A stretch of DNA of 43,904 nucleotides, from assembly GCA_945900945.1 (NCBI GenBank), contig CAMDKL010000031.1:1-43904 (forward strand), in the 5' to 3' direction. Source of the DNA: Pirellula staleyi DSM 6068. Its GTDB lineage: Bacteria > Planctomycetota > Planctomycetia > Pirellulales > Pirellulaceae. Under the pieces are notes generated by a model, which made no database searches, had not been told where the DNA came from, and was given only the letters and a program-made list of their open reading frames with translations. Made by a program: the position numbers and the translations under genes. Shown here piece by piece: positions 1 to 43,904 of this stretch (its first letter is position 1; each line of letters opens with the position of its first letter).

Positions 1-40
1 GCCAGAGCTGAATCTTGGCTGGGTCGGTCGTACGTGACAT
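1..40 (-). CDS. IS66-type accessory transposase protein, N-terminal 13 codons only
   Basis: An ATG at 40 is preceded by AAGGAA with a 10-nt gap, a good ribosome binding site. It opens the frame MSRTTDPAKIQLW, which runs off the left edge. The DPAK...LW opening is what I recall from IS66 TnpA/Orf1-type proteins, which usually continue into a helix-turn-helix DNA-binding segment. Only 13 residues are visible, so the identity depends on this short resemblance and on the nearby IS66-like terminus at 149. Confidence 0.4.
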   Translation of the reverse strand, partial: MSRTTDPAKIQLW

Positions 41-149
41 AACAAATAGTTCCTTGCGTTTGCTTGGTGAAGAAACAACAACGCATGAAACCTACAACGC
101 AATCGCTGGTCGCGTCGGAACATAATCACCGTGGCCCCTGTACGCTTAC
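1..149 (-). mobile_element. End of an IS66-like insertion sequence, cut by the window edge
   Basis: Read on the minus strand, the segment begins at 149 with GTAAGCGTACAGGGGCC. This resembles the GTAAGCG-type terminal repeats of IS66-family elements. About 110 bp further in (at 40) is a start codon for a protein beginning MSRTTDPAK, like the small accessory transposase proteins of that family. The element therefore runs leftwards out of the window. The opposite end and the target-site duplication cannot be seen, so family and boundary rest on the terminal sequence and the gene start only. Confidence 0.5.
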
Positions 150-159
150 GCTGATCTGC

Positions 160-273
160 TCAACATCCTGCGTATTGTGCGACGAAAAGGTCGCCGACCG
201 CCACGCGCCGCCTAATCTGCTCGGCCACTTGCAGATAAAGCGGGCGCAGATCGCTCTGCGAAATGGTGATCCA
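160..273 (-). pseudogene. Remnant of a GntR/YtrA-type transcription regulator
   Basis: The minus-strand frame from 273 reads WITISQSDLRPLYLQVAEQ and continues IRRRVAVGDL. This is the characteristic start of the GntR winged-helix domain (PLY.QV..QIRR.I..G.L). After GDL, where P-P-G-x-x-LPS is expected, the resemblance stops and the frame closes at 160 (TGA). No ATG, GTG or TTG start lies in frame upstream before a stop. I read it as a broken N-terminal fragment of a regulator gene, cut close to the insertion-sequence end at 149. The rest of the gene is not in the window. Confidence 0.45.
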
Positions 274-380
274 ACTGTGCTTTGTAACCTGCGCGTTTCA
301 AACACATAGAGATTCGAACGGGGCTAGGAAATCTCGGGAATTTCAGATATTTCTCGCTGAGGACCTTCACTTGTTCGAGT

Positions 381-2504
381 TCAATCGCGCTCTTGCCGTT
401 TGATTTCCCTTTGCTCCGACAATGGAATTATTTCCGGAGTTTGACATGTCCCGTTGCTGCACTGATACATGACCAAGGACGCTTCGCCAGTTAGCTCTCT
501 GCCCTCCACCAAGCCTGATAATTTCGTACCAGCCATCAAATTACTGCGATCAGGTTCTTGGATTGTTACCACAATGAGTGTTCGTGGTCGTAGTGTCCCA
601 AATGCATGGGAAACTGCCCTTTGTTTTGCCTCCGTATTGCCAGCTACATACACAAGCTCTGAACTTGGGCCAAGAAAATGGTCCAGGGCAATGAGCATCT
701 GCCCCACGGAACCTGGCGAATGATGCATCAATGTCGAGGCTTGCTGGAACGTCGCTTCGGCTAGCTGAAACATGCGGGCGTCATGCGTGAGGTGGGCGCA
801 TTTCACTAAGGCCATCGCGGCCATTGCATTGCCGCTCGGGACACTTCCATCTTGCTGGTCTTTGTATCGGGTTATCAGTTTCTCGGTATCTGATGCGGTA
901 AAGAAAAACCCACCTTGTTCATCGCGAAAATGCTCCTCCATGATCGCAATAAGCGAGCACGCTTGTTCGATGTAGTTTGCTTTCCCGGTGCATTCAAAGA
1001 GTGTTACCATTGCATCAGCTAGATAACTGTAGTCCTCGAGAAATCCGTCTATCTCGGCTTTCCCTTTTCGCCAAGCGTGCAATAGTCGACCGTTTTCTTT
1101 TGTCATCGACCGCTGGATGAACTCAGCGGCTGCTTCGGCGGCAGCAAGGTACTTGGGAATTGAAAAAACAGCCCCAGCCCTAGCCATGGCTGTTATCATC
1201 AACGCGCTCCATGAACACAAGACTTTGTCATCAAGTCCTGGCCAAATACGCTCATTGCGAATTTTAAGAAGTTTCTTTTTATCCTGCTTCAATTCATTTT
1301 CAACTGCTTCGAGCGATCTCCCAATCCGATTCGCGATTGCCCTGAGTGGTTCTGGATGGTGAAGAATGTTTTTGCCTTCAAAATTGCCACCGAAAGTCAC
1401 GCCATAGGCTTCGCAAAATAGATCCCCTCGTTCCATGCCAAGTATATGGAGGATCTCTTCGCGCGACCAAACGTAGAACTTCCCTTCCTCCCCTTCGCTG
1501 TCCGCATCGCGAGTGCAATAGAATCCCCCATGTTCGTCCGTCAAGTCATCCAAAACATAGTCCAGGGTTTCGCAAACGACATCTCGATAGCGGTGATTGC
1601 CAGTAAGCAGATAACCATCAATATAGGCGCTGGCCAATAGAGAATTGTCGTACAACATCTTCTCAAAGTGAGGGACCAACCATTTTTCATCGACGCCATA
1701 TCGTGCGAATCCACCTCCCAAGTGGTCGTAGATTCCGCCATCGGCCATGCAATCGAGCGTTTTGGTAATGATGTGGAGCCGTTGATCAGTTGGTCGGCGC
1801 GTTTGCAGTTGGATCAACAATCGGACATCCATCGCGTGTGGGAACTTGGGGGCCCCGCCAAATCCCCCCCAGCGCTGGTCAAAGGCTTTCGTCAGCCATT
1901 CGTCCGCGTTCCATAGCAATTGTTCATCGAGTGCGATTTCTTTTTCCGCTGCGCTTACGTACCCAGTCTCATTGGTTTGCTCGGTAGGTTTGGGTTGGGG
2001 TTGGCTTGCCAATTGCAGATACCGCGTAATCTCTTCGCTTTGACCGAGCAGACTATCTCGCTTGTTTTTCCATGCGTCGAAGATTGAGTGTAACACCTCG
2101 AGAAACCCAGGACGTCCCCAGCGGCGTTCAGGCGGCCAATACGTGCCACCGTAAAATGGCTTCATGTCGGGGGTCAAAAAAACGCTCATCGGCCAACCGC
2201 CGGAACCGGTCAACATTTGGACCGTCTGCATGTAGATATGATCGAGATCGGGTCGTTGCTCGCGATCCACCTTGATCGAGACGAAGTTGTCATTCAGAAA
2301 CGCTGCGATCGTCGTATTTTCAAAGCTTTCGTGCTCCATGACATGGCACCAGTGGCAAGCGGCATAACCGATCGAAAGGAAGATCGGCTTGGTCTCAAGG
2401 CTCGCCTTGTCGAGTGCCTCGCTCCCCCACGGGTACCAATGAACGGGGTTATTTTGATGTTGCAATAGATAAGGACTGGTGGATCCAACAAGCTTATTTG
2501 GCAT
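381..2504 (-). CDS. Thioredoxin-domain protein with glucosidase-like barrel (DUF255, YyaL/SPATA20 family)
   Basis: This 707-residue protein is full length for the YyaL/SPATA20 family. The N-terminal thioredoxin-like DUF255 domain (about 1-165) carries the CHWC redox pair at Cys50/Cys53. The surrounding blocks [17 protein letters not shown] and [11 protein letters not shown] are hallmarks of the family. The remainder (about 190-690) is the alpha/alpha-barrel region related to N-acylglucosamine 2-epimerase and glycoside hydrolases, with blocks such as [14 protein letters not shown] and [11 protein letters not shown]. There is no signal peptide, so it is probably cytoplasmic. The family's substrate is unknown. 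The ATG at 2504 lacks a clear ribosome binding site but fits the family's conserved N-terminus (NKL..S.SPYLLQH). It is divergent from the membrane-protein gene at 2623. Confidence 0.9.
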
Positions 2505-2622
2505 TCGTTATTCGATATTTTATTTGGTACATTCCATGTTTCTGGGATTTTGCTTCGGCGGTAATCTTATACTGAACACAGGATTTTTCGAAGCATGCCT
2601 TGTGAAGGGAGATTAGGTCAAG

Positions 2623-3417
2623 ATGTCGCTCGATCCATTTGCCAAGGACGTCTCTACCGATTCTGCACCAAAGGATCACAAGCATTTTTTAAGGATGTGC
2701 CAGTTGATGACTGGCATCGGTTTCTATTTATTGTTGCTGGCGAGTGCATTTTTTTTGACCAATTCAGCGCAACTGTCGAGCGAGGAAATCCGGATTGCAG
2801 TCGCGATCGGCATCGGATTTGGACAACTGACTATGACTGCTGTCTGGTTGACGTTTGGTCACTCGTCACAAAAGACAAGGATCGGATTCGTCGCCGTCGC
2901 GCTAGAGATCATGGCGGTCTTGTTTTTCACCACGTTCGCCGTCACTAATCTTCCTCGCAGTTTCGGTTTCGTATTGGTGATCGCTTGCGCTGTTAATTTT
3001 CTAGTTGCATGGGGAGCGGCGAAACTTTTTCACAAGGTATCGCGAGTGTCGCTAGTAAATTCGGATATGAATTTGTCAGAGTCTGTGGTTAGAGTGCAAT
3101 ACAGACTTCGTGACTTGTTAACTTTGATGGTGGTTGTTGCAATCTTAGCCGGCTTGATCAAATCTAAGTTGTCAAATTTCGTCGCGGCCTTGAAAGTAGT
3201 GCACGTCTTTACGTTGATTGTGTGTTTCTACTTTTTTCTTAGCTGGCCTGCAATTATTGCCTGCCTGAGTCAGCGTTGGAAGAATTTCGGGTGTATCGCG
3301 GTGTTCACTACCATCGTGGTCTTTGGCTCGCAGGAACCCGTGTTTTCAGCTATCGTCAGTTCATTTGGCGCTGAGCCCATGCTGTTCTTCTTTTGCCTTG
3401 ACGCCCCCTTTGTTTAA
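2623..3417 (+). CDS. Multi-pass membrane protein of unknown function
   Basis: This 264-residue protein has about seven predicted hydrophobic segments, near residues 28-46, 58-80, 88-106, 110-132, 165-182, 190-215 and 225-250. They are separated by short charged loops, and a soluble N-terminus of about 25 residues precedes them. I recognise no family motif, cofactor-binding residue or transporter signature. The ATG follows GGAGATTAGGTCAAG, which offers a weak ribosome binding site. The gene stands alone: its left neighbour is divergent and 200 bp separate it from the next gene, so context does not suggest a role. The length of the open frame and the regular hydrophobic pattern are the reasons to call it real. 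Confidence 0.65.
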   Translation: MSLDPFAKDVSTDSAPKDHKHFLRMCQLMTGIGFYLLLLASAFFLTNSAQLSSEEIRIAVAIGIGFGQLTMTAVWLTFGHSSQKTRIGFVAVALEIMAVLFFTTFAVTNLPRSFGFVLVIACAVNFLVAWGAAKLFHKVSRVSLVNSDMNLSESVVRVQYRLRDLLTLMVVVAILAGLIKSKLSNFVAALKVVHVFTLIVCFYFFLSWPAIIACLSQRWKNFGCIAVFTTIVVFGSQEPVFSAIVSSFGAEPMLFFFCLDAPFV

Positions 3418-3619
3418 AGTGTTGTGGTTCATTCGCTGATCGCCCGGCGATTCGGCGATATATTGAGAGTCGCAGAAAAAACAGCGTAGTATAGGCTTAT
3501 AGCCTGTGTCATTTCATTGATACCTTCAACTTTGCAGTTTTACGACACGTAATGCCTGCTCTAAACTACAATTAGCTAATTCTCAAACCTTACCATTTCG
3601 TCTTCCAAGAAACGCACCT

Positions 3620-5395
3620 ATGAACACAATTCGACCCGCTTTTCTTTTTGCAATTTTTTCGAGCGTTTTGTTTATGCATCCTCCAAACGAAGCCGTCGGA
3701 CAAGCTATTAAATCCACTGCAGGAACGAATGATGCTGATGTCGCCACGTACTTTCAAGCGTGGCTGGATACCGAATGCAAACGGCATCCAGTGTTCTCTA
3801 CCCAACAAGGAAACCGAGAATACGATGGCCAGATGGACGATTTGTCGCCAGAAGCCCGTGCGGAGGATGCGCGGAGCGATCAAGGCATTCTGAAAGAACT
3901 AGCCAAAAAATTCGACCGGACCAAGCTGTCCCGAAACGCTCAGATCGATTTGGAAATTTGGGAAAGCTTCCTTCGATACCGAATATGGCAATTCAACAAT
4001 AGCGATGACTTTGAAAAAGACCCTCGCATTTACCTCCTCTATTGTTCGGACAGTGTGTTTGGACTGTTCACTCAGTCGACCCTGCCACGCCACCGAAACG
4101 TTGAAAACGCTGTCAGTAGAATCGCACATATCCCTGAGGTTATTGCCGCAGCTAGGGCATCGATCCAGAACCCACCCAAGATCCTAACCGAGGTCGCGAT
4201 CAAACGAACCGAGGGGGCTATTTCTTTCTACGAAAAGGATATTTTTGCTCTCGCTGAGGAATCACCGCAAATCAGCTCGCTTGCTATCCCATGCCGCAAG
4301 GCTGCTGAATCGTTGCGAGATTACAAGAAATTTCTCGAGGACACAGTGTTGCCGCGATCCAATGGAGAATGGCGAATTGGCGAGAAGAAGTTTGGCGAAA
4401 AATTGGCAATGGAATTAGATGCTGGGCTAACGGCTCAAGAGGTCATCGACACGGCCGAAGCTGAAGCCAACCGCGTTGAAAAGGAGATGTACTACGTTGC
4501 CAAACAGCTTTGGAGTTCGGTGATTAAAACCAAACCATTGCCAGCAGAGGACGCGATTGGTCGACGAGAAACGATTCGAGCGGTATTGTCAGAGCTTGGA
4601 AAGGATCATGGGGTTTCCGAAACGCTGGTCAACGACGCACGGAGCACAGTCGAAAAGATCAAAACGTTTATCCGCCAGAAAAGGATTCTCACTTTACCTG
4701 ATCCGGACCAGTGCTCCATAATCGAGATGCCAGAGTTTCAACGCGGATTCTCGGCGGCTTATCTGAACCAAGCTCCACCATTGGATGCCAAAGCAAAGAG
4801 TCTTTACGCGATATCGCCACCGCCCTCCGACTGGCCTACTGACCGTCAGGAAGCGTTCTTTCAAGAATACAACCGTTCGATGTTGCAAGTGCTGACCATC
4901 CATGAAGCGTATCCCGGCCATTACGTTCAACTGGACTATAGCAACCGAGTCGATTCACTCGTTCGCAAAGTCCTTTCGTCCGGTGTCTTCGCTGAGGGCT
5001 GGGCTGTTTACACGGAGCAAATGATGCTCGATGAAGGCTATGGAGACGGGGACATGGCTCTGAGGCTACATCAGCTCAAGTTTTACATGCGAGCGGTACT
5101 GAACGCCATCTTGGACTACCGAATGCACTGTTCGGCCATGTCAGACGAAGAAGCGATGGCTTTGCTAGTCGATCGCGGCTTCCAAACGTCCGGCGAAGCC
5201 ATTGGCAAGATCCAACGAGCGAAACAAAGCTCGTGTCAGCTGTCAACCTACTTTGTGGGTCGAACAGCATTCTACCGTTTGCGACAGAGTGTACAGCGGG
5301 CTCGCGGCACTGCATTTGATCTGGGGCAATTCCATGAAGAAGTCTTGCTGAAGGGAACTCTGCCTGTGAAATATTTAGCCGAATTGGTGAAGTAA
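3620..5395 (+). CDS. DUF885 family zinc-metallopeptidase-like secreted protein
   Basis: This 591-residue protein has an N-terminal signal peptide (hydrophobic AFLFAIFSSVLF, cleavage expected near residue 29). The zinc-binding motif HEAYPGH is at 428-434, in the form used by DUF885 proteins. It is followed by AEGWAVYTEQM around Glu459, the usual third metal ligand region. The length (about 560-600) and C-terminal block GRTAFYRLR agree with the family. DUF885 proteins are gluzincin-like presumed peptidases or hydrolases of unknown substrate. This one should act in the periplasm or outside the cell. The gene is convergent with the acyltransferase gene, 24 bp away. Confidence 0.88.
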   Translation: MNTIRPAFLFAIFSSVLFMHPPNEAVGQAIKSTAGTNDADVATYFQAWLDTECKRHPVFSTQQGNREYDGQMDDLSPEARAEDARSDQGILKELAKKFDRTKLSRNAQIDLEIWESFLRYRIWQFNNSDDFEKDPRIYLLYCSDSVFGLFTQSTLPRHRNVENAVSRIAHIPEVIAAARASIQNPPKILTEVAIKRTEGAISFYEKDIFALAEESPQISSLAIPCRKAAESLRDYKKFLEDTVLPRSNGEWRIGEKKFGEKLAMELDAGLTAQEVIDTAEAEANRVEKEMYYVAKQLWSSVIKTKPLPAEDAIGRRETIRAVLSELGKDHGVSETLVNDARSTVEKIKTFIRQKRILTLPDPDQCSIIEMPEFQRGFSAAYLNQAPPLDAKAKSLYAISPPPSDWPTDRQEAFFQEYNRSMLQVLTIHEAYPGHYVQLDYSNRVDSLVRKVLSSGVFAEGWAVYTEQMMLDEGYGDGDMALRLHQLKFYMRAVLNAILDYRMHCSAMSDEEAMALLVDRGFQTSGEAIGKIQRAKQSSCQLSTYFVGRTAFYRLRQSVQRARGTAFDLGQFHEEVLLKGTLPVKYLAELVK

Positions 5396-5419
5396 GGCCA
5401 GCCTAGACTGTGGGTTAGT

Positions 5420-6553
5420 TTACTTTCCAAGCGACTTAACCCATCGCTGGCACGGAGCCTCAACCCAATAATACAATGCGGATGCGGCCAACAGACTCGC
5501 CAAGAATGCAACTACCATCGATGCGAAAGCTCGAAACGGACTACTGCCGATCCATGGATTCAATCCATGCAGAACAAGCCCGTTTACCAAATAGTGAATC
5601 AAGAACAGACTATAAGAGACTTTGCCAAGCCATATCAAAGGTGGCGGCACCCTAAGCCTAGGCCAAAACCGCAGCCCAACATAGATGATGAGGCTAGATA
5701 CGAGTGCAATCAAGACTCTTCCCCGAAAGTCGACAACCAGGGAAGTGGCCATCGCAATCGAATAGGCGGGAAAAACAAAAGACCCTATTCGACCTTGCAA
5801 TGTCCAGCCGACGAGTGTTCCAAGAACAAGGGAGCCTAGGAAGTAGAAAACGTAAATGTCGTTCTCCAGCACTCGACTCCAAGACCAAGTCGATACCAAT
5901 CCAAGAGGAAACAAGACAATAGACATGGCCGCCGGCCCAGAAAAATCCTGATTAACGATTCTCCCTATGGTTTGTAGTAAAAGTTGAATCAGCAAAAAAA
6001 GGGCAACATACTGAAGATCGATGCACAGATACCACGTTCCCGCTGACAAGTTTCCAAAGCCCAAAATGTCTTGCAAGAAAAACAGATGGGCGAGCAATTG
6101 CCACCAGGAAAAGGAATCTATCAGCGGCGGGTTCATGCCCCGACTCAGTATCGAAAAAGAGACCGTGATCAACAGGAACAACATGACAAGATAAGGGGCC
6201 GCCAATCTTGCGTATCTTGCACCAAAAGTCGAAATGGCATCTCGGGTAGTAATAGGCTTGTCGGGCATCGCCATCGCTAGCGCGAAGCCACCAAAAACCA
6301 AAAAAAGGTGCACAACAAACAATCCGTAATAATAAATCCCGTACAACACGTGGGGCGCGAATTGATCGGCCAGAGCTGAGCTCAGTGAGTACTCGAACAC
6401 GTGATGTACGACAATGATGCAAGCCGCGATTCCTTTACACATGTCGAGCAAAGCAAAGCGTTGCCCAGCTTGGATGTAGCTAGATCCTGCTCCGAAAAGT
6501 GCTGAATTGCCCTTTGGGTCGAGACGGTCAAAAGATGGAACGAGCTTTTCCAT
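5420..6553 (-). CDS. Acyltransferase 3 family membrane protein (OafA/YrhL-like)
   Basis: This 377-residue protein has roughly ten hydrophobic segments. After a polar N-terminus of about 35 residues comes the first transmembrane helix, with KGIAACIIVVHH; the conserved His in this helix is a family mark. Later blocks include VHLFLVFGGFALA, LSAGTWYLCIDLQY and, near the end, LGKVSYSLFLIHY, all typical of acyltransferase 3 (Pfam PF01757). Such enzymes move O-acyl groups onto surface sugars or other exported molecules. The substrate cannot be told here. A sugar-pathway context is lacking: it is a single gene, convergent with the DUF885 gene and divergent from the transglutaminase-like gene. Confidence 0.85.
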   Translation of the reverse strand: MEKLVPSFDRLDPKGNSALFGAGSSYIQAGQRFALLDMCKGIAACIIVVHHVFEYSLSSALADQFAPHVLYGIYYYGLFVVHLFLVFGGFALAMAMPDKPITTRDAISTFGARYARLAAPYLVMLFLLITVSFSILSRGMNPPLIDSFSWWQLLAHLFFLQDILGFGNLSAGTWYLCIDLQYVALFLLIQLLLQTIGRIVNQDFSGPAAMSIVLFPLGLVSTWSWSRVLENDIYVFYFLGSLVLGTLVGWTLQGRIGSFVFPAYSIAMATSLVVDFRGRVLIALVSSLIIYVGLRFWPRLRVPPPLIWLGKVSYSLFLIHYLVNGLVLHGLNPWIGSSPFRAFASMVVAFLASLLAASALYYWVEAPCQRWVKSLGK

Positions 6554-6808
6554 AAATGCGAATTCTGGGCAACGAACGCCAAAAGAGAGAAAGTTCTAGT
6601 TAGAATATTTGAGGGCCTGGAGATTTCAAGCAGTTTTATTGACGTTGGTGAGTGAAACCAGGCTCTTGATGATCCCGTCCGCGGTTATTTAAATCCTACC
6701 TTCCAGCTTGATGCAACCCAAGTCAATTGCGGTCGTTGAGTCCACCCTACCAAACCAATTCATGAGTACGAGAACCGGCCATGGATCCCCTCATAGGAAA
6801 TCGAACCA

Positions 6809-7993
6809 ATGAATTTTGTCGCTCCTTTGCCGAATGCGAGTCGTGGTGGGATTTGTATCTGGGATCCGGATGGTCGCTCGTTGGATCCAAACACTAACGA
6901 TTGCCTTGATTGGTTGGCTGAGCGTGGCATGTCTAAGTCGGTTGATATTGATGTCACCCATTCCGGTCCCAGGAAAGCAATGCGATTTGCATTGATGAAA
7001 GAAAAATTCGATCAATGGACGCCCGACGGGGATACGCTGCAAACGAAGTCCCGACTTTCATTGGACGAGCATGATCGTCATGCCCTGCAAAAAGAAATTC
7101 TTGTAGCGATGTTGGCTAGCCCGGTCGTTTTTGAGTTTCCAAGCATGCTAGAGTTGGAATCCCACATCAACATTCGATGCAACATCGTCAACGCTGCGAC
7201 AAAGACCTTTCTTTCATTCGCTGCCTACGACGCGGAACGTCCGATTGATTACTGGGAATACGATAGGGATCGTGGGTTTGTCGTTCGCCCCGGTAAGTGC
7301 ATGATCGATGCATTACGCAAAGCAACGCAACCCGCCGACAGGGAAACTGCATATTCCTTTTCGTGTTATCGGGCGACGGAGTACATCGTAGCGTTGAGTC
7401 TTGCAGAAGAAGCAAGCGTTTGCAATCCAGAATTGTTGAACAGTCTTCAACTCCAAGCTGAAAAGCGTGCGATAAAATCTGGTGAATTCCATCAGGTTTT
7501 TATGAAAGAATACGGTTCACGAGAAACTCCATTACCCTCTAAATACTATGTCCCTGGGGATCGTGTTTGGTTTCGAAATCCCGACGAAGCTTCGTCCGAT
7601 GCGATGGGTTTTGAAGGATCATGGGTGTTCTACCACGGCGGCGGACTGTTCTCTGACTTTTGGAAACGCAACCAAGCCTTCACGTTGCAATCCAAAAGTA
7701 TCGAGATTTTTCACTGGCGAAATGCAACCTATCGCGACCATACAGGCGAACTACGAATCGATGAAAAGGCCGTACAGTCCTACGTCCAATCATCCCTTCA
7801 AAATCCAGCGGAATTGGGACAGATTCTGCAGTCTATGGAAAAGTTGCAAGACCCTCGTGGGATTTATTTAGAGGGCGGGTGCATCGATCCTACTCGCGAA
7901 TATCCAAGATGGGTTCGGCCGTTTACGACCGATATTGTGCTCCCTGATGTAAGCAGCCCGGGCGGTAAGTGTTTGGGTGCCTGTTCCAAGTAA
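6809..7993 (+). CDS. Tgl-type protein-glutamine gamma-glutamyltransferase-like protein
   Basis: This 394-residue protein has a central region (about 105-290) that matches my recollection of Bacillus spore-coat transglutaminase Tgl in order and spacing. It shows a helix with R.NIV.AA (residues 123-130), the Tgl cysteine region YSFSCYRATEYIVALSL with Cys186 aligned to catalytic Cys116, and GDRVWFRNP (250-258) aligned to Tgl GDCLYFKNP. The Glu next to the Tgl cysteine is Ser185 here, and the equivalent of Tgl Glu187 is unclear (Glu269 or Ser271), so activity is not certain. Tgl is about 245 residues, so this protein has an extra N-terminal region of about 100 residues and a C-terminal tail with CLGAC. 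There is no signal peptide. Tgl makes isopeptide crosslinks between Gln and Lys side chains. The ATG follows AGGAA by about 10 nt. Confidence 0.6.
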   Translation: MNFVAPLPNASRGGICIWDPDGRSLDPNTNDCLDWLAERGMSKSVDIDVTHSGPRKAMRFALMKEKFDQWTPDGDTLQTKSRLSLDEHDRHALQKEILVAMLASPVVFEFPSMLELESHINIRCNIVNAATKTFLSFAAYDAERPIDYWEYDRDRGFVVRPGKCMIDALRKATQPADRETAYSFSCYRATEYIVALSLAEEASVCNPELLNSLQLQAEKRAIKSGEFHQVFMKEYGSRETPLPSKYYVPGDRVWFRNPDEASSDAMGFEGSWVFYHGGGLFSDFWKRNQAFTLQSKSIEIFHWRNATYRDHTGELRIDEKAVQSYVQSSLQNPAELGQILQSMEKLQDPRGIYLEGGCIDPTREYPRWVRPFTTDIVLPDVSSPGGKCLGACSK

Positions 7994-8071
7994 GCCGACG
8001 GAACAGATAAGTTACCAGATCGGAGCCAGGTAACTAGTCTGCACGTCGAGATAGAATACATGGGCCTCTAA

Positions 8072-8752
8072 CTATTGAGCGCGTCTGGCTGGTCGCAATG
8101 GCGTTTGGTCGATAGTCAACGCCGCGCCCTTGAGCGTTTCGAGCTTCTTGACTTGTGCCTCCGACAACAACCCCATCAGCGATTTGCTCTCGCTGGCAGT
8201 CAGTTTAGCTATCGCTTCTGTGCGCTGCTCTGGGCTCTTATCTTGAAATCCTGACATCGCTTCGCGACGAGCAGATTGGTTTGAATCGTTCGCAGACTTC
8301 AGTTTTCCGACTAGCTCGTCCCCGAGATCCATTGCTTTTGCAATCGCGGGATCGAGCAAAGCAGATGCTCCGTTGACTTGAGCGATCAAACCATTGAATC
8401 GCGACTTTTGGGCCTCATCCAGTTTGCCAACGAACGCGGCATCCATTTCTGCACTCATTTTTGCCATCTCTGTACGTGCGGACTGTCCACCCCCACCACC
8501 GCCACCACCGCCAGCTGCCGCGCGCTTTTCTCGCATCTTAGCAAGCTGATCGGTTGCAAACTTCTTTTGTTCGTCATTTAGCTTGAGGTCAGATTGAACT
8601 TCCGGCAACGTTGCCAGCTCAAAACGAGTTCGCGACTGCTGACCGCCATAGCCACCTCGACCTCCGCCACCCTGTGCATAAGTCACTTCCGCAGAAGTCG
8701 CGCAGATAAGGAGTCCACAAAATGCCCATGATAACTGTCTAACAAGTAACAT
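8072..8752 (-). CDS. Small secreted Gly-rich protein, possibly CpxP/Spy-like
   Basis: The start at 8752 gives 226 residues and is supported by GGAG about 9 nt upstream. The frame remains open for 53 more codons upstream, but those look non-coding. The N-terminus is a clear signal peptide (LSWAFCGLLICATSAEVTYAQ). A Gly-rich linker follows, then LNDEQKKFATDQLAKMREKRAA, a second Gly run of nine residues, and a helical C-terminal half. Short helices with L..EQ and SEAQ motifs recall LTxxQ/CpxP-like periplasmic proteins seen in many planctomycetes, but no family can be assigned firmly. It is convergent with the transglutaminase-like gene. A short inverted repeat GTTACC/GGTAAC lies between the two stops (about 8011-8034). 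Confidence 0.65.
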   Translation of the reverse strand: MLLVRQLSWAFCGLLICATSAEVTYAQGGGGRGGYGGQQSRTRFELATLPEVQSDLKLNDEQKKFATDQLAKMREKRAAAGGGGGGGGGQSARTEMAKMSAEMDAAFVGKLDEAQKSRFNGLIAQVNGASALLDPAIAKAMDLGDELVGKLKSANDSNQSARREAMSGFQDKSPEQRTEAIAKLTASESKSLMGLLSEAQVKKLETLKGAALTIDQTPLRPARRAQ

Positions 8753-8975
8753 AATCACACTCCGCCTAGAATTGTAGGAACCCAACACTCTTATTCGCAA
8801 CCAGCAGCAGCTTCCATAGCCACTGAAAACCGACCGCGAAGTAATTCTTTGAATGAGCAGCCGATGATACTGGATTTCCGATCGTCTCGCTGTCAATCCG
8901 ACTGATAACACGAAATTTATGACGATTCATGGAGTCGCCAGGCGGTGAGGGAAACGCAATACAGTAAAATTGTCG

Positions 8976-9177
8976 CGAGTTGAATTTGATAAAGAATTCT
9001 CAAACCTAAAGAGATTAGAGAAGGCTGACATTGTGATCGCCCATCGTCCTTGGGACTACCACCCCGACCATCGCTATGTCGGCGTGTTGGTTCAGGATGC
9101 TTTGTTTATGGTATGGTTCACGGCCAAATGCGGAAGAACTCAAAAAGCTATTTCCGTTTTTAGGCAAATAGGTCAGG
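8976..9177 (+). pseudogene. Relic of a PIG-L deacetylase gene, two internal deletions
   Basis: Three blocks match the intact gene at 16099-17016 in order. The 5' leader (8976-9021, AACCT..AGAGATT.GAGAA) matches 16054-16095. The segment 9024-9112, which encodes ADIVIAHRPWDYHPDHRYVG and GVLVQDA, matches 16489-16577 with only a few substitutions. The 3' end (9109-9177) matches about 16957-17025. The start codon, signal peptide and HPDDAE metal motif are gone. The second junction falls at a TATGGT shared by both ends of the missing stretch, pointing to deletion between short direct repeats. It also shifts the reading frame, so the last 20 codons are read wrongly. High identity in the kept parts suggests a fairly recent duplication. 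Confidence 0.85.
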
Positions 9178-9193
9178 CTTGAGCGTGGATGGA

Positions 9194-11671
9194 TCATTCC
9201 GTAGTTGGGTCGTTAAGTTGAACAATCGCTTCACTAACGACGCTTGAATATCCCGGCAATATTCCGGTTGCCTTAAACTTTAGCTTGGTGCCTGCAGGGA
9301 GCCTTGGACTGGTTGGCAAATCGACTCGGATCGAAGCCGTCGATTGACCAGGCTCCATGGTAATGGATTGCGCCACACATCCAGTTGCAATCGCAGGTTC
9401 CACAAGCTCTACCGTCATTGCTCCCCTGAACAAAGAGGTACGATCCAGTCGCAATTTGCATTCAATTGTTTCTCCGGGCTTTCCTGGGACATTAGGCTTG
9501 ACTGCCGACAGTTTGGCAACGGCTGGTAACGGCCGAATCATGCAGCGCATTTCAGAAACGAAAAGTTGCGATTGTGTTTGTCCCCAGGAATCCTGGAAAA
9601 CTACATAGGCATGAGCATAAACGTTTGAATGTGCTTGCACATTGATGTGCATCGATTCCGGTAGATAGATAGGCAGCTTGAATTGTGACTGACCAGATTC
9701 AATGGTAGTTTCTTGCACAATGATGCCGTCCAGGTCCTTGATCTGTCGATCTGCGACCTCTACATGAATTGGGCCCGTGAAACCGTTCAGTCGTTCAACT
9801 TCCATTGCATAAGGATAGACGGTACCACGATACGCATATTGGTAGGCTTCGCTGCAGTGCAGCCGCAACATGGGTTTGTGCCGCACGGTAATTTGCAGAT
9901 GATCGACCAGCAGTGGCCCCAGCGAAACCTCGTCGCTGTCATGTCCTTGATGCCGTGCCATTGCGACGGATAACAACTGAGTCTGGTTATGGGTTGCGAC
10001 TCCACGAATCTTCAACGTTGCGTCGCAGGGCCGGGCTTGGTCGTCCGCGACAAAGACTAGTTTGATGGTGTCTTGCCCTGCGGCGATCTGTGTCGGTTCG
10101 AAGCGAACCCCCTCGGGCATCCCGTCGACTTGCAGTTCGATAGGTCCCGCGAATTCGCCAGTCCGCCGCGCTTTCAATTCGATTTCACCCTTCGCGCCTT
10201 GTACCACATTCGCAAAATCTGCGTCGAGGCTAAGCTCGAAACCGGGCGTCGCAGGTCTGAGAGACATACGATAAATAAAATCCGGTCCTCCGCGGATTCC
10301 CTGTTGGACGTCGCGAACTCGTATGCAATAGGAACCGTCGGCAGGGGATCGCCATTGGAGTCGGCATGGCTGGCGAGGGTCGCTAGCCATGGTTGCGGTC
10401 GATAACGGTACGCCATCGCTATGCGTTACTGTAACGATGGGTAGGCAATCGGAACCTCTCGGAAACCGTCTACATTCCATCGCCCATAAGGAATCTTTGG
10501 CAGCCGTAAATCGATACCAATCTTCATCTTTGGCATCCAGAAATCGACCATGAATATTGCAAGAACCGTCCAGTAGCTGAGCAGTGGCTACCGAATCGTT
10601 ATTTTCTTGATCGAGAACGTCAAGCAAATCGCCCGCTTCTAAGGCCACCGAGTTGGTACAAGGCAATCCGCTGTGCAACCACTGTTCACCACTCGTACCA
10701 AGCGGAATTTCGAACTCGAAAGGGATGGACTGCATTTTGCCGTGACCTGTCAACGCATACCCTTCGAATAATCGCCGCGTCCCTGCCTGGCTACCGGCTG
10801 GGAATACAACCGGCACGAACGGTTTGGTCGAGACGGTAACACGATAGACAAATTGCGGTCCACCATGGAATCCCAGATGACCGAGCATCAACCGATAGTT
10901 CCCTGTGCGGGGTACTTGCATTGCCAACACCGGGTCACTACCCACGTATACCCTTTGTACCGGAATGCGAACTCCCCGATCATCGTATATTTCCGCGACA
11001 GGTTCGAGCGGTGAGCCAAGTCGGCGGGACACTACATCGGCGGTGACAACCTCTCCTTCATTAGCCTGAAACTGAAAATAGTCGAGATCGCGTTCGCCTT
11101 CGATCTGACCATTGATTGTCAGCGGCAGCGAGACCATTTCGGCCTGTTCCAAAGTCGAATTCGATTCGGTTTCAATAAACTCTGGAAAGTCCCCAACAAT
11201 AAACGGCCTTCCCCCGGTTCCTCCCCTTGCACAAGATAGCCGCCAAAGGTTCATTCCAAGCGGGGCGTCGGAAGCGATGTCGATACTATGGTGCCATTCT
11301 TTCGGGTAATAAATCCGAAACTCGCCGGGGCGTCGCCGCGGCGACTCTTCGCCTCGCGAAACTGCTTTAGGGCCAAGCTCTACCTCCGCCGTTAACCCCG
11401 TTCCAAACAGTCGAAAACGAGTCATGGGAGGCAAACATTCTCCACCCACGCGAACGGCAACTTTGGTACCGCGTTGGCCGCCAGCCGGAAAAATGTGAGA
11501 GCTGGTCGGGTCGGTGGGCACCTGCTGGGCGAATGAGAATTGCGGCCCTATCACAAGACAGGCTGTCGTGACCAAGAGAGCGATCGATAATAGAGACTTT
11601 AACTGGAACACGGTAATTCCCTCGTTGAACCGCAACCCAAATTGGGATGGAACATTCTCATCAAACTTCAT
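9194..11671 (-). CDS. Secreted PPC-domain (pre-peptidase C-terminal) protein
   Basis: This 825-residue protein has an N-terminal signal segment (LLSIALLVTTACLVIG, cleavage expected near FAQQ). Two PPC-type beta-domains are visible. The first is around 175-280 (QAEMVSLPLTINGQIEGERDLDYFQFQANEG). The second is around 360-470 (ENNDSVATAQLLDGSCNIHGRFLDAKDEDWYRFTA). The remainder is beta-rich and repetitive. No peptidase motif is present, so it is likely a binding or structural envelope protein. Its ATG overlaps the stop of the upstream DUF1501 gene (ATGA) and lacks its own ribosome binding site, so translation is probably coupled. It is the last gene of the 15.7-9.2 kb operon. Confidence 0.85.
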   Translation of the reverse strand: MKFDENVPSQFGLRFNEGITVFQLKSLLSIALLVTTACLVIGPQFSFAQQVPTDPTSSHIFPAGGQRGTKVAVRVGGECLPPMTRFRLFGTGLTAEVELGPKAVSRGEESPRRRPGEFRIYYPKEWHHSIDIASDAPLGMNLWRLSCARGGTGGRPFIVGDFPEFIETESNSTLEQAEMVSLPLTINGQIEGERDLDYFQFQANEGEVVTADVVSRRLGSPLEPVAEIYDDRGVRIPVQRVYVGSDPVLAMQVPRTGNYRLMLGHLGFHGGPQFVYRVTVSTKPFVPVVFPAGSQAGTRRLFEGYALTGHGKMQSIPFEFEIPLGTSGEQWLHSGLPCTNSVALEAGDLLDVLDQENNDSVATAQLLDGSCNIHGRFLDAKDEDWYRFTAAKDSLWAMECRRFPRGSDCLPIVTVTHSDGVPLSTATMASDPRQPCRLQWRSPADGSYCIRVRDVQQGIRGGPDFIYRMSLRPATPGFELSLDADFANVVQGAKGEIELKARRTGEFAGPIELQVDGMPEGVRFEPTQIAAGQDTIKLVFVADDQARPCDATLKIRGVATHNQTQLLSVAMARHQGHDSDEVSLGPLLVDHLQITVRHKPMLRLHCSEAYQYAYRGTVYPYAMEVERLNGFTGPIHVEVADRQIKDLDGIIVQETTIESGQSQFKLPIYLPESMHINVQAHSNVYAHAYVVFQDSWGQTQSQLFVSEMRCMIRPLPAVAKLSAVKPNVPGKPGETIECKLRLDRTSLFRGAMTVELVEPAIATGCVAQSITMEPGQSTASIRVDLPTSPRLPAGTKLKFKATGILPGYSSVVSEAIVQLNDPTTE

Positions 11672-13005
11672 ATCAATTCAGAAATTGGCCGACCACCCCC
11701 GCCGACTTGGACCGGTCTCCCGACTGGCGTATGGACTACGGTTTGGGGATCGATACCTAGGACCGAAAGGATTGTCGCTGCCATGTCGGCCGGCGTGATT
11801 GGTCGATCGATCACCGACGCGGCCTGTTTGTCAGTGGTACCGATGGTCAGCCCGCTCTTCAAACCGCCACCCGCCATGATAATCGAAAAGGCTGCTGGCC
11901 AATGGTCTCGTCCAGCCATCGCATTGATGCGAGGTGTTCGACCAAATTCTGTAGTAACAACCACGAGCGTGCTCTCTAACATGCCACGAGAATCAAGGTC
12001 ACGAAGCAGAGCCGACAGACCGAGATCGAGGGGCGGAACCAACAGGTCTCGCAGACTCATGGCATTCTTGCGATGCGTGTCCCAGTGTCCGTTCTCGATC
12101 GATACGAAACGACAACCCGACTCAACAAGTCGCCGGGCCATGAGGCAACATTGTCCGAGGCTTGTCATACCGTACGCTTCACGAGTGGCCTCGTCCTCGC
12201 GGCCGATTTCGAATGCCTCCTTCGCAGCCTGCGACGTCATCAGATTGTATGCTTTTTCGTAAAAAGTATCGAGCGATTGCACCTGTTTGCTCATCGCTTC
12301 GACTCTGCGTTCAAAGGCATTCACGGCCCGAAGAGCACTTTGCCGCCGTAGACTTCGATCTGAAGTGACTCCTTCGGGCAAGACGATATCGCGAACCGCA
12401 AATTCTGGAGAGGCAGGATCGGCTTCGATCACAAAGGGGGCGCAGCTGGCTCCTAAGAATGAAGGTCCCCCGCTATTCAAAAAATTGGGAATGGATATGT
12501 ACGGCGGCAATGAGCTATCGTTGCGACCGAGTTTGGCAACGGTCGAACCGAGAGACGGATGCACGTTGTTGTTGGTTGTCGTACGATTGAATGCCGGTCC
12601 CGTGCCAGGGTGCACTCCGGTCATCATTACGTGATACCCAGCGGTGTGATCGGGGTCGCCGTGTGTCATACTGCGAAGAATTGCCAACTTATCCGTAACT
12701 TGGGCAACATTGGGCAGCAGACTCGTCAATTGGATTCCAGGAACGACCGTCTTGATGGGTGAAAACTCACCTCGAATTTCCGAGGGCGCATCGGGCTTGG
12801 GATCCCAAAGGTCCTGGTGTGCCATTCCACCAATGATGAAAATAAAGATGCAGTTCACATCTTTCTTCTTGGCGGAAGAAGAGCCGGTAGCCTCAACTGC
12901 TTGGAGATGCTGCAGCCGCATCAATTCTGCCATACTCAATCCGCCGAGCGAACCGACACGCAGAAAACCTCGTCGATCCATTCCGTCGCAAAAACTTGGC
13001 AACAT
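11668..13005 (-). CDS. DUF1501 domain protein
   Basis: The protein has 445 residues from the ATG at 13005. This start follows AGGAACGAAGAG and lies 26 bp after the upstream gene; a start at 13074 would overlap that gene by 43 bp and adds a poor N-terminus. The N-terminus MDRRGFLRVGSLGG is a twin-arginine-like export signal typical of the family. Conserved blocks are IFIFIIGGMAHQDLWDPKPDAP, NGHWDTHRKN, VVVTTEFGRTP and AGRDHWPAAFSIIMAGGG, as in the sulfatase/alkaline-phosphatase-like fold of DUF1501. The function is unknown; these proteins nearly always accompany DUF1549/DUF1553 proteins in planctomycetes, as here. Confidence 0.9.
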   Translation of the reverse strand: MLPSFCDGMDRRGFLRVGSLGGLSMAELMRLQHLQAVEATGSSSAKKKDVNCIFIFIIGGMAHQDLWDPKPDAPSEIRGEFSPIKTVVPGIQLTSLLPNVAQVTDKLAILRSMTHGDPDHTAGYHVMMTGVHPGTGPAFNRTTTNNNVHPSLGSTVAKLGRNDSSLPPYISIPNFLNSGGPSFLGASCAPFVIEADPASPEFAVRDIVLPEGVTSDRSLRRQSALRAVNAFERRVEAMSKQVQSLDTFYEKAYNLMTSQAAKEAFEIGREDEATREAYGMTSLGQCCLMARRLVESGCRFVSIENGHWDTHRKNAMSLRDLLVPPLDLGLSALLRDLDSRGMLESTLVVVTTEFGRTPRINAMAGRDHWPAAFSIIMAGGGLKSGLTIGTTDKQAASVIDRPITPADMAATILSVLGIDPQTVVHTPVGRPVQVGGGGRPISELI

Positions 13006-13031
13006 CTCTTCGTTCCTGAACAATATCGTGG

Positions 13032-15725
13032 TTACTGAATGAACAAAAAATCGTAAGAGTTCAACATCGTCCACATAAAATCCTCGGCGGCTTGTCTAGA
13101 ATTCGAAGTGGCGAACAACGCTTGAGCGACATTCCGTTCCGTGGATCGTGGTAATCTCCCGAGGGTGACCAAGCAGATTTCATTCACCAAACTCATCTCG
13201 GTATCCGGTTTCAAACGCTGGGAAACATCACTGGAGATAGTTGATAACCATTTCGCGATCCGTCCGGCGTCGTCGCCAATTTTCGATTCCACTTCTGGCG
13301 CATTGGAAATGTGCAGAGCTTGGGCCATCGTCGGCTCGCTTGATCGCCCGCATTCGCATGGCGAATTTCTTGGCGGTCGTCCGAAGATTTCGAGGAAATA
13401 AGAGGGAAGTCGATTATCCCAAAGTTGCAGCGCTCGCGTACCCAGAGGCTGGCCTGGAAACGTCTCTGGTACACCTGTCGAGCTGGAGATTGCATCGAGC
13501 AAGACCTCGGCTGGCAGTCGCTTGACATAGTAATGCGAAAAATTCTGGTCATCGTCTTGGTTATTGTCGTTTGGCACACTTGAGGTTTGATAAACTCTTG
13601 AGTTAAGGATCAATCTCAGCAGAACTTTCTGATCAAAGTTGGCGTCGATGGCTTGTTGAGCAAGAAACGCCATCAGAGGATCATTCGTAGCTGGATTAGT
13701 CAAACGCATGTCATCCTCGGGTTCGACCAAGCCGCGGCCTAGCAGTTGTTTCCACAGTCGGTTTGCGAACGAACGAGCAAACCAAGGGTTGTCGTTCGAG
13801 GTCAGCCAATCCGCGAGCACGACGCGCGGATCTGTCCGAGTTAGGTCCGGCGCGGTTTCAACACCCAACGGCCGCGTCGCAACGGGCGCATTTGAAAGTG
13901 GGATCACCATGGGTTGATAACCCGAATGGACCAGCAACGTGCGATCGAGCGCTAGTGGCTTGCGTTCCAACCCCTGAAAAAAACCAGCCAGACCATAGAA
14001 ATCAGACTGCGACCATCGATCAAAAGGGTGGTGATGGCATTGAGCGCATTCGATGCGTACTCCCAAAAACGCTTGGCTGACGGTGCGTGCCAAGGCATCT
14101 GGTGTATCAGCCGCTCGATAGAAATTCACTGGCCCATTTCTTCCAGAATTGCCGGTTGCCGTAAGGACCTCGCGCACCCATTCATGATAGGGACGATTGC
14201 GTTCGAATTGCTCACGCAGCCAGCGATGAAACTCGAACGCGCCGCGGTCCCCCAATTTTTCTTTATCCACCAAAAGAATGTCGGCCCACTTCAGAGCCCA
14301 ATAGTCGGCGTATTCGGGACGTTCCAGTACACGTTCTATCCACCGAACACGCTTGTACGGATCGAGATCGGCAAGAAATTCACGAACTTCGTCGGACGTC
14401 GGCAGGGTACCGATCACATCCAAGAACAAGCGTCGCAAGAACATGGTGTCGGAGGCTGATTCCGAGGGGAGCAGCCCCATCTTTGCGAGCTTCGCCCCTA
14501 CCAGTTCGTCGATCCGGTTGTTCACAGGCAGGGTAGGGTATGCCTGGCCCAATGTAGCGCGCGGCCGATGAATCTGAACTACTGCGACTTGCCCCATATA
14601 GTTGATAGTGATGGCTGCATCCCCCGAAAGCTCTCCGCAACGGACCAGGCCGCTCTGAGTGACTTCGGCAACGGTCGTCGCGTTGCTAGCGTAGTTAGAT
14701 GCGTGAGAAACGTCGCGTTGAATGCCGTCCGAGAAAATAGCGGTCGCCAAAATTTGTTGTTTGTCACCGGCTGCAAGAACCCGTTCCGTCGGACTGACGT
14801 TGAGACCTATTAAACGCGGAGCAGATTCGCTCCCTCTGGGAAGCCCCTGCTCGATCCATCGATGCAACAGTTCGAATTCAGTGGAATCCTCTTTGAGGCG
14901 CCTACCCCCGCCGTGTGCGACGTTCGCCGTAGCCTTCTGCACAAGCAAGCTGTCGCTCGGGCTGCTTAAAAAAATCCGCCGACCTCGACTTTCCTTAACG
15001 ATGGCATCGTAGTCAGCTTGCGGGTCATAACCGAAAACCGATAGCTTGAAACCGTTTTGGCCCTGGACTCTGCCATGGCAGCCTCCGCTGTTGCAGCCTA
15101 GTTTCGACAATACAGGAACGATGTCGCTAGCGAAGTGGATCGGTGGATAGACCTCGCAGTTTTCAACACGTAATGGAACTTTCACTTCCAGTTTCCCAAA
15201 CGAAACTAGGGCATGAGTGGAGCCGTCCATTCGGGCACTCAAGGTCGATCCAGTTACACTTGCGACACTCGGACCGGCTATCGCAATTTGACAACGGTGT
15301 GTTACATCCAAAGATTCGGCATTGGCCGAAATAAAAGTCACCAAAAGTTGTTGTTGGCGGTTGGTGCCGTGCAGAACAATGTCGGCCGGTTCGACGATAA
15401 GGTTTTCGGAGATCGTTCGGGTTGTTGGGAAATCGACCGTCGGGTTCATGTCATTTCCGCAAGACATGTAACAACGAGTTACCAAACATCCCGTTGCAAC
15501 CAACAAGAACGCTACATTGCACGCCACTCGCCATGCGTAATGTTGCAATTGACTGACCCCAGGTAAATGAAGAAGGTGGGTACCTATGACTATACTCGAG
15601 CGCAATTGCGCTTTAGTACTATTTCGGTAGGTCTCTCCCTTCGGTTGCTCGCTGAGCGTCTGATCAGCGGCGGGCCGAACGGATAGACTGTTAGAGAATC
15701 TAATCCCGTGGCCATCTGGTTGCAA
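13032..15725 (-). CDS. DUF1549/DUF1553 protein with cytochrome-like and Ig-like domains
   Basis: Up to 897 residues. Domains in order: a hydrophobic export segment (about 64-80), a haem-type block LGCNSGGCHG at 210-218, an Ig-like (BIG2) domain at about 302-400, DUF1549 (about 410-620, with FLRRLFLDVIGTLP and ECAQCHHHPFDRWS) and DUF1553 (about 640-880, with DWLTSNDNPWFARSFANRLW). This is the standard planctomycete-type surface/periplasm protein that may bind c-type haem; its reaction is unknown. The start is uncertain: the first 45 residues before the hydrophobic segment look unlike a signal peptide, and a TTG near 15547 is an alternative. It heads an operon with the DUF1501 and PPC genes. 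Confidence 0.88.
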   Translation of the reverse strand: MQPDGHGIRFSNSLSVRPAADQTLSEQPKGETYRNSTKAQLRSSIVIGTHLLHLPGVSQLQHYAWRVACNVAFLLVATGCLVTRCYMSCGNDMNPTVDFPTTRTISENLIVEPADIVLHGTNRQQQLLVTFISANAESLDVTHRCQIAIAGPSVASVTGSTLSARMDGSTHALVSFGKLEVKVPLRVENCEVYPPIHFASDIVPVLSKLGCNSGGCHGRVQGQNGFKLSVFGYDPQADYDAIVKESRGRRIFLSSPSDSLLVQKATANVAHGGGRRLKEDSTEFELLHRWIEQGLPRGSESAPRLIGLNVSPTERVLAAGDKQQILATAIFSDGIQRDVSHASNYASNATTVAEVTQSGLVRCGELSGDAAITINYMGQVAVVQIHRPRATLGQAYPTLPVNNRIDELVGAKLAKMGLLPSESASDTMFLRRLFLDVIGTLPTSDEVREFLADLDPYKRVRWIERVLERPEYADYWALKWADILLVDKEKLGDRGAFEFHRWLREQFERNRPYHEWVREVLTATGNSGRNGPVNFYRAADTPDALARTVSQAFLGVRIECAQCHHHPFDRWSQSDFYGLAGFFQGLERKPLALDRTLLVHSGYQPMVIPLSNAPVATRPLGVETAPDLTRTDPRVVLADWLTSNDNPWFARSFANRLWKQLLGRGLVEPEDDMRLTNPATNDPLMAFLAQQAIDANFDQKVLLRLILNSRVYQTSSVPNDNNQDDDQNFSHYYVKRLPAEVLLDAISSSTGVPETFPGQPLGTRALQLWDNRLPSYFLEIFGRPPRNSPCECGRSSEPTMAQALHISNAPEVESKIGDDAGRIAKWLSTISSDVSQRLKPDTEMSLVNEICLVTLGRLPRSTERNVAQALFATSNSRQAAEDFMWTMLNSYDFLFIQ

Positions 15726-16098
15726 CCCACAAAGGTGAATTTAAACCTCCGACGGACATGATTAAGATGAAATCCAAGCCGTTGGGACTACATTTCGGCG
15801 GAAATTGTATTAGCGAAGGGTGGTTACGGTGGTGAAACGTTTTTGGATACTACGCTAAAAGATTGAGGGGTTTCATACGATGCCTCATCGTCTAGGCTGG
15901 AAGCACATGAATAGGTACGGGCAAGCCAGGCTTTCACCGATCATGGTCTCGTCGTCGCACCGGCGATCCGGCGTTGCAAGCCAACCAATCTACGAAAGTT
16001 TGCTGCAGCTCAACGATGCGGAAAACTCCCTACCCTAGAATTGCTAGGATAGGAGTTGATGAATAACACTCGTAACCTTTAGAGATTGGAGAATTATC
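15726..16098. other. Intergenic region between divergent genes
   Basis: No gene is supported in these 373 bp between the divergent DUF1549/1553 and PIG-L genes. The only structure I see is the hairpin at 16025-16056. Promoters for both genes should lie here, but I found no convincing -35/-10 pair. Confidence 0.5.
16025..16056. repeat. Hairpin upstream of the PIG-L gene
   Basis: ACTCCCTACCCTAG and CTAGGATAGGAGT pair across a 5-nt AATTG loop with one mismatch and one bulge. It lies 43 bp before the TTG start of the PIG-L gene, so it could be a leader hairpin or part of a dispersed repeat. It is not followed by a T-run. Confidence 0.5.
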
Positions 16099-17016
16099 TT
16101 GAATACCATTTTTTGGAAAAGCATCTTCCTGGCAACAGTCATTGTTGGGTGTTTGAGTTCGTTCGTGTATGCCGAACAAGCGTCCGATGGCAAACTAAGA
16201 ATCGTAGTATTTGGTGCACATCCAGATGACGCTGAGTACAAAGCAGGTGGTACTGCTGCCATGTGGGCCAAAATGGGTCATCACGTCAAACTGGTCTCCG
16301 TGACGAACGGGGACATCGGACATTGGCAGATTGCTGGCGGACCACTCGCACAAAGGAGGGCAGCAGAATCCAAAGCCGCAGCCAACGTTCTAGGAGTTAC
16401 CTCACAAGTACTCGACATTCACGACGGTGAGCTTATTCCAACTCTGGAGTATCGCAAGTTGATTACGAAAACGATCCGCGAATGGAAAGCGGACATTGTC
16501 ATCGCCCATCGTCCTTGGGACTACCATCCTGACCATCGCTATGTCGGCGTGTTGGTTCAGGATGCTTCCTTTATGGTAACGGTGCCGTTCTATTGCCCTG
16601 ACATTCCTCACCTAACCAAGAACCCAGTCTTTCTTTACTCAAGCGACGGATTTCGAAAGCCATATCCATTTAGTGCCGATGTCGCTGTTGCCATCGACGA
16701 TGTGTTTGACAAAAAGATGGATGCGGTACACGAACTCCAGTCGCAGCATTACGAAGGGGGCGCAAGCGGTAGTGTTGAGCATGTTCGCAGCGTGCCACCT
16801 GAGACTGATGTTGCAGGTCGCAAAGCTTGGCTCAAAGCAAAATGGTCCGATCGGCAATCCGCCGAAGCTGACCGCAACCGCGAGCTACTGACAAAATTGT
16901 ACGGCAACGAGCGAGGCAAAGCGGTTAAGTACGCTGAGGTATTTGAATTGTGCGAGTATGGTTCACGACCCAATGCAGAAGAACTCAAAAAGCTATTTCC
17001 GTTTTTCGGAAAATGA
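16099..17016 (+). CDS. PIG-L family (LmbE-like) zinc deacetylase, exported
   Basis: This 305-residue protein starts at TTG, preceded by GGAG about 8 nt upstream. It has a signal peptide (hydrophobic IFLATVIVGCLSSFVYA). The metal motif AHPDDAE is at 40-46 and the second motif HPDHR begins at His143, together giving the HPDD...HxxH zinc site of the PIG-L family. Members deacetylate N-acetylglucosamine-type sugars or related amides; the substrate here is unknown, but export implies an extracytoplasmic target. The internally deleted relic of this gene at 8976-9177 sits on the other side of the neighbouring operon. The gene is convergent with the lipid kinase gene. Confidence 0.88.
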   Translation: MNTIFWKSIFLATVIVGCLSSFVYAEQASDGKLRIVVFGAHPDDAEYKAGGTAAMWAKMGHHVKLVSVTNGDIGHWQIAGGPLAQRRAAESKAAANVLGVTSQVLDIHDGELIPTLEYRKLITKTIREWKADIVIAHRPWDYHPDHRYVGVLVQDASFMVTVPFYCPDIPHLTKNPVFLYSSDGFRKPYPFSADVAVAIDDVFDKKMDAVHELQSQHYEGGASGSVEHVRSVPPETDVAGRKAWLKAKWSDRQSAEADRNRELLTKLYGNERGKAVKYAEVFELCEYGSRPNAEELKKLFPFFGK

Positions 17017-17075
17017 TTCAGCGAACGTTCATTGTTCCACTCGCTGAATCCAACGATTGTTCAAATACCGAGGCC

Positions 17076-17981
17076 TCAAAGCAATCGGACGGAAACCCGT
17101 TTGGGCAGCAGTTCAAAATGGCATTCGGTCCGTCCGGTTGCGGGAAATTGGTATGGAAATTCGCCATCCAAATGCAAAGGAAACGGGCGGGGAGACCGAA
17201 GCGATAATCGGCTACAGGTGCTAGTACTAATGCGAGCGTCGCCCGTTGGGATTTTTCCTCGAAGAACGCTGGGGAAATAACGTATCAAGTCCCAGCGAGT
17301 TAATTCGCCAACCTGCAGCACGTCAAACAATCCGTCATCGAATTTTGCATTGGGCGCCAATTCGAAACTTCCTTCGCGCGAGCCGATCGCAATGCTCAGC
17401 ATGAGCAATTGCTTTTCCGAAGCTGACGATCGATCCGAATGGTCAACGGAAACCTCGATCGCGTCGGTACAAAAGGATTCACCAAGGCATCGCAGCAGAG
17501 CCAGTGTATAGCGAAGTCGCGGAAAAAGGCGACGCATGGGACGGGCGAAATGGGCCACTTTTCCAGGCAATCCAATTCCGGCCACATTCGCAAAAAATCG
17601 CTCACAATCGCCCCACCGAACACGGCCAACATCGACACTTTCTGAGTCGAGTGATTGTTGGATGCGGTAGGCAGCTAGCGACTGCGCATAGTCGTTAGCG
17701 GTACCCGACGCAATGATTCCGAGGGTTGAGCGATTTTCTCGATTACGCATCAAACCGTTAAGGACTTCATGAACCGTACCATCACCGCCGATTGCGATCA
17801 CGATCGAACAACCAGCAAGACTGGCTTCGTGTGCCATCTCCTCAGCATGGTTGGGATGCTCTGTAAACTTCAATTGCACATCCAATGGTAGCCTATTAGC
17901 CCACATTGGCTTAGTGCCCGTTCGCAGACCGCGGCCAGCAGAGGGATTCGCGATCGCGACAATCGCTTTGTTGCTATTCAA
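17076..17981 (-). CDS. Diacylglycerol/lipid kinase family protein (DagK/YegS-like)
   Basis: This 301-residue protein is the usual length for bacterial diacylglycerol or sphingosine-type lipid kinases. The nucleotide-binding motif GGDGTVHEVLNGLM begins at residue 65. An earlier block NPSAGRG (12-18) and the later C-terminal block LHLDGEFPY, which matches the family's LxxDGE, complete the signature. It should phosphorylate a lipid hydroxyl using ATP at the inner membrane face. The start is TTG at 17981, with AAGGG upstream. It is divergent from the CarF-type desaturase gene, so the shared 122-bp region could coordinate both; that link is inference. Confidence 0.88.
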   Translation of the reverse strand: MNSNKAIVAIANPSAGRGLRTGTKPMWANRLPLDVQLKFTEHPNHAEEMAHEASLAGCSIVIAIGGDGTVHEVLNGLMRNRENRSTLGIIASGTANDYAQSLAAYRIQQSLDSESVDVGRVRWGDCERFFANVAGIGLPGKVAHFARPMRRLFPRLRYTLALLRCLGESFCTDAIEVSVDHSDRSSASEKQLLMLSIAIGSREGSFELAPNAKFDDGLFDVLQVGELTRWDLIRYFPSVLRGKIPTGDARISTSTCSRLSLRSPRPFPLHLDGEFPYQFPATGRTECHFELLPKRVSVRLL

Positions 17982-18103
17982 ATTTATTGCCCTTATACTT
18001 GCTCATAGTGTATCGCCTTTTTTGCTTTGGGATAACCACGGGCCTTGGTGCCATGTGTCTTCTGAGCCAGGACCATCGAGACAGATAGATCAAGGGTAAA
18101 TGG

Positions 18104-18865
18104 ATGAATCTCGAAAATGGGACCAACACAAGTCATGATTTTGTACACTCGTCGTTGAGTTCGTCCACGATTCGATCGCATGCCGGCTCAGGTCCAGCTC
18201 TGCATTTGTTTGAAACCGCCTGTGTACTCACGGCTTACGGATTGGTAGCTGTGCATTTGGTGCGATTGATACAGAACGAAACGTCCGTCCAATGGACGGT
18301 GATTCTTGCCGTTCTTCTCGCATGGCCCTGCGCCGATTTCATGAGCGGGTTGGTTCATTGGTTGGCCGACACATGGGGGAGCGAAGAGTTGCCGATTGTC
18401 GGACCACGCTTCTTGCGACCATTTCGCGTACACCATGTTACGCCTACCTCGTTTGTTGAATGCACTTTCATGGACACCAATGGCGATACAGCGTTGATTG
18501 GGATTCCTTTTCTTGTGTCGATTTATCTTTGTCCGCTGGACGTAGTGTGGGGATATTGGCTAGCCTCGTTTATGTTGGCTTTTTGCGTGTTTGCACTGCC
18601 AACCAATCAAATTCACCAGTGGGCACACATGCCCAACCCTCCGATACTCGTTCGGTTCTTTCAGCGATTGGGTTTGATTTTAGCTGCCTCCAATCATCAA
18701 TATCACCACAGTGGAGCGCATACAGGAAATTACTGCATTACATCGGGCTGCTGTAACCCCCTGCTCGAACGAATCGGTTTTTTCCGAAAGTTGGAGCAAA
18801 TCATCCAGCGAATTACAGGTTGTAAACCGAGAGCGGATGAGCAAGTGATTCATGAACCAGAATAA
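18104..18865 (+). CDS. CarF/TMEM189-type plasmanylethanolamine desaturase
   Basis: This 253-residue membrane protein has the family's histidine-rich pattern: HWLADTWG at 85-92, VHHVTP (His110-His111), NQIHQWAHM (His171, His175) and NHQYHH (His198, His201, His202). The end block NYCITSGCCNPLLERIGFF matches the plant Kua, animal TMEM189/PEDS1 and Myxococcus CarF proteins. These enzymes introduce the vinyl-ether double bond that makes plasmalogens from alkyl-ether phospholipids. Four hydrophobic stretches fit that membrane topology. The ATG follows AAGGG by 7 nt. The 3' end overlaps the next gene by 14 nt, so the two are likely co-translated. Family assignment is strong; the substrate in this organism is inference. 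Confidence 0.85.
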   Translation: MNLENGTNTSHDFVHSSLSSSTIRSHAGSGPALHLFETACVLTAYGLVAVHLVRLIQNETSVQWTVILAVLLAWPCADFMSGLVHWLADTWGSEELPIVGPRFLRPFRVHHVTPTSFVECTFMDTNGDTALIGIPFLVSIYLCPLDVVWGYWLASFMLAFCVFALPTNQIHQWAHMPNPPILVRFFQRLGLILAASNHQYHHSGAHTGNYCITSGCCNPLLERIGFFRKLEQIIQRITGCKPRADEQVIHEPE

Positions 18866-20081
18866 TTTCTCGGAGTCACATGATTCGGAGTCACCGGATG
18901 CGGTGACAACACATAGCCGCCTGGATGGGGAGCCAGTTCGATTTGGCAGCGGTTGGATGAGTGGCGTCGGCGGCTTGATTTTGGGGCTGGTGGGACTAGG
19001 TTGTGTACTCTGCTTCCAGTTTCCAGACTGGTTCACCATGCCCCAATTGCGAGAATACTACCCACTTCCAGTGATTCGCGCAATGCTTCATTTGGTACTG
19101 GTGGCTGCATTCCTGTTGGGTTCGGTCAGTTTGATCTTAAGGCGAAATAAACTCATGGGAGGAATCGCGATTGCCATGTCGCTGGCCGCGGCACTCCTCG
19201 GTGGTTCGCAGGTCCCCGTGCATGGAGAGGTAACCCCAGAAGGTCCGTTTCTAGGCCTCGACTGGTTTTTACTCAACTTGATTTTTTGGTCAGCGGTGTT
19301 CATACCTCTGGAAAGGTTTTTTGCACTCCGACCAGAGCAACCGATTTTTCGACATGGATGGCGGACCGACCTAACCTATTTTTTCGCAAGTTCATTGCTG
19401 ATTCAGGTTACCACGCTGCTTACCCTCAAGCCTGCCCAAGTTTTATTTGCCTGGACAACGTCGGCATCATGGCGTTCGGCCATTGCTTCGCAGAATGGTT
19501 TCCTGCAGTTGCTAGAGATTCTGTTAATCACGGATTTTGTACAGTACTGGATCCATCGATTGTTTCATCGGATTCCATTGCTATGGCGATTTCATCAAAT
19601 TCACCATTCGACAGAGACGATGGATTGGTTGGCTGGCTCACGACTACATTTGGTGGATGTGCTTGTTACGCGAGGGCTGACGTATGTTCCATTGTTCGCA
19701 TTAGGGTTCTCAGATACCGCGATGGTATTCTACGCTATTGTAGTTACCGTTCAGGCTACCTTCATTCACGCCAACGTGCGATTTTGTTTTGGGCCATTGC
19801 GTTACCTATTGGCGACTCCACAGTTTCATCACTGGCACCACAGCGATCAACCGGAGGCGATCGATAAGAATTTTGCCGTTCATCTACCCATTTGGGATAT
19901 GCTTTTTGGAAGCTACCATCTGCCACGAAATCGCTGGCCGAGCAGCTACGGAGTTACAGATGCAAAGCCACCTCACGGATATTTACGCCAGATGCTGTAC
20001 CCATTTTTGTCAAAATCAAAGTCCGCTCGCGTGATTGCTGAAATGGACAAACAACAAAAGAACAGGCAGGAAAATCGCTAG
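18852..20081 (+). CDS. Fatty acid hydroxylase/sterol desaturase family membrane oxidase
   Basis: This 409-residue protein has several hydrophobic segments in its first 210 residues. The three di-iron histidine clusters follow: HRLFH at 235-239, HQIHH at about 248-252 and HHWHH at 326-330. The block DWLAGSRLH after the second cluster is common in bacterial members and also recalls alkylglycerol monooxygenase. Enzymes of the superfamily hydroxylate or desaturate lipid chains, or cleave ether lipids, using O2. The gene begins inside the end of the CarF-type gene, strongly suggesting a joint lipid role. The C-terminal block FGSYHLPRNRWP is also typical. The exact reaction is unknown. Confidence 0.85.
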   Translation: MNQNNFSESHDSESPDAVTTHSRLDGEPVRFGSGWMSGVGGLILGLVGLGCVLCFQFPDWFTMPQLREYYPLPVIRAMLHLVLVAAFLLGSVSLILRRNKLMGGIAIAMSLAAALLGGSQVPVHGEVTPEGPFLGLDWFLLNLIFWSAVFIPLERFFALRPEQPIFRHGWRTDLTYFFASSLLIQVTTLLTLKPAQVLFAWTTSASWRSAIASQNGFLQLLEILLITDFVQYWIHRLFHRIPLLWRFHQIHHSTETMDWLAGSRLHLVDVLVTRGLTYVPLFALGFSDTAMVFYAIVVTVQATFIHANVRFCFGPLRYLLATPQFHHWHHSDQPEAIDKNFAVHLPIWDMLFGSYHLPRNRWPSSYGVTDAKPPHGYLRQMLYPFLSKSKSARVIAEMDKQQKNRQENR

Positions 20082-20114
20082 TGAAAACCATCGCCTTTTC
20101 AGCGGCCGATTGCC

Positions 20115-20654
20115 TTATGCTGCGGAAAAGGTCGAGACCGACTTCACAATCGCGCAATCGTCTGGAAAAGTATGGAATGCTTGTATTAGCAATTGCCGTT
20201 CCCGCTCTTCTACGTGCACAAAACTCACGGCTCCGAACGCGATACGTCCGCTAGAATCAAAGGAATGAACCAATTCGTTTTCGCATTGGCTCGATTGCAA
20301 TTGGTTATGCAGCATCCAAAACATCTCCGTCGAGACGTGTTCCAGTTCAAACTGCGTGTGATAAGTCACACCCTGCTTGCGTTCCAATTGCTCGACATTC
20401 TTGCCTTTGAGGTTCGAGCCAACCAAACGCCGCTTTTGTGGCAGTAGCTGCTTGGACGAACAAACAACCTCGGTCATGACTACAGAACGTGAATTGAAAG
20501 TGACGCGATGGCCGTCGCTGGTAATGTCGATTCTTGCGGAATACTTATTTCGCTGGATGGAACGGCTACGATAGATACTAAAAAGTTCGGGATGAAGAGA
20601 TCTTGCGAAAACGTAAAAAGCATGCTCGGCAACTGTCGGTCGGATCGAAAGCAC
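20115..20654 (-). CDS. Possible DUF2617 family protein
   Basis: This 179-residue soluble protein starts at GTG (20654), with AAGG about 9 nt upstream. Blocks such as RSLHPELF, ARIDITSDGHRVTF, LPQKRRL and GVTYHTQFELE resemble what I recall of DUF2617 proteins found in planctomycetes and actinobacteria, whose role is unknown. There is no signal peptide or membrane segment and no catalytic motif I recognise. It is convergent with the membrane oxidase gene, 33 bp away. Confidence 0.6.
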   Translation of the reverse strand: MLSIRPTVAEHAFYVFARSLHPELFSIYRSRSIQRNKYSARIDITSDGHRVTFNSRSVVMTEVVCSSKQLLPQKRRLVGSNLKGKNVEQLERKQGVTYHTQFELEHVSTEMFWMLHNQLQSSQCENELVHSFDSSGRIAFGAVSFVHVEERERQLLIQAFHTFPDDCAIVKSVSTFSAA

Positions 20655-20977
20655 GAGGTTAACCTTGCGTTGTTAGGACGGAACGATTGGAGATGACGAG
20701 GGGGCGGGATTATAGCCCGATGATTATGTCTCAACCAAGATCAACTTGGCAACAATTTCTTAATTCAAATTTTTCTCATAAACGACAGCGAGTGGTGTTG
20801 ACAAAGACGTGCCTAGGTGGTTTTTTAATCCAAGTTGACTACGGATCGAATGGTAGTCCACGATCCGTTCAGCGATCTGATATGCTGGTGTTTTGGAAAT
20901 CTCGAATCGCTTTCAGACTTTAAGTCAATTGAGATATTCTAACAACCCAAGACCTCCAACGATGAAGACAGTGAACC
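20655..20977. other. Intergenic region upstream of glgA
   Basis: No gene is supported in these 323 bp. They are AT-rich between 20740 and 20830. A TTGACA lies at 20798-20803, but the best -10 candidate (TTTAAT) is 20 nt further on, so I do not call a promoter. No structured leader is evident. Confidence 0.4.
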
Positions 20978-22468
20978 ATGCATGTGGTGATGGCTGCTGC
21001 CGAAGCGATTCCGTTTGCTAAAACAGGTGGACTAGCGGATGTTTGTGGAACCCTACCGCTCAAACTGGCGGAGCAAGGACATGCTTGCAGTCTTTTTATT
21101 CCGGCATACAAACGTGCGTTGGCTAGTGGTTTGCCCATGATCGATACGCATGTCACATTTGTCGTGGATATGGTTGGCAAGCCCATGGCGGCAAGAATTC
21201 TTAAAACCACCATCGGCAACGGGTTAGTCGATGTCTATCTGGTCGACCAACCACTCTACTTCGATCGCGACCAACTTTACGGAGATGATCGAGGCGATTT
21301 TCGTGACAATTGCGAACGCTTCTGTTTCTTCTCTCGGTGTGTAGTCGAAGCGATTGAACGCCTGCGTCTACCTGTGGACATCATTCACTGCCACGATTGG
21401 CAAGCCGGCCTGATTCCTGCATATCACAAAACCAACTTCCGCGATTTCCAATGGTATCGCAATGCAGCCTCGGTAATGACTATTCATAACTTGGCTTACC
21501 AAGGTCGGTATTGGCAACATGATATGGGTTTGACCGCTTTGGAATGGCAGTACTTTAATTGGCAGCAAATGGAGTTTTTTGGCGATTTGAACCTACTCAA
21601 GACAGGAATCGCCTTTGCAGATATCGTAACCACGGTGAGTCCCTCTTACGCAATGGAAATCCGAACGCCCGCGCATGGCTGCGGATTGGACGGATCCCTG
21701 CGAGTCCGAGGCAACCGCATCGCAGGCATCGTAAACGGTGTCGATTATGATGTCTGGGACCCTCGCAACGATATCCATTTGGTCCAAAAGTACAACATAG
21801 ACAATTGGCAGATAGGAAAGCGGCAGTGCAAACGCGATCTGCAACGTCACGTCGGACTTCCTGAACGCGACCATGTTCCACTCATCGGACTTATTGGTCG
21901 ACTCGCCGGACAAAAAGGCTGGGATCTGGTAAAGCCGCTACTTGAACAGTTGGTCGAAACATTGGATGTCCAGTGGGTCATTCTCGGAAATGGCGATCAA
22001 CGATTTGCTGACGCACTGTCCGAATTGGCTCGCCGTCGTCCAGATCGCGTGGCTGTTCGACTTGAATTTTCGGATCCGTTGGCACACAAAATCGAAGCCG
22101 CCAGCGACATGTTTCTGATGCCGAGCCTCTACGAACCTTGCGGATTGAATCAACTTTACAGCCTGCGGTATGGGACTGTGCCAATCGTTCACGCGACGGG
22201 CGGATTGATCGACACAGTCTGTAACTTAAATGACGCCAGCTTGTCTGCTGGCACGGCAACCGGTTTCTCGTTTCAAAACTATGACTTAGATTCACTCAAG
22301 GAGTGCGTACTGCGCGCCGTAGACACGTATTCACGTGAGTCCCAGGTTTGGGATACACTAGTACGCAAAGGTATGGCGCAGGACTGGTCGTGGCTCAACA
22401 GTGCCATCGCCTACGAGTCTGTCTACCGCCGAGCTCGCGAGATGGCAGCAATTGATGGTAGACTCTAG
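20978..22468 (+). CDS. glgA: Glycogen (starch) synthase, GT5 family
   Basis: This 496-residue protein is full length for bacterial glycogen synthase. It opens with the ADP-glucose-binding block KTGGLADVCGTLP (Lys15). Further blocks are HCHDWQAGLIPAY, TIHNLAYQGRY, VNGVDYDVWDP and, in the C-terminal domain, LIGRLAGQKGWDL and PSLYEPCGLNQLYSLRYG with the retaining-glycosyltransferase Glu. It adds glucose from ADP-glucose to the glycogen chain in the cytoplasm. The next gene, GalT-like, begins 9 bp later, so the two form an operon. No other glycogen gene is in the window. Confidence 0.95.
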   Translation: MHVVMAAAEAIPFAKTGGLADVCGTLPLKLAEQGHACSLFIPAYKRALASGLPMIDTHVTFVVDMVGKPMAARILKTTIGNGLVDVYLVDQPLYFDRDQLYGDDRGDFRDNCERFCFFSRCVVEAIERLRLPVDIIHCHDWQAGLIPAYHKTNFRDFQWYRNAASVMTIHNLAYQGRYWQHDMGLTALEWQYFNWQQMEFFGDLNLLKTGIAFADIVTTVSPSYAMEIRTPAHGCGLDGSLRVRGNRIAGIVNGVDYDVWDPRNDIHLVQKYNIDNWQIGKRQCKRDLQRHVGLPERDHVPLIGLIGRLAGQKGWDLVKPLLEQLVETLDVQWVILGNGDQRFADALSELARRRPDRVAVRLEFSDPLAHKIEAASDMFLMPSLYEPCGLNQLYSLRYGTVPIVHATGGLIDTVCNLNDASLSAGTATGFSFQNYDLDSLKECVLRAVDTYSRESQVWDTLVRKGMAQDWSWLNSAIAYESVYRRAREMAAIDGRL

Positions 22469-22477
22469 AGGGCCAGC

Positions 22478-23617
22478 ATGGCAATGAACGAAACACGTTA
22501 CGATTGGTTGTCGGACCGGTGGGTGATCTTTGCGCCCAACCGCGAAAATCGTCCCGACCAGTATCGGCAATCGCGTTCTAACTCGCCGAACGCAATTATG
22601 GAATGCCCGTTTTGCGCTGGCCACGAGCACGAAACGCCGAAGCCAACTCTCGTCCTACCAGAAAATAATTGCGACGAAACTTCGACCAATCGAAGTGCGG
22701 ATGCCGCAAAACGGGTTCGTCTGGCATGGCAGGTCCGCGTTGTTCCCAACAAGTTTCCAGCCATCCACCTACATGAGCCGCATTCGGACGAGAATATTCG
22801 AGCTCATTTTCAAGCCAGTTCGGCTACCACTGTTTCCGAAGGTGCGCTTGGCGGTTCTTCAGTAAAGCCATTGCAAACCTGGCAAGCCAATCACTTGTTT
22901 CAACGAAATACTCCTAGGGGTGCACACGAAGTCATCATCGAATCGTCGGTCCACGTCGATAGCATCACAGCACTGCCAGTAGATCACATCGCGATCATTT
23001 TTGAAGCCTACCGTCGTCGCCTGAATCATTGGCGAGCACAGCGAGACCTGAAATACGCTGTTATCTTCAAAAACTATGGAGCGGATGCGGGAGCATCGCT
23101 ATACCATTCTCATAGCCAATTGATCAGCTTGGACTTTGTGCCTCGCGATATCGAAAAAGTCAATCAGCGTTTAGTTCTGCACCATGAGCAGTACGGAAGC
23201 TGTTATATTTGCCGATTGGTAAACGAAGAGGAAGAACGACAACAGCGAATTCTTTACAGTTCCGAACACTTTGTTGCACTTTGCCCGTTCGCGTCTCGGT
23301 TCCCATACAGTTTTTCCATCATTCCGAGGGCTCATAAGAGCAGGTACGAGGAAATCAGCCAGGCAGAGCGTCAAGATCTGGCCTTGGTTTCCAAAAAAAC
23401 ACTTGCGGCGCTCGAGTCAGCTCATCCCTCGGCTGCATACAACTTCGTACTGCAGACTAGCCCTTTTGGTGATTGCTACGAGCAAGCACATCACTGGCGG
23501 CTTCGAGTCATTCCCCGGCTTAGCAAAGTAGCTGGCTTTGAATGGGGCTCCGATTGCTTTATCAACACGGTTACGCCAGAGCAAGCCGCCCAAACCCTGC
23601 GAGCACATTTGAGTTAA
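22478..23617 (+). CDS. GalT-like hexose-1-phosphate nucleotidyltransferase
   Basis: This 379-residue protein is the length of GalT. The HIT-type active site HSHSQ is at 210-214; by family analogy His212 carries the nucleotidyl group. The zinc pair CPFC is at 43-46, and the block DWLSDRWVIFAPNR near the start fits. Classical GalT exchanges UMP between UDP-glucose and galactose-1-phosphate. The tight coupling to glgA makes an ADP-glucose-linked activity, like the plant ADP-glucose phosphorylase of this family, an alternative worth considering. No galactokinase or epimerase is nearby. It is convergent with the bestrophin gene. Confidence 0.85.
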   Translation: MAMNETRYDWLSDRWVIFAPNRENRPDQYRQSRSNSPNAIMECPFCAGHEHETPKPTLVLPENNCDETSTNRSADAAKRVRLAWQVRVVPNKFPAIHLHEPHSDENIRAHFQASSATTVSEGALGGSSVKPLQTWQANHLFQRNTPRGAHEVIIESSVHVDSITALPVDHIAIIFEAYRRRLNHWRAQRDLKYAVIFKNYGADAGASLYHSHSQLISLDFVPRDIEKVNQRLVLHHEQYGSCYICRLVNEEEERQQRILYSSEHFVALCPFASRFPYSFSIIPRAHKSRYEEISQAERQDLALVSKKTLAALESAHPSAAYNFVLQTSPFGDCYEQAHHWRLRVIPRLSKVAGFEWGSDCFINTVTPEQAAQTLRAHLS

Positions 23618-23637
23618 TGCTGTCAAAAGTCTAGAAT

Positions 23638-24486
23638 TTAATGGCTTTTGGAAGCAAAAATTTCTTCGACGGAAAATTTGATCGTATTGCAAAAACCGTT
23701 GAGATCTAAGTCATCCTCATCGATACCAAATGGCTCCTCAACGTGTTCAGCTACCACCTCCATCCCGATCATAAAATAGGCAGTGATTGTAGATAGCGGA
23801 ATAGTCCACCAATGAAAATCCGAGACAATTCCCCAAGGAAGTGTCAATAAGAACAAAAAGATGCATTGTCTAGCAAAAATGCGATACGAGCGAACCATTG
23901 GGGTCCTGGCAATTCGTTCACAGCCTCCACAAACCTCTAAAAATTTGGCCAATTCAACATCGATGATTCGCATTTCATCGCCATCGAGCCGACCGTTCGA
24001 TTTTTGGATGGCCAGCCAATCGTACAACTGCTGAACTACGAACGCTGGTCGATGATTGCCGTCAGAGGTTCCTCGGTCGGCGCGAGGATCGGAGTTGGAC
24101 GGAGGCGCAATGCGAAGATGGCTCATCAATGCCGTTGGAAATTCAATAATCCGCGTTTGCAAAAACTGATTATCGTGCTCCGACAGACGAATAATACATG
24201 TCAGTTTGATAGAAAGATTACGTGTGGCATTGACCAACATACCCCACAAAGTTCTTGCCTCCCACCATCGCGAGTATGCAGAATTCGTGCGAAACACGAG
24301 CAGGCAACTCAATGTCAATGACATTGCTGCGTGAAATTGCGACGGCATGTAGCCAATGCCACTTGAGGAGGACGCCTCCTGCCAAACAGAAAGAGTACTA
24401 TAAAGCCCAACGGCAATCGCCAAGCTCGATACCTGCAGTAGCGTCTTGCTAAAAGCCAATGGAGCAAGAATATCACGGAAGATCAT
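23638..24486 (-). CDS. Bestrophin-type anion channel family protein (UPF0187)
   Basis: This 282-residue protein is the usual size for bacterial bestrophins. It has hydrophobic helices near the N-terminus. The signature region LVFRTNSAYSRWWEARTLWGMLVNATRNL (about 63-91) matches the bestrophin/UPF0187 family. The later block TLPWGIVSDFHWWTIPLSTITAYFMIGMEVVAEHVEEPFG contains the family's conserved E-x-P-FG end. Members form pentameric chloride or sodium channels in the inner membrane. It lies 21 bp downstream of the redoxin-fusion gene on the same strand and may be co-transcribed, with no evident functional link. Confidence 0.88.
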   Translation of the reverse strand: MIFRDILAPLAFSKTLLQVSSLAIAVGLYSTLSVWQEASSSSGIGYMPSQFHAAMSLTLSCLLVFRTNSAYSRWWEARTLWGMLVNATRNLSIKLTCIIRLSEHDNQFLQTRIIEFPTALMSHLRIAPPSNSDPRADRGTSDGNHRPAFVVQQLYDWLAIQKSNGRLDGDEMRIIDVELAKFLEVCGGCERIARTPMVRSYRIFARQCIFLFLLTLPWGIVSDFHWWTIPLSTITAYFMIGMEVVAEHVEEPFGIDEDDLDLNGFCNTIKFSVEEIFASKSH

Positions 24487-24507
24487 TTAAATACCACGCG
24501 ACGTAAT

Positions 24508-26508
24508 TTATTTTGGCAACTCGGTTTTTTCCAATACACCATCCGTGTTCTTGTCCATTCTATCAAAAATGGGTTGGAGCTGCTTGGGTACTTCGCTTCG
24601 AATAACCTTTCCATCACCGTCAATGTCGAGCATGGCAAATATCTGTTCTGGTGTCGGTCGTTCGGTCCTGGCTTTTTTGATCTGCGGAGCTCGGCCGGTA
24701 CTAGGATCGATCGGCACGGAAATGTGAAAATACCCAATCATCATTTCTTCGTAAGTCTGATCTCCCCACTGAACCCATGCGTTCGGGTCAGGGTTGTTGA
24801 GATTGCTAGTGGAGTTGTCAAAGGCAGCCTCACATAAGATGCGAGTTCCGCTAGGCATCTTTTTCTTTTCGCTCAATCGATATTCGGTTTGCCAGTTAAA
24901 ATCGTAATGGGGGACGTCGAGCAAAACCTCGCGATTCCCATCTGGGTAAACGGCCGTATATCGAAAGGTCTTTCCGCGAACGTGCATGTGCGGACTCATT
25001 GAGAGCAAATCGCAGTTGGGTAATTCTTCGGGCTGCATCGCCGTAACCTTGTAGTTTCCATCGCGAGGCGGAATGCGGAAATTAGGTTGGACCGAGCTCG
25101 TCGTTTGAACTTCGTGTGTGATGGACTTGGTATCGGCAAACATGAAACCGACTTTGCTCAAATCGGATTGAGCTGTTCCGTTGGGCGTGTAGTGAATTTG
25201 AAAAACAAGCTCGCTATTAGCCGGGATCAATTTTGCCATTCCCTCAGCCATAGCTTCTACTCGTGTGCCTGGTACAAAGCCCGCAAGAAATCCGCGTTCG
25301 GCACCTAAGCCACCGCCACCACGCTGATTGCTTCCCTTTTCGCGTACGAAGACGAGAATATGGTGCACGACGGAGGGGTTACCGGCAACGATTTCCATTC
25401 CATTGATCCAAGTGTCTTTCGTTAAATGTGGGTCCGCAACGAAATACTGATATTTGACTTCGCCTCGTTCGGGGACTTCAAACGGCTTATCACTCATAGG
25501 AACGATCAAGTCCGGCTCGCGAGGTAATTGCCAGCCCTCTACGAACTTCAGAGGTGCAGGCTCCTTACTTGCATCGCCTCGAGTCGCTCCCGCTCGAGCC
25601 CAATTCTTAATGGCGGCGATCTCTTCGGCGGGCATGCGACGGTCGTTCTTAAACGAGCCATGTGCTTCACTAGCGTGCCAGGGTGGCATGCGTCCCTCGT
25701 CGACAACTTCCACAATCATGTCAGCCCATGCGGATGCGTCGTCGTAATTGCCTAAGTCCATCGGACCAATTTCGCCTGGCCGATGGCAACTAACGCAGCG
25801 GGATTGAAGAATCCGACTGACCTGTTCTGCATAGGTAACTATCGATTCCGATTTAGCAAGGTCGCGAGGCCCACGACCTATTAGGCATCCGGACGCAGTC
25901 GTGGTCGTTGTTGCTACCTCTTCGTTCTTTAGAATCGCTTCGATCGCAACAACCAACTCTTTTTTGGAGACAGTGTCCCTTGAGAAGCCGATGCCATATT
26001 GGTCATCGATCCGTCCTCGATAGCGTATCTTGCTGGTGCCATCAATGACACAAACCTCGGGTGTTCGCGTTATGCCCAATCGATTTGCAAGCTCTTGTGC
26101 AGGATCCTTTAGAAATGCGAATTCAAATCCAAACTTCCGAGCATGAGCGGCCATCTCGGCCAAACTGTCTTGCACATTGGAATCGACGGCGACAAAAGCG
26201 ACGCCACGGTCGCGATATTGTCGTTCCAGCTCAACCAGTTTGGACGAATACAGCTTAGCAAGGGGGCATTGTGTTCCGACAAAAGCGAACACAATGGCTT
26301 TCTTCGATTGGAACTCGTTCTGCTTCCATTCTTTGCCTTGGTAGTCGGTTAAAGAAAAACCATCCAGATTGGAACCGATCGCGGGTGAGTTGCTGGATTC
26401 CGATGCGACTTTGTCAGAGGCAGGTAGAGGACAACTGGAAATCAGCAGCGACCCAAAGGCGAAAGCCGAAACGAGCGACGCTAGCAATTTGTGGAGATGG
26501 TGAGTCAT
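24508..26508 (-). CDS. Secreted redoxin-cytochrome-copper monooxygenase-like-EF-hand fusion
   Basis: This 666-residue protein has a signal peptide (LLASLVSAFAFGSLLISSC). Domains in order: a redoxin/AhpC-TSA-like domain (about 48-195) with only one cysteine at the active position (GTQCPLA, not CxxC); a haem-type site CVSCHRPG (about 238-245) in a Planctomycete-type cytochrome segment; a region resembling the C-terminal domain of copper type II ascorbate-dependent monooxygenases (VVHHILVFV about 380, SPHMHVRG about 505); and two EF-hands at the end (DIDGDGKVIRSE and DKNTDGVLEKTE). The order suggests an extracytoplasmic redox enzyme using haem, copper and calcium. Similar fusions occur in planctomycetes, but the substrate is unknown. 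Confidence 0.85.
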   Translation of the reverse strand: MTHHLHKLLASLVSAFAFGSLLISSCPLPASDKVASESSNSPAIGSNLDGFSLTDYQGKEWKQNEFQSKKAIVFAFVGTQCPLAKLYSSKLVELERQYRDRGVAFVAVDSNVQDSLAEMAAHARKFGFEFAFLKDPAQELANRLGITRTPEVCVIDGTSKIRYRGRIDDQYGIGFSRDTVSKKELVVAIEAILKNEEVATTTTTASGCLIGRGPRDLAKSESIVTYAEQVSRILQSRCVSCHRPGEIGPMDLGNYDDASAWADMIVEVVDEGRMPPWHASEAHGSFKNDRRMPAEEIAAIKNWARAGATRGDASKEPAPLKFVEGWQLPREPDLIVPMSDKPFEVPERGEVKYQYFVADPHLTKDTWINGMEIVAGNPSVVHHILVFVREKGSNQRGGGGLGAERGFLAGFVPGTRVEAMAEGMAKLIPANSELVFQIHYTPNGTAQSDLSKVGFMFADTKSITHEVQTTSSVQPNFRIPPRDGNYKVTAMQPEELPNCDLLSMSPHMHVRGKTFRYTAVYPDGNREVLLDVPHYDFNWQTEYRLSEKKKMPSGTRILCEAAFDNSTSNLNNPDPNAWVQWGDQTYEEMMIGYFHISVPIDPSTGRAPQIKKARTERPTPEQIFAMLDIDGDGKVIRSEVPKQLQPIFDRMDKNTDGVLEKTELPK

Positions 26509-26772
26509 GGAAACAGTCTGAAGTAAAATGAAATGGTAGATTCGCCATCGGACAGAATCTTCACAGCCTGATCTTATTATTCCATGAATGGCGGCTCTCG
26601 ATTAGATCAAAATCATGAAGTTTTTGCGAAATCTGGCCGTGGGGTGCCATTGCCGCCAGCTGACACCCCAATTGCAACTACCAGGGAGGTTGGCTTCTCG
26701 AATACAATGTTGAATTCGGCACCATCAAATTTTGCTGCTATTGTCACCCACCACTACGCTGGAGAAGCCACT
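26509..26772. other. Divergent promoter region, no gene supported
   Basis: The frame of the sulfatase stays open back to 26584, but the added residues are polar and unlike a signal peptide. I treat 26509-26772 as the regulatory region between the two divergent genes. No promoter motif stood out. Confidence 0.4.
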
Positions 26773-28269
26773 GTGACGTATCTCTTTTGTGACTTTTTTC
26801 GATGCTTGATGACGACATTGATACTCATGCATGCGGTTGGTTCAACATCCGTGGCAGCCGAGAAACCTAACGTCTTGTTCATCGCCATCGACGACCTCAA
26901 TGACTGGGTTGGATGTTTAGGAGGGAATCCACAAGCCAAGACGCCGAACATCGATCAATTGGCCAGCCGGGGAGTCAATTTCTACAACGCCCACTGCGCT
27001 TCTCCTGTTTGCAATCCTTCGCGAGCAGCATTGATGTCAGGAATGCGAAGCTCAACAACCGGCGTCTACAATAACAGTATCGACTGGCGCAATCAAAAGT
27101 CGGGTCAAGTCAATACCCTTAATATGCACTTCAAAGCAAATGGCTACTACGTGGCGGGTGCTGGAAAAATTTACCACGAGAGTTTTGGACGCTACGACGA
27201 CGCCGATTGGGACGTCTACTACAAACATCGCGGGGAATCGGGCGATGAAGGAAACAAGGGCAGAGCCAGGGGTGGCCCCCCCGGTCCGGCACAAGGTGAA
27301 AGCGACGGAGTAGGCGGCATCAAGTTCGCTCCGATCAATGCAAATGATAGTGACCTCGAAGACTACCACATCGTCGATTACTGCATCGAGCAGCTCCAAA
27401 AAAAACATGACAAGCCCCTCTTTCTCGCCTGTGGAATCCATAAGCCGCATATGCCTTGGTTTGTTCCTAAGAAGTATTACGACATGTTCCCACTCGACAG
27501 TATTCAGTTGCCGAAAGTGCTCGAAGATGACCTAAGCGACTTACCCCCGGCAGGACTCAAAATGGCCCATCCGGAAACTGACCATGTTCCGATGCTCAAG
27601 TCTGGACGTTGGAAAGAGGCGGTGCAGGGTTATCTCGCTGCTGGCGCGTTTTCCGACGCAATGGTTGGGCGTTTGATGGCCGCATTCGACAAGAGCGCAT
27701 ATCGCGATAACACAATCATTGTCTTCTGGGGCGATCATGGTTGGCACCTAGGTGAAAAGCAACACTGGCGCAAGTTCACACTCTGGGAAGAAGCCACGCG
27801 AGCCCCATTGTTTTTCACTGTCCCCGGCACGACCAAAGCCGGTTCGGTTTGCAATCGATCGGTCGACTTCATGAGTATCTATCCGACGCTCTGTGATCTG
27901 TGTGGACTTTCCATTCCCAGCCATGTGGAAGGCGTCAGTATGAAACCGCTGCTCGTGGATCCGAAAGCCGGTTGGGATCGGCCTGGGATTACGACACACG
28001 GCTACATGAACCACTCCGTCCGCACCGAAAAGTGGCGTTATATCCGTTACGCGGACGGAGGCGAAGAATTGTACGACGAAGTGAACGACCCGATGGAATG
28101 GAAAAACCTCGCTGGCAAAAGCGATTTAAACAGTATCAAGGAGCAACTCGGAAAAATGATGCCCTCCATCAACGTGCCAACGCCCGGCGAAAAGGGAACC
28201 ATCAAAGTCCCCGCCAATGCAGAAAAGCGAAAGGAAAAAAAGGCTTCAAAGACGTTAAAGGGGCGTTAA
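26773..28269 (+). CDS. Secreted sulfatase, iduronate-2-sulfatase-like
   Basis: The protein has 499 residues from a GTG at 26773. I chose this start because GGAGA lies 8 nt upstream and it opens a proper signal peptide (TTLILMHAVGSTSVAA). The sulfatase active site CNPSR is at 80-84, where the Cys is converted to formylglycine. The metal site begins with AIDDLND, and further on come GDHGWHLGEKQHWRKFTLWEEATRAP, DFMSIYPTLCDLCG and EELYDEVNDPMEW. This ordering fits the iduronate-2-sulfatase-type branch, abundant in marine planctomycetes that degrade sulfated polysaccharides. The C-terminus is Lys-rich. A maturation enzyme is not in the window. Confidence 0.92.
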   Translation: MTYLFCDFFRCLMTTLILMHAVGSTSVAAEKPNVLFIAIDDLNDWVGCLGGNPQAKTPNIDQLASRGVNFYNAHCASPVCNPSRAALMSGMRSSTTGVYNNSIDWRNQKSGQVNTLNMHFKANGYYVAGAGKIYHESFGRYDDADWDVYYKHRGESGDEGNKGRARGGPPGPAQGESDGVGGIKFAPINANDSDLEDYHIVDYCIEQLQKKHDKPLFLACGIHKPHMPWFVPKKYYDMFPLDSIQLPKVLEDDLSDLPPAGLKMAHPETDHVPMLKSGRWKEAVQGYLAAGAFSDAMVGRLMAAFDKSAYRDNTIIVFWGDHGWHLGEKQHWRKFTLWEEATRAPLFFTVPGTTKAGSVCNRSVDFMSIYPTLCDLCGLSIPSHVEGVSMKPLLVDPKAGWDRPGITTHGYMNHSVRTEKWRYIRYADGGEELYDEVNDPMEWKNLAGKSDLNSIKEQLGKMMPSINVPTPGEKGTIKVPANAEKRKEKKASKTLKGR

Positions 28270-28315
28270 TAGAGTACCCTTTGGAGTGCAGGAATTCATT
28301 CCCGCTTAATGATTA

Positions 28316-28398
28316 TTAACCGCTGAGAACGCAGAGTATCGCAGAGATTTGTCTAATGACGATCTGACTCTGCGTCTCTCAGCGACCTCTGCGGTTAA
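28316..28398. repeat. Long imperfect inverted repeat (dispersed hairpin element)
   Basis: Arms 28316-28346 (beginning TTAACCGC) and 28368-28398 (ending GCGGTTAA) pair over 31 positions with about 24 matches and a 21-nt loop. The arms contain repeated CGCAGAG/CTCTGCG units. Sequences of the TTAACCGC.GAG.NCGC.GAG form are widespread as dispersed repeats in several bacterial phyla, as far as I recall. It stands between the sulfatase stop and the DUF1549/1553 gene and could end transcription of the former. Confidence 0.7.
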
Positions 28399-28551
28399 CT
28401 GTGCCGATGTCCAATCGTCATGCAGGTGGTTTGCGTCTCCGAAAACTTATGCATAGGTGCTTAATTTCTAACTTGACCGAATGGACAGGTCTTTGTGTAT
28501 ACTAAATCTTCGTTGTGAAATTTCGGCAAATACAATCCTAGGTGATGACAA

Positions 28552-31512
28552 TTGGGATCGAAATTAATTCTAAGAGTAGCCGTCATTGTTCTCTCCGTTT
28601 TGGCTTGCTTGCACGGGTTGATACCGGTTACGGCTCTTGCGGATGAAATCGTAGCATCGTCGATTGCCAAAGATGCCTACGCGATCCTGAACCGATCGTG
28701 TTTCGAATGCCATGGTCCCGCACGGCAAGAAGGTGGACTTCGACTCGATTCTATGCAAGCTGTTGCCAAGGGCGGTGACAGTGGCATACCCTTCGATATC
28801 CTAAATCCAGATGCAAGTGAGCTCCTGCGTCGAATCCGCTTACCCAAGGGGCATGAAGATGTCATGCCCAACCGCGGTGCAATCCTCACGGATCGCGAGG
28901 TCGCTCGCATTCGCGAATGGATCGCTCACGGTGCTCCTTGGTCAGCCGACGCTGCCGCCAGTCGACACTGGGCTTACGTCGCCCCCATCAAGTCAACGCA
29001 GTTATTGACAAGCACACAACAGCCGCCAAATCCCATTGACTTCTTTATTCAAAAGCGATTGGAGTCCGAACGCCTCGCCGTTTCTCCAACAGCGGACCTG
29101 CATACGCTCGTTCGGCGACTGTATTTGGACATTATTGGACTACCGCCCACGCCGGTCGAAGCCGATGCTTTCGCGGAACAAGCGGCTTCGGATCTTCAAG
29201 GTGCCGTCGAGCGATGTGTTGATCGGCTCCTACAATCACCACAGTATGGCGAGAAATGGGCTAGACCTTGGCTGGATGCGGCTCGCTATGCTGACTCACA
29301 CGGCTTCCAACGCGATGACCTGCACGAACTCTGGGCCTATCGCGATTGGGTCATTCAAGCTCTCAATGACGACATGCCTTTTGATCAGTTTACAATCGAA
29401 CAATTGGCTGGAGATTTATTACCGAACCCAACTCAGTCTCAAGTCATCGCGACTGGTTTCAATCGTTGCGCTCCATGCAACGTCGAGGCGGGGACCGATC
29501 CGTTAGAAAACCGCTTCAATCAAGTCGTTGATCGGGTGAATACTTTGGGATACGTTTGGTTGGGAGCGACTCTCGAGTGCGCGCAGTGTCACGACCACAA
29601 ATACGATCCATTCAAACAACGTGACTACTACGGTCTGTTCGCGTTCTTCAATCAAAGCGAACTCGAGGCCGATCGATCGAACCCAAACGTCCCCGGTTCC
29701 ATTCGCTTTGTCGGTCCTTACTTGAATCTGAGCGGCACGGAGGAGGAACAAGAGTTAAAAGTACTCCATGAGAAAATTGTCCTGGCCCGCACTAGCCTAG
29801 ACAGTGCACTCCAAGAGTCCGTTCGCGGTGATAGAAAGAGCGAGTCCGTTTCTTTTTCCCGCGTTCTCAAGCCGATCAAGTTTGATTCATTGGGCGGCGC
29901 TGGGCATCAATTTCTCGACGATGGCTCGGTCCTGCTCCAGGATGATCCGCCCGATTTGGATACGTATTCCGTAACAGTCAAACTTGGCCCAGAACCGGTC
30001 GTAGGCTTTCTACTTGAAACGCTCACGGATCCATCATTGCCGGGAACGGGACCTGGACGTGGTGACGCTGCTCGACCCAATTTCGTTCTCAATAGCTTTG
30101 AAGCCAGTCTATCCACCGAGTCGGACAACACCACCTCGAAGCCGATCCAATTGACCGACGCACGAGCAGATTTTTCTCAGAAAAACTTTGATGTCGCGAA
30201 CGCAATTGATAGCGACGTCAAGTCGGGTTGGGCCATTGGAACGCAGTTCAAGCGTTCTCATTGGGCTGCGTTTCGCATAGCAGTACCAAGCGACTTGCAA
30301 GGAGCAGAGCAAGTCTATTTTCGTTTGGTACAGAACTTCGGAAGTGCACGCACCATCGGTCGATTTCGATTGTCCGCATTGATCGGTGACTACGAGGAAT
30401 CGTTGCCTGCCGAACGCAAAGAATCGCCAACCGTCGCCAAGCTTCGCAAGAGCCTTGCAGCTTTTGAAAATGAACGTGACAAGAAAGCCGTCCCAAAGTC
30501 TTTGGTCATGCGTGAGGTCAGTGAGCCGAGAACGTCGACCATGTTCGCTCGCGGCGATTTTCGCAATCCAACCCAACAGATCGAGCCTGCCACACCGGAA
30601 GTACTGCATGCATACCAAGAATCGGGAGACCGCAATCGCTTGGCATTGGCTCGCTGGTTAGTATCTAGCGACAATCCGCTAGTAGGACGCGTTGTGGTGA
30701 ATCGTCAGTGGTCTGAGATCTTTGGCGTTGGATTGGTTTCGACCCCGGAAGATTTTGGACTCAAAGGGGATACGCCATCGCATCCCGAGTTGCTTGATTG
30801 GTTGGCTGTTGATTTCATGGAGAAGGGTTGGTCACAAAAGAAATTGCTTCGTCAAATTTTGACGAGTACGACCTATCGGCAATCGTCTCGGCTTTCGGCA
30901 GAAGCTCACGAACGTGACCCACAGAACCGTTTTTTGGCTCGAGGCCCTCGTTTTCGGCTAACCGCAGAGGGGATTCGTGATAACGCTTTGGCGATTTCGG
31001 GCAAGCTGAGTCTCAAGCAGTTTGGACCACCGATCCGTCCCCCCCAACCAGACGGACTTTGGAAGAAGGTTGGCGGCCAACAATACGAATATGTAGTAAG
31101 TCCTGGTGATGACCAGTATCGTCGCGGAGTGTATGTCGTTCTCAAACGCATGTCTCCCTACCCAAGCTTCATCAACTTTGACGCTACCGCAAGACTCGCA
31201 TGCCGAGTGAATCGAGGTCGATCCAACACACCCCTTCAAGCGTTAAATTTATTGAATGATCCAGTGTATGTTGATGCGGCCAAAGGTTTAGTAGACCGAG
31301 TGCTTCGCGAGAGGCCCGATTCTAGATTGGAGCAACAGCTTGAGCATGCGTTTCGAATTGTTGTTGCACGTTTACCGAGCCAACGTGAACTCGACACGTT
31401 GCAGCGACTGTACGAGAGCGAACTTGCCGATTCCATACAATCGCAATCGGTAGCCTGGTTCGCAGTCGCCTCGACACTCTTGAACCTCGATGAAACGATC
31501 ACCAAGGAATAG
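28552..31512 (+). CDS. PSD1/cytochrome c-type DUF1549/DUF1553 protein
   Basis: This 986-residue protein starts at TTG, preceded by AGGTGATGA. It has a signal peptide (VAVIVLSVLACLHGLIPVTALA). Domains: a planctomycete cytochrome c site CFECHG at 50-55 (PSCyt1-type), DUF1549 at about 155-370 (RRLYLDIIGLPPTP; ECAQCHDHKYDPF), a beta-rich middle part of about 300 residues, and DUF1553 at about 690-950 (ARWLVSSDNPLVGRVVVNRQW; RGRSNTPLQALNLLNDPVY). It is a fuller version of the protein encoded at 13032-15725, with the cytochrome site at the very N-terminus and no Ig-like domain. It is followed 4 bp later by its DUF1501 partner. The function is unknown. Confidence 0.92.
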   Translation: MGSKLILRVAVIVLSVLACLHGLIPVTALADEIVASSIAKDAYAILNRSCFECHGPARQEGGLRLDSMQAVAKGGDSGIPFDILNPDASELLRRIRLPKGHEDVMPNRGAILTDREVARIREWIAHGAPWSADAAASRHWAYVAPIKSTQLLTSTQQPPNPIDFFIQKRLESERLAVSPTADLHTLVRRLYLDIIGLPPTPVEADAFAEQAASDLQGAVERCVDRLLQSPQYGEKWARPWLDAARYADSHGFQRDDLHELWAYRDWVIQALNDDMPFDQFTIEQLAGDLLPNPTQSQVIATGFNRCAPCNVEAGTDPLENRFNQVVDRVNTLGYVWLGATLECAQCHDHKYDPFKQRDYYGLFAFFNQSELEADRSNPNVPGSIRFVGPYLNLSGTEEEQELKVLHEKIVLARTSLDSALQESVRGDRKSESVSFSRVLKPIKFDSLGGAGHQFLDDGSVLLQDDPPDLDTYSVTVKLGPEPVVGFLLETLTDPSLPGTGPGRGDAARPNFVLNSFEASLSTESDNTTSKPIQLTDARADFSQKNFDVANAIDSDVKSGWAIGTQFKRSHWAAFRIAVPSDLQGAEQVYFRLVQNFGSARTIGRFRLSALIGDYEESLPAERKESPTVAKLRKSLAAFENERDKKAVPKSLVMREVSEPRTSTMFARGDFRNPTQQIEPATPEVLHAYQESGDRNRLALARWLVSSDNPLVGRVVVNRQWSEIFGVGLVSTPEDFGLKGDTPSHPELLDWLAVDFMEKGWSQKKLLRQILTSTTYRQSSRLSAEAHERDPQNRFLARGPRFRLTAEGIRDNALAISGKLSLKQFGPPIRPPQPDGLWKKVGGQQYEYVVSPGDDQYRRGVYVVLKRMSPYPSFINFDATARLACRVNRGRSNTPLQALNLLNDPVYVDAAKGLVDRVLRERPDSRLEQQLEHAFRIVVARLPSQRELDTLQRLYESELADSIQSQSVAWFAVASTLLNLDETITKE

Positions 31513-31516
31513 AACG

Positions 31517-32935
31517 ATGACATTTCAACCCGCTATTCAAGACCGTCGTAAGTTCTTTCGCAAGACAGGTTTTAGCCTAGGCTCCGTAGCCCTAGGTTCT
31601 CTTTTGCATCAGTCGTCTGCCTCTATTGCAAATCCAACGCATTCGAACCAAGGGAATCTGTCAGCTCGAGCCAAGAGTGTCATCTATTTGCACATGATCG
31701 GTGCTCCGTCGCAACTGGATCTCTTCGACCCCAAGCCGGAACTGGTCGTCCATGACAACAAGGTCTGTCCAGAGAGTTTCTTAACCGGTCGACGATTTGC
31801 GTTTATTGGCGGTGAGATGCGCCTGGCTGGATCGCGTCAAAAGTTCTCGCAGCACGGTGAAAGTGGCCACGCCATTTCAGGGTTGCTGCCGCATCTTGCC
31901 AAGGTTGCAGACGAATTGTGTATCCTTCATTCGCTGCATACCGAAGAGATCAATCATGCTCCCGCGCAGATCTTTTTGCATACAGGCTTTGGGCGAGGTG
32001 GACGGCCAAGTTTTGGCTCTTGGGTCACATACGGTTTAGGCTCCGAAAACCAAGACTTGCCAGCCTATGTCGTACTGCAAAGCGGAACGGCAGGAGGAGC
32101 TGGGTCAAGCATGTATTCAAGCGGTTTTTTGCCGAGTGTTCACCAAGGGATCCCGTTCCGCTCCGAAGGCGAAAGTGTTCTGTATCTTTCGAACCCAGAA
32201 GGCCATTCTTCGAATAGTCGACGAAGGGTGCTGGACGCGGTTGGCTCGTTGAACGAAGTCCGTCTGGCGGATGTCGGCGATCCCGAGATTGCGACTCGCA
32301 TCAGTCAATACGAGATGGCCTATCGAATGCAAACAAGCGTTCCCGAATTGATGGACCTCAAGGCCGAATCAGCGGAAACACTGGAGTTGTACGGAGCCAA
32401 GCCTGGAAAGGGATCGTTCGCAAACAATTGTCTGCTCGCACGACGGCTTGTGGAACGCGGAGTCCGAATTATTGAGCTGTACGATAGCGATTGGGACCAC
32501 CACAATAATTTGGATAGTCGTCTGGCGGGCAAGTGCAAGGATATCGACCAAGCCGCAGCCGCCTTGATCACCGACCTAAAACGCCGCGACATGCTAGATG
32601 ATACGTTGGTGATCTGGGGAAGTGAATTTGGTCGCACTCCGTTAGCGCAAGGCGTGGACGGAAACGGCAATAAGACAACCGGCGGTCGCGATCATCATAA
32701 AGATGCCTTTACGTTCTGGTTGGCTGGAGGTGGAATTCGCGGCGGTATATCCTATGGAAAGACGGACGAATTTGGCTTCAGCGTTACCGAGCAACCCGTC
32801 CATGTGCATGACTTGAACGCGACGGTGCTGCATCTGTTGGGCCTCGATCATGAACGCCTCACCTTCAAATACCAGGGCCGAGAATTCCGTCTCACCGATA
32901 TCGGCGGACACATCATGACGGACTGTCTTGCGTAG
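31517..32935 (+). CDS. DUF1501 domain protein, partner of the DUF1549/1553 gene
   Basis: The protein has 472 residues from the ATG at 31517, supported by AAGGA 8 nt upstream; an in-frame ATG at 31490 would overlap the upstream gene. A twin-arginine-like export signal is present (DRRKFFRKTGFSLGSVALGS). Conserved family blocks are YLHMIGAPSQLDLFDPKP, ELYDSDWDHHNN, VIWGSEFGRTP and GRDHHKDAFTFWLAGGGIRGG. Together with the preceding gene it forms the classic two-gene planctomycete module. It belongs to a different subgroup from the DUF1501 protein at 11668-13005, as shown by the HDLNATVLHLLGLDHERLTF end block. Confidence 0.92.
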   Translation: MTFQPAIQDRRKFFRKTGFSLGSVALGSLLHQSSASIANPTHSNQGNLSARAKSVIYLHMIGAPSQLDLFDPKPELVVHDNKVCPESFLTGRRFAFIGGEMRLAGSRQKFSQHGESGHAISGLLPHLAKVADELCILHSLHTEEINHAPAQIFLHTGFGRGGRPSFGSWVTYGLGSENQDLPAYVVLQSGTAGGAGSSMYSSGFLPSVHQGIPFRSEGESVLYLSNPEGHSSNSRRRVLDAVGSLNEVRLADVGDPEIATRISQYEMAYRMQTSVPELMDLKAESAETLELYGAKPGKGSFANNCLLARRLVERGVRIIELYDSDWDHHNNLDSRLAGKCKDIDQAAAALITDLKRRDMLDDTLVIWGSEFGRTPLAQGVDGNGNKTTGGRDHHKDAFTFWLAGGGIRGGISYGKTDEFGFSVTEQPVHVHDLNATVLHLLGLDHERLTFKYQGREFRLTDIGGHIMTDCLA

Positions 32936-32955
32936 CTCCGCTTTCGTGAACTGGA

Positions 32956-33015
32956 GGGCGCTAACCCGAATGGTTCTCACTTTAGCTTTAATTAGCCGCT
33001 GGGCGCTAGCCGCCC
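32956..33015. repeat. Paired GGGCGCTARCC repeats with a small hairpin
   Basis: GGGCGCTAACC (32956-32966) and GGGCGCTAGCC (33001-33011) are direct repeats 45 bp apart. The second is part of the hairpin GGGCG-CTAGC-CGCCC (33001-33015). It lies between the stops of the DUF1501 gene and the truncated radical SAM gene and may be a dispersed planctomycete repeat or a terminator. Confidence 0.45.
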
Positions 33016-33543
33016 CTAGTCAAGGGCCTCAACTACTTGAAGGCCCCAATGCACACCAAAAAGAGCAAAATCACCGCCGCCGCAGCCAGGATGATTACGA
33101 TCGGACTTGTGTTTGAGTCCCGGTCGACTATCGGCATAGCACAAAGGGCAGGACAAATTGCAATTGTCTGTGATTTCGAGAACGGCGACGCAGGTATGTT
33201 GCTCGTGTTCGGTGCATAACCCGCAATCGAGCGGACAGCCTTTGGAAGCCTCGACAAACGTTTTCTTGGGCAGTTTGGGCGGTAGGGCGTAATCGTAGCG
33301 ATCATACCAGCGTCGATCGCTACAAACAAAATCCTCGCGCAGTCCATGCGTCGCACAACGCTTTCGGAAAGAGACTCGTTTCCCTCGAGCGATAATCTTG
33401 GCAGGCACAACGCTCAAGCATTCCGGATACAGACTTTGTCTGGTGCCGAGAAAAGTATAGTTTCTAGAATCAAGCATCGAAGGCATCGCAGCGGCCAAGT
33501 CGAAAAGGGTCGAAAGAAAACAACCGTTCACGGCCTTCGGCAA
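33016..33543 (-). pseudogene. Truncated radical SAM protein, N-terminal part (Tes/MJ0619-like family)
   Basis: The frame encodes an N-terminal region with paired cysteines (YPECLSVVPAKI, KRCATHGLREDFVCSDRRWYDR), then GCPLDCGLCTEHEQHTC, then the radical SAM cluster motif CNLSCPLC in EITDNCNLSCPLCYADSRPG. This order matches the radical SAM group that includes archaeal MJ0619/tetraether lipid synthase (Tes). Members are usually over 450 residues, but here similarity ends right after the cluster motif (near 33115) and only about 30 unrelated residues follow. In a neighbouring frame the downstream DNA could encode a hydrophobic tail (IVIILAAAAVILLFLV) ending at 33033, so the gene may have been joined to another gene's end by a deletion. 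The likely original start is ATG 33477. It is not functional as a radical SAM enzyme. Confidence 0.7.
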
Positions 33544-33563
33544 CGAACGGTTACGTCATTATC

Positions 33564-33635
33564 CTAATCGTAATCGTAATCGATTGCGACATTGGGATCG
33601 TCCACTGCCAGTGGAATCTTAACCTTGGGAATCAT
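33564..33635 (-). CDS. Possible 23-residue acidic peptide, weak evidence
   Basis: ATG at 33635 opens a 23-codon frame ending DYDYD, encoded by three GATTAC-like hexamers. It lies upstream of the truncated radical SAM gene on the same strand. There is no ribosome binding site worth the name. It may be the leftover 3' end of a larger gene, since acidic Asp-Tyr tails are common at protein ends in this group in my recollection. I list it because it is the only coding-like item in this gap. Confidence 0.15.
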   Translation of the reverse strand: MIPKVKIPLAVDDPNVAIDYDYD

Positions 33636-33673
33636 CCGCAGATTGCACCGATTCTCACAGAGTCAAAGCAATT

Positions 33674-34297
33674 TCACCGACGAGGTTGCGGAATTCCTTC
33701 TTGGAGCGATGCACGAGAGAAAAAACTGTGAATCGCAATCGTCAAGCCAATGGCTGCTCCAATCCAATGCGCAGAGGGTACAGGCGTAAAGGAACCGACA
33801 GCCACAAAGAGGTTGCTTCGTGTAAATAACTCAAACGTCATCTTGCCTATCATTCCCAGCAGCAACAATCCATACACGGCCAAACCGGTCCACTCACGCG
33901 CTTTCAGTTTTTGAATAAGCAATTCCCCAACCAAAAGCCCGTAAAGGGCAGTGTCAATTCCACTAAGGCCGCGATACGAAACAACACTCGGATCCATGCA
34001 AAGAACTCCTAGCGGGATCGCAATGGCTGCGAACAGTAGTGTCCAACGAAATGCCACTGGAGTTCTGCTTTCACATATGGCCGCCAGAGCGGCAAACATG
34101 GCAAGATCCCAAAATAGATGGTCGCCGGACCAATGTAGCCAATTGCAACCTATCACCTGATGAATCTCAAATCCTCGAAACTGGTTGAACTGGAATGCGA
34201 AGAGGGACTCGAATTCCTTTACTAAGAAAAGAAGTACGGCAATACAACTAAGCATACAGGTAATTGGAATTCGAAGGAAGTAATTCAGAGTGTTCAT
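33674..34297 (-). CDS. Rhombosortase-like rhomboid family serine protease
   Basis: The protein has 207 residues from the ATG at 34297 (GGGAGAG just upstream; an in-frame ATG six codons earlier is less likely). It has about six hydrophobic helices. The signature fits the rhombosortase branch of rhomboids: NWLHWSGDHLFWDLAMF (His and Asn/Asp positions, helix 2), YRGLSG with catalytic Ser112, and VPSAHWIGAAIGL with the partner His177. Rhombosortases act in the inner membrane and cleave proteins with GlyGly-CTERM tails. The adjacent upstream gene encodes a protein with just such a tail, so this is likely its dedicated processing enzyme. The two genes are on one strand, 113 bp apart. Confidence 0.78.
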   Translation of the reverse strand: MNTLNYFLRIPITCMLSCIAVLLFLVKEFESLFAFQFNQFRGFEIHQVIGCNWLHWSGDHLFWDLAMFAALAAICESRTPVAFRWTLLFAAIAIPLGVLCMDPSVVSYRGLSGIDTALYGLLVGELLIQKLKAREWTGLAVYGLLLLGMIGKMTFELFTRSNLFVAVGSFTPVPSAHWIGAAIGLTIAIHSFFSRASLQEGIPQPRR

Positions 34298-34410
34298 TGT
34301 CTCTCCCACGATCATGGCTGCTCGAATCGCGTGGCGGTTGCCTACGCGATTTAAAATCGTTACTTAGTTGATCGATGGACCGTCGTTTGGGTCATCGATT
34401 TTTGCAAGGA

Positions 34411-36624
34411 CTACGCGTCCGTTGCTACCCTCGTTTCAATGTTGTTGGTTGCACCCGTTTGCTTTTTCTTGCGACGATTCGCCCATGCTGCTGCACCAGC
34501 AAGTCCAGCCGCTAGCAACCCTGTGATAGGATCGATAGCACCGCCGCCGCCTCCGGAGCGAGTATTTCCACCTCTGTTGGAACTTGCGTGGTTACTTGAG
34601 CTATTTGCTGAAATAAAGTTCAAGTCCGTGGGCGAAGAAGGAGCTGAGGAGGTGATTTGGGGTTGTGAGCTGGTTCGTGTAGAGTCGGATGCGATGGGCG
34701 CGTCCGGACGACTAACTTGAGTCGTTACCAGCTTGGTCTCTTTAGGGCCGATGGCCGACAGCGACTCCTCTCTCATTCGTTCAAGCTGCGTTTGCAATTC
34801 CTTGCGAGCGGTATTGTCCCGTTGAACTCGTGTTGCATTGCGTTGCTGAATAGACCAACGTTTGTACTCACTATCATTTTCAAGCACAATGAAGGAAGCG
34901 TACTCGCTCACAATCGAATAGCCTTCGCAGAGTCGGACAATTTCTCCCTCGGTCGATTCAGAGGGGCCGTTCCTCCGCAGATTGTCCATGTGTTGTTGCA
35001 CTTGGCTAAAAGCCCACATCCTTTCGATCTCCGGATTCGCCTCTTCGGAAGCAGGTAACTGCGCTTTGACGTTTTGAACCATCGGCTGGCCCATCACTTC
35101 CGCGTTTACTGCAATGGCGATTTGACCTGATTTTTTGTAACGGCCGACCATACGAAGAGGCGAACCATAAAACAGATCGGGAAGCGTTTTTGGCAAAACG
35201 TCGTAGATTTCTACTCCTTCAAAAGAAATATTGACGTTGGTAGCTACAGGACGCATCAACTTGCGGCGAAACGCTTGTGACTGACGCATGAAGTCGTCTT
35301 GCTGCGATACAAATGCGGCCAAGCCACCTGCCCCTTCGGCTAGTTGCTTTAAAAGAGGACGATTCACATCGTTGCCTACTCCAATACAAAAGACCCGAGT
35401 GCCGGCAGGAGCTTTGCCGATAAGAGCAAGCAACTCGGCCTGCTCTTTATTCTCCGTCATCCCGTCAGAAAGAATGACCACGTTGAGCGGTCGGTCCGCG
35501 TCCTTGTACTTGTAGGCTGTCAACACGGCAGGACGTAGAACAGTGCCTCCCTTAGCGCGTTGAGCCAGTAAGAAGTCACCTGAGGTCCTCTTGGCCTCGT
35601 CTGTGACCGGCGTGAGGGACTGGAAATGTGTTTGGGGTGCACTGTTGAATGTCATTACCTCGAAACGGTCTTCCTTTTGAAGATCGCCGATAAACGCTTT
35701 TACGACATTGCGAGACAGTGTCAGCTTGCCTTCGTTTTCCATGCTTCCTGAGATGTCGACAACAAATACATAGTCCATGCCCGCTCCGTACTCCTTTAGC
35801 TCCTTGCCTGCAGCCATCGTCAACATGAAGTATCCGTCTTCATTGGACCGCTTGGAAGCAATGAGATCGATGCCAGTGTGAGGGCGCTCGGTATCGAACG
35901 CTACAACCACATCGCGGCTTAGGTCCCCCTGTGGAATCTCCAAGCTAGCTCGAGTGTAGTTTGGAGTGTGGTTTGTGATCGCGAACGCATTTTCGTGCGA
36001 AGGGCTGAAAAGTTTGGTGATTGGGATCTCGCTTTTGACGTCCAGCGTCATGGCGAATTTCCCGGTTGTCTTTTCGTTGACGGCTGCTCGCGTGGATGTT
36101 GCAAGGGGATAGACGTAGGTCGCGTTGTCGTGATCGAAGTCCAATTGTTGATAGTAGGTAATCTTGATGTGCTGTTCAGCACCGGCTGCAATCGGAAAAA
36201 CTCTCAATTCGAAACTCTTGTAGTCGACTTGTTCGAGCAAACCGGGATCGCGTTTAACGGCTTTGTAGCTCTCGTAAATCTGTCGTGCACGTTTCTTTTC
36301 GACTACTTCGCCAATCATCTCCTTGCCGTTGATGATCATGCTGAAGTTGCTGACGCTGGCACCATTGGGAACCGGGAAAGTGTACAGCGCCTCGACAATG
36401 CGCTTTTCCGTGTTCAAAAATACTTGTCGAATTTCGGTGACAGCGATCCCGTTGTTGATAACGACAGATACATCTTGCTCTTTAATTTCCAGCACGCCAC
36501 CTAGTCCGCCATCGGCAATTAACAAGCCCGATGCCTGCGTCTGCCGGACCGAACCACTTCCAACCGCGCTGAACAAAGCAGCCAAACAGATTGCTGGCCA
36601 CCAAAACTTGGACTTTGCATTCAT
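34411..36624 (-). CDS. VIT-VWA domain protein with a GlyGly-CTERM-like C-terminal signal
   Basis: The protein has 737 residues from the second of two adjacent ATGs (36624), with GAGGG 7 nt upstream; the frame is open for 102 more codons but those overlap the promoter. It has a signal peptide (FWWPAICLAALFSAVGSGS). A VIT domain (about 45-170, with ALYTFPVPNGASVSNF and ELRVFPIAAG) is followed by a von Willebrand A domain with the metal site DISGS at 290-294. After a Ser/Thr/Asn-rich stretch comes a run of five Gly, then a hydrophobic helix (ITGLLAAGLAGAAAWA), then NRRKKK and a 14-residue polar tail. That end is like a sorting signal cut by rhombosortase. Proteobacterial sortase targets of similar VIT-VWA design exist. 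It is preceded by a sigma-54 promoter. Confidence 0.85.
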   Translation of the reverse strand: MNAKSKFWWPAICLAALFSAVGSGSVRQTQASGLLIADGGLGGVLEIKEQDVSVVINNGIAVTEIRQVFLNTEKRIVEALYTFPVPNGASVSNFSMIINGKEMIGEVVEKKRARQIYESYKAVKRDPGLLEQVDYKSFELRVFPIAAGAEQHIKITYYQQLDFDHDNATYVYPLATSTRAAVNEKTTGKFAMTLDVKSEIPITKLFSPSHENAFAITNHTPNYTRASLEIPQGDLSRDVVVAFDTERPHTGIDLIASKRSNEDGYFMLTMAAGKELKEYGAGMDYVFVVDISGSMENEGKLTLSRNVVKAFIGDLQKEDRFEVMTFNSAPQTHFQSLTPVTDEAKRTSGDFLLAQRAKGGTVLRPAVLTAYKYKDADRPLNVVILSDGMTENKEQAELLALIGKAPAGTRVFCIGVGNDVNRPLLKQLAEGAGGLAAFVSQQDDFMRQSQAFRRKLMRPVATNVNISFEGVEIYDVLPKTLPDLFYGSPLRMVGRYKKSGQIAIAVNAEVMGQPMVQNVKAQLPASEEANPEIERMWAFSQVQQHMDNLRRNGPSESTEGEIVRLCEGYSIVSEYASFIVLENDSEYKRWSIQQRNATRVQRDNTARKELQTQLERMREESLSAIGPKETKLVTTQVSRPDAPIASDSTRTSSQPQITSSAPSSPTDLNFISANSSSNHASSNRGGNTRSGGGGGAIDPITGLLAAGLAGAAAWANRRKKKQTGATNNIETRVATDA

Positions 36625-36674
36625 CATTCTGCCCTCAATAAAGTTAATTAACCTGAAACACTTTCCTTGCTTAA

Positions 36675-36690
36675 AGCACATTGAGTGCCA
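36675..36690 (-). promoter_or_regulatory. Sigma-54 (-24/-12) promoter of the VIT-VWA gene
   Basis: The minus strand reads TGGCACTCAATGTGCT. Against TGGCACG-N4-TTGCA the full TGGCAC half is present and the GC half has TGC at the right place, with the invariant GG and GC 10 bp apart. The expected start of transcription is near 36665, giving a leader of about 40 nt to the ATG at 36624. The divergent gene encodes a sigma-54 activator. Confidence 0.75.
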
Positions 36691-36692
36691 AA

Positions 36693-36737
36693 CGAGTCTG
36701 CTACTCGCAAGCTGCTTGCAGCACAGGGTTTGCGAGT
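36693..36737. promoter_or_regulatory. Nested inverted repeats just upstream of the sigma-54 promoter
   Basis: ACTCGCAA (36703-36710) and TTGCGAGT (36730-36737) form a perfect 8-bp inverted repeat. CGAGT (36693-36697) also pairs with ACTCG (36703-36707). They sit about 30-70 bp upstream of the predicted start site and could be an operator or a second regulator's site. Confidence 0.45.
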
Positions 36738-36775
36738 TTTCGAGGCAGTAAAAATAAAACCATAGTGGTTTATAA

Positions 36776-36814
36776 TGTGCGCAGGATGTGCACTCTATGT
36801 GCATTGAATGTACA
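36776..36814. promoter_or_regulatory. Four TGTGCA repeats at exact 11-bp spacing, likely activator-binding sites
   Basis: TGTGCG (36776), TGTGCA (36787), TGTGCA (36798) and TGTACA (36809) start every 11 bp, each preceded by A; a weaker fifth (TGTGTC) is at 36821. They lie about 111-149 bp upstream of the predicted sigma-54 start site, where enhancer sites normally lie, and on one face of the helix. They also fall just before the activator gene, allowing self-regulation. They overlap a possible GTG start at 36788, which argues for the later start at 36875. Confidence 0.65.
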
Positions 36815-36874
36815 CTTGCTTGTGTCGAATGGCAAAACATCGAATCACTTCTCGAACCATTGGAAAGCGAGTCC

Positions 36875-38425
36875 ATGAACTTAATCAAACGATCGGAGCT
36901 CCCGTTTGTGCGGGCAGTCTCACAGCTCAATTACGCAAACCCTTTTTTGCAGCAACGACTTGATCTCGAGCGCGCGGCACTTGGGCAGGATTTCGTGACA
37001 GAGCTTCACCCCTTTTGGAGTTTTGCGGCGAATGAGACGAAAAGTCGTAGGGCAAACGTATTAAGAATCGCACAAAGAGTTGCACCAATTGCGAAAACGA
37101 TACGAGCGAAGCTTCTTGCGGGAGAACCTGCAACCGACGAGGAGCTCGAATGGTACGATGACCTAGCCCTCTACATTCTGTTCTATGAATTATTCGACGA
37201 CTGGGGGCAATTGAGTCCGCCAAGTTTCAAGGACATAACAGTTTGCCAGGAAGAAGTCTGGAAGCGGTTTGCCAAAGCGTTTGAATATTGGCTTGGGCTG
37301 CCTGGTCTACAGTTGCCATCCTCGGCACAGGTTCTACACCTATTTGCCCTATTCAATCAGATCTACCGTGCATTCTACAACATCTTTGAATGTGTGATTG
37401 GTCAATCGCTACCAGCGGCAAACCTTCGGGCGCAAATATGGCAATCGATATTTACGCATGATCTGCGGCGCTATCGACGAAGTCTCTATCGAACGATGCA
37501 TCACGTTACAACGTTGGTGATTGGTCCGAGCGGCAGCGGCAAAGAGCTTGTGGCTCAAGCGATTGGGATGTCGCGTTATATTCCGTTCGATCCGAAATCC
37601 AGACGATTCGCGACACAGCCGGCGGAAAGCTATTTTGCGATCAACATATCGGCGTTCTCGACTAGCGTGATTGAATCCGAGTTGTTTGGTCACGCCAAGG
37701 GTGCCTTTACGGACGCGTCGAGTACGAGAGCGGGTTGGCTGGACGCCTGCGGTGAACACGGCTCTTTACTTCTGGACGAGATTGGCGAACTAGAGCCGAC
37801 CACTCAAGTCAAGCTATTGCGAGTATTGCAAAATCGCCAGTACCAACGCTTGGGCGAAACCAAAATTCGAGAATTTCAAGGAAAAATTATCGCAGCGACG
37901 AACCGAAACTTGGGGTTCGAGATCGAGCAGCGTACATTCCGCGAAGATTTATACTACCGATTGTGTGCCGATGTCATTGAGACACCCACATTGTTCAGTC
38001 AATTACAAGACAATCCAGCAGTTTTAGCGAACATCGTAGCGTACATTGCCAAACGCATTGCTCCCGACGAGCAAACGACATTGACCTCCGAAGTGGTAGA
38101 GTGGTTGCAAAGGCATATGCCGTCCGGTTACCAATGGCCCGGCAACATTCGGGAATTAGAGCAGTGTGTTCGTAATATCATGATCCGCGATCATTACGCT
38201 CCGTCCCCCAGTGCGGCGATCGCGAGCGGAGAAGCCAAGAATTCGCGAGTGGATTCAGAGTCCTTAGAATTAGCAAAGGACATCCACTCGATTTCGTTGA
38301 CCGCAGATGAGTTGCTGCAACGATATTGCCGGATTGCTTACCGGCAAACCAAGAGTTTTGAAAAAGCAGCCAAACTTTTGCAATTGGATCGGCGGACGGT
38401 TCGTGCGAAGGTAGATACGGTTTAG
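36875..38425 (+). CDS. Sigma-54-dependent transcription activator with a novel N-terminal domain
   Basis: The protein has 516 residues from ATG 36875. The frame extends upstream to 36788, but that part is the repeat array. N-terminal region 1-205: helical, no receiver, GAF or PAS motif visible, rich in Trp, Tyr and Phe. AAA+ region: Walker A GPSGSGKE at 217-224, the loop GAFTDA at 276-281 where GAFTGA is normal, Walker B SLLLDEIGELEP, and the FREDLYYRL sensor block. C-terminal helix-turn-helix (KSFEKAAKLLQLDRRTVRAKV) of Fis type. It should bind enhancer sites and drive sigma-54 RNA polymerase. The Gly-to-Asp change in the sigma-contacting loop is unusual, but the essential Thr is kept. It is divergent from the VIT-VWA gene, its probable target. 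Confidence 0.88.
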   Translation: MNLIKRSELPFVRAVSQLNYANPFLQQRLDLERAALGQDFVTELHPFWSFAANETKSRRANVLRIAQRVAPIAKTIRAKLLAGEPATDEELEWYDDLALYILFYELFDDWGQLSPPSFKDITVCQEEVWKRFAKAFEYWLGLPGLQLPSSAQVLHLFALFNQIYRAFYNIFECVIGQSLPAANLRAQIWQSIFTHDLRRYRRSLYRTMHHVTTLVIGPSGSGKELVAQAIGMSRYIPFDPKSRRFATQPAESYFAINISAFSTSVIESELFGHAKGAFTDASSTRAGWLDACGEHGSLLLDEIGELEPTTQVKLLRVLQNRQYQRLGETKIREFQGKIIAATNRNLGFEIEQRTFREDLYYRLCADVIETPTLFSQLQDNPAVLANIVAYIAKRIAPDEQTTLTSEVVEWLQRHMPSGYQWPGNIRELEQCVRNIMIRDHYAPSPSAAIASGEAKNSRVDSESLELAKDIHSISLTADELLQRYCRIAYRQTKSFEKAAKLLQLDRRTVRAKVDTV

Positions 38426-38434
38426 GAGAGGTGT

Positions 38435-39802
<1,368 letters not shown>

Positions 39803-39893
39803 CTATCCCGTGAAATCTGGAATGGAGTAGTGTAACTTAAACTCAGTTATCCAGCGACCATCGTCATCCAGGTAACCAAAAGTTTGTGTTTTC

Positions 39894-40610
39894 ATGTCCA
39901 CTACTACTTCCTTCACTAAGCCACTTCGCGTTTTGACCGTTGCTCAAATCCGTGCGGTGGATGCCATTGCAGTTTGCGATTTTGGAATGAACAGTCTTGT
40001 TTTGATGGAGAACGCTGGTCGAGGCTGCGCAGATTGGATCGACACGAAACTGAATCGATCAAGCGATGTCGTAGTCTTATGCGGGCCCGGTAATAACGGC
40101 GGGGACGGTCTCGTCATCGCGCGGCATCTGTATGCGATGGGACATCGCCTCAGTCTTTGGATGGTCGCTGAACACGGTAAACTATCGCAAGACGCCGAAG
40201 CGAATTTGAAAATAGTCGAACATACCAAGATACGCATCGGCTGGATTGGGGACTGGCTATCTCCGCCCGAATTGGATCGAGTAAGGAATCAACTGCAAAC
40301 CGACTGTACAAATAGTCAAATGGTCATCGATGCATTGTTGGGTACTGGCGCAACTGGCCAACCACGGCCCATGATGGCAGACATACTTCGCCTGGCTAAC
40401 GCGTCCATGCTGCAACGTATCGCGATCGATATTCCCACTGGGCTTAATGCGGAAACTGGAGAACCATCGGACCCCACGTTTCATGCCAACGCAACTTTGA
40501 CTTTTGTGGCCAAGAAGCCAGGCTTCTTGGAAACCTGTGCGACGGAATATTTAGGAACGGTACACATCCTCCCCATCGGCGTTCCTCCAGAAGTCTTCGA
40601 TCGCATCTAA
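39894..40610 (+). CDS. nnrE: NAD(P)H-hydrate epimerase (YjeF N-terminal domain)
   Basis: This 238-residue protein corresponds to the stand-alone YjeF_N domain, without the C-terminal dehydratase part found in fused bacterial Nnr proteins. Blocks are MENAGRGCADW (substrate side), VVLCGPGNNGGDGLVIARHL, VIDALLGTGATGQPRP and AIDIPTGLNAETGEP with the catalytic Asp. It converts R-NADHX and R-NADPHX to the S forms for repair. The partner dehydratase is not in the window. The ATG at 39894 has no clear ribosome binding site. A compound hairpin element follows its stop directly. Confidence 0.9.
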   Translation: MSTTTSFTKPLRVLTVAQIRAVDAIAVCDFGMNSLVLMENAGRGCADWIDTKLNRSSDVVVLCGPGNNGGDGLVIARHLYAMGHRLSLWMVAEHGKLSQDAEANLKIVEHTKIRIGWIGDWLSPPELDRVRNQLQTDCTNSQMVIDALLGTGATGQPRPMMADILRLANASMLQRIAIDIPTGLNAETGEPSDPTFHANATLTFVAKKPGFLETCATEYLGTVHILPIGVPPEVFDRI

Positions 40611-40611
40611 G

Positions 40612-40725
40612 CGATAGGTCCGGCTGTCCTCAGCCGGACGCATCGCGAAAAGCCGATGTACTCCAGTCAGCCTGAGGACAGGCTGGAATAATTCTGTGTC
40701 AGCCTGAGGACAGGCTGACCTATCG
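40612..40725. repeat. Compound element: three hairpins within a 9-bp terminal inverted repeat
   Basis: CGATAGGTC (40612-40620) and GACCTATCG (40717-40725) are exact inverted copies at the two ends. Inside are three hairpins: 40618-40639 (GTCCGGCTG-TCCT-CAGCCGGAC), 40668-40685 (CAGCCTG-AGGA-CAGGCTG) and 40698-40719 (GTCAGCCTG-AGGA-CAGGCTGAC), the last two being copies of one unit. It lies between two convergent genes, starting just after the nnrE stop and ending 5 bp before the stop of the small membrane protein gene. It looks like a MITE/REP-type element that may also end transcription. Confidence 0.75.
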
Positions 40726-40729
40726 TGGG

Positions 40730-40945
40730 TCAGGTTTTGTCGTGGAAAAGCCGTGCGGCTGTTGATACCCGCACCAATAGAACTCCGCAACGCATCACGC
40801 CTAGGCCAGCGAGCATAACGACTGCCGATTCGATGATGCGGGGGCTGTTAATGTCACTTAAAAACACTAAGCCTATTCGAAGCATGTAGAGCGAAACAAG
40901 AACCAGAAGCCAGCCAGCGATTTCTCGCACCCAAAAAAATATCAT
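40730..40945 (-). CDS. Small membrane protein, translationally coupled
   Basis: This 71-residue protein has two hydrophobic segments (about 8-30 and 40-58) and a basic C-terminal end. Its ATG overlaps the stop of the preceding gene (ATGA), which is the main reason to believe it. No family is recognised. It probably acts with the larger membrane protein encoded upstream. Confidence 0.55.
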   Translation of the reverse strand: MIFFWVREIAGWLLVLVSLYMLRIGLVFLSDINSPRIIESAVVMLAGLGVMRCGVLLVRVSTAARLFHDKT

Positions 40946-41790
40946 TTCAAACCCTTCATGCCAATTCTATCTGCCAGGCCCTTCTTCCGGATTTTTGGCC
41001 GCTTCGTCACAACAAGTGTAGGCTGTGGTGCCGCTGCCTGTTTCTTAAGAAGCTGCTTCTGACGTTGCCGTTCGAATCCCAACAAATCACGGTAGTTTGC
41101 AATCAGCTGCACCGATCGCAAATAAAGGCTCGCTTGCGCAGGCCCAAGCTGACGCCAAGAGTTTTCACGAGCCAAAACCAACATTGCAACCATGAAAACG
41201 AGCAAGAGAGCACCAGGCCAGACAGCTTGCCCATTCTGCAATGACCATTGTAGCCAGCGATCGGATTGTCGCCCTATAGGTACGTTTGTCAACAAGAACA
41301 TGGCCAACATGACTACGAAGGTCATGTGCAACATTTGAATCGCTGGGCTCACCATCGCGTATGGGATGCGTGGTTTGGTTGAACCCTCTTTGTCGATTGG
41401 AAACCCGATGAGTCGCAAAAGAAAATCGGAAACGAATCTGTGTGTTTGAGGCATGTTCATCGCTGCGACGATTGCAAACATGGCTACGAGGACAAAGAAG
41501 ATCCCCGATGAGAATGGTTCGAGAGACTGGCCGATTGGCTCTTGAAAGAACAGACTAGTTTGAAGTGCAACAAGGGCAAACCAGCCAACTCGAAATGCAA
41601 CACAGCATAGGACTATTGCGAGAAACGACAACCTCAGTACCATGCTCAGGCCATCGGTAATTCCCAGAAGCAATTCAAGGCAAAGACCGATGGCTAATAG
41701 TTGTATCAGCCCGCCAATGATCCGAAACGCCTGCAATTGCGATGCGTTCGAGTCGGCCACTGTACGATTGGAATTGCTTGAAATGCTCAT
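40942..41790 (-). CDS. Membrane protein of unknown function with a basic C-terminal tail
   Basis: This 282-residue protein has a polar N-terminus of about 20 residues. About five hydrophobic segments follow (near 27-45, 49-66, 92-112, 155-172, 188-205). The cytoplasmic-looking tail of about 70 residues has many Lys/Arg/Gln (QRQKQLLKKQ, KRPKIRKKGLADR). I recognise no motif. The gene is coupled to the 71-residue membrane protein gene by an ATGA overlap, so the pair probably forms one complex. Confidence 0.6.
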   Translation of the reverse strand: MSISSNSNRTVADSNASQLQAFRIIGGLIQLLAIGLCLELLLGITDGLSMVLRLSFLAIVLCCVAFRVGWFALVALQTSLFFQEPIGQSLEPFSSGIFFVLVAMFAIVAAMNMPQTHRFVSDFLLRLIGFPIDKEGSTKPRIPYAMVSPAIQMLHMTFVVMLAMFLLTNVPIGRQSDRWLQWSLQNGQAVWPGALLLVFMVAMLVLARENSWRQLGPAQASLYLRSVQLIANYRDLLGFERQRQKQLLKKQAAAPQPTLVVTKRPKIRKKGLADRIGMKGLK

Positions 41791-41991
41791 CGAATGGCTC
41801 CTTGAAACTTGCTTCGTCCCGTCTTAGCGGCATTGAGTTCCGACATGATCGAATGAATGGCATTCCGCTCCCCAGAAAGTGAACTAGTTGCGCCGCATCG
41901 TAACGATACTTGGTAATGACGGCAACTGTACCCAACGGACGACAGTTATTTGCTGCCTAGTGCTTCTTCAAGTCTTAAATTTGGGGATGGC

Positions 41992-42052
41992 CACAGTGTA
42001 GAACGGCACTCCGTGCCGTTTTTCTCGGCACGGAGTGCCGAGCTACACTGTG
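41992..42052. repeat. Long hairpin, 27-bp arms with two mismatches
   Basis: Arms 41992-42018 and 42026-42052 pair around a 7-nt T-rich loop: CACAGTGTAG, two mismatched bases, then CGGCACTCCGTGCCG. The inner part CGGCACTCCGTGCCG is itself nearly palindromic. Such elements are typically dispersed in planctomycete genomes. Confidence 0.75.
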
Positions 42053-42212
42053 TTGCAACGCCACTTTTTAGTGTTGAAGACGCATTACTTCAGAAATGCA
42101 TTTCGTGCGCTAAACCTTCCCTAGAAAAACTAAGTCGGAACACTTTACTTTGAATTATTTTTGGAATTTTCTTGTGTTCCGTGTTGGGCGATGCTCCATT
42201 CACCTTCGTTCA

Positions 42213-42232
42213 GGCGGGAGTCAGCTCCCGCC
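42213..42232. repeat. Short GC-rich hairpin GGCGGGAG/CTCCCGCC
   Basis: An 8-bp perfect stem with a 4-nt TCAG loop. It lies 19 bp before the possible small lipoprotein gene and could be a leader or terminator hairpin. Confidence 0.6.
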
Positions 42233-42250
42233 ATTAATTTCTAAGGTCTG

Positions 42251-42493
42251 ATGCGAAAGCCAGATACGGAAGCCGCCCATGAACAAGCTCGCAAGCTCAC
42301 TGCGCCGATCTTTTCTGTTGCCATTGTGGTTGGCTTGATTTTGGCCGCTGGGGGATGTGGTAGTCCTCTCCATGGTTTATTTTCGGATGCAACTATTCCT
42401 GCAGCGAGTCACTTTGGAAGTTCCTCGAATCGCTACGACGCCGGAGTGTTGTTTGCAAATGGGCAAGGCAAGGGCGAAAAGCCACTCGAATGA
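42251..42493 (+). CDS. Possible short lipoprotein, 80 residues
   Basis: ATG at 42251 follows TAAGGTCTG, an acceptable ribosome binding site. The product has a hydrophobic segment (IFSVAIVVGLILAAGG) ending at Cys36 in GGC, like a lipoprotein signal though the residues before Cys are a poor lipobox. After it comes a short Ser/Gly-rich tail. No family is recognised. In this decayed stretch it could equally be the 5' remnant of a longer lipoprotein gene. Confidence 0.35.
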   Translation: MRKPDTEAAHEQARKLTAPIFSVAIVVGLILAAGGCGSPLHGLFSDATIPAASHFGSSSNRYDAGVLFANGQGKGEKPLE

Positions 42494-42499
42494 GAGCGA

Positions 42500-42590
42500 G
42501 CCAAACACAGTTTGGCGAAATGGGAATGAGGGTCTAGCCATGTTTGGCTTTTAGCGCACCTTTTGCGTTGTGGCAATAGAATTTTGCCAC
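42500..42590. repeat. Two short perfect hairpins
   Basis: GCCAAAC-ACA-GTTTGGC (42500-42516) and GTGGCAA-TAGAATT-TTGCCAC (42570-42590) are perfect 7-bp stems. The second resembles a TGGCAA...TTGCCA repeat I recall as dispersed in Pirellulaceae. They lie between the small lipoprotein frame and the DUF932 pseudogene. Confidence 0.5.
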
Positions 42591-42791
42591 CCTCCGGGCT
42601 GCATTGGCTTTTCAATACCCATGAATATGATGGGGAACAAGCTCGACAAATATTCGAAGATCGAATTCGACTTTTCGCTTTCAAACCTGCCTTCGTCGGC
42701 TGTCATCCATCGGGGCTCTCGGCAGCTTGGTCGTAATCGCCGAGCCGCATCGCTTCCATCATCGATAGCCATGCCGTTTGTGGGTCCATGG

Positions 42792-43549
42792 CTACACCGC
42801 GAGCGTCAGCAGAGCGCCGATTCAAGCATCCTGCTCAATCCGATCACCAGCATTCCTCAAGCGACCCGTCAATCGAGTCAGAGCGTCGACCGCATGAAAC
42901 ACCGTGAACTTGCCACCATTAGCTGCGATCATGCCGATCGCACTTTTGATAAGGTTCGCCGTCCCACTTCGCTATTCCAAACGAAGAAGCCAGGCGCGAA
43001 CTGTTCGCCACCGATCTCGACCCAGGCTGAGTCGTCGATCAAGAAAGCGAACATATCTTGCTGTCCCGCGTAGAAGCCGGTTGCACCGTTGAATCCCTTT
43101 GGCGGAGCGTGAAACTCAGTGGCCTCGTTACGAACCCTTTCGAGAAGGTCCGCATCGAACATCCGAGTGTAGCTCGCACCATGAATGGAACGCAGTGTCT
43201 CGCCTTGGGTCAGCAATTGCAGTGGTTTCCCGTTGTGTGGGATAGTTTCGCGTAGGACACGCGAAGCGGGTTCGGCACTGAGCCGATTAACGGTTTCCCT
43301 TTGGACTGCAGCCAGTGAGCACAATTGCCCAAAGCTCCAATCGTTTAGGGAATGAATGCCAATGCCACCGATTGGAAAGCCCAGTTCCAAGCCCATCGGG
43401 CAAGGAGTGAACTCGGTTGGCAATTGCCAATGAAGAGTCGAACTTTCCTTCATCCGATTGCAATGGGATTGAAGTGCTTCAAAGCTTTCGAATCGTTCGT
43501 CGTTAGGACGGGAGAAAAGTTGCTGAGAAGCCCGTTTAAGATTGGCCAT
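42792..43549 (-). pseudogene. DUF932-like gene, disrupted by internal deletion, frameshift and stop
   Basis: ATG 43549 has AGGAG 8 nt upstream and opens a frame with DUF932-type blocks: a middle QGETLRSIHGASYTRMFDADLL and the conserved FAPGFFVWNSEVGRRTL. The frame then stops at 42929, where similarity should go on for some 150 residues. In another frame the end of such a protein appears (GKFTVFHAVDALTRLTGRL and RNAGDRIEQDA), but it is interrupted by TGA at 42822-42824, before IGALLTLAV and the final stop at 42792. So a central segment is missing and at least two further lesions exist. DUF932 proteins are typical of plasmids and phages, which fits an acquired, decaying gene. Confidence 0.6.
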
Positions 43550-43786
43550 GAGAATATCTCCTATGGACCGCGAGTAGAGAAAAAACCAAGAAACAACCAA
43601 AGGATTGCACCACTGATCCTCGTTCGACAAAGAAAAGTCGAACGAAAACCGATGCTTACGTCATCTACTCGAAACAGCGAGAGTCAGAGAGCGAGGAGGA
43701 ACGATTCAGTTATGACAAGGCAAAAAAAGCGTGCTCTTTGCGTTATGCAACCGGCCAATAAAAACGTACCAACGAACCCACTTCTG

Positions 43787-43882
43787 GGTGGGACAGTCGG
43801 TTCACGCGGAAGTTTCTTGTTGGCTGCCATGCCTAAAGGTGATTTGAAGCTTCGTTATTTCGCGTGAATCGACTGTCCTACC
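43787..43882. repeat. 22-bp inverted repeats 52 bp apart
   Basis: GGTGGGACAGTCGGTTCACGCG (written here in two parts: GGTGGGACAGT at 43787-43797, CGGTTCACGCG to 43808) is matched inversely by 43861-43882 with two mismatches. The unit of 96 bp could be a MITE-like element or the remnant ends of one. No gene is supported around it between 43550 and the window end. Confidence 0.6.
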
Positions 43883-43904
43883 GAGATTGCCAATCCTGCA
43901 ATGC

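Follow-up and report, generated by a model that had tools for sequence, protein, structure and literature searches.

The window analyzed here, a stretch of 43,904 nucleotides of planctomycete DNA, contains a VIT-VWA secreted protein gene followed by a rhombosortase-type protease gene and faced by a divergent sigma-54 activator gene, and we estimate, judging from sequence, a probability of around 80% that this locus forms a unit dedicated to protein sorting that is controlled locally through sigma-54. The genes, the catalytic residues of the protease, the sorting tail of its neighbor, the promoter element and a box array are all read directly in the DNA, and comparison with relatives adds the frequent co-inheritance of the genes. 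The first-pass annotation of the window had inferred one regulated surface-protein processing unit, a view strengthened by the co-occurrence of the genes and by the conservation of the promoter and the box array. It had also called the unit self-contained, which agrees with the adjacency of the VIT-VWA and rhomboid genes (73 of 75 loci) but not with the regulator side, which is not closed, since 22 of 68 loci lack a divergent activator and other target genes exist.

The VIT-VWA protein and the rhombosortase

The VIT-VWA gene (positions 34411-36627, reverse strand) codes for a protein of 738 aa from the ATG at 36627, which was taken as the start after setting aside the TTG of the longest frame. 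Its VIT domain (36154-36486) scores 106.4 bits against PF08487, while the VWA domain (35284-35769) is recognized by VWA models at 37.6-63.7 bits, including PF13768 (63.7 bits) and PF00092 (54.8 bits). By eye, a DxSGS metal-site motif is present and the N-terminus resembles a signal peptide. The gene is the sole VIT match in the 6.47-Mb genome at E≤0.001.

The C-terminal sorting tail (34453-34557, reverse strand; GGGGGAIDPITGLLAAGLAGAAAWANRRKKK) is formed by a Gly-rich motif, GGAIDP, a hydrophobic stretch and a basic end, RRKKK. This is the tripartite layout of GlyGly-CTERM; it is conserved in the alignment, with the residues G-G-A-I-D-P invariant in 10/10 aligned near relatives. When isolated, the tail reaches 21.1 bits with the NCBI GlyGly-CTERM model TIGR03867 (cut-off 19.7) and gives no match to TIGR03501; the whole VIT-VWA protein matches neither model at E≤1. 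By its sequence the tail is a GG-A-[IVLFM]-D-P variant of GlyGly-CTERM that the NCBI GlyGly-CTERM models list weakly or not at all. The GlyGly-CTERM-like tail of the first reading stands as regards the tripartite layout, but it is this variant and not a plain GlyGly-CTERM. A second copy of the 35-residue tail was not found in the genome at E≤10.

The next gene, as already proposed, codes for a rhombosortase-type rhomboid intramembrane serine protease of 213 aa (33674-34315, reverse strand). Its match to the rhombosortase model TIGR03902 lies at the cut-off and is thus marginal (84.0 bits, E 1.1e-23, cut-off 84; 84.8 bits in the genome search), and the catalytic motifs are present, with the predicted Ser at codon 33962-33964 (YRGLSG) and the predicted His at codon 33767-33769 (AHWIGA). 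The GxSG Ser and the HxxG His are invariant in 52/52 aligned rhomboid sequences, window included. One rhombosortase over the cut-off was found in the genome, plus one weaker rhomboid (54.8 bits). The gene lies 95 bp behind the VIT-VWA gene, and no terminator-like site was detected in the gap. Prediction of sigma-70-type promoters and terminators between 33400 and 37000 was uninformative (2 and 5 found, compared with 2.7 and 4.6 expected). Directly behind the rhombosortase gene there is a 175-aa frame (33016-33543, reverse strand) with a zinc ribbon, which looks like a truncated gene because its similarity to TrsS/tetraether lipid synthase-like radical SAM proteins covers approximately their first quarter only.

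The divergent activator and the control DNA of the window

The divergent gene (36875-38425, forward strand) codes, in agreement with the initial assignment, for a sigma-54 activator (bEBP) of 516 aa, which consists of a helical N-terminal domain, an AAA+ domain and a Fis-like C-terminus. The AAA+ domain scores 152.3 bits against Sigma54_activat (PF00158), and the alignment shows the motifs GPSGSGKE, LLLDEIGE and FREDLYYR, which we take to be the Walker A/B and arginine finger region. The Fis domain PF02954 stays at 12.3 bits (cut-off 22), and the C-terminus is helical in the AlphaFold2 model. A start at GTG 36788 was dropped in favour of ATG 36875, because the former lies inside the box array described below and relatives align from the latter. 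At the sigma-54 contact loop (37700-37717) the window and 5/53 relatives carry GAFTDA, the others having GAFTGA or close variants; all GAFTDA activators fall within one clade of 11, which also has GAFTGA members.

In the AlphaFold2 model (54 sequences, mean pLDDT 91.9) the AAA+ domain resembles those of FleQ and NtrC1, and the N-terminal domain (36875-37489, forward strand), a putative sensor, is made of eight helices. Against Pfam at E≤0.01, this domain had no match in its window version and a single weak one when 52 family members were compared, and the PDB contained neither a sequence relative (best E 0.2) nor a fold match at E≤0.001 (best 0.34). Since no receiver domain was found among the Pfam matches of the activator at E≤1, its signal is probably not a phosphorelay. 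The activator family is present as one match in 46 and as two in 5 of the 51 class genomes that carry it.

Between the activator and VIT-VWA genes there are two elements. A sigma-54 -24/-12 element (36675-36690, reverse strand; TGGCACTCAATGTGCT) precedes the VIT-VWA and rhombosortase genes, and one sigma-54 gene, rpoN, was found in the genome. The promoter announced by the first-pass annotation is present and conserved before relatives, but within the window alone the match does not exceed chance (2 matches with one mismatch in 44 kb, where 1.75 would be expected); it is its recurrence at a like place in relatives that makes it convincing. The second element, the proposed operator of the activator (36776-36814), is formed by four TGTRCR boxes with an exact 11-bp spacing, namely TGTGCG, TGTGCA, TGTGCA and TGTACA at 36776, 36787, 36798 and 36809. 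It sits 86-124 bp upstream of the -24 element, so that the phased repeat array at enhancer distance noted previously is confirmed. The exact double box TGTRCA-N5-TGTRCA occurs twice in the window and in none of 100 shuffles, and the same two are the only exact double boxes genome-wide. With up to one mismatch the genome has 47 double boxes (20 on the forward and 27 on the reverse strand, the two exact ones included), compared with 49 in the reversed control, so that the double box is not telling alone at this scale, and further regulon members, for which it was considered, are not claimed. When at most one mismatch is allowed, the triple box gives two overlapping matches in the genome, both at this locus, and none in the control.

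Conservation of genes, control DNA and tails

Relatives were obtained by screening contigs from 84,980 species for two peptide patterns conserved in the VIT-VWA family, which favour close relatives, and the best 80 of 116 confirmed loci were used; nearly all have MAG in their titles, and taxon names are given as deposited. Within these best 80 of 116, a rhomboid adjoins the VIT-VWA gene downstream in 73/75 loci with at least 1 kb of downstream sequence, the two exceptions being L159 and L164, and the activator family is divergent in 46/68 loci with at least 2 kb upstream; among the 22 without it, L124 has an activator downstream. Against the rhombosortase model, the rhomboids of six relatives, picked across the two tail classes described below, score 77.4-108.6 bits, and four of the six exceed the cut-off. 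The arrangement is, from the sequences compared, one that recurs in several phyla beyond planctomycetes. The neighbourhood comparison suggested along with the first reading hence turned out in its favour: in relatives the VIT-VWA, rhomboid and activator genes are found together, frequently side by side.

Co-occurrence was also evaluated at the genome level. Among the 60 nearest genomes (window's included), the activator is present at E<1e-100 in 17 (in G014 only partially) and a rhombosortase scoring above 76 bits in 12, with both genes in 10 and neither in 41. In G014 a rhombosortase lies about 120 bp from an activator matching only from around residue 256 (locus L018, 419-2223), on a 3-kb contig without a VIT gene, which could reflect a deletion or an assembly fault. 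In 397 class genomes, counting the activator at E≤1e-80 among the best 3 and rhombosortase at E≤1e-15 among the best 8 first-look candidates per genome, the activator was found in 51 and rhombosortase in 33: both in 20, rhombosortase only in 13, activator only in 31 and neither in 333. This corresponds to a Fisher odds ratio of 16.5 (p 6e-12), in a test that ignores the relatedness of the genomes. Where both are present, they are divergent within about 4.1 kb in 11 genomes, on different contigs in 8 and far apart in one (G377). Neither half requires the other, since 22/68 loci are without a divergent activator and 31/51 activator genomes gave no rhombosortase.

The intergenic regions between activator and VIT genes (49, i.e. 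those of 48 loci plus the window) were then compared for the elements of the control DNA. A pair of TGTACA boxes 11 bp apart (up to two mismatches) is present in 38/49, the shuffles having a mean of 0.3 and a maximum of 1, and absent from 11/49; after removal of near-copies the pair is found in 33/44. Box spacing peaks at 11 bp (28 regions), 22 (10) and 33 (6). Upstream of VIT genes the pair occurs in 29/40 loci with the activator and in 8/31 without an activator in view, and in 7/422 control regions upstream of other long frames of the same loci. A sigma-54 score of at least 14 was obtained for 27/66 VIT upstream regions, 66 being the number left by the rule used to locate VIT starts, which dropped loci, against 0.87 in shuffles. 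A second set kept 73 regions, 71 of them long enough. In the comparison by activator, the score was reached in 17/40 with a divergent activator, 13/31 without it and 20/422 controls. The element being equally common in both groups, the promoter alone does not point to the activator; taken together, these counts indicate that the promoter is conserved regardless, while the boxes follow the activator. In 26/30 regions with both features the nearest box pair starts 96-128 bp before the sigma-54 element. Similar control DNA accompanies the activator family elsewhere, with a sigma-54 score of at least 14 in 20 and box pairs in 19 of 30 activator loci of class genomes; for the 19 loci where the facing gene is not a VIT gene, a hand count gave 14 and 9, respectively.

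Two tail classes can be distinguished among the 79 loci with a usable rhomboid. Most planctomycetes have the GG-A-[IVLFM]-D-[PW]-type tail (57 loci), as do three Thermodesulfobacteriota. The GPVGP-like class (21 loci, one locus having another tail) includes six Thermodesulfobacteriota, five Planctomycetota (four titled Phycisphaerae or Phycisphaerales), three Verrucomicrobiota, two Nitrospirota, one Chlamydiota and others. In a test of four tails drawn from the GGAxDP and GPVGP classes, one came up with TIGR03867 and none with TIGR03501. The rhombosortase tree requires 2 changes of tail class, the minimum, compared with 19.8 when shuffled, and the VIT core tree (in which 18 rows have fallback boundaries) 3 changes compared with 22.4. 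As the VIT core tree needs just 3 changes, the tracking of tail and rhombosortase may reflect only their joint inheritance, and the co-variation was rejected as proof of specificity because co-inheritance explains most of the match. The activators of four non-planctomycete GGAxDP loci (L124, L129, L134, L135) group with those of GPVGP loci, indicating that the regulator has at times moved separately from the processing pair.

Mechanism, alternatives and known systems

From these features we infer a course of events comprising activator binding, sigma-54 dependence, co-transcription, cleavage, surface delivery and a signal. The activator made from the divergent gene would bind as an oligomer to the TGTRCA boxes repeated every helical turn and act from 86-124 bp upstream of the sigma-54 promoter, and a signal received by its N-terminal helical domain would cause the AAA+ domain to open the promoter. 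The VIT-VWA and rhombosortase genes would be transcribed together from it. The signal peptide would export the VIT-VWA protein and the C-terminal hydrophobic stretch would hold it in the inner membrane, where the co-made rhombosortase may cut the Gly-Gly-Ala-Ile-Asp-Pro motif, the protein being released or re-anchored for the cell surface. Six secretin matches in the genome (6.47 Mb, 313 contigs, 99.96% complete) make outer-membrane passage possible.

The activator and the processing pair could instead be mere neighbours, the former controlling itself and distant genes and the latter depending on another promoter or activator. The absence of rhombosortase from 31/51 activator genomes and of the activator from 13/33 rhombosortase genomes would fit such an arrangement, as would the sigma-54 element being equally common without a divergent activator (13/31). 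We regard it as improbable, however, given that the element is directed at the VIT gene, that the boxes are located between the two genes, that several phyla show the arrangement and that the triple box is nowhere else in the genome. A similarly low probability is assigned to the boxes binding a different regulator, such as a repressor, and not the divergent activator. Binding by the activator is putative, and box pairs exist in 8/31 loci without a divergent activator in view, two of which (L139, L142) have less than 400 bp upstream and another (L124) an activator downstream; against this, box presence follows the activator (29/40 vs 8/31) and box pairs precede non-VIT neighbours of the activator family in 9/19 loci by hand count.

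Rhomboids also act in shedding, and cleavage is here a prediction, so the rhomboid might degrade or shed the VIT-VWA protein or cut another substrate, with the tail serving as a membrane anchor only. This seems unlikely, if slightly less so than the two previous possibilities: one such tail and one rhombosortase over the cut-off were found in the genome, the rhomboid is adjacent in 73/75 loci, the tail class follows the rhombosortase clade, and there is the precedent of VesB in Vibrio, where the second Gly, once exposed by rhombosortase, bears a glycerophosphoethanolamine-containing group (PMC6219818). A sorting unit under local sigma-54 control is the reading we retain.

The pairing of protease and target is already known. 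In the paper by Haft and Varghese (2011; PMC3237569), dedicated GlyGly-CTERM/rhombosortase pairs are described, VWA/VIT proteins with GlyGly-CTERM, LPXTG or PEP-CTERM tails are shown, and Table 3 lists Rhodopirellula baltica with a single GlyGly-CTERM protein adjoining its rhombosortase. The statement that the unit was not described in planctomycetes has to be narrowed accordingly, as a rhombosortase/single-target pair was on record in 2011, but it still applies to the activator, which that text does not mention: the word 'sigma' has 0 occurrences in it and it contains no regulator of this kind. The window shares with those pairs one target beside one rhombosortase, TIGR03902, the tripartite tail and, as in some of their targets, VWA/VIT domains, and differs in the local sigma-54 activator and in the variant tail. 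PEP-CTERM/exosortase systems likewise express sorted proteins from sigma-54 promoters that have an upstream activator motif: proteobacterial PEP-CTERM genes have sigma-54 sites and PrsK/PrsR regulators (Haft et al. 2006; PMC1569441). PrsR is nevertheless a response regulator with a kinase, and its site lies before many PEP-CTERM genes (99/167, proteobacteria), whereas the activator of the window is divergent and local, has no receiver domain among its matches, scores 158.5 bits against the PrsR model TIGR02915 (cut-off 502.6) and accompanies a rhomboid protease. The marine proteobacterial sortase target TIGR03788 has a homologous core (237.8 bits, below the cut-off of 551.65) and a gene beside its sorting enzyme, but here rhombosortase and GGAIDP take the place of sortase and an LPXTG-type tail. 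The AAA+ domain is that of NtrC-type sigma-54 activators (FleQ, NtrC1, RtcR) in sequence and predicted fold, unlike the N-terminal domain, which has no Pfam or PDB match at the thresholds applied; the best NCBIfam model is RtcR, at 179.7 bits (cut-off 650). A study by Studholme and Dixon in 2004 on Pirellula activators may deal with relatives of this one.

No paper was found on rhombosortase together with sigma-54 or RpoN, nor, among the entries listed in a wider literature search, a description of such a unit, in both cases with most subscription papers outside the search. As far as searched, the activator family with its helical N-terminal domain and its operator appear to be new, as do the two tail classes tracking rhombosortase clades and the recurrence beyond planctomycetes. 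The locus would unite two known themes, the rhombosortase with its dedicated target and the sorted surface protein controlled by sigma-54, in a single compact unit present in several phyla, and offers a concrete operator sequence, promoter and regulator for testing. The predicted sensor domain being without known relative, the signal calling for the surface protein can be sought directly, and the two tail codes constitute a natural experiment on rhombosortase substrate choice.

A broader proposal, for and against which we see the balance as even, is that of a portable envelope-sensing switch: an undescribed activator family marked by a novel helical sensor domain and by TGTACA boxes spaced one helical turn apart, set before a surface protein and its adjacent rhombosortase in planctomycetes as well as in records deposited as Thermodesulfobacteriota, Verrucomicrobiota, Nitrospirota and Chlamydiota, and elsewhere before unrelated genes (a large, apparently polytopic membrane protein, a radical SAM enzyme), with the tail codes GGAxDP and GPVGP matched to different rhombosortase kinds. 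The activator is divergent to the apparently polytopic protein in L072, L075, L199, L201, L205 and L210, with a sigma-54 element and a box pair in front of the gene; the proteins of L072 and L075 have no Pfam match, and the other four were grouped with them by eye. In L076, L078 and L081, which belong to the same genus as the window, the gene opposite the activator is of radical SAM type and not VIT-VWA, the radical SAM Pfam match being over the cut-off in L081 and below it in L076, with L078 alike by eye.
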